Part shown: piece by piece, positions 1-64,000 of the stretch
Position numbering within the stretch: position 1 is the first letter of the stretch
Layout: each line of letters opens with the position of its first letter
DNA from: Nitrospirota bacterium
Lineage (GTDB): Bacteria; Nitrospirota; Nitrospiria; Nitrospirales; Nitrospiraceae
Direction: 5' to 3'
Assembly (NCBI GenBank): GCA_004296885.1
Contig: SCVN01000019.1
Span: forward strand, 1-64,000
Length of the DNA: 64,000 nt
The notes under the pieces: model-generated
Databases searched by the model: none
Told to the model about the DNA's origin: nothing
Seen by the model: the letters and a program-made list of their open reading frames with translations, nothing else
Position numbers and translations under genes: made by a program

Positions 1-121
1 TAACGTGTCGGTGACGGCGGAGCTGATTTCGCCGATCGCCATGGACCAGGGGTTGCGGTTTGCGGTGCGCGAGGGCGGCAAGACCGTCGGCTCCGGCGTC
101 GTCACTGAAATCCTGGCATAG
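1..121 (+). CDS. tuf: Elongation factor Tu, C-terminal end (partial)
   Basis: The first 121 bases translate in frame from base 2 as the last 39 residues of EF-Tu, the GTPase that delivers aminoacyl-tRNA to the ribosome. Visible signatures of beta-barrel domain 3 are [20 protein letters not shown] and the terminal [12 protein letters not shown]. The GTPase domain lies upstream of the window. The TAG stop at 119..121 sits 18 bases before rpsJ, which matches the common fusion of the str and S10 operons. Confidence 0.95.
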
Positions 122-139
122 GGCCGCGAGGAGACAAAC

Positions 140-454
140 GTGGTGAAGGTGGATCAGCGCATCAGGATCAGATTGAAGGGGTTCGACTACCGGGTTTTGG
201 ACCAGTCGGTAGCCGAGATTGTGGAGACCGTCAAGCGTAGCGGGGCCAAGGTGGCCGGGCCCATCCCGTTGCCCACGCGCATCGAGAAGTTTACGGTCCA
301 GCGTTCCACCCACGTCGACAAGAAGTCGCGCGAGCAATTTGAAATCAGAACGCATAAGCGGTTGATGGATATCATGGAGCCGACGCCGGAGACGATGGAT
401 GCGCTGATGAAGTTGAATCTGGCGGCCGGCGTAGACGTGGAAATTAAACTCTGA
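140..454 (+). CDS. rpsJ: 30S ribosomal protein S10
   Basis: 104 residues, the usual S10 length. S10 sits in the 30S head and doubles as NusE in transcription antitermination. It begins [16 protein letters not shown] and carries the family segment [14 protein letters not shown], followed by the basic RTHKRLMDI motif. The start is a GTG with a GAGGAG ribosome-binding site about 6 bases upstream. It opens the S10 gene block directly after tuf. Confidence 0.97.
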
Positions 455-546
455 GCGATCAACTCTCAGCGATCAGCTGTGGGCCTGGATGTGAGAGGGG
501 TTCCGAAGCTGACCGCTGAAAGCTAAAAGCTGATGGCGAGCGTATT
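455..546 (+). repeat. Intergenic GCTGA/TCAGC-rich repeat tract
   Basis: The 92 bases between rpsJ and rplC are built from degenerate short units of the GCTGA / AGCTGA / TCAGC type, for example AGCGATCAGCTG, AAGCTGACCGCTGAAAGC and AAAGCTGATGGC. Related units occur at 2088..2135, 45436..45500, 46567..46620 and 58045..58080, so this looks like a dispersed intergenic repeat family rather than a specific leader. No coding signal is seen. Confidence 0.55.
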
Positions 547-1170
547 ATGACAAACGGGTTGCTTGGAAAAAAGCTGGGAATGACGCAGATCTATGACGCG
601 GAAGGGCGGCTGATTCCGGTCACGGTGATCGAAGCTGGGCCCTGTCGAGTCTCGGCGGTGCGGACGCGCGACCAGCAAGGGTATGAAGCCGTCCAATTGA
701 CGTTCGAGGAGGTTCCGGAGCGGAAGCTCACGAAAGCCGAGTTGGGGCATCTCAAGAAGCAGCAGATCCCGGCTTCCCGCCATTTGCGGGAATTCAAGAA
801 GCTCGGCGACGCTCAGGTTGGCCAAATACTCAAGGCAGACCTATTCCAGAAGGGCGAGTGGGTTGATGTGGAAGGAATTTCGAAGGGCAAGGGATTTCAA
901 GGCGTGATGAAGCGCCACAATTATCGCGGCGGACCGGAAACGCATGGGTCTATGTTTCACCGTGCGCCGGGGTCCATCGGGAGTAGCTCCTATCCGTCCA
1001 GGGTGTGGAAGGGCAAGACCCTGCCGGGGCACATGGGGAGCGAGCGAGTCACCATCCAGCGCTTAAAGGTGATTGAGGCTCGGCCGGATGAGAATTTGCT
1101 TTTCGTCAGCGGCGCTGTGCCTGGTGCGACCGGCGGGATCCTGACCGTCAGAAAGTCGAAGAAGGGCTAG
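547..1170 (+). CDS. rplC: 50S ribosomal protein L3
   Basis: 207 residues. L3 nucleates 50S assembly, and its central loop reaches the peptidyl-transferase centre. It opens with the diagnostic GLLGKKLGMTQIY; the loop segments KGKGFQGVMKR (about 113-123), GSMFHRAPGSIG (134-145) and KGKTLPGHMG (155-164) are intact. It lies 3 bases before rplD. The ATG follows the repeat tract with only a weak ribosome-binding site. Confidence 0.97.
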   Translation: MTNGLLGKKLGMTQIYDAEGRLIPVTVIEAGPCRVSAVRTRDQQGYEAVQLTFEEVPERKLTKAELGHLKKQQIPASRHLREFKKLGDAQVGQILKADLFQKGEWVDVEGISKGKGFQGVMKRHNYRGGPETHGSMFHRAPGSIGSSSYPSRVWKGKTLPGHMGSERVTIQRLKVIEARPDENLLFVSGAVPGATGGILTVRKSKKG

Positions 1171-1173
1171 ACG

Positions 1174-1797
1174 ATGCCGACCGTAGACGTAGTGGACAGC
1201 CAGAAGAAAAAAGTCGGGAAGGTGGAACTCCATGCAAGCCTGTTCGGGGCCGACATTGATGGGTCCTTGGTGCATGAGGCGGTGGTGATGCAGCAAGCAT
1301 CGGCCAGGCAAGGGACGGCCTCCACTCTCCGGCGCGGTGAAGTCAGTGGGTCGGGGAAGAAGCCCTGGAAGCAGAAGCATACGGGCCGTGCGCGGGCCGG
1401 CTCCATCCGGTCGCCTGTATGGCGGCATGGCGGAAGCGTCTTTGGTCCGAAGCCGCGCCGCTATGACTATGCGATGCCAAAAAAGAAGTATCATGGTGCG
1501 CTCCGGAGCGCACTTTCGGCCAAGCTGGCCGCGGGAGAGATAGTGGTCGTCTCCGATCTGACGATCGAGAAGCCGAAGACCAAGCTTTTGGCGAAGACGT
1601 TGGCGCAGTTGGGGCTTTCCGCCAAGACGTTGATCGTGGTCGGTGAGGGCCGTCTGGACTTGGAGCGGGCCGCGCGGAACCTGACCGGAGTCAAGCTGGT
1701 CAAGCCGGAGCAGCTCAATGTCTACGACGTGCTCCGATACAACGTGATCGTGATTCTTGAGCGTGAAGTGGCGCGCATTCAGGAGGCCTGGTCATGA
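1174..1797 (+). CDS. rplD: 50S ribosomal protein L4
   Basis: 207 residues. L4 lines the polypeptide exit tunnel and in some bacteria represses its own operon. The long tunnel loop appears as GSGKKPWKQKHTGRARAGS (about 60-80), followed by WRHGGSVFGPKPR. The stop overlaps the ATG of rplW by 4 bases (ATGA), indicating translational coupling. Confidence 0.97.
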   Translation: MPTVDVVDSQKKKVGKVELHASLFGADIDGSLVHEAVVMQQASARQGTASTLRRGEVSGSGKKPWKQKHTGRARAGSIRSPVWRHGGSVFGPKPRRYDYAMPKKKYHGALRSALSAKLAAGEIVVVSDLTIEKPKTKLLAKTLAQLGLSAKTLIVVGEGRLDLERAARNLTGVKLVKPEQLNVYDVLRYNVIVILEREVARIQEAWS

Positions 1798-2087
1798 AGC
1801 GAACCGCGCATGATGTTCTCGTCCAGCCCTTGCTGACGGAAAAGATCACGGCGATGCGGGAAGGCGCCAACAAGGTAGGATTCCTGGTCCGGCGGGACGC
1901 AAATCGGATTGAGGTTAAGCGGGCGGTGGAAGCGGCTTTGAATGTGAAGGTTGCGAAGGTGAACATCCTGAACATTATGGGCAAAACCAAGCGCCTGGGG
2001 CGGTTCTCCGGGAAGCGGCCGGACTGGAAGAAGGCGATTGTGACCCTGAAGGAAGGCGAGAAGTTGGAATTGTACGAGAGCGCGTAG
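1794..2087 (+). CDS. rplW: 50S ribosomal protein L23
   Basis: 97 residues. L23 sits at the tunnel exit and docks trigger factor and SRP. Family features are VLVQPLLTEKITAM near the N-terminus, VEAALNVKVAKVN in the middle and the basic loop GKTKRLGRFSGKRPDWKKA. It overlaps rplD by 4 bases. Confidence 0.96.
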   Translation: MKRTAHDVLVQPLLTEKITAMREGANKVGFLVRRDANRIEVKRAVEAALNVKVAKVNILNIMGKTKRLGRFSGKRPDWKKAIVTLKEGEKLELYESA

Positions 2088-2135
2088 CTGATCCTGAAGG
2101 GGCTGATAACGAATAGCTGAGAGCTGGGGAACGTT
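2088..2135 (+). repeat. Short GCTGA-unit repeat between rplW and rplB
   Basis: A 48-base spacer containing GCTGATCCTGA, GGGGCTGATAACG and AATAGCTGAGAGCTG. It shares its unit with the spacer at 455..546 and with the hairpins in the cytochrome cluster, so it is listed as a member of the same dispersed family. Confidence 0.4.
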
Positions 2136-2972
2136 ATGGGACTGAAGCAATATCGACCGACCTCACCGGGGCGCCGCGGGATGACCGCCGTCACCGGAGA
2201 GGGGCTGAGCAAGAAAAAGTCGGAGAAGGGCCTTACCAAGTTCCACATCCGTTCCGGCGGTCGGAATAACGATGGCCGAATGACCATCCGGTTTCGTGGG
2301 GGTGGGCACAAGCGGCTTTATCGGACGATTGATTTTAAGCGGGACAAGGTTGGCATTCCCGCCAAAGTCGCGGCGATCGAATACGATCCGAACCGCTCAG
2401 CTCGCATTGCGCTTCTGCATTACGCGGATGGGGAAAAGCGCTATATCTTGGCCCCCCAGGGCCTCGCGGTGAGGGACCTCGTGCAATCCGGGCCGGCCGC
2501 CGAAGTGAAGCCTGGCAATGCCCTGCCATTGGCGAGCATGCCTCTGGGAACAACGATCCATAATATCGAGTTGAAGCCAGGCAAGGGCGGTCAGTTAATC
2601 CGCAGTGCTGGAGGATTTGCGCAGGTGATGGGGAGGGATGGGCTCTATGCCCAGGTTCGCCTTAAGTCCGGAGAAATGCGACGCATCCTGGCCACCTGCA
2701 TGGCGACGGTGGGACAGGTGGGCAATCTGGACCATGAAAATGAAACAGTAGGTAAGGCAGGCCGGTCCCGCTGGCGTGCGAAGCGCCCGCACGTTCGCGG
2801 TGTCGTGATGAACCCGGTCGATCACCCCCACGGGGGCGGCGAGGGCAAGTCGGGCCAAGGCAATCCCCATCCTGTGTCGCCGTGGGGGCTCCCGACCAAG
2901 GGATACAAGACCAGGCAGAACAAGCGCACGGATAAGTTTATCATCACCCGTCGGAAGCGGGGCGTGCGGTAG
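2136..2972 (+). CDS. rplB: 50S ribosomal protein L2
   Basis: 278 residues, the standard length. L2 is needed for subunit association and peptidyl transfer. The N-terminal [13 protein letters not shown], the central [17 protein letters not shown] and the catalytic-site loop [14 protein letters not shown] (about 226-239, with the conserved His-Pro-His) are intact. The C-terminus is the typical lysine/arginine-rich tail. Confidence 0.98.
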
Positions 2973-2993
2973 TCGAGATCCGAGGAGACGTCG

Positions 2994-3281
2994 ATGCCCA
3001 GATCAGTCAGCAAAGGGCCTTTTGTGGATGCCCACCTGCTCGAAAAGGTGGAAAGACAGAATGAGACCAAGGACCGGAAGATCATCAAGACGTGGTCTCG
3101 ACGCTCGACCGTCGTGCCCGACATGATCGGTCACACGTTCGCGGTGCACAACGGCAAGAAGTTTATCCCTGTTTTTGTCACCGAAAATATGGTCGGACAC
3201 AAGTTGGGTGAGTTTGCGCCGACGCGCTTCTTCAAGGGGCATGGGGCGGCAAGAACAGAAAAAGCGGTCGCGTTGAAGTAG
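2994..3281 (+). CDS. rpsS: 30S ribosomal protein S19
   Basis: 95 residues. S19 pairs with S13 in the 30S head near the A-site tRNA. Diagnostic segments are [38 protein letters not shown] and [15 protein letters not shown]. The ribosome-binding site GAGGAG lies upstream of the ATG. Confidence 0.97.
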
Positions 3282-3296
3282 GACGGGAGTGCAGTC

Positions 3297-3650
3297 ATGG
3301 CTGAGGCAAAAGCGATTCTAAGGTTTGTGCGTGTGGCCCCGAGGAAGGCCCGGGCTGTGGTAGACATGATCCGCGGGCAGCGGGTGCCGCAGGCGCTGAG
3401 CCTGTTGAAATATACCCCGCGGGCCGCGGCAAAGGTCGTGGAGAAGATCCTTCGCTCGGCGGTGGCGAATGCGGAACAAAAGGAATTGGGGGACAGCGAG
3501 TCCTTGTGGGTCTCGCGTGCCTACGTGGATTGCGGGCCGACCTACAAGCGGTTTCGGGCCCGGTCCATGGGACGGGCTAATTCTATCCATAAGCGGACGA
3601 GCCACATTACGCTGATCGTGTCCGCGCCAGAAGTCACGGCGAAACCGTAA
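3297..3650 (+). CDS. rplV: 50S ribosomal protein L22
   Basis: 117 residues. The extended beta hairpin of L22 lines the exit tunnel next to L4. It begins [18 protein letters not shown] and ends with the hairpin [21 protein letters not shown], whose tip is where macrolide-resistance changes arise in other species. Length and order match the family. Confidence 0.97.
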
Positions 3651-3687
3651 GCGAGCCGCAGACGAGAAAAGGGGTCAACGGGAGGTT

Positions 3688-4362
3688 ATGGGACACAAGA
3701 CGCACCCGGTTGGGTATCGCTTAGGGTATACCAGGACGTGGAGTTCGCGGTGGTATGCGGATAAGGACTTTGCCAAGCTCCTGCACCAGGATATTCAGAT
3801 TCGCAAGGTGGTCAAAGCGAAGCTCTACCATGCCGGAGTGGCGAAAGTGGAGATCGAACGGTCTGGGGATCAGACTCGGGTGATTATCCACACAGCCAGG
3901 CCGGGGATTATCATCGGGCGCAAGGGTGCGGAAGTCGACAAGTTGAAGGCGATGCTGGAAAAACAGTACGGGACCCAGGTGTATATCACCGTGAAGGAAA
4001 TCAAGAAGCCTGAACTGGACGCTCAATTGGTCAGCGAGAACATCGCCGTCCAATTGGAAAAGCGAGTCGCGTTTCGGCGGGCCATGAAGCGCAGTGTGGC
4101 GGCTGCGTTACGGCTGGGCGCTCAGGGCATTCGGGTGACCTGTGCCGGACGCCTGGGTGGGGCGGAAATTGCCAGGACCGAGTGGTACAGGGAGGGGCGT
4201 GTGCCGCTCCATACGCTGCGGGCCTACATTGATTTTGGATTTGCGGAAGCGCATACGACCATGGGCCAGATCGGGGTCAAGACCTGGATCTACAGGGGTG
4301 AGACTCCTCCGGTGCAACCGGAAAAGGCCGAAGTTGGGTTCGAGCGCCGGCAGGAGCGATAA
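3688..4362 (+). CDS. rpsC: 30S ribosomal protein S3
   Basis: 224 residues. S3 forms part of the mRNA entry helicase. The N-terminus [12 protein letters not shown] and the KH motif ([17 protein letters not shown], about 71-87) are clear; the C-terminal domain carries [17 protein letters not shown]-like residues ([17 protein letters not shown]). The ATG is preceded by GGGAGG. Confidence 0.97.
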
Positions 4363-4387
4363 GCAGCAGTCTTAAGGGGGCAGATCC

Positions 4388-4801
4388 GTGCTTGCACCGA
4401 AGAAAGTCAAGTTCAGGAAGATGCAAAAGGGGCGGATGCGGGGGAAGGCGTACCGCGGCGGCCAGGTGACTCTGGGCGAATTCGGGCTTAAGGCTTTGGA
4501 GCCGGGGCGGATCACCAGCCGTCAGATTGAGGCGGCCCGCATTGCCATCACGCGACACGTGAAGCGTGGTGGGCAGGTCTGGACAAGAATTTTCCCGGAC
4601 AAGCCCATCACCAAGAAGCCAGCCGAAACTCGGATGGGTAAGGGAAAGGGCAACCCGGAATATTGGGTGGCCGTAGTCAAGCCAGGGCGAATCCTCTACG
4701 AGATGGATGGGGTCACCAAAGAGGTGGCGGAAGAGGCGCTGAAACTGGCTGCGTACAAGCTGCCGATCGCCACCAAGTTTGTGGCCCGCGGGGCGTTCTA
4801 G
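4388..4801 (+). CDS. rplP: 50S ribosomal protein L16
   Basis: 137 residues. L16 helps position A-site tRNA. It starts [18 protein letters not shown] and contains the conserved [17 protein letters not shown] and [19 protein letters not shown]. Translation starts at a GTG; GGGGG upstream is the likely ribosome-binding site. Confidence 0.97.
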
Positions 4802-4831
4802 GGCTTGTTCGGAAGGAATGGGGTTGCTGTG

Positions 4832-5053
4832 ATGGATGTGAAAGATCTAAGAGGGATGGAGCCGGCCGAGTTGGCTGAGAAGGAAAAGCAGCTCAAGCAG
4901 GAAGTCTTTAACTTGCGCTTCCAGCTCGCGACCGGACGGGTTGAGAATCCCATGAAGATTCGCCAGACCCGCCGCGACTTGGCGCGGGTGAAGACCATCC
5001 TGCACCAGAAAACCGCAGCCGGCGGGTCCGGTGGCGCGCGCGAGGGATCATGA
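4832..5053 (+). CDS. rpmC: 50S ribosomal protein L29
   Basis: 73 residues from the ATG chosen here (MDVKDLRGMEPAELAEKEK). The frame extends up to 4805, but that would add nine non-homologous residues and place GGAAGG (4811..4816), the likely ribosome-binding site, inside the gene. The core QEVFNLRFQLATGRVENPMK and RQTRRDLARVKTIL are typical. The Gly/Ala-rich C-terminus overlaps rpsQ by 4 bases. Confidence 0.93.
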   Translation: MDVKDLRGMEPAELAEKEKQLKQEVFNLRFQLATGRVENPMKIRQTRRDLARVKTILHQKTAAGGSGGAREGS

Positions 5054-5322
5054 CCATGCAGGGGAAGTCCGAAAAACGGCGGGAGTGGGTCGGCAACGTC
5101 GTCAGCAACAAGATGAACAAGACGGTCGTGGTGGCAGTGGATCGATTTGTGTCCCATCCGATCTATCGCAAAGTGCTGCGCCGCGTCACCAGGTTGAAGG
5201 CCCACGATGAGCAGAATAGCTGCAAGGTGGGGGACCGGGTCCGTCTCGTCGAGACGAGGCCGATCAGCAAAGACAAGCATTGGCGTGTGGTCGAAATCGT
5301 GGAGCGGGGGCAGCCGGAGTAG
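5050..5322 (+). CDS. rpsQ: 30S ribosomal protein S17
   Basis: 90 residues. S17 is a primary 16S rRNA binder with an OB fold. Family segments are REWVGNVVSNKMNKTVVVAVDR, shortened here as GNVVSNKMNKTVVVAV, and VGDRVRLVETRPISKDKHWR. The start overlaps rpmC in an ATGA arrangement. Confidence 0.96.
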   Translation: MTMQGKSEKRREWVGNVVSNKMNKTVVVAVDRFVSHPIYRKVLRRVTRLKAHDEQNSCKVGDRVRLVETRPISKDKHWRVVEIVERGQPE

Positions 5323-5353
5323 TCTCGGGCTGGATCGCCGGTAAGGAACCGTC

Positions 5354-5722
5354 ATGATTCAGAATTACAGTTACATGGATGTGGCCGACAACTCCGGGGC
5401 CAAGCAGGTCATGTGTTTCCATGTCTTGGGTGGCTCGAGGCGGCGATACGGCTCCCTCGGAGACATCGTGGTGGTGGCCGTGAAGGAAGCCATCCCGCAA
5501 GCCACGGTCAAGAAGGGGGACGTGAGCAAGGCGGTGATCGTTCGGACAACCAAGGGTGTGCGCCGGGAAGACGGCTCTTACATCAAATTTGACCGCAACG
5601 CCTGCGTGCTGATCAACGCCCAGGGTGAGCCTATCGGCACCCGTATCTTCGGCCCGGTGGCCAGGGAACTGCGCTGGAAGAAGTTTATGAAGATCATCTC
5701 GTTGGCTCCGGAAGTGCTCTAA
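5354..5722 (+). CDS. rplN: 50S ribosomal protein L14
   Basis: 122 residues, the canonical length. L14 forms an intersubunit bridge and is the docking site of the silencing factor RsfS. It begins [18 protein letters not shown] and contains [21 protein letters not shown] and the ending [18 protein letters not shown]. Confidence 0.97.
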
Positions 5723-5740
5723 GGACGGAAATAGAGGATC

Positions 5741-6076
5741 ATGCCGAATCAGGGACCGATCAAGACGAAAATCAAGAAGGGCGATACCGTGGTGGTGATC
5801 GCCGGGCGCGAGCGTGGCAAGACGGGGAAGGTTCTCACCGTCGATCGCGAGCGTGCGCGGGTGACGGTGGAAAAACTCAATATCGTCAAGCGCCATACGA
5901 AACCCAATCAAAAGACCAGACAGGGGGGGATTCTTGAGCGCGAGGCCCCTATCGCCATCTCCAATGTCATGTTTTACAGCACGACCCTTCAAAAGCCGGT
6001 ACGTCTCGGGATCAAGACCTTGCCCGATGGGAGCAAGGTGCGGATTTCCCGAAAGGACCAGGCGGTCATCGAATAA
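5741..6076 (+). CDS. rplX: 50S ribosomal protein L24
   Basis: 111 residues. L24 initiates 50S assembly. The KOW motif is visible as VVIAGRERGKTGKVLTVD, followed by VEKLNIVKRHTKPNQ and the C-terminal segment EAPIAISNVMFY. GAGGATC precedes the ATG as ribosome-binding site. Confidence 0.96.
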   Translation: MPNQGPIKTKIKKGDTVVVIAGRERGKTGKVLTVDRERARVTVEKLNIVKRHTKPNQKTRQGGILEREAPIAISNVMFYSTTLQKPVRLGIKTLPDGSKVRISRKDQAVIE

Positions 6077-6094
6077 GGCGTAGGAAAAAGGATC

Positions 6095-6781
6095 ATGGCA
6101 AAGAGCGAGAAGGGCGGCAGCGACAAGAGCGCGGGTAAGAAGCCGGTTGTGAAGCCGCCGAAAAAAGAGGCGGCGCCCGCGGCCAAAGAGTCAACGGAAG
6201 AAAAAAAGGCTCCGGCTGCAAAGTCGTCCGGTCCTAAGTTGCCTCCCAGGCTGAAGGATACGTATCGTGAACAGGTAATCCCGGCTCTGATGAAGGAGTT
6301 CGGGTATAAGAACCCAATGCAAGTGCCCAAGCTGGAGCGGATTGTGTTGAACGTCGGCATGGGCGAAGCCATTCAGAATGTCAAGTTGCTGGAAAGCGCG
6401 ACCACCGAACTGGGGGTCATCTCCGGACAGAGGCCGGTCGTGACTAAGGCCAAGAAAGCGATCGCGGGCTTCAAACTCAGGCAGGGCATGCCGATTGGGG
6501 CCAAGGTCACCCTGCGCAACGATCGGATGTACGAGTTCTTGGACCGGCTCGTCAGCGTGGCCCTGCCCCGGATCCGCGACTTTCGTGGCGTTTCGCCAAA
6601 GGCCTTTGACGGTCGCGGCAACTACACGCTGGGGCTGAAGGAACAGCTGATCTTCCCGGAGATCAAGTATGACAGCGTGGCCTCCATCCACGGGATGGAT
6701 ATCACTATCGTTACCACGGCTAGGACGAACGACGAAGGCAAGGCTTTGCTGCGTCACTTTGGGATGCCCTTCAGAGTCTGA
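6095..6781 (+). CDS. rplE: 50S ribosomal protein L5 with a lysine/alanine-rich N-terminal extension
   Basis: 228 residues, against roughly 180 in most bacteria. The conserved protein starts near residue 49 ([21 protein letters not shown]) and includes [32 protein letters not shown] and [18 protein letters not shown], the 5S rRNA-binding core. The first 48 or so residues are almost entirely Lys, Ala, Glu, Pro and Ser, so they are probably a disordered tail. AAAGG just upstream of the ATG at 6095 supports the long form. No ATG lies in frame at the conserved start, so the extension is unlikely to be a mis-annotation. Confidence 0.95.
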
Positions 6782-6812
6782 CGAGACGACTTGCTGGCGA
6801 AGGAGAGGATGC

Positions 6813-6998
6813 GTGTCACGTAAAGCCCTGCGGAACAAAGCGGCCGCCAAATCGAAATTCAAGGTCAGAGATTACAACCGGTGCCCCCTCTGCGGACGAG
6901 GAGGCGGGTTTTTGCGGCGATTCAAGATGTGCAGAATCTGCTTTCGCCTGTTGAGTCTGCGGGGCGAAATTCCAGGGGTGACGAAGTCGAGTTGGTAG
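6813..6998 (+). CDS. rpsN: 30S ribosomal protein S14, zinc-binding type
   Basis: 61 residues from a GTG start preceded by AGGAGAGG. This is the short zinc-ribbon form of S14, with two CxxC pairs in [17 protein letters not shown] and [17 protein letters not shown]. The C-terminal GVTKSSW is typical. S14 completes the 30S head. Having the zinc (C+) form, together with C+ versions of L36 and S4 nearby, is consistent with a zinc-replete ribosome. Confidence 0.95.
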
Positions 6999-7077
6999 CC
7001 GTCCTGCGGGCCGGCTGGTGCCCTCGGGTTTCACACCGTGGGCGGAACGTGCGTTTACGAGACGTGGAGTTGACACA

Positions 7078-7473
7078 ATGATGACGGATCCGATCGCGGA
7101 CCTGCTGGTCCGAATTCAAAATGGCGCGCGGCGGGGGCACGAAACGGTCACGGTGCCCGCCTCGAAGCTGAAGAAAGAACTCCTGCGCGTGATGCAGTCG
7201 GAGGGGTTCATCGCGGGCTACGAATCTGCGACCACGGATGGGCACCCGGCCTTTCGAGTGCAGTTGCGCTACGTGGAAGAAGGTAAGCCGGTGATCACCG
7301 GGATGTCGCGGATCAGCAAGCCGGGCAAGCGGGTTTATGCCGGCAAGCGCAACGTCAAGTCGGTCATGGGCGGAATGGGATTGTCCATTCTCTCCACATC
7401 AAAGGGCTTGCTGACCGATCAAGAGGCCCGTAAGGCCAGCTTGGGTGGCGAAGTCCTGTGTTACATCTGGTAA
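7078..7473 (+). CDS. rpsH: 30S ribosomal protein S8
   Basis: 131 residues. S8 organises the 16S central domain. The start at MMTDPIADLLVRIQNG is set by GGAG at 7066..7069, 8 bases upstream; a longer frame from 7018 adds 20 residues with no family match. The C-terminal rRNA-binding motif GMGLSILSTSKGLLTDQEAR and GGEVLCYIW are intact. Confidence 0.96.
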   Translation: MMTDPIADLLVRIQNGARRGHETVTVPASKLKKELLRVMQSEGFIAGYESATTDGHPAFRVQLRYVEEGKPVITGMSRISKPGKRVYAGKRNVKSVMGGMGLSILSTSKGLLTDQEARKASLGGEVLCYIW

Positions 7474-7527
7474 ACCGGCTGAGGCGTTCGGCCAGAACAT
7501 AAGACAAGCGAGCTGTCGAGGAGCATC

Positions 7528-8064
7528 ATGTCGCGGTTGGGTCGAAAACCAGTTTCCATTCCTTCCGGAGTGGAGGTAAAAGTGACGGACCGGTTGGTGT
7601 CTGTCAAGGGACCGCTGGGCCGTCTGGAGTGGACGCTCGAGCCGGGGGTGGATGTCGCGGTGGCGGACGGCCAGGTGCAGGCCAACCGGGCGGGCAATGA
7701 TCCGAAGCTGCGGGCATTGCACGGGCTGACGCGGGCCGAAATCAGCAACATGATCGTCGGGGTGACCAAGGGCTACGAGCGGACGCTGGAGATTACCGGT
7801 GTGGGCTACAAAGCCCAACTGCAAGGGCAGACGCTTAGCGTGAGCGTCGGTTATGTCAATCCAGTCGTCTACAACGTTCCGAAGGGCATCGAGGCCAAGG
7901 TCGACAAGCAGACCATCGTTACCGTCAAGGGAATCGACAAGCGGAAGGTGGGGCAAGCTGCCGCCGATCTGCGTGCGATCAAGCCTCCGGACGTCTACAA
8001 GCAAAAAGGCATCAGGTATGCGGGCGAAGTGCTCCGCAAGAAAGAAGGGAAGACCGGGAAATAA
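7528..8064 (+). CDS. rplF: 50S ribosomal protein L6
   Basis: 178 residues. L6 binds near the GTPase-associated centre. It starts SRLGRKPVSIPSGVEVKV and carries the conserved LEITGVGYKAQLQG and VKGIDKRKVGQAAADLRAI; the C-terminal PDVYKQKGIRYAGE is the rRNA-contact signature. Confidence 0.97.
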   Translation: MSRLGRKPVSIPSGVEVKVTDRLVSVKGPLGRLEWTLEPGVDVAVADGQVQANRAGNDPKLRALHGLTRAEISNMIVGVTKGYERTLEITGVGYKAQLQGQTLSVSVGYVNPVVYNVPKGIEAKVDKQTIVTVKGIDKRKVGQAAADLRAIKPPDVYKQKGIRYAGEVLRKKEGKTGK

Positions 8065-8073
8065 GCGAGCGCC

Positions 8074-8439
8074 ATGAAAACCACCGAAACCAGAGAAAAA
8101 TTACAGCGCCGGCAGCGTCGCGTGCGGCAGCGGATTTTTGGAACAACCACCCGCCCTCGGCTGAACGTTTACCGGAGCAAAGGGCATATTTACGCCCAGA
8201 TCATTGATGACACGAAGGGCCATACGCTGGCCGCGGCCTCCACGTTGGATGCCGCTTTGCGAAAAGCGTTGAAATCCACCAGCACCATCGAAGCGGCCAA
8301 AGCTGTCGGGAAGTTGCTGGCGGATCGGGCCAAGACCGCGAAGGTTGCGACGGTGGTGTTCGACCGGGGCGGGCGGCTCTATCACGGTCGGATCAAGGCG
8401 CTGGCCGATGCGTCCCGCGAGGGCGGCCTGCAATTCTGA
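8074..8439 (+). CDS. rplR: 50S ribosomal protein L18
   Basis: 121 residues. L18 delivers 5S rRNA together with L5. Recognisable segments are [33 protein letters not shown] and the C-terminal [19 protein letters not shown]. The N-terminus is strongly basic, as expected. Confidence 0.96.
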
Positions 8440-8475
8440 ATTCTGATTGTCTTGAGATGAGAGGAGCGTGACGGC

Positions 8476-8970
8476 GTGCGTGTCAACCCAGAAGAACTGA
8501 ACCTGAAGGACAAAGTCGTCTTCATTAACCGTGTGGCCAAGGTCGTCAAAGGCGGCAAGCGGTTCAATTTTTGCGCGCTGGTGGCCGTCGGCGATGGCCA
8601 GGGCTGGGTGGGCATCGGCAAGGGCAAGGCTGCGGAAGTGCCGGTAGCCATTGCCAAAGCGGTGCAACAGGCCAAGAAACACTTGGTCCATGTGCCGCTG
8701 AAAGAGGGGACGATTCCGCACGAAGTGCATGGTCTCTTCGGCGGCGAGCATGTGATGCTTAAGCCGGCCGGTGCCGGGACCGGGGTTATCGCGGGCGGTG
8801 CGGTCCGGGCCGTCGTGGAATTGGCGGGAGCCCACAACATCATCGCCAAAACGCTGGGGCGTGGCAATCCTTTCAATACGGTCCGTGCCACTCTGGACGG
8901 ACTTTGTCAACTCCGTGATCCTGAGGAAGTGGTCCGCGTCCGGCGGAGCGGTTTGCAGAAGATAGGGTAG
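8476..8970 (+). CDS. rpsE: 30S ribosomal protein S5
   Basis: 164 residues from a GTG start with GAGAGGAG upstream. S5 shapes mRNA entry and decoding accuracy. The double-stranded-RNA-binding fold shows as DKVVFINRVAKVVKGGKRF and GDGQGWVGIGKGKAAEVP; the C-terminal part has GAGTGVIAGGAVRAVVE and the NPFNTVRATLDGL segment. Confidence 0.97.
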   Translation: MRVNPEELNLKDKVVFINRVAKVVKGGKRFNFCALVAVGDGQGWVGIGKGKAAEVPVAIAKAVQQAKKHLVHVPLKEGTIPHEVHGLFGGEHVMLKPAGAGTGVIAGGAVRAVVELAGAHNIIAKTLGRGNPFNTVRATLDGLCQLRDPEEVVRVRRSGLQKIG

Positions 8971-8975
8971 TCTAC

Positions 8976-9191
8976 ATGAGCACGAAAAGTACAAAGCGTT
9001 CTTCTCAGGCAGGTCAACAATTAACGATCACGCTCAAGCGGAGCCCGATCGGAACTCCATATACGCACCGCCTGGTGTTGCGCGGTCTGGGGCTGCGTCG
9101 GATCCGCCAAGCCGTGCAGAGAACCGATAGCCCGCAAGTGCGGGGATTGATCCACAAAGTATCCTATCTGTTGGAAGTCAAGCCACTATGA
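8976..9191 (+). CDS. rpmD: 50S ribosomal protein L30
   Basis: 71 residues. The core QLTITLKRSPIGTPYTHR, LGLRRIRQAVQRTDSPQVRG and KVSYLLEV identify L30. The roughly ten residues before the core (STKSTKRSSQAG) are an extra basic tail. It overlaps rplO by 4 bases. Confidence 0.95.
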   Translation: MSTKSTKRSSQAGQQLTITLKRSPIGTPYTHRLVLRGLGLRRIRQAVQRTDSPQVRGLIHKVSYLLEVKPL

Positions 9192-9637
9192 AGCTGCATG
9201 ATCTGGCTCCCACGCCCGGGGCCAAGAAAAAACGAAAACGTATTGGACGCGGGCCCGGTTCTGGTCACGGCAAGACGGCGACCAAAGGGCATAAGGGGTT
9301 GAAGGCTCGATCTGGGGGGGGGAAGCGCCCGGGCTTTGAAGGCGGACAGATGCCTTTGATCCGCCGTATCCCCAAGCACGGGTTTCAGAACCCGTTCCGG
9401 ATCGAGTATGCGATCGTCAATCTCAAATCCTTGACGGCCTTGGGTACGGTGGACCCGATCACACCTCAGGCGTTGGTGGATGCCGGGCTCATCAAGCGGA
9501 CGCGCCGGCCGGTGAAAGTTCTCGGCCAAGGGGAGTTGGGGCGGGCCGTGGTGATCCAGGCCCACAAGTTCAGTCAGTCGGCCGTGGCGAAGATCGAGGC
9601 TGCCGGCGGGAGGGCTGAGGTCATCGGCGGTGTTTGA
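9188..9637 (+). CDS. rplO: 50S ribosomal protein L15
   Basis: 149 residues. A late-assembly 50S protein with the characteristic Gly/Lys/Arg-rich N-terminus ([35 protein letters not shown]) and the segment [17 protein letters not shown]. Its stop lies inside the start of secY, so the two are translationally coupled. Confidence 0.97.
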
Positions 9638-10943
9638 ACGACTCCTCACCAGCTTTCAGAACATCTTCAAAATTCCGGAGCTGCGCACCCGCATCCTGTT
9701 TACGTTGACGATGCTGGCGGTCTACCGGGTAGGGGCGCATGTCCCGACCCCCGGCATCAACAACGAAGAGCTCTCCAAGTTTTTGCTTGAAAAGGGGGGG
9801 TCGCTTCTCGGATTCTTGGACATTTTTTCTGGCGGGGCTTTGTCTCGGCTGACGATCTTTGCGCTGGGGATCATGCCCTATATCAGCGCGTCGATCATTC
9901 TGCAGCTGTTGACGGTCGTGATTCCCCATCTGTCCAAGCTGGCCAAGGAGGGTGAGCGCGGGCGAAAGACGATCATCCAGTACACGCGCTACGGCACGAT
10001 CGGCATTGCGTTGATCCAGGGGTTTGGGATCGCGGTCGGCCTGGAGGGGATGAATCAGGGCGCTTTCGTGTTGAATCCAGGCTGGTCGTTCCGTCTCATG
10101 ACGGTCATCACCCTGACGGCCGGCACGGCCTTTTTGATGTGGCTGGGGGAGCAGATCACCGAGCGCGGGATCGGCAATGGTATTTCTCTGATCATCTTCG
10201 CCGGCATTGTGGCTCGGTTGCCGGCGGCCGTGGCCCAGACTTTCGACCTCTATCAGGTCGGCCAATTGAGCTTTCTGCTGCTCGTGGCTTTGGTCTTCGT
10301 CATGCTGGGCGTCATCGGAGCTATCGTGTTTCTCGAGAGCGGGCGGCGCAAGGTGCCGGTGCAGTATGCCAAGCGGGTTATCGGGCGGCGGGTGTATGGA
10401 GGCCAGAGCACCCATATCCCGTTGAAGATCAATACAGCCGGGGTGATTCCGCCGATTTTCGCCTCGTCGATCATCGCGTTTCCCGCGACGATCGCCGGGT
10501 TCATCCAGGTGCCCTGGGTGCAATCGATCGGCGCCCAGTTGTCGCCCGGTTCGCTGTTGTACACGGTCCTCTATGTGAGCCTGATCGTGTTCTTTTGTTT
10601 TTTCTATACAGCGGTGGTGTTGAACCCCGTGGATATGGCTGACAACATGAAAAAGTACGGGGGCTTTATTCCCGGCATCAGGCCTGGGCAGCGGACCTCG
10701 GACTATATTTATAACGTACTGACCAGGATTACGACGGCCGGCTCGATCTACCTGGCTGCGGTCTGCGTTGTTCCCGAGTTCTTGATTTACAAACTGAACG
10801 TGCCCTTTTATTTTGGCGGCACCTCGCTATTGATTGTGATCGGCGTTGGTTTGGACACAGCGCAGCAAATCGAATCGCATATGTTGATGCGAAACTACGA
10901 GGGGTTCCTCGCCAAGGGCAAGCTGCGCGGGCGTAGTGGGTAG
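9630..10943 (+). CDS. secY: Protein translocase subunit SecY
   Basis: 437 residues. SecY is the channel of the Sec translocon in the inner membrane. About ten hydrophobic helices can be counted; signatures include [22 protein letters not shown], the plug region after [20 protein letters not shown], the loop [14 protein letters not shown] and the cytoplasmic C5 loop with [16 protein letters not shown]. Translation begins at a GTG that overlaps rplO by 8 bases. Confidence 0.97.
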
Positions 10944-10952
10944 GGTGTACTG

Positions 10953-11609
10953 ATGCGGCTTGTCTTTCTCGGTGCGCCTGGCGTCGGCAAGGGAACTCAG
11001 GCCGAGCGAATTGCAGCCCGATTTCGTCTGCCGAAGATTTCGACCGGCGATATCCTGCGGGAGGCGGTCAGGAACCAGACGCCGCTGGGTCTCGAGGCCA
11101 AGGCTTGCATGGATCAGGGCAAGCTCGTTCCGGATTCGGTCGTGGTGGGCATTGTGAAGGCGAAATTGGCGGAGCCCGGTTGTGCTGGAGGGTTCCTGCT
11201 GGATGGCTTCCCCCGTACGGTCGGGCAAGCCGAGGAACTGGCCGCGATTCTTGGCGCAAGTGGGAAGTCGCTTGATCGGGTGCTCAATGTCGTGGTGCCG
11301 CGAACCGATGTGGTGCGGCGCCTGAGCGGGCGGCGCAGCTGCCCGAAGTGCCAGGCGGTCTTTCACGTCGATTTTGCGCCACCCAAGATCGAGGGGGTGT
11401 GCGACCAGTGCAAGAGCACATTGGTCCAGCGTAGCGACGATCGTAAGGAGGCCGTGGAGACCCGGCTGAACGTCTATGAAGAGCAGACAGCGCCCTTGAT
11501 CGCCTACTATCGTCAGCGCGGGCTTCTCTCGGATTTGGACGGTACGGGGCCGATCGATGAGGTGCAGGGGCGGTTGTTGAACGTGTTGGCGGCGCAAGGC
11601 CTGGCGTGA
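10953..11609 (+). CDS. adk: Adenylate kinase, zinc-LID type
   Basis: 218 residues. Converts ATP plus AMP to two ADP. The P-loop GAPGVGKGTQ is at residues 7-16, followed by STGDILREAV and FLLDGFPRTVGQAEEL. The LID has four cysteines in two pairs (CPKC and CDQC) around a VFHVDFAPP segment, so it is the structural-zinc form. Placement between secY and map is the usual spc-operon order. It overlaps map by 4 bases. Confidence 0.97.
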   Translation: MRLVFLGAPGVGKGTQAERIAARFRLPKISTGDILREAVRNQTPLGLEAKACMDQGKLVPDSVVVGIVKAKLAEPGCAGGFLLDGFPRTVGQAEELAAILGASGKSLDRVLNVVVPRTDVVRRLSGRRSCPKCQAVFHVDFAPPKIEGVCDQCKSTLVQRSDDRKEAVETRLNVYEEQTAPLIAYYRQRGLLSDLDGTGPIDEVQGRLLNVLAAQGLA

Positions 11610-12358
11610 TCATCCTCAAGACGCCCGAGGAGATTGCGATTATGGCCAGGGCGTCGAAAGTCGTGGCCGAGACGTTGCAGGCCTTGAAACAAGCGGTTCG
11701 CCCGGGCATCACCACGGAAGACTTGGATCGCATCGCGGAAGAGCATATCCGTTCACGGGGCGGGATTCCGGCCTTCAAAGGCTATCGGAGCTACCCGAAG
11801 ACGCTCTGCGCATCGGTCAACGATCAGGTCGTACATGGGATTCCCTCCTCGAGGAGGATGTTGAAGGACGGAGATATCATCGGGCTGGATCTAGGTGCCA
11901 TCGTGGAGGGGTTCTACGGGGATGCGGCCATGACGGTGCCGGTGGGGGCGATTTCTCCGAAGGTGGCCGAGTTGTTGCGCGTGACGGAGGAAGCACTCTA
12001 CAAGGGGATCGAGCAAGCACGGGTCGGAAACCGGCTGTCCGACATTTCCCATGCCGTCCAGCAACATGCCGAGGCGGCCGGCTTTTCGGTCGTGACCGAC
12101 TTCGTCGGCCACGGTATTGGACGCCAGTTGCACGAGGAGCCACAAGTCCCGAACTATGGGAAGCCGGGGCAGGGGCCACGTCTGCAAGTCGGGATGGTGC
12201 TGGCGATCGAGCCGATGGTCAATATGGGCCAGAGCGGCGTGCGTGTTTTGGACGACCAATGGACGGCGGTCACCAAAGACGGCAGCTTGTCTGCCCACTT
12301 TGAGCATACTATCGCGATCCAGGCTGAGGGCCAGGCGCGGATTTTAACGAAGCTGTAG
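11606..12358 (+). CDS. map: Methionine aminopeptidase, type I
   Basis: 250 residues from a GTG overlapping adk. Removes the initiator methionine. The five metal ligands are recognisable: two Asp in [18 protein letters not shown], His in [13 protein letters not shown], Glu in AIEPMVNMG and Glu in [10 protein letters not shown]. It has no SH3 or zinc-finger extension. Confidence 0.97.
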
Positions 12359-12363
12359 GACGA

Positions 12364-12582
12364 ATGCCCAAAGAGGATGTCATTGAGGTGCAGGGAACCG
12401 TGGCGGAGACGCTTCCGAACGCCATGTTTCGGGTGAAGTTGGACAATGATCACGTGATCCTCGCCCATATTTCAGGCAAGATGCGGATGCATTTTATTCG
12501 GATCTTGCCGGGCGACAAGGTGACGGTGGAGATGTCTCCATACGACCTGACGCGTGGGCGCATCACCTACCGGTTCAAGTGA
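12364..12582 (+). CDS. infA: Translation initiation factor IF-1
   Basis: 72 residues, the canonical length. IF-1 blocks the A site during initiation. The OB fold is seen as [39 protein letters not shown] and [16 protein letters not shown]. The gene sits between map and rpmJ, as in many bacteria. Confidence 0.97.
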
Positions 12583-12598
12583 TTCACGGGGAATACCT

Positions 12599-12712
12599 AT
12601 GAAAGTCAAATCGTCCGTCAAGCCCATTTGTTCGAAGTGCAAGGTCATTCGCCGGCGAGGAGTCGTGCGGGTGCTCTGCGAGAATCCGCGACACAAACAA
12701 CGTCAAGGTTAG
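12599..12712 (+). CDS. rpmJ: 50S ribosomal protein L36, zinc-binding type
   Basis: A 37-residue gene: it begins [19 protein letters not shown] and ends [10 protein letters not shown]. The three cysteines and one histidine (CSKC, then C and H) form the zinc ribbon of the C+ type. GGGGAATACCT lies just upstream of the ATG. L36 completes late 50S assembly. Confidence 0.96.
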
Positions 12713-12742
12713 GCTCAATCGGACGCGCGTCGAGGGGGGATT

Positions 12743-13135
12743 ATGGCTCGGATCGCCGGAGTGGATTTGCCGAGAGAAAAGCGGGTAGACATCGGGCTGA
12801 CCTATGTCTTCGGGATCGGGCGCACAACCGCTGCGCAGGTCGTCAAGAAAGCCGGGGTGGAAGGCGCAACCCGCGTGAAGGATCTGAGCGAGGACGAGAT
12901 CGTCAAGCTCCGTGAAATCATCGAGCGGGATCACAAGGTCGAAGGAGACCTTCGTAAAGAGGTCTCGATGAATATCAAGCGCTTGGTCGACACGGGAACC
13001 TACCGAGGTCTTCGGCATCGAAAAAGCCTCCCGGTTCGAGGGCAACGAACGAAGACCAACGCGCGGACCAGGAAGGGACGACGGGCGTCGATGGGAAAAG
13101 CCCGCAAACCATCCGGGGCCTCCAGCGGAGCGTAG
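12743..13135 (+). CDS. rpsM: 30S ribosomal protein S13
   Basis: 130 residues. S13 contacts the P-site tRNA and the 50S subunit. Signatures are [32 protein letters not shown], the helix-two-turns-helix region and the basic tail starting [25 protein letters not shown] precedes the ATG. Confidence 0.97.
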
Positions 13136-13167
13136 CGGAGTCTGATGGGAACTGAGAGGATACCAGC

Positions 13168-13551
13168 ATGAGCGTCAAGAAGGGCAAGAAGAAAGAGCGG
13201 AAGGTGGTCCAAAGCGGGATCGCACACATCCAGGCGTCTTTCAATAACACGATTGTCACGATCACCGACATGAGCGGGAATTCGGTGGTGTGGGCCAGCG
13301 CCGGGAGCCAGCAGTTCAAGGGGTCGCGTAAGAGCACCCCGTTTGCGGCACAGAAGGCTGGCGAAGCGGCAGCCAAGAAGGCGATGGAGCATGGGATGCG
13401 GCAGGTGGACGTGTATGTGAATGGTCCAGGCTCTGGGCGGGAGTCTGCGATCCGATCCCTGCAGGCAGCAGGTCTGCGGATTAATCTGATCCGGGATGTC
13501 ACGCCGATCCCGCACAATGGTTGCCGGCCGCCCAAGCGGCGGCGCGTATAG
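13168..13551 (+). CDS. rpsK: 30S ribosomal protein S11
   Basis: 127 residues. S11 forms part of the platform that binds the Shine-Dalgarno helix. [55 protein letters not shown] and the ending [12 protein letters not shown] are all typical. Confidence 0.97.
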
Positions 13552-13575
13552 GCGCAGAAGAGAAGGAGAACCGCA

Positions 13576-14202
13576 GTGGCGAAGTACAGAGGCCCTGTCT
13601 GTCGGCTGTGTCGGCGAGAAGGCGAAAAGCTGTTTCTCAAAGGCACGAGGTGTATGACCGAAAAGTGCGCGATCGAGCGCCGGAGCTATCCGCCTGGGCA
13701 GCATGGGCAGGGGCGACAGCGCATCTCCGAGTACAGTGCACAGTTGCGCGAAAAGCAAAAACTGCGTCGCATCTATGGGCTGCAGGAGAGTCAGTTTCGT
13801 GGCGTGTTCGGTCGCGCAGAACGACGCACCGGCATTACAGGAGACCATCTGCTGAAGCTGCTGGAGTGCCGCCTCGACAATGTGGTCTACCGGCTGGGGT
13901 TTGCCTCCTCTCGTAAAGAGGCGCGGCAGTTGGTCAACCATGGGCATTTGTTGGTCAACGGGAGAAAAACCGACGTGGCGTCCTATACGGTCAAGGCCGG
14001 GGATGTCGTCGAGGTTCGGCCAAAGAGCCGCGAGATCGTGTCTGTCCTGGCCGCCCTGGACGCAGTGGAAGGGCGTGGGATTCCCGCATGGCTGGAGCTG
14101 GAGCGTGCCGCATTCAAGGGGACTGTCCGCGGGATTCCGACGAAAGAGGAAATTCAGTTGCCGGTCAATGAACAATTGGTCGTCGAATTATATTCCAGAT
14201 AG
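13576..14202 (+). CDS. rpsD: 30S ribosomal protein S4, zinc-binding type
   Basis: 208 residues from a GTG start with AGAAGGAG upstream. S4 nucleates 30S assembly. The N-terminus has the C+ cysteine set (VCRLCRREGEKLFLKG then CMTEKCAIERR), a zinc finger lost in enterobacterial S4. The S4 RNA-binding domain is at about 98-160 (RLDNVVYRLGFASSRKEAR, VNHGHLLVNGRK). Confidence 0.97.
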   Translation: MAKYRGPVCRLCRREGEKLFLKGTRCMTEKCAIERRSYPPGQHGQGRQRISEYSAQLREKQKLRRIYGLQESQFRGVFGRAERRTGITGDHLLKLLECRLDNVVYRLGFASSRKEARQLVNHGHLLVNGRKTDVASYTVKAGDVVEVRPKSREIVSVLAALDAVEGRGIPAWLELERAAFKGTVRGIPTKEEIQLPVNEQLVVELYSR

Positions 14203-14281
14203 CGAAGACCTGGCCATGGTCGCAGGCCGCGCATGGCGGCCTCCAGGCCTGCTGGTCAGGCGGATGCGGTAAGGGGGGACT

Positions 14282-15286
14282 ATGATCAAGGCAATGAAGG
14301 ACTTCCAAGTCCCGATTCGGGTCGAAGCCGAGAAGGACACGCTGTCGACGGTCTACGGAAAGTTCACGGCCGAACCGTTTGAGCGGGGGTTCGGGACGAC
14401 CATCGGCAATTCGCTCCGGAGGGTGTTGTTGTCCTCTCTCACCGGCGCGGCGGTGACAACCGTGCGGATCGAAGGGGTCTTGCACGAGTTTTCGACGATT
14501 CCCGGTGTAACGGAGGATGTGACCGCCATCATTCTCAATGTAAAGGGCCTCCGTTTCAAACTGCATACGGACAAACCAAAGACCGTGCGGCTGCGCAAGA
14601 AGGGGCCGGGCGAGGCCAAGGGGTCGGATATTATCCATGATGCGGATCTGATCGTTCTGAACAGGGATTTGCACATTGCGACTCTGGACAAGGAAGCCAC
14701 GCTTGATATGGAGTTGGTGATCAGTCCGGGGCGCGGCTATGTGCCGGCGGAGCGCAACAAGGAAGAGGGCTTGCCCATCGGGGTTGTCGCGGTGGACTCG
14801 ATCTATTCTCCCGTGAAACGGGTCAACTTCCACGTCGAAAATGCGCGGGTGGGTCGGGTGACGGATTATGACAAGCTGCTACTGGAGGTCTGGACCGACG
14901 GCAGCATTACGCCTCAGGACGCGTTGTCTACGGCCGCCGGTATTCTGCGGGATCACCTGACCATCTTCATCCATCCAGAAGAGCAGGGGGAAGCCGCTCC
15001 GCAGGCGCGCAAGGACGATGAACGGAGAGAGATCAACAAGAATCTCTTCCGGAGCGTGAATGAACTGGAGCTGTCCGTCCGGGCCGCCAATTGCCTCAAG
15101 AACGCGAACATCAAGACGATCGCGGATCTGGTGCAGAAGACCGAAATGGAAATGCTCAAGACCAAGAATTTCGGGAAGAAGTCGTTGAACGAGATCAAAG
15201 AAATCCTGGCCGAGATGGGGCTAAGCCTGGGTATGAAGCTGGACTCGGTCTCGGCTGCGGAATCCAGCGCGAAGCACGAAGGCTGA
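14282..15286 (+). CDS. rpoA: DNA-directed RNA polymerase subunit alpha
   Basis: 334 residues. The N-terminal dimerisation domain shows [20 protein letters not shown] (residues near 38-57) and [16 protein letters not shown]; the C-terminal domain begins after the linker and includes [19 protein letters not shown] and [18 protein letters not shown], the part that touches UP elements and activators. GGGGGG precedes the ATG. Confidence 0.97.
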
Positions 15287-15299
15287 AAGAGAGGGAGCC

Positions 15300-15770
15300 G
15301 TGCGTCATAGAAAGCGAGGCAGGCAGCTAGGTCGAAATACCAATCATCGGCGGGCGCTGTTCCGGAGTTTGGTCACATCCTTGCTCGAGCATGAGCGGAT
15401 CGAGACGACCGAAGCCAAGGCCAAAGAGATCCGCAGCTTCACGGATCGGATGATCACTCTTGGGAAGCAGGGCGACTTGCCAGCGCGGCGACGCGCCCTT
15501 GGGTTTCTTCGCAGCAAGGCCGTGGTGTCCAAGTTGTTCGACGATGTGGCCGGACGGTTTGCCGGACGCCAGGGTGGGTACACGCGTCTGATCAAGACTC
15601 GGCGTCGGGTGGGGGATACTGCAGCCATGGTAGCCATTGAGTTAGTGGCTAAGCGCGAGGTAGCTCAAAGCCAGTCTGAAAAGCCTGCCGCCGAGAAGGG
15701 GAGCAAGTCGCCAGCTAAGGGGTCTTCTGACACGGAGGCCAAGACATCTTCTTCTGCGACTGCCTCCTGA
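15300..15770 (+). CDS. rplQ: 50S ribosomal protein L17 with low-complexity tail
   Basis: 156 residues from a GTG start. The L17 core is complete by about residue 118 ([51 protein letters not shown]). The remaining roughly 35 residues are Ser/Ala/Lys-rich and probably disordered, like the L5 extension upstream. It is the last gene of the ribosomal block. Confidence 0.96.
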
Positions 15771-15799
15771 CCGTATCTTACCTTCGCCGATAAGGCAAT

Positions 15800-15845
15800 G
15801 CCCTGCTTGGGAGCCATAACTGTGGCTCCCGGCAGGGCGTTTGTT
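15800..15845 (+). terminator. Terminator ending the ribosomal block
   Basis: A long hairpin: GCCCTGC plus GGGAGCCA pair with TGGCTCCC plus GCAGGGC around a 6-base loop (TAACTG), with a 2-base/1-base internal bulge. A T-rich stretch (GTTTGTTTA) follows. It lies 29 bases after the rplQ stop and just before the lptC promoter. Confidence 0.85.
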
Positions 15846-15872
15846 TACTTGCCTTCCGCCCTCTGCTAAAAT
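15844..15872 (+). promoter_or_regulatory. Predicted extended -10 promoter for the lpt-rpoN operon
   Basis: TTTACT (15844..15849), 17-base spacer and TAAAAT (15867..15872), with a TG one base before the -10. The -10 ends only 12 bases before the first ATG of lptC, so transcription would start about 6 bases before that codon. Either that start is nearly leaderless or the ATG at 15921 is used. Confidence 0.55.
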
Positions 15873-15884
15873 CGTGCCCGAACG

Positions 15885-16487
15885 ATGATTGCATTTCAAA
15901 CCGACGGTTTGGACAGTAACATGTGGGAGCGTTGGATTCGACGTAGCCTCCTGGCTATGACTGGTATCCTGGTCTCCTTCTTGCTCTACCTCCTGGGCAC
16001 CAAAGTGGAAACGGGGCCGTCGTCTAATGCTTCAAGTCAAGCCGTGCTTGGGAAGTCGGATGCCGGTATCGATCAGTTCCGCTTCACTCAAGCCCGGGCA
16101 GGAAAAGTGCAATGGGAGGTGCATGCCCAGCGGGCTCGGGTCTTCGAGACGGAGAAGCGCGCTGTCTTAGAGGCCGTCGAAGTCACACTCTACGGTGCCA
16201 AAGGATGGGAAATGAAATTGACCGGCGAGGAAGGGACGGTGAACCTCGCGACAAAAGACTTTGTGCTTGCCAATCGAGTAGATCCGATTGTTGTGCAGTT
16301 TGAAGGGGGCTATACCGTCGTGAGCAATCACCTGACGTGGACGGATGAGCGACGGACCATCGCGACAAAGGACCCGGTGACTATCTCCGGTCATGGGCTG
16401 AAGGTCAGTGGCCGAGGGTTTAAAGGATTCCTAGATGCTGAAGAATTTCAGGTGCTCGAGAATGTGCGTGTGGACCTGGTCAGGTAA
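15885..16487 (+). CDS. lptC: Lipopolysaccharide export protein LptC
   Basis: 200 residues. LptC is a bitopic inner-membrane protein that passes LPS from LptB2FG to periplasmic LptA. One membrane helix (LLAMTGILVSFLLYLLG, about 22-38) is followed by a beta-jellyroll with the OstA-like pattern (GKVQWEVHAQRARVFETEK, MKLTGEEGTVNLATKDF). A second in-frame ATG at 15921 (MWERWIRR) would give a cleaner membrane anchor and is a good alternative start. It overlaps lptA by 26 bases. Identification rests on fold pattern and context with lptA and lptB. Confidence 0.82.
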   Translation: MIAFQTDGLDSNMWERWIRRSLLAMTGILVSFLLYLLGTKVETGPSSNASSQAVLGKSDAGIDQFRFTQARAGKVQWEVHAQRARVFETEKRAVLEAVEVTLYGAKGWEMKLTGEEGTVNLATKDFVLANRVDPIVVQFEGGYTVVSNHLTWTDERRTIATKDPVTISGHGLKVSGRGFKGFLDAEEFQVLENVRVDLVR

Positions 16488-17058
16488 GTTGGCGGTAATC
16501 GTCTGGCTCGTAGCGTCTGCTGCGTTTGCAGCAGAGACTGGGTCTGTCAAATCCGGACCGTCTGAGGGCCAGTCGACGACGATCACGGCGCAGAAGATGA
16601 CGGTCCGCAATCAGGAAAATAAAGCCTATTTCGAGGGGACTGTTGTATTGATCAAGGGGGCACTGGTGGTGCATTCGGATGCGATGGTGGTATCGTTCAA
16701 GCCAAAAGAGATGCCTGGAGAAAAGCCGCCTGAAACGAGCCCGGTCCATTCAACCGAGGGGGAGAAGAAGATCAAGGCCGGGGAGGGGGCTATGCCAACG
16801 GCCGGATCCAAGTCGATCAGCATGGTGGAAGCTACCGGACGCGTGAAAATTGAAAAAGAGGGGGGGACGGCCACGTGCGAAAAGGCGGTGTATTACGAGG
16901 ACGGGGAGAAGATTGTGCTGACCGGTGACCCCATTGCTTGGCAGAAGGGCACCAAGGTGACAGGCAAGGTCATTACCATGTACCTGGCTGAGGATCGCAG
17001 TGTGGTGGAAGGGGAATCGAGAGTTCTGATCGAGCCAGAGCCGGGAGGGGGGCGTTGA
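16462..17058 (+). CDS. lptA: Lipopolysaccharide transport periplasmic protein LptA
   Basis: 198 residues from the ATG at 16462, chosen because AGGTG lies 7 bases upstream and because it gives a normal signal peptide ([16 protein letters not shown], cut before AETG). An ATG at 16435 is also in frame. The mature part has the OstA repeat pattern ([26 protein letters not shown]-like [30 protein letters not shown]). A Pro/Glu/Lys-rich insert near the middle is unusual. LptA polymerises to bridge the periplasm. Its stop overlaps the lptB start (TGATG). Confidence 0.85.
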
Positions 17059-17834
17059 TGCAAGCCGATGCGACCTCCGCATGCGAATCGGCTGCCGGTC
17101 TGGCTGGGTCCGCTCCCAGGTTGGAGGCTCATGGGTTGGCCAAGGCTTTCAAGGGCCGGCAGGTGGTCAAGGGGGTCAGCCTGGAAATTAAAGCCGGGGA
17201 AGTGGTGGGACTGCTGGGTCCGAATGGAGCCGGTAAGACGACCATCTTCGATATGGTGGTGGGTTTGTGCCCACCGGATGCGGGTGAGATTCAGCTCAAC
17301 GGCGAGAACATTACCAGTTTGCCGATGTTCAAACGGGCTCGCCGTGGGATTGGCTATCTACCGCAGGAATCTTCGGTCTTTCGAAGGCTCACGGTTGAAG
17401 AGAACATCCTGGCCATTCTGGAGATGCTCGACCTGCCTCCCCGGGAACGGACTCTCCGCTCGGAGGTGCTTCTGCAGGAGCTTGATCTGACGGCATTGCG
17501 CCATAGCAAGGCCTATGCTCTGTCCGGCGGAGAACGTCGCCGCTTGGAAATTACGAGGGCCCTGGTCATTGCCCCTCAATTTCTCCTTCTCGATGAGCCC
17601 TTTGCCGGCATCGATCCGATCGCGGTGGGCGACATTCAGCAGATCATCACTCGCCTCAAAGAAAAAAGGATCGGGGTCCTGATCACGGACCATAATGTCC
17701 AAGAGACCTTGTCCATCACTGATCGCGCCTACATTATCAACGAGGGTAGCATTTTGGAGGCTGGCACTCCGGACACTATCGTCAATAGTCCCACAGCCAG
17801 GGCGATCTATCTGGGCGAGCGGTTTAAGTTGTAG
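17058..17834 (+). CDS. lptB: LPS export ABC transporter ATPase LptB
   Basis: 258 residues. The ATPase that powers LPS extraction. Walker A is GPNGAGKTT, the Q-loop region reads [20 protein letters not shown], the signature is LSGGERRR, Walker B is [13 protein letters not shown] and the switch His is in [11 protein letters not shown]. The C-terminus [15 protein letters not shown] is typical of LptB. About 20 extra residues precede the normal start. GGGAGGGGGG is a strong ribosome-binding site. Confidence 0.95.
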
Positions 17835-17867
17835 CGGGTGCTGGTGCAATAAGATGATCCAGTGAAT

Positions 17868-19361
17868 ATGAAACCACGCCTCGGCCTTGATATCCGTCTC
17901 AGCCAAAAGCTGATTATGACGCCGCAGCTGCAGCAAGCAATCAAGCTGCTGCAGTTGTCGCGGCTGGAGCTTCAGCAGACCCTGACCCAGCATTTAATGG
18001 AAAACCCGCTATTGGAGGAGCTTCAGGCTGATGTGGAGGAAGGGGAAGCATCAGCCGGGGAGGACCTCAATCAGGACAAGAAGGAACCCAAGGAAGCTCA
18101 GGACGCAGGCGATTCCGAGGAGACGCAGGTTCCGGGCGAGGGAAACCGTGATGAACTGGGATGGGAGGACTACTTTGGCGGCGACCGTCGGGCTGGTGAT
18201 ACGGAAATGCCTTCTTCCCAGGACGATCTGCCCTCCTATGATCAGACTGCGGTTAAGCCAACCTCGCTCGAAGACCATCTTCTCTGGCAACTTGGCCTGT
18301 CCGGTCTTCCAGAAAAGGATAAAGCAATTGGCCGCCTTATCATCGGCAACCTGGATGAAGACGGATATTTGCGAGCCCCTCTGATCGACCTGGCTGTCGA
18401 CGCGGGGGTAGCGCCTGAAGCCGTCGAGTCGGTATTGGACCAGATTCAGACTTTTGACCCGGCCGGTGTGGCGGCACGAGACCTGCGCGAGTGCCTATTC
18501 ATCCAGTTACGGTTTCTGGGGCGCGCATTTAGGGGGAGTCACCGCGCTTCTCCAGGATTGCTGGAAGCCATTATCACCAACCACTTGCAGGATCTTGAAA
18601 AAAAACACTACGGGCGCATTGCCAAGGCCCTCGATGTCACGACGGAGGAGGTGCTTCAGGCCGTACGGGTCATCGAAGGGCTTGAGCCCAAGCCGGGTCG
18701 GCCATACTTCGTTTCCGACAACTATGTGGTTGTGCCGGATGTCTTTGTCGTGAAAGATGAGGGTGAATGGGTAGCGGTGTTGAATGACGAAGGCCTGCCT
18801 CGTCTCCGCATCAGCCCCTATTATAAGCAATTAATCGCCAGCAAACGGGACCCTTCCGATGCGACCAAGGCGTATCTAGACGACAAGCTGCGCGGCGCTC
18901 AGTGGATCATCCGCAGCATCGAACAGCGGAACAAGACCATCATTAAGGTCGTCAGCAGCATCGTGAAGTTTCAGGAGCAATTTTTCAATCATGGTGTGCA
19001 GGGTCTCAAGCCGCTGGTCTTGAAGCAGGTTGCCGAAGATATCGGGATGCACGAGTCCACGATCAGTCGAGTCACCGCCAACAAGTATCTCTATTGTCCG
19101 CAGGGGATGTATGAGCTGAAATATTTTTTCAACACCGGCCTGCAACGATCAGACGAACAGGAAGACATGTTGTCCTCGGTCACGGTTCGAGAAATGATTC
19201 GCAAAATGGTCGCCGAAGAGGATCCGCGCCATCCGCTGAAGGATCAGGAGATCGTCGCGCGACTGCTCGGCCATAATATTGTCATTGCCAGGCGTACGGT
19301 GGCGAAGTATCGAACGGAAGTCAACATTCCCTCAGCCAGCCAGCGGAAGCGATTTTTCTAA
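17868..19361 (+). CDS. rpoN: RNA polymerase sigma-54 factor
   Basis: 497 residues from the ATG (a GTG two codons earlier is also possible). Region I is LSQKLIMTPQLQQAIKLLQ; the acidic region II is at about 45-110; the core-binding region and the HTH (KQVAEDIGMHESTISRV) follow; the C-terminal RpoN box reads ARRTVAKYR. Sigma-54 reads -24/-12 promoters and needs an AAA+ activator. One such activator is at 38123 and a perfect -24/-12 site is at 43335, both in this window. Confidence 0.96.
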   Translation: MKPRLGLDIRLSQKLIMTPQLQQAIKLLQLSRLELQQTLTQHLMENPLLEELQADVEEGEASAGEDLNQDKKEPKEAQDAGDSEETQVPGEGNRDELGWEDYFGGDRRAGDTEMPSSQDDLPSYDQTAVKPTSLEDHLLWQLGLSGLPEKDKAIGRLIIGNLDEDGYLRAPLIDLAVDAGVAPEAVESVLDQIQTFDPAGVAARDLRECLFIQLRFLGRAFRGSHRASPGLLEAIITNHLQDLEKKHYGRIAKALDVTTEEVLQAVRVIEGLEPKPGRPYFVSDNYVVVPDVFVVKDEGEWVAVLNDEGLPRLRISPYYKQLIASKRDPSDATKAYLDDKLRGAQWIIRSIEQRNKTIIKVVSSIVKFQEQFFNHGVQGLKPLVLKQVAEDIGMHESTISRVTANKYLYCPQGMYELKYFFNTGLQRSDEQEDMLSSVTVREMIRKMVAEEDPRHPLKDQEIVARLLGHNIVIARRTVAKYRTEVNIPSASQRKRFF

Positions 19362-19394
19362 CCTGGCCATTGGTGCGCTGTCGAAAGGATGCTC

Positions 19395-19928
19395 ATGCAG
19401 ATCTTGATCACGGGCCGGCATGTGGAGGTCACGCCGGCTTTGCGTCGGCACATTGATATTCGGATGAAGCGTGTGGCGCGGTTTGGAGCCAAGCTCGGCG
19501 ATATTCAGGTCATTCTGGGGGTCGAAAAATACCGGCATACGGCGGAGGTAGTCCTGACGCTCAACGGGGTGGCCGTGCAAGCCAAGGCCTCTACCAAAGA
19601 AATGTATGCTTCCATCGACGAGGTGTTGGACAAGGTCAGCCGTCAGATCAGCCGGCAGAAGGACAAACGGCGTAATCGAAAGGCTTCTCCATCGGCACTG
19701 TTGCTGCCAGTCCCGCGTCCCGTAACACCCTCGCTGCGGTCTCTTGGCGTCAGGCTGGTGCGGACTTCACTCCACCGGCTCACGCTTGAGGAGGCGACCG
19801 AACGACTCGGTTCCCAAGCAGGGGCGCTCCTGGTATTTGAGAACCAAGCCGCTGAGCGGACTCAAGTTCTCCATCGATTGGGCAGTGGTGCGATTGAACT
19901 GATCGATCCGTCGCCTGCAACCCCCTAG
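19395..19928 (+). CDS. hpf: Ribosome hibernation promoting factor, long form
   Basis: 177 residues from the second ATG (MQILITGRHVEVTPALRRH), chosen because GAAAGG is directly against the first ATG (19389) but 6 bases from this one. The N-terminal domain (1-100) binds the 30S channel; the C-terminal domain (about 120-172; RLTLEEATERLGSQAGALLVF) is the dimerisation module of long HPF, which makes 100S ribosomes alone. It lies between rpoN and rapZ, a conserved neighbourhood. Confidence 0.88.
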   Translation: MQILITGRHVEVTPALRRHIDIRMKRVARFGAKLGDIQVILGVEKYRHTAEVVLTLNGVAVQAKASTKEMYASIDEVLDKVSRQISRQKDKRRNRKASPSALLLPVPRPVTPSLRSLGVRLVRTSLHRLTLEEATERLGSQAGALLVFENQAAERTQVLHRLGSGAIELIDPSPATP

Positions 19929-19935
19929 GGTGTAG

Positions 19936-20802
19936 ATGCAAAGTCTTCGTTTAATAATTGTGAGCGGTCTTTCCGGTTCTGGCAAGACCTACATGCTCAA
20001 GTGCTTTGAGGATGTGGGATATTTTTGCGTCGACAACCTGCCGCCAGCGTTACTGCCCACCTTTGCTGAGCTTTGTCTTCAGCAGGGAGGTGAGGTGAAA
20101 AAGGTGGCGCTCGGCATTGATATCCGGGAGCGCGGCTTCTTCGGAGACTTTATCGCCAATTTGGATCGCTTGAAGACGCTGGGTCATTCCGTTGAACTGT
20201 TATTTCTTGAGGCAAGAAACGAGATTTTGGTGCGTCGTTTTTCGGAATCTCGCAGGCCACATCCGCTACTTCCACATGCGCCTGTTTTGGAAGGTGTGCA
20301 GCTCGAACGCGAACGACTCTTAGAGCTACGCAGTCGCGCAGACCGAATTATTGACACATCAGATATCACCGTACATGAGCTCAAAGACCTCGTAGCGAAA
20401 CAATCGGCTGGGCTTAGCGAAGGACGACCGATGACGGTTTCTCTATTAAGCTTCGGCTACAAATTTGGAGTCCCATTTGAGGCGGATCTATTGTTTGACG
20501 TGCGATTCCTCAAGAATCCAAATTTTATCGCCCAATTGAAAGCACTCACGGGGGAAGACGCGAGAGTGCAGACCTATGTTTTTGATGACCCTGATGCCGT
20601 GGCGCTGCTTGATCGTCTGGAGGCGTTGCTCCAGTTCCTGTTGCCTTGCTACGAGCGGGAGCGACGTAGTTACCTCACCATAGGAATCGGGTGTACAGGT
20701 GGTCGCCATCGTTCTGTGGCCATTGCCTTGCAGCTGCATGACCGCTTGGCAAAGGCTGGCCGCACTACTACCCTTCGTCATCGAGACCTCGCCAAGTCCT
20801 GA
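19936..20802 (+). CDS. rapZ: RNase adapter / nucleotide-binding protein RapZ
   Basis: 288 residues. The P-loop is GLSGSGKTYM at about 10-19, then FCVDNLPPALLP, LFLEARNEILVRRFSESRRPHP and the C-terminal signature IGIGCTGGRHRSVAIALQL. In enterobacteria RapZ controls glucosamine-6-phosphate synthase through small RNAs; in other phyla the role is not established. It is the last gene of the rpoN cluster. ptsN, often found between hpf and rapZ, is absent. Confidence 0.93.
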   Translation: MQSLRLIIVSGLSGSGKTYMLKCFEDVGYFCVDNLPPALLPTFAELCLQQGGEVKKVALGIDIRERGFFGDFIANLDRLKTLGHSVELLFLEARNEILVRRFSESRRPHPLLPHAPVLEGVQLERERLLELRSRADRIIDTSDITVHELKDLVAKQSAGLSEGRPMTVSLLSFGYKFGVPFEADLLFDVRFLKNPNFIAQLKALTGEDARVQTYVFDDPDAVALLDRLEALLQFLLPCYERERRSYLTIGIGCTGGRHRSVAIALQLHDRLAKAGRTTTLRHRDLAKS

Positions 20803-20875
20803 GTTGCCCCATTTCCAAGCCAATATCTTGGTAGCGAAGGCAAGGCCTTGCTATAGCAGATGGAGACATCTTTGC

Positions 20876-20903
20876 TTGACAGGAAAAATATATTGACTAT
20901 ACT
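20876..20903 (+). promoter_or_regulatory. Sigma-70-type promoter for the pil operon
   Basis: A perfect -35 TTGACA (20876..20881), a 16-base A+T-rich spacer and TATACT (20898..20903). It lies 52 bases before the MerR-like gene that opens the pilus operon. A 12-base palindrome, GCAAGGCCTTGC (20840..20851), lies 24 bases upstream of the -35 and could be an operator. Confidence 0.75.
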
Positions 20904-20955
20904 TACTCGATACAAATTACTGGGGAAGATTGCTGGCGACCAAAGGTGACGGGGG

Positions 20956-21162
20956 ATGATCGTGCAAGTAAACTCAAAAAACCGCTTCAAAACCATCGAA
21001 GTATGTAAGCTCTTCGATGTATCGCGAGCCACCTTGTTCCGGTGGGAGCGTGAAGGGTTGATCTCTGATCCTCCACGCGATTGGAGGAATTGGCGCGTCT
21101 ATACGGCTCAGAATATCAAGGAAATCAAGCAGATCATTCAATCGCGCAATCACGTGGCTTGA
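20956..21162 (+). CDS. Small MerR-like helix-turn-helix protein
   Basis: 68 residues, essentially one winged HTH: FKTIEVCKLFDVSRATLFRW is the helix-turn-helix, REGLISDPPRDWRNWRVYT the wing and IKEIKQIIQSR the following helix. There is no effector or dimerisation domain. It is 10 bases upstream of pilM and shares its promoter, so it probably belongs to the pilus operon and may autoregulate it; that role is inference. Confidence 0.75.
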   Translation: MIVQVNSKNRFKTIEVCKLFDVSRATLFRWEREGLISDPPRDWRNWRVYTAQNIKEIKQIIQSRNHVA

Positions 21163-21172
21163 GGAAATCACA

Positions 21173-22288
21173 ATGGAGCTGCCCGCACCGCTCAAGCAGT
21201 TGATGACTGTGGATGTCGGAGCCTGGTTCGGCCCAAGCAGGCAACTGCTGGGCTTGGATATCGGGTCCAGTGCCATCAAGCTGGTTCAGATGCGAGAGCA
21301 GAAGGGAAAGTATGTACTCCAAAAATTCGGGATCAAATCGCTGGAGCCGGAGGTGATTGTAGATGGAACTGTGATGGATGCGGCACGGGTGGTGACGGTC
21401 ATCAAGGAATTGCTGCAGGAGTCCAATGTTAAGCTCAAGAATGTCGCGATGTCGATTTCCGGGCATTCCGTGATCGTCAAGAAAATTACCCTGCCGCCTA
21501 TGCCGGACGAGGAGCTCGAAGGGCAAGTCAAGTTGGCCGCAGAACAATATATTCCCTTCGATATCAACGAGGTTAACCTGGATTTTCATGTTCTCAATCC
21601 TCTTGAGCAGTCGGAGGATGGTCAGGCCCAAATGGCGATCCTATTGGTTGCGGCCAAGAAAGAGAAAGTCAATGAATTGACCGAGTTGGTCAAGGGAGCG
21701 GGGCTGAGTCCTGTCGTGCTGGATGTGGATGCATTTGCAATCGAAAACATGTATGGAATCAATTATGAAACCGGCCCCGATGAAGTCGTAACCCTGGTTA
21801 ACATTGGGGCAAGCGTGATGAATGTGAATATCCTCAAAGGGGGGATGTCTCTGTTTACACGCGATATCTCACTTGGAGGCAACCGTTACACCGAGTCGAT
21901 TCAGCGGGACTTGGGGGTTTCGTATGAGGACGCAGAGGCCGCTAAGGTTGGGGTTCGGCGTGAGGGGCTTGATCCGGAATCGGTTGCGGCCGTCATTGAT
22001 GGTGTCAATGCGGAGGTCGTCTCTGAAGTCGCCCGGTCGGTGGATTACTTCAAGTCCACCAATCCGGAAGGGGAAGTCAGTAAAATCGTGATGTGCGGAG
22101 GCAGTGCCAGAGTGACGGGGCTGATGCAGCAGTTGGGGGATCGTATGGGGGTAACGGTGGAGTTGGCTAACCCATTCAATCAGGTTGATACGACGGCCGG
22201 AAAGTTTGATCCTGATTACTTGGCGTCGGTGTCCTCTCAAGCTGCGGTGGGGGTTGGGCTGGCCATCAGGGCGGTCGGTGATCGATGA
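21173..22288 (+). CDS. pilM: Type IV pilus inner-membrane assembly protein PilM
   Basis: 371 residues. An actin-like cytoplasmic ATPase that binds PilN. The phosphate-1 motif is LLGLDIGSSAIKLVQM near residue 24; other family segments are KKITLPPMPDEELEGQVK, EQYIPFDINEVNLDFHVL and VMCGGSARVTGLMQQL. GAGGAAA precedes the ATG, and the gene overlaps pilN by 4 bases. Confidence 0.95.
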   Translation: MELPAPLKQLMTVDVGAWFGPSRQLLGLDIGSSAIKLVQMREQKGKYVLQKFGIKSLEPEVIVDGTVMDAARVVTVIKELLQESNVKLKNVAMSISGHSVIVKKITLPPMPDEELEGQVKLAAEQYIPFDINEVNLDFHVLNPLEQSEDGQAQMAILLVAAKKEKVNELTELVKGAGLSPVVLDVDAFAIENMYGINYETGPDEVVTLVNIGASVMNVNILKGGMSLFTRDISLGGNRYTESIQRDLGVSYEDAEAAKVGVRREGLDPESVAAVIDGVNAEVVSEVARSVDYFKSTNPEGEVSKIVMCGGSARVTGLMQQLGDRMGVTVELANPFNQVDTTAGKFDPDYLASVSSQAAVGVGLAIRAVGDR

Positions 22289-22842
22289 TTAAAATCAACC
22301 TCCTGCCAAGCCCCCGCGCGAAAAAAAGCGGCGCGGCGCAACTGCTGGATGTTCGTTTCGAGCTGCTCGCGGCTGGCGGGCTCCTTCTGCTCAGTGTGGT
22401 GGGGTGTATCTACTACTCCGGTGTACTGGACGCTCAAATCGAAGCCAAAACGCAGGAGAAGGCGGACAAGGACAAGCAACTGACGGCGCTCAAGGAGAAG
22501 ATCAAGAAAGTCGATGATTTCGAGCAAAAGAAGAAGCGGCTCGAGGATCAAAACCGCATTATCGACCAACTGGAGAAGTCGCGTGGCGGCCCCGTGCGTG
22601 TTATGGACTTCGTCAGCCAAAGTCTTGATCCGCTGAAACTCTGGCTGGTGTCCATGACCGTCAAGGGTAACGACGTTGAGCTCGAGGGGCGGGCGTTAAC
22701 CAATGACGACGTCGTGGAGTTCGTGAAGAACCTCCGGCGTACGGATTATTTCACGACGATCCGCTTGGGCGAGACTCGTTCTGCCACCGAAGGTAAAACG
22801 GGGTTGTTTCAATTCAGGCTGAGCCTTTCAACGAAGGGTTGA
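22285..22842 (+). CDS. pilN: Type IV pilus assembly protein PilN
   Basis: 185 residues. A bitopic protein: short cytoplasmic INLLPSPRAKK (the PilM-binding motif), a membrane helix at about 28-46 (AAGGLLLLSVVGCIYYSG), a Lys/Glu-rich coiled coil to about 95, then a ferredoxin-like domain. It partners with PilO. One base separates it from pilO. Confidence 0.92.
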   Translation: MIKINLLPSPRAKKSGAAQLLDVRFELLAAGGLLLLSVVGCIYYSGVLDAQIEAKTQEKADKDKQLTALKEKIKKVDDFEQKKKRLEDQNRIIDQLEKSRGGPVRVMDFVSQSLDPLKLWLVSMTVKGNDVELEGRALTNDDVVEFVKNLRRTDYFTTIRLGETRSATEGKTGLFQFRLSLSTKG

Positions 22843-22843
22843 C

Positions 22844-23479
22844 ATGGAGTTGCCGAAAGTCAATCTGGATGTCTTGCGCACGGTCCCGCCAGCGCAGAAG
22901 GTGTTGCTGCTGGGTTTGATGCTCGGGTTTATTGTGCTGGCTTTTTACAATAATTATGGCATGCTGTTTGAGAGCTGGTCGGACAGGGAGGGCAGGATTG
23001 CTGTCTTGCAAGCGGACATCGACAAGGTGGACAAGGACATTCAGGCCACCAATATCAAGGTCAAACATCTGGATGAGTTGATCGCGGCCAACACGCAACT
23101 GGAGGCAGAGTTGGCCAAAAAGAGGGAGAAGTTGCCGCAAGAAGAGGAGGCCTCCACGTTGCTCAAGCAAGTGACTGACCTTGGGGTTAGGCTGGGCTTG
23201 GACATCAAGCTCTGGAAGCCCGGGATATCAGCGGTCCACTCCTCCAATCTGTATGTCAAGCAACCGGTCAGCGTGGAGGTGGTTGGCGGCTATCACACGG
23301 CCGGCCTGTTTTTCGATCGGATCAACAAGATGCCACGCATCATGAGCGTTAATGACCTCAAATTCGGCTCACCCAAGGTGGATCAAGATCGGGTGGTGCT
23401 TCAAACCGTGTTTGAACTGGTTGCGTATGTGGCTCCTCCAGAGCCGAAACCGGTGTCGAAACCAGCCCCGGGGAAATAG
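22844..23479 (+). CDS. pilO: Type IV pilus assembly protein PilO
   Basis: 211 residues. One membrane helix (KVLLLGLMLGFIVLAFYN, about 18-35), a coiled coil to about 110, and a periplasmic ferredoxin-like domain with SVEVVGGYHTAGLFFDRI and MPRIMSVNDLKFGSP. It forms the alignment complex with PilM, PilN and PilP. The C-terminus is Pro-rich. Confidence 0.92.
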   Translation: MELPKVNLDVLRTVPPAQKVLLLGLMLGFIVLAFYNNYGMLFESWSDREGRIAVLQADIDKVDKDIQATNIKVKHLDELIAANTQLEAELAKKREKLPQEEEASTLLKQVTDLGVRLGLDIKLWKPGISAVHSSNLYVKQPVSVEVVGGYHTAGLFFDRINKMPRIMSVNDLKFGSPKVDQDRVVLQTVFELVAYVAPPEPKPVSKPAPGK

Positions 23480-23482
23480 CCG

Positions 23483-24025
23483 GTGCGGGAAAGAGGACAA
23501 CGTGGAGGCAGCCAGGTGGTAAGCCGATGGAGGCTGGAGGTTTATGGAAGGATGGGGGTGATGGTAGGCATACTCTCCAGTCCGGCCTTTACCGGTGCTC
23601 AACCGACTTCTATCCCGTCCGACAATGCAGCGGTGACCGCTCCGGTTCCGCCTAGTGTTGTGCAGAGCGGGGCAGGCTATTCCTATGATCCATCCGGGCG
23701 GCGGGACCCGTTCAAGCCAATCGGCCTGGAGAAACAGACGAAAGAAGGGAATCTGGATCTTCCGCCGCTCCAACGCGTCGGGCTGACCGAAGTGAGTTTG
23801 ATCGCGATTATCTGGGGCGGGTACGGGTATAGTGCGATGGTGCAGACGCCCGATGGAAAGGGATATACCGTGCGGCAGGGCACGAAGATCGGGCCAAACA
23901 ACGGGGTCATCAGTGCGATCACGGAAAACTCCCTCGTAGTGCAAGAGCGCTTTACGGATGTTTATGGTAATAAGCAGGTGCGTGAATACGTGAAGCGCCT
24001 GCATGCGAAAGAAGGCTCCGAATGA
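23483..24025 (+). CDS. pilP: Type IV pilus assembly protein PilP
   Basis: 180 residues from a GTG start; an internal ATG at 23552 (MGVMVGILSSPAFTG) is an alternative. The diagnostic GRRDPFKPIG follows a Pro-rich linker, and the beta-sandwich that binds PilQ shows as VSLIAIIWGGYGYSAMVQTP and GTKIGPNNGVISAITENS. I see no lipobox cysteine, unlike many PilP proteins, so the anchor is probably an N-terminal helix. It overlaps pilQ by 4 bases. Confidence 0.85.
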   Translation: MRERGQRGGSQVVSRWRLEVYGRMGVMVGILSSPAFTGAQPTSIPSDNAAVTAPVPPSVVQSGAGYSYDPSGRRDPFKPIGLEKQTKEGNLDLPPLQRVGLTEVSLIAIIWGGYGYSAMVQTPDGKGYTVRQGTKIGPNNGVISAITENSLVVQERFTDVYGNKQVREYVKRLHAKEGSE

Positions 24026-26349
24026 ACATCCCGCGAATTCGGACTTGGCTTGCTGTCTCCATCGTGACGGCCGCGCTCTTGTCCTGCGCGCATCAGGCGT
24101 CTGTCCCGAACGAGGCCGATTCGGGTCAGGGGAGCCGGGCGGTTGAGCCGATCCGGGTGACCGACTTGGGGGATCGCATCCGGGTGGAGGTCGAGGGGGA
24201 TCAGCCGATTGCCTATGACCTTTCGACCAGCGTTGCGCCCGCGAGTGTAACGGTGGATTTGCCGGGATTTGCCAAAGGGGCGAATCAGCCTCGCCTGGAC
24301 GTGAACAAGCCGCCCGTGTTGCAGGTCGTGACGCGCGAGGTAACGGATCCCAGACCCGGCATGCGGTTGCTGGTGATGCTCACGGCGGCCATGGAGCCGG
24401 AGGTCAAAGTAGAGGGCACGAAGCTGTTTGTTGATTTCCTCAAGGGGCCAGCTGCGGCGGATGTCGGAGCGGCGGGCAAGGAGGCTGGGACAGACCAGGC
24501 AGGCTCCGCAGGATCGGAAACGACCGGAGCGACAGTCAACAACTCGGCCAAGACTATGACCAGGGTGGAGGTTCAGCGGGGCGAGGGGGAAGCGACGGTG
24601 GTCATCCATGGGGATGGCGAGTTCGACTACGATGTGCGGGCGCTGAATCGTGACCGGGTGGTGGTGGATCTGGCGCATGTGGCATCTGCTCTGCGTTTGC
24701 AAGTGCTACCCGTGGACCATCCGATCCTCAAGCAGATTCGCATCGGACACCATTCGCAGAAGGTCAGGCTGGTCTTGGATCTTGCCAAGCGGTCCACGTA
24801 TGCCGTGGTGCCGGGAGACCATTCTCTGTCGATCCGATTGAGTGCGGTGGCGAAGCCGGCCGCCGCCGACCATGGCGTCGCCAATACGGCGGACGGAACG
24901 GCCAAGCGATCGGGAGTTCGTGAGAGTGAGCAGGCAAAGACGGTCCCGGGCGAGGTGGAAGATAAGAACGGTAAGGCTGCGGCGCCGGCGCGCGTGCCCT
25001 TCCCTGAACGGCTCGTACGTATCGAGGCGCTGCCGCGCTTCGCGCAGATGGCTCCAGAGGCCAAGGGGGCGGCTGAGGCGGAGGATATTGGGCAAGGGCG
25101 CTATGTGGGCCGGAGGATTTCGTTGGATTTTCAAGCGGCCGACATTACGAATGTGCTCCGCCTGGTGGCCGATGTCAGCGGCTTTAACATCGTGGTCGGC
25201 GAAGGGGTCAAGGCGAAGGTTACGTTGAAATTGGTCAATGTGCCCTGGGACCAGGCCCTGGATATGTTGCTGAAGATGAACAATCTGGGAATGATCCGGG
25301 AAGGCAATATTGTCTGGATCGACACCCTGTCCAACATTGCCAAGCAGCAGGACGAGGAGGCGAAAGCCAAGGAGTCCAAGGTCAAGGCCGAAGATCTGGT
25401 GACCCGCGTGATCTATGTGCAGAACGTGCCGGCTTCAGAGATACAGACGACCCTTCGACAGTACCTGAGTCCCAGGGGGCAGTTAAATTTGAATCCCGCC
25501 AGCAATGCCTTGGTCATTCAGGACACGGAATCCCGCATTGCCGCATTTGCGCAGCTCGTTCGCGAGTTGGATCTGGAGGTGCCACAAATCCAGATTGAAG
25601 CCAGGATCGTGCAGGCTGACACGAATTATGCCCGTTCGCTCGGAGTCCAGTGGGGGTTCCAGAGTTTGGCCAATCTGACCGGCCATCGTGTGTCCAATTT
25701 TCGCGGACAATCCGCCAGTACTGATTCATTCGGCAACCAAACCGGAAACTTCCTCGTGAACCTTCCTGCCGCAGTCGGCGGCGTGGCTGCGCTGCCGGCC
25801 GCGGGGTTTACCTATGGGAAGCTGACGGACGATGGCGCCATTCTGGACCTGCGTCTATCGGCCGGAGAGCAACTCGGATTGACAAAAGTCATCGCCGCCC
25901 CTAAGATCACCACCCTCGACAAGCGGGAGGCCAAGATCGAGCAGGGGCAATCTATTCCTTATCAAACGACTTCGCTACAGGGTACCCAGACGACGTTTGT
26001 GGATGCCTTGCTGTCCGTTACGGTGACGCCGCAGATTACCTCGAGGGATCCCAAGGAAATCGGCAAGCAAATCTTGTTGAAGGTCAAAGCCACGCGGAAT
26101 GCTCCGGGTGCGCAGACGACGGCCGGTGCGATCATCACCAAGAAGGAAGCGTTGACGCAGGTGTTGGTGCGTGACGGGGAGACCATGGTGATCGGTGGAA
26201 TCATCGAAGATACCCAAAGCAACACGGTGACGGGGCTGCCATTCCTGTCGCGTCTGCCGGTGATCGGCTGGCTGTTCAAGAACAAGTCCGAGCAGGTGCA
26301 GAAGACGGAACTGCTGATCTTTCTCACCCCCACCATCGTGAAGAGCTAA
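24022..26349 (+). CDS. pilQ: Type IV pilus secretin PilQ (lipoprotein form)
   Basis: 775 residues. The outer-membrane ring through which pili extrude. The signal peptide ends ALLSC, a lipobox at Cys22. Two AMIN domains (about 40-140 and 175-275) bind peptidoglycan; a low-complexity Ala/Lys/Glu linker follows; the STN/N0 domain is near 370-425 (ISLDFQAADITNVLRLVAD); the secretin core near 590-770 includes APKITTLDKREAKIEQGQ and VIGGIIEDTQSNTVTGLPFL, ending TELLIFLTPTIV. Confidence 0.95.
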   Translation: MNIPRIRTWLAVSIVTAALLSCAHQASVPNEADSGQGSRAVEPIRVTDLGDRIRVEVEGDQPIAYDLSTSVAPASVTVDLPGFAKGANQPRLDVNKPPVLQVVTREVTDPRPGMRLLVMLTAAMEPEVKVEGTKLFVDFLKGPAAADVGAAGKEAGTDQAGSAGSETTGATVNNSAKTMTRVEVQRGEGEATVVIHGDGEFDYDVRALNRDRVVVDLAHVASALRLQVLPVDHPILKQIRIGHHSQKVRLVLDLAKRSTYAVVPGDHSLSIRLSAVAKPAAADHGVANTADGTAKRSGVRESEQAKTVPGEVEDKNGKAAAPARVPFPERLVRIEALPRFAQMAPEAKGAAEAEDIGQGRYVGRRISLDFQAADITNVLRLVADVSGFNIVVGEGVKAKVTLKLVNVPWDQALDMLLKMNNLGMIREGNIVWIDTLSNIAKQQDEEAKAKESKVKAEDLVTRVIYVQNVPASEIQTTLRQYLSPRGQLNLNPASNALVIQDTESRIAAFAQLVRELDLEVPQIQIEARIVQADTNYARSLGVQWGFQSLANLTGHRVSNFRGQSASTDSFGNQTGNFLVNLPAAVGGVAALPAAGFTYGKLTDDGAILDLRLSAGEQLGLTKVIAAPKITTLDKREAKIEQGQSIPYQTTSLQGTQTTFVDALLSVTVTPQITSRDPKEIGKQILLKVKATRNAPGAQTTAGAIITKKEALTQVLVRDGETMVIGGIIEDTQSNTVTGLPFLSRLPVIGWLFKNKSEQVQKTELLIFLTPTIVKS

Positions 26350-26368
26350 CCGGTCTGAGACGCCCACC

Positions 26369-27529
26369 ATGTTGCGGTATTTGAACGGCGGGGAATCACA
26401 CGGCAAGTATCTGCTGGCGGTCCTGGAAGGGGTGCCGGCGGGTCTGCCGTTGACGGCTGAGGACGTCAACCGGGACTTGGCTCGCCGCCAGCAGGGGTAC
26501 GGCCGTGGCGGCCGTATGCGCGTCGAACAGGATCGGGTCGAATTCGGTTGCGGGGTCCGCAAGGGCGCCACTCTGGGCAATCCGATCGGGCTGTTGATCG
26601 CCAATAAGGATTGGGAAAATTGGAAGGACGTGATGGCAGCCGAACCGGGGCCGACCGTTACCGAGAAGGTTGTGACCAGGCCAAGACCGGGGCATGCGGA
26701 CCTGGTCGGGGCGATCAAGTATGGCCACCGCGACATCCGCAATGTGCTTGAGAAGGCCAGCGCTCGTGAAACGGCAATCCGCGTGGCGATCGGAGGAGTG
26801 GCCAAGGCGTTGTTGGCCCAGTTCGGTATGCAGGTACTGAGCTATACGGTGCAAATCGGCGATGTGGTCGCCAAGAGGATCGATGATCCTCTCGAAGCCT
26901 ACCGGCAGGCAGAGACATCCGATGTCCGTTCGCCCGATCCGGAAGCGGGGGCGCAGATGGTCGAGCGGATCCGGACTGCCAAGCATAAAGGCGATACTCT
27001 GGGGGGTGTGTTCGAAGTGGTGGTGACGAACCCTCCGATCGGCCTGGGCAGCTATACCCAATGGGATCGGCGGCTTTCGGCACGATTGGCCATGGCGGCG
27101 ATGAGCATCCAGGCGATGAAGGGTGTGGAGATTGGCATGGGGTTCGAAGCCGCACGCCGATTCGGGTCCGAAGTCCACGACGATATCTACTACGACAAGC
27201 CAGGGCAGCAGTTCGTCCGTCACACCAACAATGCCGGGGGGTTGGAGGGCGGCATCACCAACGGCCTGCCGATCGTCCTGCGGGTAGCCATGAAACCGAT
27301 CTCGACGCTCTACAGTCCGAAAAAGAGCGTGGATATTGAGACCAAGGAGCCTTTTGACGCCACGGTGGAGCGGTCCGATATCTGTACCGTGCCGGCCGCG
27401 GGCGTGGTTGGAGAGGCAGTCGTCGCCTTTGAGATGGCCAACGCCCTGGTTGAAAAGTTCGGCGGTGATAGCCTTGAGGAGATGAAGCGCAATTTCGACG
27501 CCTACCAGGCCTACGTCAAAACCTTTTAG
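26369..27529 (+). CDS. aroC: Chorismate synthase
   Basis: 386 residues. Makes chorismate from EPSP with reduced FMN. Family motifs are RYLNGGESHGKYLLAVLEG at the N-terminus, RRQQGYGRGGRM, RPGHADLVGAIKYGHRDIRN (RPGHADL) and RASARET-like KASARETAIRVA; the C-terminal part has NNAGGLEGGITNGLPI. It follows pilQ by 19 bases. Confidence 0.97.
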   Translation: MLRYLNGGESHGKYLLAVLEGVPAGLPLTAEDVNRDLARRQQGYGRGGRMRVEQDRVEFGCGVRKGATLGNPIGLLIANKDWENWKDVMAAEPGPTVTEKVVTRPRPGHADLVGAIKYGHRDIRNVLEKASARETAIRVAIGGVAKALLAQFGMQVLSYTVQIGDVVAKRIDDPLEAYRQAETSDVRSPDPEAGAQMVERIRTAKHKGDTLGGVFEVVVTNPPIGLGSYTQWDRRLSARLAMAAMSIQAMKGVEIGMGFEAARRFGSEVHDDIYYDKPGQQFVRHTNNAGGLEGGITNGLPIVLRVAMKPISTLYSPKKSVDIETKEPFDATVERSDICTVPAAGVVGEAVVAFEMANALVEKFGGDSLEEMKRNFDAYQAYVKTF

Positions 27530-27640
27530 TTTCTTCCGCGCTGTGGTACCATCCCCGAACTTTACTTCGGTGTATCGTCCCCTCTGAGCCCGTCTTCTAC
27601 CGGGAGGGCGGGCCGCTCCCGTTGTGCCGACAGGTGAAGT

Positions 27641-28753
27641 ATGCAGTCTTCCACCGCTGAACAATGCGTCAAAGTCTCCTTGGCCGAACGGAGCTACGAC
27701 ATTGTCATCAAGGCCGGCCTGCTGCATGAGATCGGCGACCGACTGCGGAGCATTGGGTGTTCCGGAAAGGTCGCCGTCGTTACGAATCCGGTGGTGGGCC
27801 GGCTTTATGGGAAGGTCGTGCTGCGCTCGCTGAAAGCGGCCGGGTATCAGGTCAAGGTGATCCTGGTGCCGGATGGCGAGCGGGCGAAGACCTTACGCTG
27901 GACGGCGGCCATTCTGGACAACTTGGCCAAGGAACGATTCGAGCGCGGCTCGTTCATCGTGGCCTTGGGGGGCGGAGTGGTCGGCGACTTGGCCGGGTTT
28001 GCCGCGGCCCTGTTTGTGCGGGGGATTCCCTTTGTGCAGGTACCCACTACGCTCGTCTCCCAGGTGGATTCAAGCGTCGGCGGCAAGACGGGGGTTAATC
28101 ATGTCTTGGGCAAGAATCTGATCGGTGCCTTTCATCAGCCGAGGCTGGTGTTGATTGATCCGGTAACGCTCGGCACGTTGCCGAAGCGCGAATGGGTCGC
28201 AGGGTTGGCCGAGGTGATCAAATACGGCATGATCGAGGATGCGGAGTTTTTTGCCTATCTCGAGCGACATATGAATGATTTGCTGGCGATGGAGCCGAGC
28301 CGGGTTGCGCACATTGTTACTCGCTCCTGCCAGATCAAAGCGTCAGTGGTGATGGAAGACGAGCGGGAATCCGACCGGAGACGTGTGCTCAACTACGGCC
28401 ATACGGTGGGCCATGCCCTGGAATCCCTGGGAGGCTATCGCAAGTTGATCCATGGCGAGGCGGTGGCCATCGGGATGGTGCAGGAAGCCGGCCTGGCCAA
28501 GCATCTTGGCTTGTGCAGCCAGGAAGTCGTGGCGCGCCAGCGATCCTTGGTACGCGCGGCCGGATTGCCGGATGCTTTGCCAGTGACGCGATTTTCGGAA
28601 TTGTGGACCGCCATGCAGCATGATAAGAAGATGTCCAAGGGGCGATTGCACTGCGTGCTGCCCGAACAGGTCGGCCGGGTCACGATCGTCCCCATTGAAC
28701 GGCCTGCCGTGAAGGAGTGGTTTGCGAGCGTTGGGCGTGAGGCGCGATCCTAA
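27641..28753 (+). CDS. aroB: 3-Dehydroquinate synthase
   Basis: 370 residues. Second step of the shikimate pathway, NAD- and zinc-dependent. The NAD loop is GGGVVGDLAGFAAAL, followed by QVPTTLVSQVDSSVGGKTGVN; metal ligands are Glu in GLAEVIKYGMI, His in NYGHTVGHALE and His in IHGEAVAIGM. AGGTGAAG is the ribosome-binding site. The 111-base gap to aroC holds a possible hairpin (CGGGAG at 27601..27606 pairing with CTCCCG at 27616..27621). Confidence 0.96.
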   Translation: MQSSTAEQCVKVSLAERSYDIVIKAGLLHEIGDRLRSIGCSGKVAVVTNPVVGRLYGKVVLRSLKAAGYQVKVILVPDGERAKTLRWTAAILDNLAKERFERGSFIVALGGGVVGDLAGFAAALFVRGIPFVQVPTTLVSQVDSSVGGKTGVNHVLGKNLIGAFHQPRLVLIDPVTLGTLPKREWVAGLAEVIKYGMIEDAEFFAYLERHMNDLLAMEPSRVAHIVTRSCQIKASVVMEDERESDRRRVLNYGHTVGHALESLGGYRKLIHGEAVAIGMVQEAGLAKHLGLCSQEVVARQRSLVRAAGLPDALPVTRFSELWTAMQHDKKMSKGRLHCVLPEQVGRVTIVPIERPAVKEWFASVGREARS

Positions 28754-28764
28754 CCGGGAATTCT

Positions 28765-30039
28765 ATGGCGACGAAACGTCCTCAATCCGTCCAGGCTTTG
28801 GAGCGGGCCTTGCGCGAAAAAACGCGCGAGGTCGATGTGCTGCACCGCATCAGCGAATCGATCAGCGCGACCTTGGATCTCGAAGTGGTGCTGCGGCACA
28901 TCGTCGAGATGGTCGTCGAGGTGACCAGGGCCGATGCCTGCCTGCTGTACCTGCTCTCCGAGAGTCGCGAGGAGTTGATTTTGCGGGCCTCAAAGAATCC
29001 CCACCCCAAACTGATCGGACGGATTACGATCGGTCTTGGTGAAGGGATTACCGGCTGGGTGGCGCGTGAGCGGACGCGCGTGGTGATTCCCAGCAACGCC
29101 AATGACGACCCCCGGTTCAAATTTTTTCATAATCTTCCGGAAGACCGGTATCAGGCCTTCGTGTCGGTGCCCATCCTGACCAAAAAGGAAGTGGTGGGTG
29201 TGATCAACGTGCAGCACAAGCGGCCGAAACGGTACCAGCCCGACGAGTTGGCGCTCTTGACCACGATTGCCAATCAGGTCGGCGGGGCGATCGAGAATGC
29301 CCGTCTTTATGCGGAAATGTCCCGCAAGGCGCTCCAGGTGGATACCCTCTCTCAAGTCTCTGAGACCGTGGCCTCGAACCGCTTGATCGAGGATGTCTTG
29401 CAGTTGATCGTCACGATGACCGCGCAGATGATGAACTCGAAGATCTGTTCGATCATGTTGCTGGAGCCGGCCTCAGGGGAGCTGCGCATCATGGCGACTC
29501 AGAGCCTGAGCGAACAGTACCGTCGGAAGCCCAGCCTGAAGTTGGGGCAAAGCATCAGCGGCCGCGCGGTACAGGAGCGCCGGTCCATCATCGTGCCGGA
29601 TGTCACCAAAGAACGGGACTACATGTATCCGGAGATGGCGCGAAGGGAAGGGCTCTGTTCCTTGCTCTCCGTACCCATGCTGATTCGAGATCGGGCGGTC
29701 GGCGTGATCAACAGCTATACCTCCGTCCCGCACGCCTTTACGTCCGAAGAGATCAAGGTTCTCCAGGCCATTGCTAATCAGGCGGCCATCGCAATCGAGA
29801 ACACCAAGCTGGTGGAAAAGTCTTTTGAAATGCAGGAGGCGCTCGAGGTGCGGAAGCTGGTGGAGCGAGCCAAGGGCAGTCTGATGCAGGCCAAGGGGAT
29901 ATCGGAGGAGGAGGCGTTCCGGCTGATGCAACGGCAAAGTATGGATACCCGCAAGTCCATGCGTGAGATCGCCGAGGCGGTGATCCTGGCCATCGGTATC
30001 GAGCGGCATGCCGGCAGCCGGGACTTCAATAGGCCTTGA
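28765..30039 (+). CDS. GAF-GAF-ANTAR transcription antitermination regulator
   Basis: 424 residues, soluble. A short coiled coil (about 8-22) leads to GAF1 (about 28-170; ITIGLGEGITGWVARERTR, YQAFVSVPILTKKEVVGVIN) and GAF2 (about 195-345; GQSISGRAVQERRSI, LLSVPMLIRDRAVGVIN). The C-terminal ANTAR domain (about 355-415) is recognised from the helix KLVERAKGSLMQAKGISEEE, AFRLMQRQSMDTRKSM and REIAEAVILA. ANTAR proteins bind paired RNA hairpins and suppress a downstream terminator. There is no receiver or kinase domain, so the signal probably enters through a GAF ligand. It is followed by nadE, amt, glnB, glnD and glnA, so a nitrogen-control role is likely. A candidate target is at 37945..38011. 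Confidence 0.9.
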   Translation: MATKRPQSVQALERALREKTREVDVLHRISESISATLDLEVVLRHIVEMVVEVTRADACLLYLLSESREELILRASKNPHPKLIGRITIGLGEGITGWVARERTRVVIPSNANDDPRFKFFHNLPEDRYQAFVSVPILTKKEVVGVINVQHKRPKRYQPDELALLTTIANQVGGAIENARLYAEMSRKALQVDTLSQVSETVASNRLIEDVLQLIVTMTAQMMNSKICSIMLLEPASGELRIMATQSLSEQYRRKPSLKLGQSISGRAVQERRSIIVPDVTKERDYMYPEMARREGLCSLLSVPMLIRDRAVGVINSYTSVPHAFTSEEIKVLQAIANQAAIAIENTKLVEKSFEMQEALEVRKLVERAKGSLMQAKGISEEEAFRLMQRQSMDTRKSMREIAEAVILAIGIERHAGSRDFNRP

Positions 30040-30065
30040 CAGGTTCTCGGACGCGGTGCTATAAG
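30036..30065 (+). promoter_or_regulatory. Predicted promoter for nadE and downstream genes
   Basis: A perfect TTGACA (30036..30041, overlapping the stop of the ANTAR gene), an 18-base spacer and TATAAG (30060..30065) with a TG one base upstream (extended -10). The start would be near 30072, giving a leader of about 150 bases that contains the hairpins and U-run described next. Confidence 0.65.
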
Positions 30066-30155
30066 CCCTCTAGTAATGCGCGAGGGGGAACAAGGGCGTT
30101 TCCCGGGTGCATGTAAGCCGGCGCCATTCATGCCGGATAGCAGGACGATGACGTC

Positions 30156-30198
30156 CTCGGCCCCAGACAGTGAACGGGGGCGGAGGGCGTTTTTTTTT
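30156..30198 (+). terminator. Intrinsic terminator/attenuator in the nadE leader
   Basis: CTCGGCCCC (30156..30164) pairs with GGGGGCGGAG (30176..30185) with one mismatch around an 11-base loop, and a run of nine T (30190..30198) follows 4 bases later. It lies after the predicted promoter and only 25 bases before the chosen nadE start, the layout of an attenuator. Upstream in the leader are two more hairpins: CCGGC/GCCGG (30113..30138 region) and AGGACG/CGTCCT around ATGA (30142..30157). Confidence 0.65.
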
Positions 30199-30222
30199 GT
30201 CCCGGATAGAGCGAGGTCGGTC

Positions 30223-32004
30223 TTGCGACGGTTTCGCATCGCCATGGTCCAGATGAATTCAATCGTCGGAGACCTGCCGGGGAATAGGCAGCGCATTACC
30301 GGGTGGCTGCGTGAAGCCCGAAAGGCCAAGGTCGATCTCGTTGTTTTCCCGGAATTGGCGATTACCGGCTATCCCCCTGAAGATTTGCTGCTGAATCCGA
30401 AGTTTCTGAGCGATACCAAGCGTGCGTTGCGGGAGGTTGTCAAGCACTGTCGTGGCCTGGCCGCCGTGGTGGGATGTGTCAGCGAAGGGGAGGTGCCTGG
30501 AACCCGGCCCGCGCCTCCCTTAGCGGTGGCCGTCGGAGCACAGGAAATCTGCAATGCTGCCGCCGTGATTGCGGACCGACGGCTGGTCATCTCTTATGGC
30601 AAGCGGTATTTGCCCAATTACGGGGTGTTCGACGAACGCCGGTACTTCCATCCTGGCCGACGCATTCCGGTGATCGTGCTGAACGGGACCCCCGTCGGGG
30701 TCAACATTTGCGAGGATATCTGGTTTCCGGATGGACCGACCCGCACCCAAGCGATGGCTGGCGCGGAAGTGATCGTGAACATCAACGCCTCGCCGTTTCA
30801 CGTGGGTAAGACCAAGCTGCGGGAGCAGATGCTGGCAACCCGTGCGAGGGAAAACGGGGTGATCGTTACCTACACCAACACCATCGGCGGGCAGGACGAG
30901 TTGGTATTCGATGGCAACAGCCTGGTCCTGGATCAAGGCGGCGAGGTGATTCTTCGCGGGAAGGCTTTCGAAGAGGACTTCCTGATTGCCGATCTAGATG
31001 TTGGAGCAGTGGCCCGTGCCCGCATGGGACAGGTCCGCCGAAAGTGGGCAGCCGGACGGTCCATGACCGACGTTGATCGGATCGTCGTCTCCGGTCTCTC
31101 TGCAGCGAGGAAGCGTGCGCCGATTGTGCCGGCGGAACCGGCTCCGCTCGATCCTTTGGAGGAAGTCTATCAGGCGCTGATTCTTGGAGTCCGGGACTAC
31201 GTACGAAAGAACGGGTTTGGCCAGGTGGTCATTGGGCTCAGCGGCGGGGTGGACTCGGCTCTTACGGCGGCGATTGCGGTGGATGCATTGGGCCCCAAAA
31301 ACGTGGTGGGTGTCTTCATGCCTTCTCCCTATACCTCCCGAGACAGTCGTGAGGATGTCGCCGAGCTGGCGGAGCGTCTGGCGATCAGAACCTGCACCAT
31401 CCCGATCACCAGAATGTTTCGGTCCTATCTGAGCTCCTTGGCTGCGTCGTTTGTCGGGCGGCGACCCGATACGACCGAGGAAAATCTGCAAGCCAGGATT
31501 CGCGGCAATCTGTTGATGGCCCTGTCGAATAAGTTCGGCTATCTCGTCCTGACCACAGGCAACAAGAGCGAGATGAGCGTGGGCTATGCGACACTCTATG
31601 GGGACATGGCTGGAGGGTTTGCGGTGATCAAAGACGTCCCGAAGACGATGGTCTATGACCTTGCCCGTTTGCGCAATCGTCGGGCATCAGCAGACGCGGT
31701 TATTCCCAAGCGGACCATCGAGCGGGCGCCGACCGCGGAGCTGGCGCCGGGGCAAAAGGACGAGGATTCCCTGCCTCCTTATGCCGTGCTGGACCCGATT
31801 CTCAAAGCCTATGTGGAAGAAGACAAGTCGGCGGAAGAGATCACCGCGATGGGGTTCGAGCCGGACACCGTCCGCCGGGTGATCCGGTTGGTGGATGGGA
31901 GCGAGTACAAGCGACGTCAGGCGCCGATCGGGATCAAGATCACGCATCGAGCCTTCGGCAAGGATCGCCGCATGCCGATCACGAATGGCTATCGAGGGCG
32001 TTAA
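30223..32004 (+). CDS. nadE: Glutamine-dependent NAD+ synthetase
   Basis: 593 residues from a TTG at 30223, chosen because homology begins there (RRFRIAMVQMNSIVGDLPG) and AGG lies 6 bases upstream. The frame is open back to an ATG at 30076, but those 49 residues are encoded by hairpins and a T9 run. The N-terminal glutaminase (nitrilase fold) has Glu in VVFPELAITGYPPEDLL, Lys in SYGKRYLPNYGVF and Cys in VNICEDIWFP. The C-terminal synthetase has IGLSGGVDSALTAAIAVDAL and TGNKSEMSVGYATLYGD. It makes NAD from deamido-NAD using glutamine nitrogen, which fits its place in a nitrogen operon. Confidence 0.94.
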   Translation: MRRFRIAMVQMNSIVGDLPGNRQRITGWLREARKAKVDLVVFPELAITGYPPEDLLLNPKFLSDTKRALREVVKHCRGLAAVVGCVSEGEVPGTRPAPPLAVAVGAQEICNAAAVIADRRLVISYGKRYLPNYGVFDERRYFHPGRRIPVIVLNGTPVGVNICEDIWFPDGPTRTQAMAGAEVIVNINASPFHVGKTKLREQMLATRARENGVIVTYTNTIGGQDELVFDGNSLVLDQGGEVILRGKAFEEDFLIADLDVGAVARARMGQVRRKWAAGRSMTDVDRIVVSGLSAARKRAPIVPAEPAPLDPLEEVYQALILGVRDYVRKNGFGQVVIGLSGGVDSALTAAIAVDALGPKNVVGVFMPSPYTSRDSREDVAELAERLAIRTCTIPITRMFRSYLSSLAASFVGRRPDTTEENLQARIRGNLLMALSNKFGYLVLTTGNKSEMSVGYATLYGDMAGGFAVIKDVPKTMVYDLARLRNRRASADAVIPKRTIERAPTAELAPGQKDEDSLPPYAVLDPILKAYVEEDKSAEEITAMGFEPDTVRRVIRLVDGSEYKRRQAPIGIKITHRAFGKDRRMPITNGYRGR

Positions 32005-32074
32005 CCTGGGACAAGAGCCGGATGGGCTTGGTCATGGTGACGGAATTCCTCGGCCAAGTCGGCAAGGAGGGGAC

Positions 32075-36488
<4,414 letters not shown>

Positions 36489-36512
36489 CGGCGATCTGAA
36501 AGGAGGCTCGGA

Positions 36513-37922
36513 ATGAATCCCCGCGAGGTATTGGAGTTTGCCAAGAAGCACAAGGTGCAGATCGTGGATCTGAAGTTTGTGGATCTGATCGGGACGTGGC
36601 AGCATTTCAGCATTCCCGTCAACGAGTTGACCGAAGGCCTATTCAAAGACGGGTCCGGCCTGGATGGGTCGTCGATTCGCGGCTGGAAGGCTATCAATAA
36701 CAGCGACATGCTGGTGGTGCCTGATCCTGAAACGGCCTGCCTGGACCCCTTTTGCGCCGTGCCGACGTTGAGCCTGGTCGGCAACGTGGTTGATCCGATC
36801 ACGCGCGAAACGTATGACCGCGATCCCCGGTTCATCGCGCAGAAAGCGGAGAAACATCTGCAGGGCACCAAGATTGGCGACATCTCCTATTGGGGGCCGG
36901 AAGCCGAATTCTTCATTTTCGATCACGCCCGCTACGATCAGACGAGCCACAGCGGCTACTACTTCATCGATTCGGACGAAGGCGTCTGGAACATGGGGCA
37001 GGAGGGCGTGAATCTGGGCGGCAAGATCCGTCACAAGGAAGGGTACTTCCCGGTCCCGCCGACGGACACCCAACAGGACATCCGCAGCGAGATGATTCTG
37101 GAAATGGAACGGGCCGGCATCTCGATCGAGAAGCACCATCACGAAGTGGCGACGGCGGGACAAGCCGAAATCGATATCCGGTTCGACTCGCTGGTTCGGA
37201 CGGCCGACAAGATGATGATGTACAAGTATATCGTCAAGAACGTGGCGCGGCGGCATGGCAAGACCGTGACCTTCATGCCCAAGCCGTTGTTCGGCGACAA
37301 CGGCTCCGGCATGCACACGCACCAGAGCATCTGGAAAGACGGCAAGCCTCTGTTCGCCGGGAAAGAGTATGCGGGCGTATCGCAGCTCTGCCTGAACTAT
37401 ATCGGCGGCATTCTGAAGCACGCGCCGGCGTTGGCCGCCTTCACGAACCCGACGACGAATTCCTATAAGCGACTCACGCCGGGGTTTGAAGCGCCGGTGT
37501 TGCTGGCCTACTCCAGCCGCAACCGGTCGGCGGGAATCCGCATTCCCATGTATTCGCCGAGTCCCAAGGCAAAACGGATCGAGGTGCGATTCCCGGATCC
37601 CGGCGCCAATCCGTACCTCGCCTTCGCGGCGATGCTCATGGCGGGTCTGGACGGGATTGAAAACAAGATCAACCCGGGTGAACCGGCCGAGAAGGACCTC
37701 TACGATCTCGAAGCCAAGGAGGCCTCCAAGATTCGGACCATGCCGGGCAGCCTGGACGAAGCGCTCAATCATCTCGAGAAGGACCATCAGTTCCTTCTGA
37801 AGGGCGGGGTGTTCAGCGAGGATTTGATCGAGGCCTGGATCGGCTACAAGCGGACGAAAGAGGTCGATACCATGCGGCTGCGGCCGCATCCCTACGAGTT
37901 CTTTCTCTACTATGATGTATAG
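36513..37922 (+). CDS. glnA: Glutamine synthetase, type I
   Basis: 469 residues, dodecameric GSI type. Makes glutamine from glutamate, ammonium and ATP. Signatures are [54 protein letters not shown] and [17 protein letters not shown]. The adenylylation tyrosine is exactly Tyr397 (EKDLYDLE), so control by the GlnE-like proteins encoded at 52328..56382 is plausible. GAAAGGAGG precedes the ATG. Confidence 0.97.
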
Positions 37923-37944
37923 AGGGTGAGGTCAGGCAGTCGGG

Positions 37945-38011
37945 GCCGGCAATGGCGCCGGCTTCGGCTGCCGAATCAACGTATGGGAGCAGCCCGACAG
38001 TGTTGTTGGGC
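37945..38011 (+). ncRNA. Candidate ANTAR-responsive tandem hairpins in the glnA-activator spacer
   Basis: Two hairpins, each with a six-base loop. Hairpin 1: GCCGGC (37945..37950), loop AATGGC, GCCGGC (37957..37962). Hairpin 2: GCCCGAC (37992..37998), loop AGTGTT, GTTGGGC (38005..38011) with one G-U pair. Both loops have A at position 1 and G at position 4, the published recognition rule for ANTAR antiterminators. The 29-base linker holds a small TTCGG/CCGAA stem. A large terminator follows at 38024 and the ANTAR protein is encoded 9 kb upstream. The match is by eye. Confidence 0.6.
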
Positions 38012-38023
38012 CGTTCGTCTGGC

Positions 38024-38090
38024 AAAGGCGCCAGCTCTGCCGGGAAGAGAGAGACAAGCTCTTTCTGGCAGCATGCTGGCGCCTTTCTCA
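38024..38090 (+). terminator. Large terminator hairpin after glnA
   Basis: AAAGGCGCCAGC (38024..38035) pairs with GCTGGCGCCTTT (38075..38086); inside, CTGCC pairs with GGCAG and AAGAG with CTCTT. The tail is TTTCTCATTAT. The 3' arm can also pair with GGCGCCGGC inside ANTAR hairpin 1 (37955..37962 region), so the two structures could be mutually exclusive. It separates glnA from the sigma-54 activator gene. Confidence 0.75.
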
Positions 38091-38122
38091 TTATGTGGTA
38101 TTGGCTGGTGAACTGATCGGGC

Positions 38123-39358
38123 ATGGGCAACATGGCGCCGGTGACGGATTTGGACGAGAGCCGATCGAGCGAGGAGTGCGAGGTCTTGGAAGCCGTGGCG
38201 GCTGCCTTGGCCGACTCCGGGCCTGTGCCGCAACGGCTTGAACGGGCCATCCAATTGGTTGACGAACGTTTGCGGGTGGTGCGGAGCCGGTTGGCGGGGG
38301 TGGAGCCGGCAGGGGAGGCATCCCGTCATCGCGCTGCAGCGGGGCGGAACTCCGGTTTACTAGCGAGTCTGGTGGGCCAGAGCGAGGCCATGCGCGAGGT
38401 CTATGAAGCAATTCGTCGCGTGAGCGGCAGCCAGGCAACGGTCTTGCTGCGGGGGGAGAGCGGCACCGGCAAGGAGCTGGTGGCGAAGGCCATCCATGTG
38501 CAAGGAATCAGGGCGAGAGGTCCGTTCATTCGTCTGCACTGCGCGGCCGTGACCGAGAGTCTCTTGGAGAGCGAGCTGTTCGGGCACGAACGGGGGGCCT
38601 TTACCGGAGCCGTGGACCAGCGCAAGGGGCGGTTCGAGTTGGCGGATGGCGGCACCTTGTTTCTGGACGAAGTGGGGGATATTCCGCCCTCCGTGCAGGT
38701 GAAGTTGCTGCGAGTATTGCAGGACAAGTGTTTCGAACGGGTGGGGGGGAGCAGGCTGCTGTCGGTGGATGTCCGGCTGATTTCGGCCACCCACCGCGAC
38801 CTGGAGGCGATGGTGCGGGCTGGGACGTTCCGGGAGGACCTCTATTACCGGCTGAACGTCGTGCCGGTGACGCTTCCCCCGTTGCGAGAACGGATAGGCG
38901 ATATTCCTCTATTGATCGATCATTTTCTGGATCGCTTCAACCGAGAGAACGGCCGCCACGTTCGCCTGGGACGGGATCTGATGGCGTTGATGACCCAGTA
39001 TGAATGGCCGGGTAACGTCCGGGAGTTGCAAAACTGCGTGGAGCGGTTGGTGGTGATGACGGAGCCCCGCGCCGATCTCGTAACGCTCGACTCCGTGCCA
39101 TCCTCGCTTCGAGGCTACTTTGCCGACATGGAGCATGTCACCGGAGTGGGAAGAGAGAAAACGGTTCAGGGTCATTCGATCAGGAAGGGACTGGATGAGA
39201 GCATCCAGGGCCTGGAGCGTCAGCGGCTCCTGGATGCCCTGGAACGGGTGGGGTGGGTGCAGGCGCGCGCGGCGAGGGTGTTGCGGATTACGCCCAGGCA
39301 GGTGGCGTATAAGATAAAAAAATACGGAATCGTCGAAGCATCTCGGAACGAGCCCTAA
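38123..39358 (+). CDS. NifA-like sigma-54-dependent activator without a sensor domain
   Basis: 411 residues. The AAA+ domain (about 80-315) has Walker A GESGTGKE (111-118), the sigma-54 contact loop GAFTGA (158-163), GGTLFLDEVGDIPPSVQ and the arginine-finger region FREDLYYRLNVVPVTLPPL. The C-terminal Fis-type HTH (about 368-405) reads ALERVGWVQARAARVLRITP then RQVAYKIKKYG, strongly reminiscent of NifA. The N-terminal 80 residues are too short for a GAF or receiver domain, so activity is likely set by amount or a partner rather than by phosphorylation. No nif genes are in the window. The site at 43245 and promoter at 43335 are its best candidate target. Confidence 0.9.
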   Translation: MGNMAPVTDLDESRSSEECEVLEAVAAALADSGPVPQRLERAIQLVDERLRVVRSRLAGVEPAGEASRHRAAAGRNSGLLASLVGQSEAMREVYEAIRRVSGSQATVLLRGESGTGKELVAKAIHVQGIRARGPFIRLHCAAVTESLLESELFGHERGAFTGAVDQRKGRFELADGGTLFLDEVGDIPPSVQVKLLRVLQDKCFERVGGSRLLSVDVRLISATHRDLEAMVRAGTFREDLYYRLNVVPVTLPPLRERIGDIPLLIDHFLDRFNRENGRHVRLGRDLMALMTQYEWPGNVRELQNCVERLVVMTEPRADLVTLDSVPSSLRGYFADMEHVTGVGREKTVQGHSIRKGLDESIQGLERQRLLDALERVGWVQARAARVLRITPRQVAYKIKKYGIVEASRNEP

Positions 39359-39409
39359 CCAAGCAAGTCGGATGCACGTATGGCCTCGATGTCAGAGAAG
39401 GAGATAGCT

Positions 39410-40735
39410 ATGACACCACAGTCGCGGTCGCGCCGAGAAGTCAGTGCGCACATGGTCGACGTAAAGCAACCGTCCGCCGAAGCCTATCTCGAACGGACAG
39501 TTGAACGGGCGGTCGCCGCCGCGGTGTTGGAGGCGGCGGGACCGAGCCGGCGGCAGTTCCTGGCCGGCATGGGGGGCGCCGCATTGGCGGCAGTGATCGG
39601 CGAAGTGTTTCCCTTGGCCCAGCTCAAGGCATTCGCCGCCGATCCTGCGGGTAAGCCCGAGAAGAAAGATGTCAGCATCGGATTTATTCCGATCACCTGC
39701 GGCACGCCGATCATCATGGCGGAGCCGCTCGGGTTCTACAAAAAGCATGGTTTGAACGCGTCGGTCAAACGTGCGGCGGGCTGGGCCATGATCCGCGATT
39801 GGGCGGTGAACAAAGAGGTGGATGCGGCGCACATGCTCACCCCCATGCCGCTTGCCATGACGCTGGGAGCCGGGTCCATGCCGACCCCGATGTACATGCC
39901 CGCGGTGGAGAACATCAATGGGCAGGCCATCACTCTGCACATCAAGCACAAGGGCGTCAAAACAGCGGCCGACATGAAGGGATTCCGCTTCTGTGTGCCA
40001 TTTGATTTCTCCATGCATAATTACCTGCTCCGCTACTTCCTGGCGGAGGGAGGCGTCCACCCGGACAAGGACGTGCAGATTCGCATCGTGCCGCCTCCCG
40101 AAATGGTCGCGAACTTGAAAGCCGGCAACGTGGACGGATACCTGGGTCCGGACCCCTTCAATCAGCGGGCCGTGTATGAAAATGTCGGTTTTCTCTTCAT
40201 GCTTTCGCGGGAGATTTGGGATCGTCATCCTTGCTGCGCCTTTACGGTGACGAAGGACTTTGCCACGCAATACCCCAACACGTTTCACGCCATGTGGCGG
40301 GCAATCGTGGATGCGACGCACTATGCCTCCAATCCCGTCCACCGGAAGGAGATCGCAACCGCGATCGCTCCGACCAACTACCTGAATCAGCCGGTCACCG
40401 TCTTGGAACAGGTGCTGACCGGTACCTACGCCGACGGACTCGGCAACATCAAGAAGGTGCCGGAGCGAATCGACTTTGATCCCTATCCCTGGCACTCGAT
40501 GGCGGTCTGGATTCTGACCCAGATGAAGCGATGGGGGCATCTCAAGGGGGATGTGAACTATAAGGCGGTAGCCGAGCAGGTCTATCTGGCGGCAGACTGC
40601 GATCGCATTGCCAAAGAGCTGGGCTATCCCACTCATAAGGCGACATCCATGACCCATACCATCATGGGCAAGGCGTTCGATCCGAACCAGGCCGAGGCTT
40701 ACGTCAAAAGCTTCAAGATTCACAGCATGGCATGA
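39410..40735 (+). CDS. NrtA/CynA-type ABC transporter substrate-binding protein
   Basis: 441 residues from the ATG preceded by AAGGAG at a 6-base distance. A twin-arginine signal lies inside an unusually long N-terminal region (SRRQFLAGMGGAALAAVIG, about 46-64), so the protein is exported folded. The mature part is the nitrate/nitrite/bicarbonate/cyanate binding fold: VSIGFIPITCGTPIIMAEPL, LGFYKKHGL, MLTPMPLAMTLG and DGYLGPDPFNQRAV. With cyanase at the end of the operon, cyanate or nitrite are the likeliest substrates; sequence alone does not decide. Confidence 0.9.
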   Translation: MTPQSRSRREVSAHMVDVKQPSAEAYLERTVERAVAAAVLEAAGPSRRQFLAGMGGAALAAVIGEVFPLAQLKAFAADPAGKPEKKDVSIGFIPITCGTPIIMAEPLGFYKKHGLNASVKRAAGWAMIRDWAVNKEVDAAHMLTPMPLAMTLGAGSMPTPMYMPAVENINGQAITLHIKHKGVKTAADMKGFRFCVPFDFSMHNYLLRYFLAEGGVHPDKDVQIRIVPPPEMVANLKAGNVDGYLGPDPFNQRAVYENVGFLFMLSREIWDRHPCCAFTVTKDFATQYPNTFHAMWRAIVDATHYASNPVHRKEIATAIAPTNYLNQPVTVLEQVLTGTYADGLGNIKKVPERIDFDPYPWHSMAVWILTQMKRWGHLKGDVNYKAVAEQVYLAADCDRIAKELGYPTHKATSMTHTIMGKAFDPNQAEAYVKSFKIHSMA

Positions 40736-40783
40736 AAATGGCGTGGCTCGGCCGCCGCGTCGCGTACCTCTCGTATCGACACG

Positions 40784-40814
40784 ACCGGAGCATGCTGGGT
40801 GTCCGGTGTTTTTT
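40784..40814 (+). terminator. Partial terminator between nrtA- and nrtB-like genes
   Basis: ACCGGA (40784..40789) pairs with TCCGGT (40802..40807) around a 12-base loop, followed by GTTTTTT. It sits in a 151-base gap inside what is otherwise one operon. A leaky terminator here would give more binding protein than permease, a usual ratio for ABC importers. Confidence 0.65.
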
Positions 40815-40886
40815 GCATGCAACGAAATGGGGACGACCGCACCCAGCGCTCCTCGATTGAATGAGCGTCGAAGAAAAGAGGCAGGC

Positions 40887-41789
40887 ATGGCAAGATTGCA
40901 AGGGCAGGCGGGGAACTCAAAGGACGCGGTACTGATCTCCGTGTCGATGCTGGTCGTATTTGTAGCGGCCTGGCACCTCTTCACGCTGCGGCCTGCGTTT
41001 GATCCCGCAGGATTGACCGAAGACCAGCTTCACACGATGGAGTTCAATGGCGACATTATGCAGACCGCCGATGGGGGATACGCCTGGAATCCCGAGAAAG
41101 AAAAGGTGAAAGGGGTGCCCGGGCCTCTGGCGGTGCTGGAGAAGACCAGGACCGAATTGGCCGAGGCGTTTGTGAAGAAGGGCACGAATGATCACGGGAT
41201 CGCTTACCTGGTACTCTACACGGTGACCCGTTTCGGAGCCGGTTTTCTGGCGGCCTCGGTGGTGGCCATCACGCTCGGGATCCTGCTGGGACTCAACAAG
41301 GTGCTCTTTCAGGCGGTCAATCCCTTCATCCAGATACTCAAGCCGATTTCGCCGCTCGCCTGGATGCCGTTGTTGCTGTACACGGTGAAGGACCCGAAGT
41401 GGACGGCGGTGCTGGTTGTGTTCATGGCGGCGCTCTGGCCGACTCTGGCCACGACGGCGTTCGGGGTCAATTCCCTGCGTAAGGACTACTTGCACGTGGC
41501 GGCCATTCTTCAACTGTCTTGGGCCAAGCGGTTGTACAAGGTCATTCTTCCTGGGGCGGCGCCGACTATCGTCAACGGTCTGCGCATCTCGTTCGGCAGT
41601 GCGCTTGTGGCGGTCGTGCCGGCCGAAATGCTTCTGGGCGAGCTGGGAGTGGGCTATTTGAGTTGGATCGAATGGAACAACCTGGATATCGCCGGGGTGA
41701 TCTTTGCGATCTTGGTTGTGGGCGTCGTGGGAGTCATTCTGGATTCGGGGTTCAACAAGCTGGCGAGTCTCGTCACGTATCAGGAGTAA
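40887..41789 (+). CDS. NrtB/CynB-type ABC transporter permease
   Basis: 300 residues from the ATG after AGAGGCAGG; a frame open from 40743 crosses the terminator and adds nothing homologous. A first helix (ISVSMLVVFVAAWHLF) is followed by a periplasmic stretch and about five more helices. The permease EAA loop is visible near LHVAAILQLSWAKRLYKVIL and PGAAPTIVNGLRISFGSAL. It imports a nitrogen anion with the neighbouring binding protein and ATPase. Confidence 0.92.
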   Translation: MARLQGQAGNSKDAVLISVSMLVVFVAAWHLFTLRPAFDPAGLTEDQLHTMEFNGDIMQTADGGYAWNPEKEKVKGVPGPLAVLEKTRTELAEAFVKKGTNDHGIAYLVLYTVTRFGAGFLAASVVAITLGILLGLNKVLFQAVNPFIQILKPISPLAWMPLLLYTVKDPKWTAVLVVFMAALWPTLATTAFGVNSLRKDYLHVAAILQLSWAKRLYKVILPGAAPTIVNGLRISFGSALVAVVPAEMLLGELGVGYLSWIEWNNLDIAGVIFAILVVGVVGVILDSGFNKLASLVTYQE

Positions 41790-41792
41790 GCC

Positions 41793-42641
41793 ATGGCATT
41801 TCTGGAAATCGATCATGTCACCAAGTATTTTGCGAGCCAGTCGGGCAACGGTCGCGTCTGCATCTTCCGAGATGCGACGATCAAAATCGAGAAGGGCGAA
41901 TTCGTCACGGTGATCGGCCACTCCGGCTGCGGCAAGAGCACGTTGCTGAACATCATCGCGGGATTGGAAACCATGACGGAGGGCGGCATCATCCTGAACG
42001 GCAAAGAGGTCTCAGGCCCCGGGCTGGACCGCATGGTGGTCTTCCAGAACTTCTCGTTGATGCCGTGGATGACCGTGTTCGAAAACATCCGGCTGGCAGT
42101 GCGGGCGGCTTATCCGGATTGGGATCGTCAGAAGATTGCCGAGCACGTGCGTAAGTACATCGCATTGGTAGGGCTGACGGGCGCGGAAGACAAGCGGCCG
42201 ATAGCCCTGTCTGGCGGGATGAAGCAGCGGGTGGGGCTGGCGCGGGCATTCTCAATCGAACCCAAGGTGCTGTTGCTGGACGAGCCCTTCGCGCAAATCG
42301 ACGCCTTGACGAGAGGTGTCATCCAGGAGGAACTGGTCCAGATGTGGAACACGACCCGCAATACGGTTTTTATGGTGACCCACGATGTGGACGAGGCCAT
42401 TCTCCTTTCGGATCGGATCATGCTCATGACGAACGGCCCATCGGCGCGTATCGCGGAAATCGTGGACGTGACGATCCCGAGGCCGCGTTCCCGCGACTCG
42501 GTCATCGAACATCCCCACTATTACAAGTTGAGGAACCACATCATTCATTTTTTGGTCCGCCATGCGTCGCATGCGCCGGTCGCCGACGGGTCGGACTCAG
42601 AGGAGGCGAGCTCCGTCCCGCCGTTGGTCGTCCGCTTCTGA
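41793..42641 (+). CDS. NrtD/CynD-type ABC transporter ATPase
   Basis: 282 residues. Walker A GHSGCGKSTLLN, Q-loop VVFQNFSLMPWMTVFENI, signature LSGGMKQRVGLARAF, Walker [14 protein letters not shown], switch MVTHDVDEAILLSDRI. The tail RPRSRDSVIEHPHYYKLRNH is typical of nitrate/taurine-type ATPases. There is no fused binding domain, so it is the NrtD rather than the NrtC form. Three bases separate it from the permease. Confidence 0.93.
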   Translation: MAFLEIDHVTKYFASQSGNGRVCIFRDATIKIEKGEFVTVIGHSGCGKSTLLNIIAGLETMTEGGIILNGKEVSGPGLDRMVVFQNFSLMPWMTVFENIRLAVRAAYPDWDRQKIAEHVRKYIALVGLTGAEDKRPIALSGGMKQRVGLARAFSIEPKVLLLDEPFAQIDALTRGVIQEELVQMWNTTRNTVFMVTHDVDEAILLSDRIMLMTNGPSARIAEIVDVTIPRPRSRDSVIEHPHYYKLRNHIIHFLVRHASHAPVADGSDSEEASSVPPLVVRF

Positions 42642-42658
42642 ATAAACACGGTAAGAGT

Positions 42659-42679
42659 GGCGGGCTGCGGTAGCCCGCC
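42659..42679 (+). promoter_or_regulatory. Intercistronic hairpin before cyanase
   Basis: GGCGGGCT (42659..42666), five-base loop, AGCCCGCC (42672..42679), then TTAAA. Perfect 8-bp stem but almost no U-run, so it is more likely an mRNA-stability or weak attenuation element within the operon than a full stop. Confidence 0.55.
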
Positions 42680-42697
42680 TTAAACCAGGAGGGAAGG

Positions 42698-43138
42698 ATG
42701 GAAGCGAAGAAAGCTCGAGATGTAATCAAGGCCAAGCGGTTGGCCAAGAAGATGACGATCGCCCAGGTGGCCAAGCTTGTGGGCAGGAACCCGACGTTCG
42801 TGGCGGCGGTGTTGAACGGCACCCATCGGCTGCCGCCGAAGGAGGCGGCGAAGATCGGGAAGGCCTTGGGGCTGGACAAAGTCACAACCGAATCTCTGTC
42901 GAAGTTTCCGGTCCGGACCGATTTCCCTAACACGACCGATCCCTTCAAGTATCGGTTGCTGGAGATTATCGGGGTTTACGGCGACTCTATGCGGGAACAG
43001 GCCAACGAAATGTTCGGCGATGGGATCATGAGCGCGATCGATTTTACGATCGATATGGATAAGGTCACTGGCAGCCACGGAGAAGCCCGGTGCAAGATCA
43101 CACTGAACGGGAAGTGGCTCGAATACAAGACCTTCTAA
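42698..43138 (+). CDS. cynS: Cyanate hydratase (cyanase)
   Basis: 146 residues. Converts cyanate and bicarbonate to ammonium and CO2. An N-terminal HTH-like part (MTIAQVAKLVGRNPTFVAAV) precedes the catalytic domain. Arg86, Glu89 (FKYRLLEIIG) and Ser112 (IMSAIDF) have exactly the spacing of the E. coli triad Arg96, Glu99, Ser122, shifted by ten. AGGAGGGAAGG is the ribosome-binding site. It follows the ABC importer, so uptake and hydrolysis are coupled. Confidence 0.96.
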   Translation: MEAKKARDVIKAKRLAKKMTIAQVAKLVGRNPTFVAAVLNGTHRLPPKEAAKIGKALGLDKVTTESLSKFPVRTDFPNTTDPFKYRLLEIIGVYGDSMREQANEMFGDGIMSAIDFTIDMDKVTGSHGEARCKITLNGKWLEYKTF

Positions 43139-43158
43139 CGTACCTGTCATCACTGTAG

Positions 43159-43196
43159 AGGGGCACTGTCGGCCTCTTGGTCGACGGTGCCCCTTG
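43159..43196 (+). terminator. Hairpin terminator after cynS
   Basis: AGGGGCAC (43159..43166) pairs with GTGCCCCT (43187..43194); inside, GTCG pairs with CGAC. Only a short TTGTG follows, so termination may be incomplete. It ends the importer-cyanase unit before the sigma-54 control region. Confidence 0.6.
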
Positions 43197-43244
43197 TGCG
43201 TGAGTTCTGTCCTTTCTCCTGCCATACCCGTCACAGACCCAGCT

Positions 43245-43268
43245 ATTTTGTCAGACATCCGACAAAAT
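43245..43268 (+). promoter_or_regulatory. NifA-type upstream activator site (TGT-N10-ACA)
   Basis: A perfect inverted repeat ATTTTGTC-N8-GACAAAAT (43245..43252 and 43261..43268). It contains TGT-N10-ACA (43249..43264), the NifA-binding consensus. It lies about 85 bases upstream of the -24 element of the sigma-54 promoter, a normal enhancer distance. A second partial copy (TTGTCCGGAATG) adjoins it. Confidence 0.75.
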
Positions 43269-43334
43269 TGTCCGGAATGTGGGTGGTAGGTCCGATTCTC
43301 ATCTCTAATTCCAGTCATTTGTCGCTTCTTTGTG

Positions 43335-43350
43335 TGGCACTGAACTTGCT
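43335..43350 (+). promoter_or_regulatory. Sigma-54 promoter (-24/-12)
   Basis: TGGCAC (43335..43340), five bases, TTGCT (43346..43350): a full match to TGGCAC-N5-TTGCW. The expected start is near 43362, 55 bases before the small winged-helix gene. rpoN is encoded at 17868 and a sigma-54 activator at 38123. Confidence 0.88.
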
Positions 43351-43416
43351 CATTTCTCCTTGAGCCTTGTTGGGTCGTGTGAATGATCCCTGCCCAAGAC
43401 GACAAGGAGGTGTCTT

Positions 43417-43680
43417 ATGGAGAGCGCCATGCGTGGCCTATCTTTGCCTCGGACGGAACTGGAGTCTGCTTCCGGGGTTGAACAACGACTTCTTGACGCG
43501 CTGACAGTGAAGGGGGCTCAGACGATGGAGCAGCTGGCCTCTCTGCAGCCGACCGTCAGTTGGGCGCAAGTGTTTCTGGCGATCGACCGGTTGAGCCGTT
43601 CCGGCTTGGTGTTCCTGCGGCGCGACGGCGGGTGCCGGTATTGCGTGTCGCTGAATCGAACGGGCGAGGGGGCGATCTGA
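43417..43680 (+). CDS. Small winged-helix protein in front of amt
   Basis: 87 residues, no family recognised with certainty. Residues 20-75 look like a winged helix: EQRLLDALTVKGAQTMEQLA, SWAQVFLAIDRLSRSGLVFL and a two-strand wing RRDGGCRYCVSL. The ribosome-binding site AAGGAGGTG is near perfect. First gene behind the sigma-54 promoter, 3 bases from amt, so it may be a local regulator; no ligand domain is present. Confidence 0.75.
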   Translation: MESAMRGLSLPRTELESASGVEQRLLDALTVKGAQTMEQLASLQPTVSWAQVFLAIDRLSRSGLVFLRRDGGCRYCVSLNRTGEGAI

Positions 43681-43683
43681 TTC

Positions 43684-44856
43684 ATGCCCGGTGAAGGCGC
43701 CGATCATACGGCTTGGCTGCTGATCGCCACGACATTGGCCATGCTGACCGTTCCCGGCGTGGCATTATTCTATGCTGGGATGGTGCGTCGAAAAAATGTT
43801 CTGAACACGTTGGCCTTGCCGCTGTTGGCCCTGGTGCTGGTGTCGCTCTGTTGGCTTGTCGGCGTCGGGGCGATGGATCTGGGGGCCAGGGGGCGCAGCA
43901 TGGCTGGCCTGGGGCTTGGGGGAACGCCCCTGCGGTATGTGTCTCTCGTCCTTTCCGGGGCATTGGCGCTTGCACTGGTGGCGGGCGGCATCGTCGAGCG
44001 GACCCGCTGTTCGTTCTTTCTCTTGTTTGGGTTCTGTTGGGTTCTGCTGGTCTACGGTCCGCTCGCGCATTCGCTGTGGGGGGATGGCTGGCTGGTTTCC
44101 ATAGGGAGCCTGGACTTTGCGGGCGGGGCGGTGGTGCATGTCAGCGCCGGCGTGACGGCTCTGGTCGCCGCGATCCTGATCGGGCCTCGCAAAGGGCATG
44201 GGCGAACGGAGATGCGGCCGAACAATCTGCCGCTCTCGGTCTGCGGTGCCGGTCTGATGTGGGTCGGCTGGTGCGGCTTTGCCTCAGGCCAGGGCATGAC
44301 CACCATGGGCACGGTAACAAGCGCCTTCGTGGCCATCCAGGCTTCCGCGGCCGCGGCCGCATTGGCTTGGACTGCGGTGGAATGGGTGCAACGGGAGAAA
44401 CCCACGGTCTTGGGAACGGTCAGCGGAGGCGTCGCCGGCCTTGTGGCCATCGCGCCGGCCGCCGGCTACGTCGGCCCTCTCTCGGCGCTGGTCATCGGAA
44501 TCGGGGCCGGTGGACTTTGCTACATGGTGGTGAACTTCGTGAAGCCGATTCTGGGCTACGACGATTCGTTGGATGTGTTCGGGATGCATGCGGTCGGCGG
44601 CACCTGGGGGATGATCGCGACGGGACTCTTTGCCTCTGCGGCGGTGAACCCGGACGGCAGCGACGGGCTCTTCTACGGCTACCCCTATCAGTTTTTTGTG
44701 CAATGTGTGGCTGTCCTGGCTGTCTGGGTCTTTGCCGGGGGGATGACCTATCTGCTGGTGAAGGGGCTGGGTGCTATTCTGTCCCCACGTGTGGACGAAG
44801 AGGCCGAAGTGATGGGACTGGATCTGACGCAGCATGGGGAAAAAGGATATTCGTAA
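43684..44856 (+). CDS. amt: Ammonium transporter Amt (second copy, shorter)
   Basis: 390 residues without a signal peptide, beginning GEGADHTAWLLIATTLAMLT. The Amt fold has GVALFYAGMVRRKNVLNTL, the first pore His in DFAGGAVVHVSAGVTALV and the second in DVFGMHAVGGTWG. The tail ends GLDLTQHGEKGYS. It is clearly more divergent than the other two copies, which resemble each other. Control by the sigma-54 promoter suggests expression under nitrogen limitation. Confidence 0.93.
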   Translation: MPGEGADHTAWLLIATTLAMLTVPGVALFYAGMVRRKNVLNTLALPLLALVLVSLCWLVGVGAMDLGARGRSMAGLGLGGTPLRYVSLVLSGALALALVAGGIVERTRCSFFLLFGFCWVLLVYGPLAHSLWGDGWLVSIGSLDFAGGAVVHVSAGVTALVAAILIGPRKGHGRTEMRPNNLPLSVCGAGLMWVGWCGFASGQGMTTMGTVTSAFVAIQASAAAAALAWTAVEWVQREKPTVLGTVSGGVAGLVAIAPAAGYVGPLSALVIGIGAGGLCYMVVNFVKPILGYDDSLDVFGMHAVGGTWGMIATGLFASAAVNPDGSDGLFYGYPYQFFVQCVAVLAVWVFAGGMTYLLVKGLGAILSPRVDEEAEVMGLDLTQHGEKGYS

Positions 44857-44982
44857 AAAGTGAAAGGTGAAAAGTGAACGGTCGTGAAATGCCAGCGGGA
44901 GGATGGGTCTGAAATCCGTCCGTACGCTCTGTCGAGCGGTGTACTTTTTACCTTTTACCCTTCACCATTCACGGTCTTGAGC
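44857..44982 (+). repeat. Inverted GTGAAA-type intergenic repeat
   Basis: The gap between amt and the Rieske gene has a GTGAAA-rich left arm (AAAGTGAAAGGTGAAAAGTG, 44858..44877) and a complementary TTCAC/TTTTAC-rich right arm (about 44943..44975, TTTTTACCTTTTACCC). The arms can form a long imperfect hairpin. It is another short-unit intergenic element, distinct from the GCTGA family. Confidence 0.5.
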
Positions 44983-45429
44983 ATGGCGATTATCCACGAT
45001 GACGCGGGGCGACGAAGGTTTCTCAGCCAAGCGGTGATGGGGTTTGGGCTGCTCTTTGGCATGGGGACTCTGGCCCTTCGTTTTGTCCAGTTCCTGGTGC
45101 CAAGACCGAAGCCGAGGCGGTACGACGCGGTCTTGATCGGGGCTGAGTCGAAGGTGCCGCTCGGAGAGGCGCTGTCGATGGAGCTGGGCGGCCACAAGAT
45201 CATGGTGCTGCGCTCGGATGAAGGGGTGGCGGCCTTTTCCAGGCGCTGCACGGACCTGGGTTGTCTGGTGTCCTGGAGCAAGGAACGGGAAGAGTTCGTC
45301 TGCCCTTGTCATCAGGGAAGGTTCGACAAGACCGGAAAGAACATCGCCGGGCCTCCCCCCAGGCCGCTGGATCGATTCGATGTCGTGAAGCGGGGCGGAC
45401 AGTTGTACGTGAACATCCAGAACGGATAG
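44983..45429 (+). CDS. Rieske iron-sulfur protein of a cytochrome bc complex
   Basis: 148 residues from the ATG at 44983; a longer frame runs back through the repeat. The N-terminus is a single membrane anchor with a Tat-like arginine group (GRRRFLSQAVMGFGLLFGMG). The cluster-binding motifs are RRCTDLGCLVSW and FVCPCHQGRFDKTG. The first normally reads CTHLGC; here the ligand His is Asp (codon GAC at 45253..45255). The Pro-rich loop GPPPRPLDRF is normal. Cytochrome b follows, so it should be part of a quinol-oxidising complex. Confidence 0.9.
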   Translation: MAIIHDDAGRRRFLSQAVMGFGLLFGMGTLALRFVQFLVPRPKPRRYDAVLIGAESKVPLGEALSMELGGHKIMVLRSDEGVAAFSRRCTDLGCLVSWSKEREEFVCPCHQGRFDKTGKNIAGPPPRPLDRFDVVKRGGQLYVNIQNG

Positions 45430-45435
45430 TGGTCG

Positions 45436-45500
45436 GCTCTCAGCTGTCAGCCATCAGCTTCGTCCGGAAGCTGACGGCAGATTGCTGAAGGCTGAACGCT
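45436..45500 (+). repeat. GCTGA/TCAGC hairpin repeat upstream of cytochrome b
   Basis: Left arm TCTCAGCTGTCAGCCATCAG continuing CTTC, right arm GAAGCTGACGG and further GCTGAAGGCTGA units. CATCAGCTTC (45452..45461) pairs with GAAGCTGACG (45467..45476) apart from one mismatch. Close relative of the element at 46567..46620. Confidence 0.55.
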
Positions 45501-45514
45501 CTTGGGAGCAATCA

Positions 45515-46549
45515 ATGGGATCGGTGGCTTCACCGACACAGGCGACAACAGCCGACGGGCCGGTTCAGAAGAACTGGATCGACTACATCCAGAAAGACCT
45601 GCCCGAGCACCTGGATTGGTGGCCCTATACGCTGGGGGCGATTCCCTTGACCCTCTTTGGGATCCTGGTGGCGACGGGCCTTATGCTGACCTTTTATTAT
45701 GTGCCTTCGCCGGAGAAAGCCTACGAGAGCGTCGATCAGATCACCAACGGGGTCTACCTGGGATGGTTTATCCGTGGCCTCCACAAGTTCTCCGTCGACC
45801 TGATGATTTTGTTCGTTCTCTTTCACGTCATCCGGGTATTTGTGACGCGAGCCTACCGGACCCCTGGGGAGTTGAAGTGGGTAAGCGGGTCGGTCGTGTT
45901 GTTCGTGACTCTAGCCATGGGCTTCACCGGCTATTCTTTGGTCTACGACAACGTCTCCTACTGGGGGATGACGGTGGTCACCAACATGCTGGGAACGATA
46001 CCGATCGTCGGCACCCCCTTGATGTATCTCCTGCGAGGGGGGGAAGAAGTCTCAGGGGGAACCTTGTTGCGCTTGTACGATCTCCATACCAAGTTGTTGC
46101 CGGCGCTTCTGGGCGGTCTGGTGCTTGGACATGTGCTCGTGGTCCGCATCCTGGGTTTCGCGGAAGTGAAGGGAAGTCGCGGGTTCCATCCCTTTTATCC
46201 GGAACATACGATGATGATGGGGGCGGTGGCGATCGGCTTGTTGGTGCTGCTCACGGACCTGGTCATGATTTTTCCTCCTGGGCTGGGTCCGCCCGCCAAC
46301 CCGCAAGAGGTGGCCTCCGATGTTTCGCCGCCCTGGTATTTTTCTGCCGCCTATATGTGGATTACCCTGTTGCCGGCGCCGCTTTCGCTCTGGAGTCTCC
46401 TGGGCGGGGCGGGACTCTTTGTGGTCTATCCATTTGTGGATCGGATGTTGTCACAACGAGGCTGGCCCATGGCGGTTGTCAATGCGCTGGTCGGAACCGT
46501 TGCGGTGGGGGTGTTTGCGGGGCTGATGCTGTTGGACTTGTGGATGTGA
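45515..46549 (+). CDS. Cytochrome b of a quinol-oxidising bc-type complex
   Basis: 344 residues from the ATG after GGGAGC; the frame is open from 45482. At least seven helices. The heme-b histidines are spaced 13 (GLHKFSVDLMILFVLFH) and 14 (LHTKLLPALLGGLVLGH) residues apart, the b6f/menaquinol pattern rather than the mitochondrial 13/13. The Qo-side motif appears in the later half as PPGLGPPANPQE. The C-terminal part covers the subunit IV region, so this is a fused b6-IV type protein. Confidence 0.92.
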   Translation: MGSVASPTQATTADGPVQKNWIDYIQKDLPEHLDWWPYTLGAIPLTLFGILVATGLMLTFYYVPSPEKAYESVDQITNGVYLGWFIRGLHKFSVDLMILFVLFHVIRVFVTRAYRTPGELKWVSGSVVLFVTLAMGFTGYSLVYDNVSYWGMTVVTNMLGTIPIVGTPLMYLLRGGEEVSGGTLLRLYDLHTKLLPALLGGLVLGHVLVVRILGFAEVKGSRGFHPFYPEHTMMMGAVAIGLLVLLTDLVMIFPPGLGPPANPQEVASDVSPPWYFSAAYMWITLLPAPLSLWSLLGGAGLFVVYPFVDRMLSQRGWPMAVVNALVGTVAVGVFAGLMLLDLWM

Positions 46550-46566
46550 AAGAGAGCTAGGAAGCC

Positions 46567-46620
46567 GTCAGCGCTCAGCCATCAGCTTCCAGACGAAGCT
46601 GATGGTTGCAGCTGAGAGCT
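46567..46620 (+). repeat. GCTGA/TCAGC hairpin repeat upstream of the octaheme cytochrome
   Basis: CCATCAGCTTC (46579..46589), five-base loop, GAAGCTGATGG (46595..46605): a perfect 11-bp stem, extended by outer GCTCAGC and GCTGAGAGC. It is the best-formed copy of the family and lies in the cytochrome operon, where it may stabilise or cut the mRNA. Confidence 0.65.
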
Positions 46621-46634
46621 CCTGAGGAGGATTT

Positions 46635-48038
46635 GTGGCAGATCCGGACGAAGTACAGACAGAGATGCAGAACGGGAAGTTGAACTTCACCCGTTACCTG
46701 ATCGGGGGCCTGTGCCTCGTCTTGTTTCTGGCGCTCACCGGGGTCGGCTATGTGCAGGTGGAGGAGCGGCGCGGCGGCGGGCTCCGGCCGTTCATTTCCG
46801 CCGAGAACAAGAAGTGCATCGATTGCCACATGGCCAAGGATGTGGCGGTCGGCGGAATCAACGATTGGAAAGTCAGCCGCCATGCGCCGAAAGGGATCGG
46901 CTGCATCGAATGCCATCGGGCCGAGAAGGGCGACGCGGACGCGTACGACCATGAGGGGGCGCTGATTTCGACGTTGGTGACGCCGAAGGACTGCATGAAG
47001 TGCCACGACAAGGAGGCCAAGGAGTTCGGCAAATCCCATCATGCGAAGGCGGCCCAGTTTACCGGCTCCCTCGACAATTTCCTGGGGAACGTCGTGGAAG
47101 GGCCGGAGGTCGTCACCTCCGGATGCGCCGGCTGCCACGGCAGCGTGGTGAAGGTGATGGAAAAAGGGAAGCTGCATCCGGCGACCTGGCCGAATTCCGG
47201 AATCGGTCGGGTGAATCCGGACGGCTCCAAGGGCACCTGCGCCGCCTGCCATGCACGGCACAGTTTCTCCATCGAACAGGCCAGGCAGCCGGAGAGCTGC
47301 GGCCGCTGCCACATGGGACCGGACCATCCGCAGATCGAGGCCTACTTGGAGAGCAAGCACGGCGTCATGTTCACCGCGAACAAAGAAAAGATGAAGCTCG
47401 CCAATCCGTCGGAGAAGTGGATGCCCGGCAAGGACTATCTCTATCCCACTTGCGCCACCTGCCATATGAGCGCCACCGGCACCCAGGAGGTGACGCATGA
47501 CGTGGGCGATCGCATCAGTTGGACGTTGCGTCCGGTGGTCTCGACGCGGCTTGAGAACTTCGACGAGCGGCGGAAGGGCATGAAGCAAGTCTGCTCCTCC
47601 TGCCACAGCGAACAGATCGTGGAGCGGTTCTTTACGCAGATGGATCAAGGGATCACCTTGTACAACGAAAAGTTCGGCAAGCCGGCCAAAACGGCGATGG
47701 ACAAGCTGCTGGCCATGAAAAAGATCACGCCGACGCCGTACGATGAAAAGATCGAATGGGTGTTCTATGAACTCTGGCACCATGAAGGGAGGCGGGCGAG
47801 GCACGGTCTCTCGAAAATGGCGCCTGACTATGTCCACTGGCAGGGCTTCTATGAGGTCGCCAAGAGTTTCTACATTAAATTCCTGCCGCTCGTGCGCGAG
47901 CTGTCGCCCCAAGTGGCCGAAGAGATGTTGCGCAACGAGGGCCACAAGTGGATCGAGCAGGGCATGACGAAAGAGGACATCGCCCAGATGCTGGAATTCT
48001 ACGACAAGGAAATGCAAGGCAAGCGGGGCGGTGGATAA
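46635..48038 (+). CDS. Membrane-anchored octaheme cytochrome c, HAO-like
   Basis: 467 residues from a GTG after GAGGAGG. Residues 20-40 (YLIGGLCLVLFLALTGVGY) are an uncleaved anchor. Eight CxxCH sites start at residues 61, 90, 120, 164, 202, 222, 273 and 320. The arrangement and segments such as WPNSGIGRVNPDGSKGTC, GRCHMGPDHPQ and HHEGRRARHG resemble the hydroxylamine oxidoreductase superfamily. APDYVHWQGFYEV (396-408) is where the cross-linking Tyr of true HAO would be sought. Downstream of Rieske and cytochrome b, it could replace cytochrome c1. Nothing else here suggests ammonia oxidation. Confidence 0.88.
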   Translation: MADPDEVQTEMQNGKLNFTRYLIGGLCLVLFLALTGVGYVQVEERRGGGLRPFISAENKKCIDCHMAKDVAVGGINDWKVSRHAPKGIGCIECHRAEKGDADAYDHEGALISTLVTPKDCMKCHDKEAKEFGKSHHAKAAQFTGSLDNFLGNVVEGPEVVTSGCAGCHGSVVKVMEKGKLHPATWPNSGIGRVNPDGSKGTCAACHARHSFSIEQARQPESCGRCHMGPDHPQIEAYLESKHGVMFTANKEKMKLANPSEKWMPGKDYLYPTCATCHMSATGTQEVTHDVGDRISWTLRPVVSTRLENFDERRKGMKQVCSSCHSEQIVERFFTQMDQGITLYNEKFGKPAKTAMDKLLAMKKITPTPYDEKIEWVFYELWHHEGRRARHGLSKMAPDYVHWQGFYEVAKSFYIKFLPLVRELSPQVAEEMLRNEGHKWIEQGMTKEDIAQMLEFYDKEMQGKRGGG

Positions 48039-48062
48039 GATGCGGGTTCACCGTCTGTGCCG

Positions 48063-48100
48063 GAGGCGCCAGCAGGATTTCTGCCGGCGCCTCTGTTATA
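48063..48100 (+). terminator. Terminator after the octaheme cytochrome
   Basis: GAGGCGCC (48063..48070) pairs with GGCGCCTC (48086..48093); inside, GCAG pairs with CTGC around GATTT with one mismatch. The tail TGTTATAA is weakly U-rich. It closes the Rieske-cytochrome b-octaheme unit before the third amt. Confidence 0.75.
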
Positions 48101-48153
48101 ACAAGACAGCGTAGGGGCGGTCGGCGAGGTCGGTGGGAGAAAGGGAGACGAGC

Positions 48154-49476
48154 ATGGCCTGGATGATGACGGTGTGGCGGCTGGCGGGGCTCATCTGCAT
48201 GGCCTGGATCGTGGGCGCGGAAGCGGTGTGGGCGGAGACGCAAGCCGTTCCGCTCAAAATTGACACGGGCGACACGGCCTGGGTGTTGGCCTCCTCGGCG
48301 CTGGTTCTGGCGATGATCGTGCCTGGGTTGGCCCTGTTCTATGGCGGGTTGGTGCGCAGCAAGAACGTGTTGGGCACCATCATGCACAGTTTCATCATCC
48401 TCTCCCTGGTTAGCATTTTGTGGATTCTGGTCGGCTATAGCTTGGCCTTCGGCCCGGACGTCAAGGGCCTTATCGGCGGATTGGACTGGATCGGATTGAA
48501 CGGCGTCGGCTTGGACCCCCATGCAACCTATGGCCCGACGATCCCCCATCAGGCCTTCATGGTGTTTCAAATGATGTTCGCGGCGATCACGCCGGCCTTG
48601 ATCACCGGGGCCTTTGCGGAGCGGATCAAGTTCAGCGCCTTGCTCCTGTTCTCGGCCCTCTGGTCTCTGCTCGTGTATTGTCCGATCGCGCATTGGCTGT
48701 GGGGCGGCGGCTGGCTGGGTCAGCTGGGGGCCTTGGATTTTGCCGGTGGGGCGGTCGTGCATATCAGTTCCGGCGCGGCGGCCCTGGTCTGTGCCTTCGT
48801 GCTCGGGCAACGCCACGGCTACGGCACCGATTACATGGCCCCGCACAGCCTCCCGTTCACGCTGCTGGGCACCGGGCTGCTCTGGTTCGGCTGGTTCGGG
48901 TTCAACGCCGGCAGCGCCCTGGGCGCTAACCAGGTGGCCGTGTCCGCCTTTCTGGCCACGCATACGGCGGCCACGGCCGGGGCCGCCGCCTGGATCTTGG
49001 TGGAATGGGTACACCGGGGGACGCCGACCGTCCTGGGGGTGGCCAGCGGCGCCGTGGCCGGCTTGGCGACGGTCACACCGGGAGCCGGCTATGTCGGGCC
49101 CTTTTCGGCCCTGCTGATCGGGCTGGTGGCCGGGGGGGTGAGTTACCTGGCCATCATGTGGAAGGGGAAGTTCGGATATGACGACTCTCTGGATGTCGTC
49201 GGCATTCACGGGGTGGGGGGTGTGCTTGGCGTGCTGGCCACGGGGCTGCTGGCGTCCAAGGCGGTGAATCCCGGCGGAGCCGACGGGTTGTTCTACGGCA
49301 ATCCTGGGTTCTTCGGCGTGCAGGTCGTGGCGGTCCTGGCCGTCGGCCTGTTTTCCTTGGCGATGACCTATCTGATCCTCAAACTCGTCAACCGGCTGGT
49401 CGGGTTGCGCGTGACTCACGAGGAGGAAGCGTTGGGGTTGGATCTCAGTCAGCACAACGAGCGGGCCTATTCGTGA
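48154..49476 (+). CDS. amt: Ammonium transporter Amt (third copy)
   Basis: 440 residues from the ATG after GGGAGAC. Signal peptide LICMAWIVGAEAVWA, then the Amt fold: GDTAWVLASSALVLAMIVPG, first pore His in FAGGAVVHISSGAAALV, second in DVVGIHGVGGVLG. It ends [13 protein letters not shown], the same PII-docking tail as the first copy. No PII gene adjoins it. Confidence 0.94.
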   Translation: MAWMMTVWRLAGLICMAWIVGAEAVWAETQAVPLKIDTGDTAWVLASSALVLAMIVPGLALFYGGLVRSKNVLGTIMHSFIILSLVSILWILVGYSLAFGPDVKGLIGGLDWIGLNGVGLDPHATYGPTIPHQAFMVFQMMFAAITPALITGAFAERIKFSALLLFSALWSLLVYCPIAHWLWGGGWLGQLGALDFAGGAVVHISSGAAALVCAFVLGQRHGYGTDYMAPHSLPFTLLGTGLLWFGWFGFNAGSALGANQVAVSAFLATHTAATAGAAAWILVEWVHRGTPTVLGVASGAVAGLATVTPGAGYVGPFSALLIGLVAGGVSYLAIMWKGKFGYDDSLDVVGIHGVGGVLGVLATGLLASKAVNPGGADGLFYGNPGFFGVQVVAVLAVGLFSLAMTYLILKLVNRLVGLRVTHEEEALGLDLSQHNERAYS

Positions 49477-49504
49477 CCTCCTATCATCCAGCCCAGCGCG
49501 GTGC

Positions 49505-49533
49505 TTGACAAATCTCTACGTTCGTTTCAGATT
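49505..49533 (+). promoter_or_regulatory. Possible promoter before the caspase-like gene
   Basis: A perfect -35 TTGACA (49505..49510) with a 17-base spacer to CAGATT (49528..49533), which matches the -10 consensus at only three positions. Position, 83 bases before the ATG, is reasonable. Confidence 0.35.
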
Positions 49534-49615
49534 GAGCTCTCTTCGGCTACCGGGATCCCCGCAGGGTCTTCTCGGGCGCCTTGTACACCTTTGCCGGATA
49601 GGCAAGCAGGGTAGG

Positions 49616-51151
49616 ATGAAGCGCTATCGCCTGCTACTCGTTGCGTGTCTTCTGCTCGGGACAACCGCCTGTTCGGTAGCTGGCGCAGTTCGGGAGAACT
49701 TTCACCGAGCCGGCGAGCCACCAGCCAGAAAGCTTCCGCTCAAAGTCGGGCTCGCCCTCGATGACAAGCTGAAGGCTCAACATCTGATCGTGCCTGGACG
49801 GCCGGGAGGGGAGATTGACGTTGACCTGTATCCCGGCGTGTTCAATGCACTCCGGACAGAGTTGGCCAATGCGTTTGAAGAAGTCACGGTGTTCGAGGGG
49901 CGAGCCCAGCCAAAAAACGAAGATCTCCTGGCATTTGTGACGTCGACCTATGAGCCGGAAGGAACGACGTTTGCCCTTGCCGGGCTTCGCTGCACGATCG
50001 AGCTTGTCCTCAAGGATGCCCGTACCGGTGTGCTGGTCAGCAAACACAAGGCTGAAACCCGGTTCCCTCCTCGTTTAGCCAGCGGCGGCACCGTTGGCGC
50101 AGGGGCGCTCATCGTCGTGCTCACCGTCGGGTTGGGGTGGCCGTTGGCTGCTCATATGGAGAACGCCGATGCGTTGGAGAGCTTCGTCCCCCAGATCGAG
50201 CAACGCACGAGCGACCTGGTGCGTGATATTGCCGCCGATATCCAATCCAATCAGCAACTCCTCGCGTATCTGCGACAGAGGCCGGGCGGGCCGATGGAAG
50301 CTTTCGTGCCCGGTGGCATGGAGGACGTCCCCCTATCCAGCGACGTCGATACCCCGCCGACCGTGACGGCGCCGGTGAAAAAGAATGTCTATGCCTTGGT
50401 GTTCGGCATCGAGAAATATCGGGGGCAGTTGCCCAAGGCGGACTTTGCCGCTCATGACGCACAAATCATGGCCAAGTATCTGACGAAAGTGCTGGGCTAT
50501 CCGGAGGAAAACGTCGTCCTGCGCGTGAACGACCATGCAACCAAAAGCGACATCCAGAAGTATGTCGAAACGTGGCTTCCCAACCATGTGGCCAAGGGCG
50601 ACAGCGTGTTCATTTACTATTCCGGGCACGGAGCGCCCAATGCCAAGACCGGGGATGCCTATTTGGTGCCCTACGACGGCGATCCGGCCTTTATCGGCGA
50701 CACGGGGTATCCCTTGAAGCGCCTGTATGAGAACCTGGCCAAACTGCCGACGAACGATGCGATTGTGGTGCTCGATTCCTGTTTTTCAGGCGCGGGCGGG
50801 CGTTCGGTCATCGCCCAAGGCATGCGGCCCATGGTGTTATCGGTGGAGAATCCCGTGCTGGCTTCCGGTAGAACGGCGGTGCTGGCCGCAAGTTCCGGCG
50901 AGCAGGTGTCGAGCACGTACAGACAGCAGGGCCACGGCTTGCTGACCTATTTCTTTCTCAAGGGACTGGCCGGGGAAGCGGACCAAGACCACGACGGCGT
51001 GGTCCAGCTCAAGGAGCTGTTTGACTATCTGAAACCGCAGGTGACCTCCACGGCCAGACGGGATTTCAACAATGAGCAGACCCCGCAGCTTGTGGGGGAT
51101 CCGCAGATATTGGGCAAGGTGTTGCGGAGAGTCGAGCCGCCGAAACCGTAA
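49616..51151 (+). CDS. Caspase-like (peptidase C14) lipoprotein
   Basis: 511 residues from the ATG at 49616, which starts a classic lipoprotein signal (YRLLLVACLLLGTTAC, lipobox cysteine near residue 19). Residues 40-225 are a lipoprotein-type alpha/beta region of unknown role with a hydrophobic stretch (GALIVVLTVGLGWPLA). The C-terminal half is a caspase/metacaspase fold: YALVFGIEKYRGQLPKADF, the catalytic His in SVFIYYSGHGAPN and the catalytic Cys in IVVLDSCFSGAGGRS. Substrate unknown; the domain should face the periplasm. Confidence 0.85.
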   Translation: MKRYRLLLVACLLLGTTACSVAGAVRENFHRAGEPPARKLPLKVGLALDDKLKAQHLIVPGRPGGEIDVDLYPGVFNALRTELANAFEEVTVFEGRAQPKNEDLLAFVTSTYEPEGTTFALAGLRCTIELVLKDARTGVLVSKHKAETRFPPRLASGGTVGAGALIVVLTVGLGWPLAAHMENADALESFVPQIEQRTSDLVRDIAADIQSNQQLLAYLRQRPGGPMEAFVPGGMEDVPLSSDVDTPPTVTAPVKKNVYALVFGIEKYRGQLPKADFAAHDAQIMAKYLTKVLGYPEENVVLRVNDHATKSDIQKYVETWLPNHVAKGDSVFIYYSGHGAPNAKTGDAYLVPYDGDPAFIGDTGYPLKRLYENLAKLPTNDAIVVLDSCFSGAGGRSVIAQGMRPMVLSVENPVLASGRTAVLAASSGEQVSSTYRQQGHGLLTYFFLKGLAGEADQDHDGVVQLKELFDYLKPQVTSTARRDFNNEQTPQLVGDPQILGKVLRRVEPPKP

Positions 51152-51182
51152 CGACGATCTTTTGGCAAGGCAGGGACATTCA

Positions 51183-51983
51183 ATGCCGAAACGAAGCAGC
51201 GAGCGGCCGGGGCGCCGCCTGTTTGTGGAACGGGATATCGAGCGACTGCGCGAGCAGCTCGCCAAATTTCAGCCGTTTTTCTCCCGGCGAAAAACCCGCT
51301 CTTCCCTGGAAGAGTTCGATGCGGCGGCCGAGCGGCTGCTCGGCCGCATCTTTGGGGAAGCCTCGGAGCTATTGGAGACGTACGCCTATGCCAAGCTGGG
51401 CGAGGCGGCCGGCCTAGTCAACGTGCCGGAGGAGGCGCAGGAAAGCGGCGCGCATGACGTGCAGCGCGAAAGTCTCCATCAGCGCAAGCAAGTACTGGAG
51501 AGCGCCATTGCCGAACTGGTCGAACTCCGGCCCGGAGCGGCCGCCAGAGGTTCCGGCGGGAGAAGCCCGCTGGCCGGCGCGCGCGTAGCCGACTATATGT
51601 CCACGGATGTGCGCAGCATCCACAAGGACGCCTCGCTCAAGGAAGCGGGTCGGCTGTTCTCCAAATGGAAGGTCGGCTCGCTGTTGGTGGACGATCACCG
51701 TCGGTATGTCGGCATCATCACGGATACGGATTTGAGCCGGAAGGGGGCTGGCCGCGGTCTGGACCCGAACAAGACCCCGGTGGAGGTCTGCATGAGCAAG
51801 CCGGTGTTGTCCATCGAGGACAGCGAACTGTTGGTTGCGGCGATTGCGTTGATGAAGGCCAAGGGGGTCCGCCATCTGGCGACGACCGAAGATGCCACGA
51901 TCATCGGCGTCCTGTCCGTCTCGGACATCTTGCGCGCATACTCCGAGCTGGCGGGGCTGGATGAGGAGGGTGCCAAAGAGTAA
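51183..51983 (+). CDS. CBS-domain-pair protein with N-terminal helical region
   Basis: 266 residues from ATG at 51183 (the frame is open upstream but runs into the caspase gene). The N-terminus is Arg/Glu-rich and helical. Two CBS motifs at about 137-190 (VADYMSTDVRSIHKDASLKE, VGIITDTDLSRKG) and 200-258 (VCMSKPVLSIEDSELLVAAI, VLSVSDILRAYSE) probably bind an adenine nucleotide. No enzymatic domain is attached, so it is likely a regulatory partner. Confidence 0.82.
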   Translation: MPKRSSERPGRRLFVERDIERLREQLAKFQPFFSRRKTRSSLEEFDAAAERLLGRIFGEASELLETYAYAKLGEAAGLVNVPEEAQESGAHDVQRESLHQRKQVLESAIAELVELRPGAAARGSGGRSPLAGARVADYMSTDVRSIHKDASLKEAGRLFSKWKVGSLLVDDHRRYVGIITDTDLSRKGAGRGLDPNKTPVEVCMSKPVLSIEDSELLVAAIALMKAKGVRHLATTEDATIIGVLSVSDILRAYSELAGLDEEGAKE

Positions 51984-52030
51984 CACACACAAGCGTGCCG
52001 TTGAGCTATCACCGTCAACAGGGGGCAACC

Positions 52031-52327
52031 ATGGCGACCTACATCAGCTTGTTCTCGTGGACGGAGCAGGGCATCCGGGGGGTGAAGGATACGGTTAAGC
52101 GGGCCGCGAAATTCCACGCGGCGATCAAGAAGGCGGGCGGCAAGGTGAAAGCGGTCTACTGGACCATGGGCCGGTATGACGGGGTGATTGTCTTCGAGGC
52201 GCCGGACGATGAAACGGCCACAGCCCTCATGATCGGCGGCGGAGCCCAGGGGAACGTGCGGACGGAAACCCTGCGGGCCTTCGACGAACGGGCGATGAAA
52301 AAGATTCTCTCGAAGGCGCGCCGCTGA
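52031..52327 (+). CDS. GYD-domain protein
   Basis: 98 residues. A single GYD domain: TYISLFSWTEQGIRGVKDTV, the naming motif as MGRYDGVIVFEAPD, and RTETLRAFDE. The family has a ferredoxin-like fold and no established function. Its stop abuts the stop of the convergent ACT-GlnE gene with no spacer. ATG chosen at 52031 because the upstream 12 codons are non-homologous. Confidence 0.82.
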   Translation: MATYISLFSWTEQGIRGVKDTVKRAAKFHAAIKKAGGKVKAVYWTMGRYDGVIVFEAPDDETATALMIGGGAQGNVRTETLRAFDERAMKKILSKARR

Positions 52328-54592
52328 TCAGGCCGGCAGTGTTGAGCCGAACTGCTTGTTGAACAGCTCGCGGGTGCACGTCATGTGTTGCGCGATGTCC
52401 GTCTGCAAATGTCTGGCACCCGCTTGCCAGTCGTCCGTCGTATAGCCGACGCGGCGGGCGAGGAAGATGAATTCATCTGAATCACTCGGCGGCAGTACCA
52501 AATCCTTCGCATGGCCCCGCACCATGCGCAAGCCGTCGATCAGCATGCGAATGAAGAAATAGGCCTTCCGCAGATTCTCTCCATCCTGTCTGCTCACGAT
52601 CCCGCATTCGACCAACCCGGCCAATGCCTGCATGGTGTTGGGCGTGCGGAGCACCGCGTGCTGATGACCGTGTATGACTTGGAGGTATTGCACGGCATAT
52701 TCGATGTCGATGACACCCCCCGGACTGAGCTTGACGTTGACCGTGCCCGGTTCGACCAGTTGTTTGAGTTGCTGACGGCGGAGATCGAGGGCGGTCGCGA
52801 GGTCCCAGGGCGCGCCGCCGTAGACGAAGCGGTCGCGATGGGCTTCGACCTGTTTCCCCAGCGCTGCGTCGCCTGCCACATGGCGAAGCTTGATCAGGGC
52901 TTGCCGCTCGAACGGGGCGGCGAGTCCCTTGACACTGTAGTAGCTGGCGATCTCGTCGAGCGGATTCGTGAGGGACCCCTTGCCGCCGTGCGGACGCAGA
53001 CGCACGTCGATGTGGAAGATGCCTTCCTGCTTCGCCTCGATCCATCGCAAGAGTTCCTGGGCGAGACGCTCGAAGTATTCGCTGTTCTCGATGGCCTGTT
53101 TGCCGCTGGTGCGTCCCGGCCCTCCATAGACGAATAAGACCTCGATGTCCGAGGCGTAGCCCAGTTCGCGGCCGCCGAATTTGCCCATGCCGAGGATTGC
53201 GAAGGGGCAAGGCTTCTTGTTTGTCAGGCGGGGAGCGCCGTACTGTTTGTGCAGCTTGGCTTGGCAGTCTTTCAAGCTCCGGTCCACGATCACTTCGGCC
53301 AATTCCGTCAGGGCGAGCGAGAAGTCGGCCAGGCTGGTGGCTGGCTCGACGATGTGTTTCATGTCGATGCGGAAGAGTTCGCGATCCTTGAACCGGTTCA
53401 AGGCGTCCTTGCGCGCCTCGTCGGTCTTGGCACGGTCCACGAGGCGGTCGAGTTCCTTGCGGAGCCCCGCCTTGGGTTTGATGAGCGGCGCATCGCGGTA
53501 GTCTTGGAGGAGCGGCAGGAGGTTGCCATGTTGACGGCGAAGAAAGTCTTCCCAGAGAAAATCGCTGGCTCCGAGCAACCGGGCGAGGAGCGGGAAGGTC
53601 TTCTTGTCGGCGAGAAACGCCAGGGCCTGCTGCTGGGCCTTGCCTTTCGTCGCCTGCACGGTCAGGTCCAGGAACTGGTCGAAGGCTTCCAGGGCCTTGG
53701 TCGGGTCGGGGGCCCAGGTGAGGGCTTGCGTGAACTGCTTGATGAGGACGGCGGTCAGGCGCAACTGCTGCTGGTCGGCCGGGTCGGTCAGTTTCTGCCC
53801 GTAGCGATTGCGGACATAAAAGCGGTCGTGCAGCTTGCCCTGTTCGATTTCGAATTGCGCCTTGGCGATGTAGATGTTGCGCATGGCCAGGGCGTTGGCG
53901 AAGGCGTAGAGAAAGGCGGGGGTATCGTCCGACCGGATGTCCATGATCGTATCCGTCGGCGATTGGCCGTTGTCGAACGCGATCTGGACGGGATGGAGCA
54001 GGCCGCTGAACGACCCGCGGCGCTTGCCGAGCTGCTCGACGAGGTGCCGGTTCACGGTATGGCGGGCTTCCTCGAATTGTCCGGCGTCGAGGAGTCCGAT
54101 CACGGAGCCGAGTTCCGACGCGAGGCGTCGTTGTGCCTCCGGTCCGAACGAGGCGCCTGGGACCGGCTGCACGCGAAAGACGTCGACGATTTTTTTTCGG
54201 CTCAGGCCAGGCTTGGTTTTGGGCCTGGCCCGGAATCCGCCGGGCGAAGCGGCTCGCGCCGCCGGGGCGGCCTCTGTGAAGGTGTAGATTTGGCCCTCTT
54301 CGATGTTCAGTCCGAAGGCCGATAACAGGCCGCAGATCGTCGCAAACTCTGAAAAATAATCGTAGGCGACGAGGGTCAACTCGAATCGCCGATCCTGGTG
54401 CTCGGTGATGGCGATTTCGCAGGGGTGTTCCGGTGTAAGTCGCGCCGCCAAACGGACGTGGCGGGCCATCTCGTCCGGAGGGACCCGGCTGAAGTAGTCG
54501 CGGTCCATCCGGAAGACGAAGTCGCGCAGCAGCACCTCGTCAACATCGGGACATAACGGACGCAGGGTCGTCAGCAGCTCGTCGGGCGTCAT
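52328..54592 (-). CDS. GlnE-like adenylyltransferase half with two ACT domains
   Basis: 754 residues from the ATG at 54592..54590; an open frame to 55189 overlaps the divergent gene and is rejected. ACT-like domains lie at about 58-108 (RFELTLVAYDYFSEFATICG) and 213-285 (TDTIMDIRSDDTPAFLYAFA, LHDRFYVRNRYGQKLTD), much like those of GlnD. From about 320 it is a single GlnE unit with helical lead-in, the motif GMGKFGGRELGYASDIEVLF (468-487) and IDVRLRPHGGKGS (528-540). The second catalytic acid is Glu in SDIE where SDxD is usual. GlnE (de)adenylylates glutamine synthetase; ACT fusion suggests direct glutamine sensing. Confidence 0.85.
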   Translation of the reverse strand: MTPDELLTTLRPLCPDVDEVLLRDFVFRMDRDYFSRVPPDEMARHVRLAARLTPEHPCEIAITEHQDRRFELTLVAYDYFSEFATICGLLSAFGLNIEEGQIYTFTEAAPAARAASPGGFRARPKTKPGLSRKKIVDVFRVQPVPGASFGPEAQRRLASELGSVIGLLDAGQFEEARHTVNRHLVEQLGKRRGSFSGLLHPVQIAFDNGQSPTDTIMDIRSDDTPAFLYAFANALAMRNIYIAKAQFEIEQGKLHDRFYVRNRYGQKLTDPADQQQLRLTAVLIKQFTQALTWAPDPTKALEAFDQFLDLTVQATKGKAQQQALAFLADKKTFPLLARLLGASDFLWEDFLRRQHGNLLPLLQDYRDAPLIKPKAGLRKELDRLVDRAKTDEARKDALNRFKDRELFRIDMKHIVEPATSLADFSLALTELAEVIVDRSLKDCQAKLHKQYGAPRLTNKKPCPFAILGMGKFGGRELGYASDIEVLFVYGGPGRTSGKQAIENSEYFERLAQELLRWIEAKQEGIFHIDVRLRPHGGKGSLTNPLDEIASYYSVKGLAAPFERQALIKLRHVAGDAALGKQVEAHRDRFVYGGAPWDLATALDLRRQQLKQLVEPGTVNVKLSPGGVIDIEYAVQYLQVIHGHQHAVLRTPNTMQALAGLVECGIVSRQDGENLRKAYFFIRMLIDGLRMVRGHAKDLVLPPSDSDEFIFLARRVGYTTDDWQAGARHLQTDIAQHMTCTRELFNKQFGSTLPA

Positions 54593-54601
54593 GGCCTGTC
54601 T

Positions 54602-54607
54602 AGTATA
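54602..54607 (-). promoter_or_regulatory. -10 element for the ACT-GlnE gene, leaderless arrangement
   Basis: Read on the minus strand, TATACT ends 9 bases before the ATG at 54592. No good -35 is seen 16-18 bases upstream. The short distance means the transcript would start at or near the ATG. Confidence 0.45.
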
Positions 54608-54647
54608 CCGTCGAGGCGGCGCAAACGCAGCCTCATTGTGCGGCACG

Positions 54648-54676
54648 TTGTGCGGATAGGTACCCATCGGTATAAT
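54648..54676 (+). promoter_or_regulatory. Promoter for the second GlnE-like gene, leaderless arrangement
   Basis: TTGTGC (54648..54653), a 17-base spacer and a perfect TATAAT (54671..54676). Only 8 bases separate the -10 from the ATG, so the mRNA is predicted to be leaderless. The two divergent -10 boxes mirror each other (AGTATACCG and CGGTATAAT). Confidence 0.55.
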
Positions 54677-54684
54677 GCGGCGGC

Positions 54685-56382
54685 ATGACGACAAGAACGG
54701 CAGGCACCTGGAAGCGCATCGCGGCCGGCACGGGGCATGAAGCCCAGCGGCTGAACGCCTTGCTGTTCGCCAAGGGGTTGGCCGAGTCGGAGATCGCCTT
54801 TCTGCTGGCTCCCTATGGAATTCGCGATCCGAAACGGGCCGACGCCAACATCCAGGCCATGGCCGGGGAGCCGAGGGCCCGTGCGATCCTGGCCACCTTC
54901 CTGGTCGAGGTGCTCGACGGCATTGCCAGGACTGCCGACCCAGATCAGGCGCTGACCCACTGGGAGCGGTTCCTGGAAGCAGGCCTGAATCGGGTGCAGC
55001 TCTTCGGCTACCTGGCCGGGTTCCCCCGCTTGGTGCATCTGCTCTGTGCCACGTTCGGGAACAGCCCGGCCATGGCCCAGACGCTGATCCGCGATCCCTT
55101 CCTGGTCTACTGGCTGGCCGAGGAGGGAGTCCTGGCGCGCCAGCCGTCGCGCAAGGCGCTGGAGCAGGAGGTCCGCGGGGTGCTCGCATCGGTCACGGCC
55201 ACCGAGTTGAAGCTGGAGGCGCTGCGGCGGTTCAAGCGGCGTGCCATGCTGCGCATCGGCTTGCGGGATATCCAACGGTTCGCGGGGGTGCAGGAGACGA
55301 CCGCCGCCCTCTCGGATCTGGCCTCCGTCCTCATTCAAGCCGCCTACGAAACGGTCGAGGCATCGTTGCAGGCCCGTCACGGCAAGCCGACTCACAGGGA
55401 CGCCAAGGGCAAGCAGGTGACGACCGGATTTGCGGTGATTGGCATGGGCAAGCTGGGCGGCGGTGAGCTGAATTTCAGCTCCGACGTGGATTTGATCTAC
55501 GTGTATGGCTCGGATGAAGGGGCGACGAAAGGCCCTCCGGGCAAGACGGTCGAAGCCATTGCCAACGAGGAGTATTTCGAATATCTGGCGCGTGACCTGA
55601 CCAAGGCCCTGACGGCAGTCACGCAAGAAGGCTCCGTGTTTCGCGTGGATTTGCGGCTACGCGCGGAGGGCTCGGTGGGGCGGCTGGCCCGGTCCCTGGC
55701 CGAGTACGCGCAGTATTACAAGGTGCGCGGGCAGGTCTGGGAGCGGCTGGCCCTGCTCAAGGCCTGGCCGGTGGCCGGGGATCTTTCCGTGGGAAAGGCT
55801 TTTCTGCGACTGATCAAGCCCTTCGTCCTGGGCTTGCGGCAAGGACCGTCCGATGTGAAAGGGGCCACGACCATCCTGGCGCAGGTCAAAGCCGTGAAAG
55901 ATATGATCGACGAGAAGATGAGCCAGAGAGGGCAGGATCGGCGCAACGTCAAGCTGGGGACCGGCGGCATCCGGGAAATCGAGTTCACGGTGCAGGCGCT
56001 GCAAGTCCTGTGCGGTCGCCGGCTCCCGGCGATCCTCGACCGCAGCACGTTGGGCAGCCTGGCGCGCCTGCGCCGGCAGCGGTTTCTGTCGGCGGATCAG
56101 GAGGCGGCGCTGGCCAAAGCCTATCTGTTCCTGCGCGACGTGGAACATAAGCTGCAAATGGTGCACGATCTGCAAACCCATGCCCTGCCGGAAGGGGACG
56201 AGGAGTTGGCGCAATGCGCGGTCCGTCTCGGCTACGGGGTCAAGAATCGGGAGGCGAGCCGCGCCGCCTTTGTGAAAGCCTGCCGGCAACATACCACGCT
56301 CGTCAACGGCGCCTTCCGCGACCTCTTCGCCGCGCCGGCCAAATCCCGCCTGCTCAAAGTCGCGTTGAAGAAACTCGCCTGA
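54685..56382 (+). CDS. GlnE-like glutamine synthetase adenylyltransferase, single-unit form
   Basis: 565 residues, about 60% of a full GlnE (near 950). One catalytic unit: helical region to about 240, then GMGKLGGGELNFSSDVDLIY (253-272) with the intact SDVD pair, FRVDLRLRAEGSVGRL, GTGGIREIEFTVQALQVL and the C-terminal helical bundle. The leader helices (EALRRFKRRAMLRIGLRDIQ, TTAALSDLASVLIQAAYE) are homologous to those in the divergent ACT-GlnE gene, so the pair looks like the two halves of GlnE on separate proteins. Which half adenylylates and which removes AMP cannot be settled by eye. Confidence 0.88.
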   Translation: MTTRTAGTWKRIAAGTGHEAQRLNALLFAKGLAESEIAFLLAPYGIRDPKRADANIQAMAGEPRARAILATFLVEVLDGIARTADPDQALTHWERFLEAGLNRVQLFGYLAGFPRLVHLLCATFGNSPAMAQTLIRDPFLVYWLAEEGVLARQPSRKALEQEVRGVLASVTATELKLEALRRFKRRAMLRIGLRDIQRFAGVQETTAALSDLASVLIQAAYETVEASLQARHGKPTHRDAKGKQVTTGFAVIGMGKLGGGELNFSSDVDLIYVYGSDEGATKGPPGKTVEAIANEEYFEYLARDLTKALTAVTQEGSVFRVDLRLRAEGSVGRLARSLAEYAQYYKVRGQVWERLALLKAWPVAGDLSVGKAFLRLIKPFVLGLRQGPSDVKGATTILAQVKAVKDMIDEKMSQRGQDRRNVKLGTGGIREIEFTVQALQVLCGRRLPAILDRSTLGSLARLRRQRFLSADQEAALAKAYLFLRDVEHKLQMVHDLQTHALPEGDEELAQCAVRLGYGVKNREASRAAFVKACRQHTTLVNGAFRDLFAAPAKSRLLKVALKKLA

Positions 56383-56454
56383 GGGTCAGAAAAGCGCGAA
56401 GGGTGGTAGGTTGCCCTGATTACGCTCAGCCAACCTAGTTCACACGTTAGTGAC

Positions 56455-57888
56455 TCATCCAGGATTGAGCCGTCTGATCTCTTCAAGACTTATTACTCTA
56501 TTGCTTCCTGCACGTTCACTATAGGGAATCTTATCTTCTGGTATCGAGAACCAGGCATAAAGAGCGCTAATTAGTTTGAAGGATATGATGCCAGGATCCA
56601 GCGTAGGTTCACTCCAGCGAACATCTATTACCTTCGACGCCCCCGGTGCTTCGTGCAGCTTATGGCCAAATGTCCAGTCAGTGCTAGTTACTGGTGCTGG
56701 AATTAAGATCGCTGGCGTTTGATTTATCGTCATGTTCTTAATTTCAAGCCTGTAATGGACCGTCCGAGGGTGCGAAATAGCATGCCCAAACGCTTTTTGA
56801 ATTAGGTCGCAAAAAATGTATGCCGACTCTGCCAGTGCTAGTGTATTAATGCGGAGTGGAGGGCCGATGTCCAACGATCTTCCCCAAGAAAGGAAATCAT
56901 CTCCAGGCGCGGCGAATATCGCGGTTCCGTCGGCCCAGAGATTTAAGGTGCCACTTTTTGTGAGAAGGGTGCGCAGACGTTCTCCTGCTACGATACGGGT
57001 AGGTTCGCCGACAGTAATGTCAAAGCCGCTACGCCTAATCTTTAGTGGGCTTTCAATAAGACGCGCAAGCTCTGTGTCGCTTGATTCGAAGATAGATGGA
57101 AATTCAAGAGGCTCAAGTGGAGCCGCTGCAAGCACGTAGGTGGGGTGCAATGGCCCAAGTTCTAATTCGCCTAAAACAATCCCAATTCGACCATCTAGGA
57201 GTTCGACAGGGGAGGGGCGCGTTGGCAGGGCTAGTGGTTGCCGGCTGCCGATGATTTCCAGTTGTTGACGTTGTGTTGCTTGGACTGCCTCGCCAATAGC
57301 ATCGAGCTTCTCCATGAGTGGTCTATAGAGGTTGCCATCTCTCAATATGGCGTGAATTGCTTCTATTGACGTAGGCTCGGCATTGGACCGCCGGCGTTCT
57401 GCATATCCGAATATCAGCTGAGTTGTCTTCCCGCTTTCCTCGTCAAGAGTTTTTGTGATCAGAAATGGTTTGGAGTGGTTCGGTTGAGAAGGAACTGCAA
57501 TGGCTACGATTCCTTTAGTCGAATCGTCCACTGAAGGGTGCCACTTTATTGCGACACCATTGATACGAGGGTATATCCATTCGTTTAACACTTGATGATA
57601 GCGTTCCTCATTTACTAAGTTTGCCTCGAATCTGCTTATTTCCTTGATCTCATCTGCTAATCTTTGTGAGGCGCACTTGTCGGTCTGAGGGCCAATTAAA
57701 ATATAACCACCTGACACATTAGCTAGAGCTGAAACGTCTTTTGCTAGCTCAAGTTTTTGCCGTTCATGGTCAAGTTGATACGGCGCTCGCTTGCATTCAA
57801 GGGTTTCAGACTCAAGTCTGCCCGTAAGTTCGTCAAATGCTCCTCTAGCTAAAATGCTATTTAGCTCCTCAAAGGATATGTTTTTCAT
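56455..57888 (-). CDS. AlbA_2/Schlafen-type putative DNA- or nucleotide-binding protein
   Basis: 477 residues. The N-terminal 130 residues look like an AlbA_2 (Schlafen AAA-4-like) domain: ESETLECKRAPYQLDHERQK followed by LAKDVSALANVSGGYILIGP. The rest (about 180-477) is not recognised. Base composition is visibly richer in A and T than both neighbours and codon choice is looser, suggesting recent acquisition. It sits alone between the glnE-like gene and groEL, oriented with groEL. AlbA_2 proteins are often found in defence or mobile contexts, but nothing else here proves that. Confidence 0.75.
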   Translation of the reverse strand: MKNISFEELNSILARGAFDELTGRLESETLECKRAPYQLDHERQKLELAKDVSALANVSGGYILIGPQTDKCASQRLADEIKEISRFEANLVNEERYHQVLNEWIYPRINGVAIKWHPSVDDSTKGIVAIAVPSQPNHSKPFLITKTLDEESGKTTQLIFGYAERRRSNAEPTSIEAIHAILRDGNLYRPLMEKLDAIGEAVQATQRQQLEIIGSRQPLALPTRPSPVELLDGRIGIVLGELELGPLHPTYVLAAAPLEPLEFPSIFESSDTELARLIESPLKIRRSGFDITVGEPTRIVAGERLRTLLTKSGTLNLWADGTAIFAAPGDDFLSWGRSLDIGPPLRINTLALAESAYIFCDLIQKAFGHAISHPRTVHYRLEIKNMTINQTPAILIPAPVTSTDWTFGHKLHEAPGASKVIDVRWSEPTLDPGIISFKLISALYAWFSIPEDKIPYSERAGSNRVISLEEIRRLNPG

Positions 57889-58003
57889 TGTTTCTCAATG
57901 CTGCGGTTTGCTTGTATCTGTCCCCTAAAGCTGGCATTTAAAAACTTCTTGCCAGCCAGAGCGAATCGCGTCTCCGTCCGCGGCCGGTCTCTCCTAATGG
58001 GCC

Positions 58004-58043
58004 CAAAAACAAACGGGCCGGGTAGCTTTCGCCACCCGGCCCG
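58004..58043 (-). terminator. Terminator of the groESL operon
   Basis: On the minus strand, CGGGCCGGGT (58043..58034) pairs perfectly with ACCCGGCCCG (58023..58014) around a 10-base loop, followed by TTTGTTTTTGGG. A textbook intrinsic terminator 41 bases after the groEL stop. GCTGA-family units lie between stop and hairpin. Confidence 0.9.
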
Positions 58044-58083
58044 TCCGCTGACTGCTGAAAGCTGTTGGCTGTCAGCGCTTCGC

Positions 58084-59724
<1,641 letters not shown>

Positions 59725-59775
59725 TGCTTCCTCCCTTAATCGTGGTGTCGTCGTGATGTGTGGTGAGCGGAACGC

Positions 59776-60090
59776 TTAGTTGGTGAAGACGCCCAGGATA
59801 TCCTCTTCCTTCAGGATCAGGCAGTCCTCGTTGTCGATGTGGAGCTTGCTGCCGGAATACTTGTCGAAGAGCACCTGATCGCCGACCTTGAGGTTCTTCA
59901 CGTCCTTGCCGATCGCCTGCACCGTGCCCCGCTGGGGTTTTTCCTTGGCGGTTTCCGGCACATAAATGCCGCCGGCGGTCCGCTCCATCTCCTCGGTGTA
60001 GGTCACGAATACGCGATCGCCAAGCGGCTGAAATCCCTTGGCGGACGTCCCCTTCTTTTCCTTCTCCTCGTGGTGGGTCTTGGTCGACAT
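59776..60090 (-). CDS. groS: 10 kDa co-chaperonin GroES with N-terminal extension
   Basis: 104 residues. The core begins near residue 19 (FQPLGDRVFVTYTEEMERTA) with the mobile loop TAGGIYVPETAKEKPQ and ends DILGVFTN. The first 18 residues (TKTHHEEKEKKGTSAKG) are a charged extension absent from most GroES. The start is supported by AAGGAGGGAAG upstream on the minus strand, and a palindrome AAGTTAACTT (60106..60115) sits just before it. Confidence 0.96.
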   Translation of the reverse strand: MSTKTHHEEKEKKGTSAKGFQPLGDRVFVTYTEEMERTAGGIYVPETAKEKPQRGTVQAIGKDVKNLKVGDQVLFDKYSGSKLHIDNEDCLILKEEDILGVFTN

Positions 60091-60183
60091 AACACTTCCC
60101 TCCTTAAGTTAACTTGAACGAACCGGGTTTAATGTACGAAGTTCTGCATCAACGGGTTCGAACAGACAGTCTGAATGGAAGAT

Positions 60184-60209
60184 TCGAGACGCTGCCGCAG
60201 ATGTCTCGA
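60184..60209 (-). promoter_or_regulatory. Inverted-repeat operator candidate upstream of groES
   Basis: TCGAGAC (60184..60190), 12-base spacer, GTCTCGA (60203..60209): a perfect 7-bp inverted repeat lying just downstream of the predicted groES -10. It is not the CIRCE element, which I could not find. A repressor bound here would block the heat-shock-like promoter. Confidence 0.45.
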
Positions 60210-60210
60210 G

Positions 60211-60238
60211 AGATAGCGCCGGGACCGGGCAAGTCAAG
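60211..60238 (-). promoter_or_regulatory. Heat-shock-like promoter for groESL
   Basis: On the minus strand CTTGAC (60238..60233), 14 bases, CGCTATCT (60218..60211). This resembles the RpoH consensus CTTGAA-N13-15-CCCCATNT, and could also be read as a weak sigma-70 site. An RpoH-like sigma factor is encoded immediately upstream at 60340..61344. Confidence 0.5.
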
Positions 60239-60339
60239 GGCTGCCGCGGAGAATTTCTTTGGCGTTCAGATGTTTGCCATAAAGAGCCAATAAGTGATTG
60301 AAAATCAAATACTTGCGAGCGATATGCCGGGTGGTCAGG

Positions 60340-61344
60340 CTAGGATCGGAGCAGGTCGAAGTCTTTGATCTCCTTCTTGAGATAGTCGCGCAATCGCTTG
60401 ATCAGCCTGGCTTCCAGCTGGCGGGTCCGTTCCTTCGTGATCCCGTACTTCTGGCCGAGATCGTCCAACGTCAGGGGCGTTTCCGAGAGGATGCGGTTGC
60501 GGAGAATGTCTTCGTCCCGCTCGGGCAGCCCCTTGGTGAACTCGGCCAGTTTCATCCGGAACAGAGCCTTTAATTGGCGGTCCGCCAGTTGGTCGTCGGC
60601 CGCCGGCTCCTTCGAAGGCAGGATGTCGAGGAGTGTCCCCTCGGTTTCCTGGTTCAGCGGCTGGTCGAGCGAAAGCTCCCAGCTTCCCAGGCGCTGATCC
60701 ATCTCGATCACATCCCGTTCGCGGACGTTCAGCCGGTCGGCCAGCAACTTCGCGTCCGGCACGAACCCCTCGCGTTCCAGCTTGGCCTTTTCCTTCTTGA
60801 GGTTGTAGAAGAGTTTGCGCTGGTCCTGGGTGGTGCCGACTTTGACCAGGCGATAGGTGTTGAGCAAGTACCGCAAGATGTAGGCGCGGGCCCACCAGGC
60901 GGCATAGGCGTAGAAGCGCACGTTTTTCGTCGGGTCGAATTTCTTGATCGCCTGCATCAGGCCGACGTTGCCTTCCTGGATCAGGTCCATCTGGTCCGCG
61001 CCTGTGTGGAGATATTCCGAGGAAATGGACACGGAGACGCGCAGGTTCGCCAGGATCAGCTTGACCGCCGCTTCGCGGCTGCCCTGGACCTGGTATTCCT
61101 GAAACAGCCGGAGCTCTTCCTCTTTGGACAAAAAGGGGTAGCGGCGGATCTCGGCAAGATACTGTTGCAGCGCGGTGACCGGAGCGACCGTCGTGATGAC
61201 GGTTTTCTGCGACTCTTCGGTGTCCGACGCCGTGAGCGGGGACAGCTCTTCCGTCAGCTCGGCCTGGTCCGGCTCGAGGCTCGCGTCGTCGAGGACCTCG
61301 GCGTCCTCGATCTCTTCGTCGGTCTGGCGTGGCTGGTCCGTCAT
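60340..61344 (-). CDS. rpoH: RpoH-like sigma-70 family factor
   Basis: 334 residues. An acidic N-terminal 55 residues precede region 1.2/2: TALQQYLAEIRRYPFLSKEE, LILANLRVSVSISSEY, the core-binding DLIQEGNVGLMQAIKKFDP and region 2.4 FYAYAAWWARAYILRYLL. DQRKLFYNLKKEKAKL matches the RpoH box that marks heat-shock sigma factors. Region 4 has LGQKYGITKERTRQLEARL. It lies next to groESL, whose promoter looks heat-shock-like. The assignment as RpoH rather than another group 3 sigma rests mainly on the box. Confidence 0.82.
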   Translation of the reverse strand: MTDQPRQTDEEIEDAEVLDDASLEPDQAELTEELSPLTASDTEESQKTVITTVAPVTALQQYLAEIRRYPFLSKEEELRLFQEYQVQGSREAAVKLILANLRVSVSISSEYLHTGADQMDLIQEGNVGLMQAIKKFDPTKNVRFYAYAAWWARAYILRYLLNTYRLVKVGTTQDQRKLFYNLKKEKAKLEREGFVPDAKLLADRLNVRERDVIEMDQRLGSWELSLDQPLNQETEGTLLDILPSKEPAADDQLADRQLKALFRMKLAEFTKGLPERDEDILRNRILSETPLTLDDLGQKYGITKERTRQLEARLIKRLRDYLKKEIKDFDLLRS

Positions 61345-61391
61345 GTGATTTTGTATGGACGTATCGGATGCGGGTTTTCCCCGGTCGGATG

Positions 61392-61419
61392 ATTATAAAC
61401 GCAACCGGGACAAGAACAA
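61392..61419 (-). promoter_or_regulatory. Promoter of the rpoH-like gene
   Basis: Read on the minus strand: TTGTTC (61419..61414), 16 bases, perfect TATAAT (61397..61392), 47 bases before the ATG. Divergent from the promoter at 61436. Confidence 0.55.
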
Positions 61420-61435
61420 AGCCTCGGGGTGTCGG

Positions 61436-61465
61436 TTGCGAAATGGGAACGGGCGATCCTATAGT
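61436..61465 (+). promoter_or_regulatory. Promoter of the MFS transporter gene
   Basis: TTGCGA (61436..61441), 18 bases, TATAGT (61460..61465). The start codon is 72 bases further on, and GGAGGGG (61526..61532) serves as ribosome-binding site. Confidence 0.5.
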
Positions 61466-61536
61466 AAACAGTGAGTCGGCTGTGAGCCGGTGTGCGTTGC
61501 GGGCGACGGCTTGGTCGGACGGAACGGAGGGGTTGG

Positions 61537-62727
61537 GTGCAGAAGATCGTCAGGGCCATCCGGAGCGGGCATTGGCCCTCGCTCTTGGGGGCGTGGCTGC
61601 ATTTTGAAGTCAGCTTCATGGTCTGGCTGCTGGTCGCGGCCTTGGGTGTGTCCATTGCGGAGGACTTTGCGCTGAGCGCGACGCAGAAGGGATTGTTGGT
61701 CGCCGTCCCCCTGTTGGGCGGCGCGTTGCTGCGGATTCCAGTCGGGATGCTCAGCGATGCCTTCGGGCCCAAAACCGTGGGCCTGGTGCTGCTGGGCAGC
61801 GAGCTGCTGGCGCTGCTCTGGGGCTGGATGGGAGCCAAGAGTTTTGTCGAGCTGCTGGGGATCGGGCTGCTGCTCGGCACGGCCGGAGCGAGTTTTGCGG
61901 TGGCGCTGCCGCTGGCCAGCCGTGCCTATCCGCCGGCCTACCAGGGGCTGGCCATGGGCATCGCCGCGTCGGCCAACAGCGGGACGGTGCTGGCGACGTT
62001 CTTCGCCCCTCGGTTGGCGCAAACGGCCGGGTGGCACGGAGTCTTCGGGTTCATGGCGCTCCCCGTGCTGGCGACGACCGCCGGGTTCGCCTTGCTGGTG
62101 CGCGGAGACGGAGGCGCCGGGCGTGTGGAACGGGGAGCCGGTTGGTGGAGCAGGCTGAAGGATATCGGCAGGCTGCCCTCGGTCTACTGGCTGTGCTTCA
62201 TCTATGCGGTGACGTTCGGCGGCTTTGTCGGGTTTTGCAGTTTCCTGCCCTTGTTCCTCCATGATCAATACGGGCTGGATCTGGTGCTGGCCGGGTCCTG
62301 GGCGGCGCTCTGCGGCCTGGCCGGGAGCCTGGCCCGGCCGTTCGGCGGCTATGTGGCGGATCGTGTCGGCGGCCTGGCGGTGCTGCGGGGGCTGTTTCCG
62401 GTTCTGGCGTTCCTCGCCATGACGCTGGCGTCCTTGCCTGGTCTGGTGTGGACCGGTCCGTTGATGGTGGCGGCGCTGGCCTGCATGGGATTCGGCAACG
62501 GCGTGGTGTTTCAGGTGGTCTCCGAACGGCTGTCCAAGCAGATCGGCCTGGCATCGGGCGTCATCGGGGCGGCAGGCGGGTTCGGCGGCATGGTGATTCC
62601 CCTCTCATTCGGCCTGCTGAAGGATCACACCGGCAGCTACGGGATGGGGTTCTTGATATTCGGCGGAGCGAGCCTCATGGCGTTGGCGAGCGTCGTCGTC
62701 GCGATTCGAAGGAGTCGAGCTGAATGA
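61537..62727 (+). CDS. NarK-like MFS nitrate/nitrite transporter
   Basis: 396 residues from a GTG after GGAGGGG; codons upstream to 61492 are open but lack homology. About twelve helices. The NNP-family glycine signature is visible in helix 11 ([19 protein letters not shown]), and helix 2-3 has [17 protein letters not shown]. Candidate role is nitrite or nitrate exchange. Family membership is confident, substrate is inferred. Confidence 0.85.
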
Positions 62728-62791
62728 AACAAAAGCAGGCGCCGATGCCGCTCCGGAAGGCCGTGCAGTGGCGTTTTTCAAGCCGACCCCC

Positions 62792-62797
62792 TATAAT
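62792..62797 (+). promoter_or_regulatory. -10 element upstream of ribBA
   Basis: A perfect TATAAT 43 bases before the chosen ribBA start. No convincing -35 was found at 16-18 bases. The leader would be only about 35 bases, too short for an FMN riboswitch. Confidence 0.35.
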
Positions 62798-62840
62798 GGG
62801 CGGCACATCAGTCCGGAATGAACGTAGAGGAATGACGGGC

Positions 62841-64000
62841 ATGGCGCAGGAATTCGACACGATCGAACAGGCGATCAAGGACATCAAGAAGGGCCGCTTC
62901 GTGATCCTCGTGGACGACGAGGATCGGGAGAACGAAGGAGACTTGGTGATGGCGGCGGAAAAAGTCACCCCGCAGTCCATCAACTTCATGGCAAAACATG
63001 CCCGCGGCTTAATCTGTCTGGCGCTGACGCCGGAACGAGTCGAGGATCTTCAGTTGCCGCCTCAGGCGGCCGAGAACACGGCCAGCTTCGGGACGGCGTT
63101 CACCGTGTCCATCGATGCGCGGAAGGGCATCACCACCGGCATTTCCGCGGCCGACCGTGCCACCACGATCCATACGGCCATCGATCCGAAGAGCAAGCCG
63201 GCCGACCTGGCCAGGCCGGGGCACATCTTCCCGCTCAAAGCCCAGAAAGGCGGGGTGCTCAAACGGGCCGGCCAAACCGAAGGCTCGGTGGACTTGTCCA
63301 GGCTGGCCGGACTCTATCCGGCCGGGGTGATCTGCGAGATCATGAACGAAGACGGGACCATGGCGCGGGTGCCGGAACTCATGGAATTCGCCAGGCGGCA
63401 CAAGATCAAGCTGGTCACGATCAAGTCCCTGATCGAATACCGCATGCATCGCGAAACCTTTATCAAGCGGATCGCGGGTGCGAAGCTCCCGACGCTTTTC
63501 GGCGAGTTCGAGGCCGTGGTCTTCGAAAACGAGGTGGACGGCGGCACGCACATTGCCCTGGTCAAGGGGAGGGTGGAGGACGGCTCCCCCTGCCTGGTGC
63601 GGGTTCACTCGGGCTGCTTGACGGCCGACGTGTTCGGATCGTTGCGCTGCGATTGCCGTGATCAGTTGCAGAGCGCCATGCAGATCATCGAGAAAGAAGG
63701 CCGCGGCGTGTTGCTCTATCTGAACCAAGAAGGGCGGGGGATCGGCCTGCTCAATAAGATCCGGGCCTACAAGCTTCAGGATGAAGGCAGCGACACGGTC
63801 GAGGCCAATCTCCAACTGGGATTCAAACCGGACCTGCGCGATTATGGGATCGGCGCCCAGATCCTGGTCAATCTTGGGCTCCAGAAGATTCGTCTCATCA
63901 CCAACAATCCGCGCAAAATCGTCGGCATCGAAGGCTATGGACTCAAGGTGACCGAGCGCGTGCCGATCGAAATCGCTCCCCGCGCGGCCAACGAGCGTTA
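62841..64000 (+). CDS. ribBA: Riboflavin biosynthesis protein RibBA (3' end outside window)
   Basis: 386 residues are in the window and the frame is open at its end. Start at the ATG after GTAGAGGA. The N-terminal DHBP synthase domain (1-200) has [18 protein letters not shown] and [14 protein letters not shown], but the metal-binding His of the usual GHTE motif is Gln here ([11 protein letters not shown]). The GTP cyclohydrolase II domain (from about 205) has the three zinc cysteines in [14 protein letters not shown] and [18 protein letters not shown]. Provides both riboflavin precursors if both domains work. Confidence 0.93.

Follow-up and report, generated by a model that had tools for sequence, protein, structure and literature searches.

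The window analysed here, that is, the whole stretch of 64,000 nt (positions 1 to 64,000 of contig SCVN01000019.1, assembly GCA_004296885.1, from a Nitrospirota bacterium of the Nitrospiraceae), carries a series of nitrogen genes on the forward strand, among them the gene for a GAF-GAF-ANTAR protein of 424 aa (28765–30039; two Pfam GAF domains and an ANTAR domain of 76.1 bits, with a cut-off of 27.3), which is the only ANTAR match in the whole genome. Closely packed between this gene and glnA are nadE, amt1, a P-II gene and glnD, the P-II gene (33424–33762) lying in the gap between amt and glnD and being matched to relatives. glnA itself (36513–37922; Pfam/NCBIfam) encodes a type I glutamine synthetase and is followed by the gene of a NifA/NtrC-family sigma-54 activator (38123–39358; Pfam Sigma54_activat with 239.9 bits and HTH_8; GAFTGA at residue 158). 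Both flanking genes, and the GAF-GAF-ANTAR gene about 8–9 kb upstream, had been correctly recognized in a first-pass annotation of this DNA.

A nitrate/cyanate-type ABC importer begins 22 nt past the activator gene (39380–42641; Pfam NMT1_2, BPD_transp_1 and ABC_tran) and consists of a substrate-binding protein (39380–40735), a permease (40743–41789) and an ATPase (41793–42641); among the NCBIfam models, an ntrB-like match falls below its cut-off and ntrCD matches lie above theirs. The importer is followed by cynS, encoding cyanase (42698–43138; TIGR00673, 126.5 bits over cut-off), and by amt2, encoding a second ammonium transporter (43684–44856; Pfam Ammonium_transp, 303.7 bits). Altogether, three ammonium transporter genes are found within 18 kb (32000–33388, 43684–44856 and 48118–49473), the third being 65% identical to the first.

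Tandem hairpins and a terminator downstream of glnA

The spacer between glnA and the activator gene contains two adjacent hexaloop hairpins and an intrinsic terminator, all on the forward strand. The first hairpin of the pair, P1 (37992–38011; GCCCGAC-AGTGTT-GTTGGGC), has a 7-bp stem and the loop AGTGTT at 37999–38004, and is separated by a 7-nt linker (CGTTCGT, 38012–38018) from P2 (38019–38034; CTGGC-AAAGGC-GCCAG), which has a 5-bp stem and a loop at 38024–38029. Both loops begin with A and have G as their fourth base (A1/G4). The terminator (38024–38092, including the tail TTTCTCATT) overlaps P2, as its 5′ arm (38024–38035) is made of the P2 loop and the P2 3′ arm, AAAGGCGCCAGC, which is complementary to GCTGGCGCCTTT in the 3′ arm (38075–38086). 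The resulting hairpin, 38024–38086, has a predicted stability of −44.1 kcal/mol, in agreement with the large terminator that had been described downstream of the hairpins. At the sequence level, the site has all the features of an ANTAR target in its hairpins, A1/G4 loops, 7-nt linker and terminator overlap, and in the ANTAR protein of the same genome; the dual-hairpin form, which calls for hexanucleotide loops on stems of 3 bp or more, is present with 7 bp in P1 and 5 bp in P2, and both stems covary.

The stretch with hairpins and terminator folds more stably than 200 of 200 shuffled versions (z −6.7). In folding calculations the terminator form reaches −60.7 kcal/mol, compared with −42.5 kcal/mol for the enforced antiterminator form, hence the default state should be OFF. 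The U-run is poor (TTTCTCATT), so that the terminator may leak, and it was not picked up by a simple scan for terminators. Folding also indicates that an A–U closing pair could form in the bare P1 RNA, leaving a tetraloop. Pairs of A1/G4 hairpins are weak evidence when taken alone, as three were counted in the window (stems of at least 5 bp, linkers of 3–30 nt), one of them elsewhere. No Rfam 15 model reached its gathering threshold anywhere in the window, and even with a relaxed E-value none matched near the site.

The first-pass annotation had proposed an ANTAR antitermination switch at this place, built from a different pair of hairpins, namely hairpin 1 with loop AATGGC and hairpin 2 with loop AGTGTT. 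Both hairpins are present and both loops conform to A1/G4 in this genome; however, only hairpin 2 belongs to the conserved pair, as P1, and its partner is the previously missed hairpin at 38019–38034. The 29-nt linker and the lack of overlap with the terminator that had been ascribed to the site were consequently wrong, and with the textbook layout of P1 and P2, a 7-nt linker and canonical overlap, both anomalies vanish.

Conservation of the RNA and its distribution with the ANTAR protein

BLAST searches with the whole spacer across relatives yielded full-length matches only in congeners, the distant matches being fragmentary, hence the spacer after glnA was compared in 17 loci of relatives by anchoring on the gene and not on the spacer. 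The order of P1 hexaloop hairpin, P2 and a terminator overlapping P2 recurs in these spacers across genera, and the A1/G4 loop of P2 is kept in the glnA-downstream sites compared. When P1, P2, an overlapping terminator and a T-rich tail were demanded, 27 matches (14 with P1) were obtained in 1.2 Mb of related loci, as opposed to 1 and 0 in Markov-shuffled sequence. Across the alignment of 13 sites, standard pairs fill 97.9% of the pair cells (84.1% when shuffled), 17 cells are changed on both sides where 4.5 are expected, and pairing falls to 15–57% when the partners are slid against each other; the seed sites were partly selected for pairing, a bias that raises the percentage but does not favour double-sided changes. 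Columns A9, G12, A34 and G37 are invariant in the 13 sequences, which were picked partly by the A1/G4 rule; A1/G4 is also present in glnA spacers that were not selected, and G1 is found in P1 in a minority of further relatives. The covariance model of the aligned sites matches the 3.26-Mb genome once, at P1/P2 (model R1, 57.5 bits, E 1.2e-8), with 15 bits for the next best, and no further candidate ANTAR RNA in this genome has an E-value better than 8.

Hairpin 1 (37935–37972, forward strand; 16 bp, loop at 37951–37956, 12 nt past the glnA stop) is judged to lie outside the ANTAR target. That it pairs up with hairpin 2 for ANTAR recognition, and competes with the terminator 5′ arm for the 3′ arm, is suggested by the two A1/G4 loops in this genome and by a possible duplex with the 3′ arm of −19.8 kcal/mol. 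However, the true 5′ arm reaches −26.8 kcal/mol, and the hairpin 1 duplex is not conserved: the loop reads GATGGG in both congeners (G001 and G003), the stem is broken in G001 and other genera have no counterpart, so that the conservation of A1/G4 loops expected among relatives holds for P1 and P2 and fails for hairpin 1. Moreover, the covariance model gives the hairpin 1 version only 18 bits, and hairpin 1 is so stable by itself (−33.3 kcal/mol in folding) that a protein would hardly be needed. Hairpin 1 was hence rejected as P1, and its pairing with hairpin 2 appears very improbable. It has no T-run and still forms a hairpin in G003, though not in G001; perhaps it stabilizes the 3′ end of the glnA mRNA or is a small repeat.

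The ANTAR gene is orthologous throughout the taxonomic order, with 66–98% identity, and its distribution follows that of the RNA. Among 156 genomes of the family, each at least 80% complete and counted irrespective of shared descent, the ANTAR gene is present in 91 and the RNA in 76; 73 genomes have both, 3 the RNA only, 18 the protein only and 62 neither (Fisher p 4e-23). The three RNA-only genomes are all incomplete (at most 89%). Within genus g6, both are found in 11 genomes, one alone in 1 and 1, and neither in 60 (p 4e-11), which indicates that RNA and ANTAR protein are absent together; most of the 73 g6 genomes have neither the ANTAR gene nor RNA targets. The 18 ANTAR-only genomes, some of them incomplete, have no model match, and scans near the loci of several of them revealed no RNA site. 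Twelve belong to g10 (for example L251–L254), where the ANTAR protein is kept and no RNA of the P1/P2 type was detected; divergence of the RNA, or a new target of the ANTAR protein, could account for this.

A strong hairpin separating glnA from the next gene could also be an ordinary, constitutive terminator of the glnA operon, with the activator transcribed from its own promoter and the resemblance to P1/P2 being incidental. Such a terminator does not need P1, which lies upstream of it, yet the P1 stem shows compensatory changes and A1/G4 is kept across genera, and the RNA is lost together with the ANTAR gene. In addition, no sigma-70-like promoter was found in 37400–38300, a range that takes in the whole glnA–activator spacer, so that the transcript most likely arises by read-through from glnA. 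A constitutive terminator is hence improbable, hardly less so than the use of hairpin 1 as P1. An ANTAR transcription antitermination switch between glnA and the activator, as proposed in the first-pass annotation, is strongly supported by covariation, by the model search and by the way in which RNA and protein occur and are lost together, and we regard it as very probable.

The ANTAR domain can be aligned with those of EutV (6wsh), Rv1626 (1s8n) and NasR (4akk). RNA contacts of EutV have been published (PMC8934654), and 6 of the 11 contact residues are identical here (R363, K364, K370, E381, M393 and R396), 2 are conservative (R368 and F385), while Q389, D394 and S398 differ; EutV Y164, R168, N173 and R177 correspond to F, Q, D and S in the Nitrospirota protein.

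In relatives, the switch precedes a sigma-54 activator, a nitrate/cyanate-type binding protein, cynS, amt, amt2 or a formate/nitrite-type transporter. The model matches Candidatus Nitrospira defluvii (FP929003.1; G032) at 1302450–1302494 and 1309518–1309581, and Nitrospira moscoviensis (NZ_CP011801.1; G093) at 1188084–1188128 and 1195153–1195213, the 10-kb flanks of the named genomes mostly ending short of glnA. ANTAR-type matches also occur between the ANTAR gene and nadE (L077 3508, and weakly L091 1518–1572 and L093 15800–15857), and are perhaps a further target near the regulator gene.

The sites themselves vary in several ways. For the Enterococcus faecalis eut sites, Ramesh et al. (2012; PMC3369931) give P1–P2 linkers of 5–12 nt, a range that includes the 7 nt found here, whereas linkers of 17–36 nt occur in some relatives and exceed the tolerance of EutV. 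Linkers of at least 35 nt contain an extra hairpin (L061 9885–9957, L085 2405–2506, L100 3331–3403), and, since EutV is intolerant of long linkers, this additional helix may serve to keep P1 close to P2. Loops with G1 and retained G4 (GGCGGA, GGCGAA, GGTGCC and GATGTT) are found in hairpins at the P1 position, in most cases that of the second switch in a series (L131 1918, L132 13051, L136 2172, L080 6845, L256 12900), and are a possible variant of the A1 rule. Such series, with two ANTAR-type switches and two terminators ahead of one operon as a double gate, are often seen in genera without the activator, as after glnA in L067, L069, L077, L079, L080, L131, L132, L133, L136 and L256. In several of the activator-less genera, inspection by eye shows that the importer is preceded by both serial switches and that a TTGAC/TATA-type promoter lies immediately upstream of P1; sigma-70-like promoters of the form TTGAC...TATA/TACA, shortly ahead of P1, make independent leaders in L067, L069, L075, L077, L079 and L080. 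In L061, L085, L086, L087 and L100, short inverted repeats of the type GAGGCGATAGGC...GCCTATCGCCTC, reminiscent of mobile palindromic repeats, take up the spacer between glnA and P1.

The sigma-54 activator and the amt2 promoter

The activator comprises an AAA+ domain and a Fis-type HTH, with only 82 aa ahead of the AAA+ domain, and a Pfam domain search found no sensory domain in it. NCBIfam nifA is its best model, yet the score stays below the cut-off (457.7 versus 528.85 bits) and the match starts at profile position 140. As judged from its domains, the protein is thus NifA-like rather than NifA, since it falls short of the nifA cut-off and lacks the N-terminal GAF sensor. For a protein without a sensor domain, the simplest assumption is that its amount determines its activity.

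NifA systems (NCBIfam TIGR01817) combine an AAA+ domain, GAFTGA and a Fis-type HTH with a TGT-N10-ACA upstream activating sequence (UAS) and a −24/−12 promoter. These elements are shared here, the two DNA elements lying between cynS and amt2 on the forward strand: a sigma-54 promoter, TGGCACTGAACTTGCT, at 43335–43350, which is the sole zero-mismatch match in the window, and a NifA-type UAS, TGTCAGACATCCGACA, at 43249–43264. The UAS is part of a longer palindrome, TTTTGTC-N8-GACAAAATTG, that has a single match in the whole genome, and is kept upstream of amt2 in activator-carrying genomes. In contrast to NifA, the activator has no GAF sensor, scores below the cut-off and has amt2, not nif, as its presumed target.

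The promoter is found ahead of amt2 in all eight readable genomes that carry the activator (G000, G001, G003, G005, G010, G014, G016 and G022), with an exact UAS in seven and TGT-N10-GCA in G016, while promoter and UAS are found ahead of amt2 in none of eight activator-less genomes (G004, G007, G015, G019, G023, G025, G034 and G035). Two of the latter, G015 and G023, have an ANTAR switch directly ahead of amt2. With fixed margins, a split of 8/8 versus 0/8 arises by chance once in 12,870; however, two changes of the activator label suffice on the ANTAR tree, so that the split represents about two independent events and not eight. Sigma-54 promoter matches in G024:C29 and G173:C302 adjoin neither a UAS nor amt2 and were not counted.

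It could be argued that the ANTAR target is real but that the amt2 promoter answers to another activator such as NtrC. NtrC-driven sigma-54 control of amt is common in other bacteria, and these genomes probably encode further sigma-54 activators, one of which, in L165, is 42% identical. However, promoter and TGT-N10-ACA stand ahead of amt2 only where the activator is present, including the separately placed lineage G005, and the element is of the NifA type, NifA also being the nearest named model of the activator. Control by another activator is hence unlikely, albeit a more serious contender than the alternatives to the switch itself, and a relay from the NifA-like activator to amt2 via the sigma-54 promoter is probable. 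The link between RNA antitermination and a transcription activator, already put forward in the first-pass annotation, thereby gains independent support from the predicted promoter and UAS.

A relayed nitrogen circuit and its relation to known systems

From these sequence features, namely the motif, its covariation, the terminator overlap, the joint loss of protein and RNA, the gene order, the promoter and the UAS, we infer that the protein binds the RNA, which way the switch turns, that transcription reads through from glnA and that amt2 is activated, as follows. By default, RNA polymerase leaving glnA would be stopped as the terminator at 38024–38086 folds. The active GAF-GAF-ANTAR protein would bind the hexaloops of P1 and P2, and P2, being held as a hairpin, would prevent the terminator from forming, so that transcription from glnA could continue through the genes for the activator, the importer and cyanase. 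As the activator has no sensor domain of its own, its amount would be the signal; it would bind TGT-N10-ACA at 43249–43264 and open the sigma-54 promoter at 43335 for amt2. We assign a probability of roughly 0.6 to this relayed circuit as a whole, in which an RNA antiterminator sets the amount of a sensorless sigma-54 activator that passes the signal on to a distant amt promoter.

The switch belongs to the known type of ANTAR targets, and the new part is the wiring through the sensorless sigma-54 activator. In a cascade for nitrogen fixation, the Gnf system of Geobacter also unites an ANTAR antiterminator and a sigma-54 activator, but the order is reversed: there, the activator sits above the ANTAR system, whereas here the ANTAR switch sits above the activator. 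The eut leaders of E. faecalis with EutV likewise have two A1/G4 hexaloop hairpins with P2 overlapping an intrinsic terminator (PMC3369931; PMC8934654), and the EutV ANTAR domain has matching RNA-contact residues (PMC8934654). However, EutV carries a receiver phosphorylated by a kinase, in place of GAF-GAF in the same chain, and the eut targets differ from the sigma-54 activator and nitrate/cyanate-type importer found here. The NasR–nasF system of Klebsiella resembles the present one in its one-component ANTAR regulator, its nitrogen genes and antitermination at a leader terminator, but NasR senses nitrate by a NIT domain instead of two GAF domains, and the nasF site lies in a 5′ leader and not between two genes (PMC7496416). 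In Desulfotomaculum acetoxidans and Pelobacter carbinolicus, several ANTAR RNAs are predicted to govern nitrogen genes, among them those for transporters and glutamine synthetase; the multi-site regulons of Nitrospira relatives are comparable to these predictions, which concern a different phylum, and the sections of that paper used here mention no link to a sensorless sigma-54 activator (PMC3369931). No published ANTAR regulation in Nitrospira was found in the main texts of openly readable papers.

Nitrospira are main nitrite oxidizers, and some oxidize ammonia completely. The lone ANTAR protein has one RNA target here, and relatives, N. defluvii and N. moscoviensis among them, have several; this makes for a defined and testable regulon, which covers the uptake of ammonium, nitrite and cyanate. 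The sites also form a natural series (linkers of 5–36 nt, serial double switches and G1 loops) on which the spacing rules derived from EutV can be probed. One regulatory signal can be passed on directly by an RNA switch or through an added transcription activator; if the circuit is true, the same regulon would be wired either directly by RNA, with several amt genes having their own ANTAR switches in activator-less lineages, or via a DNA-binding relay.
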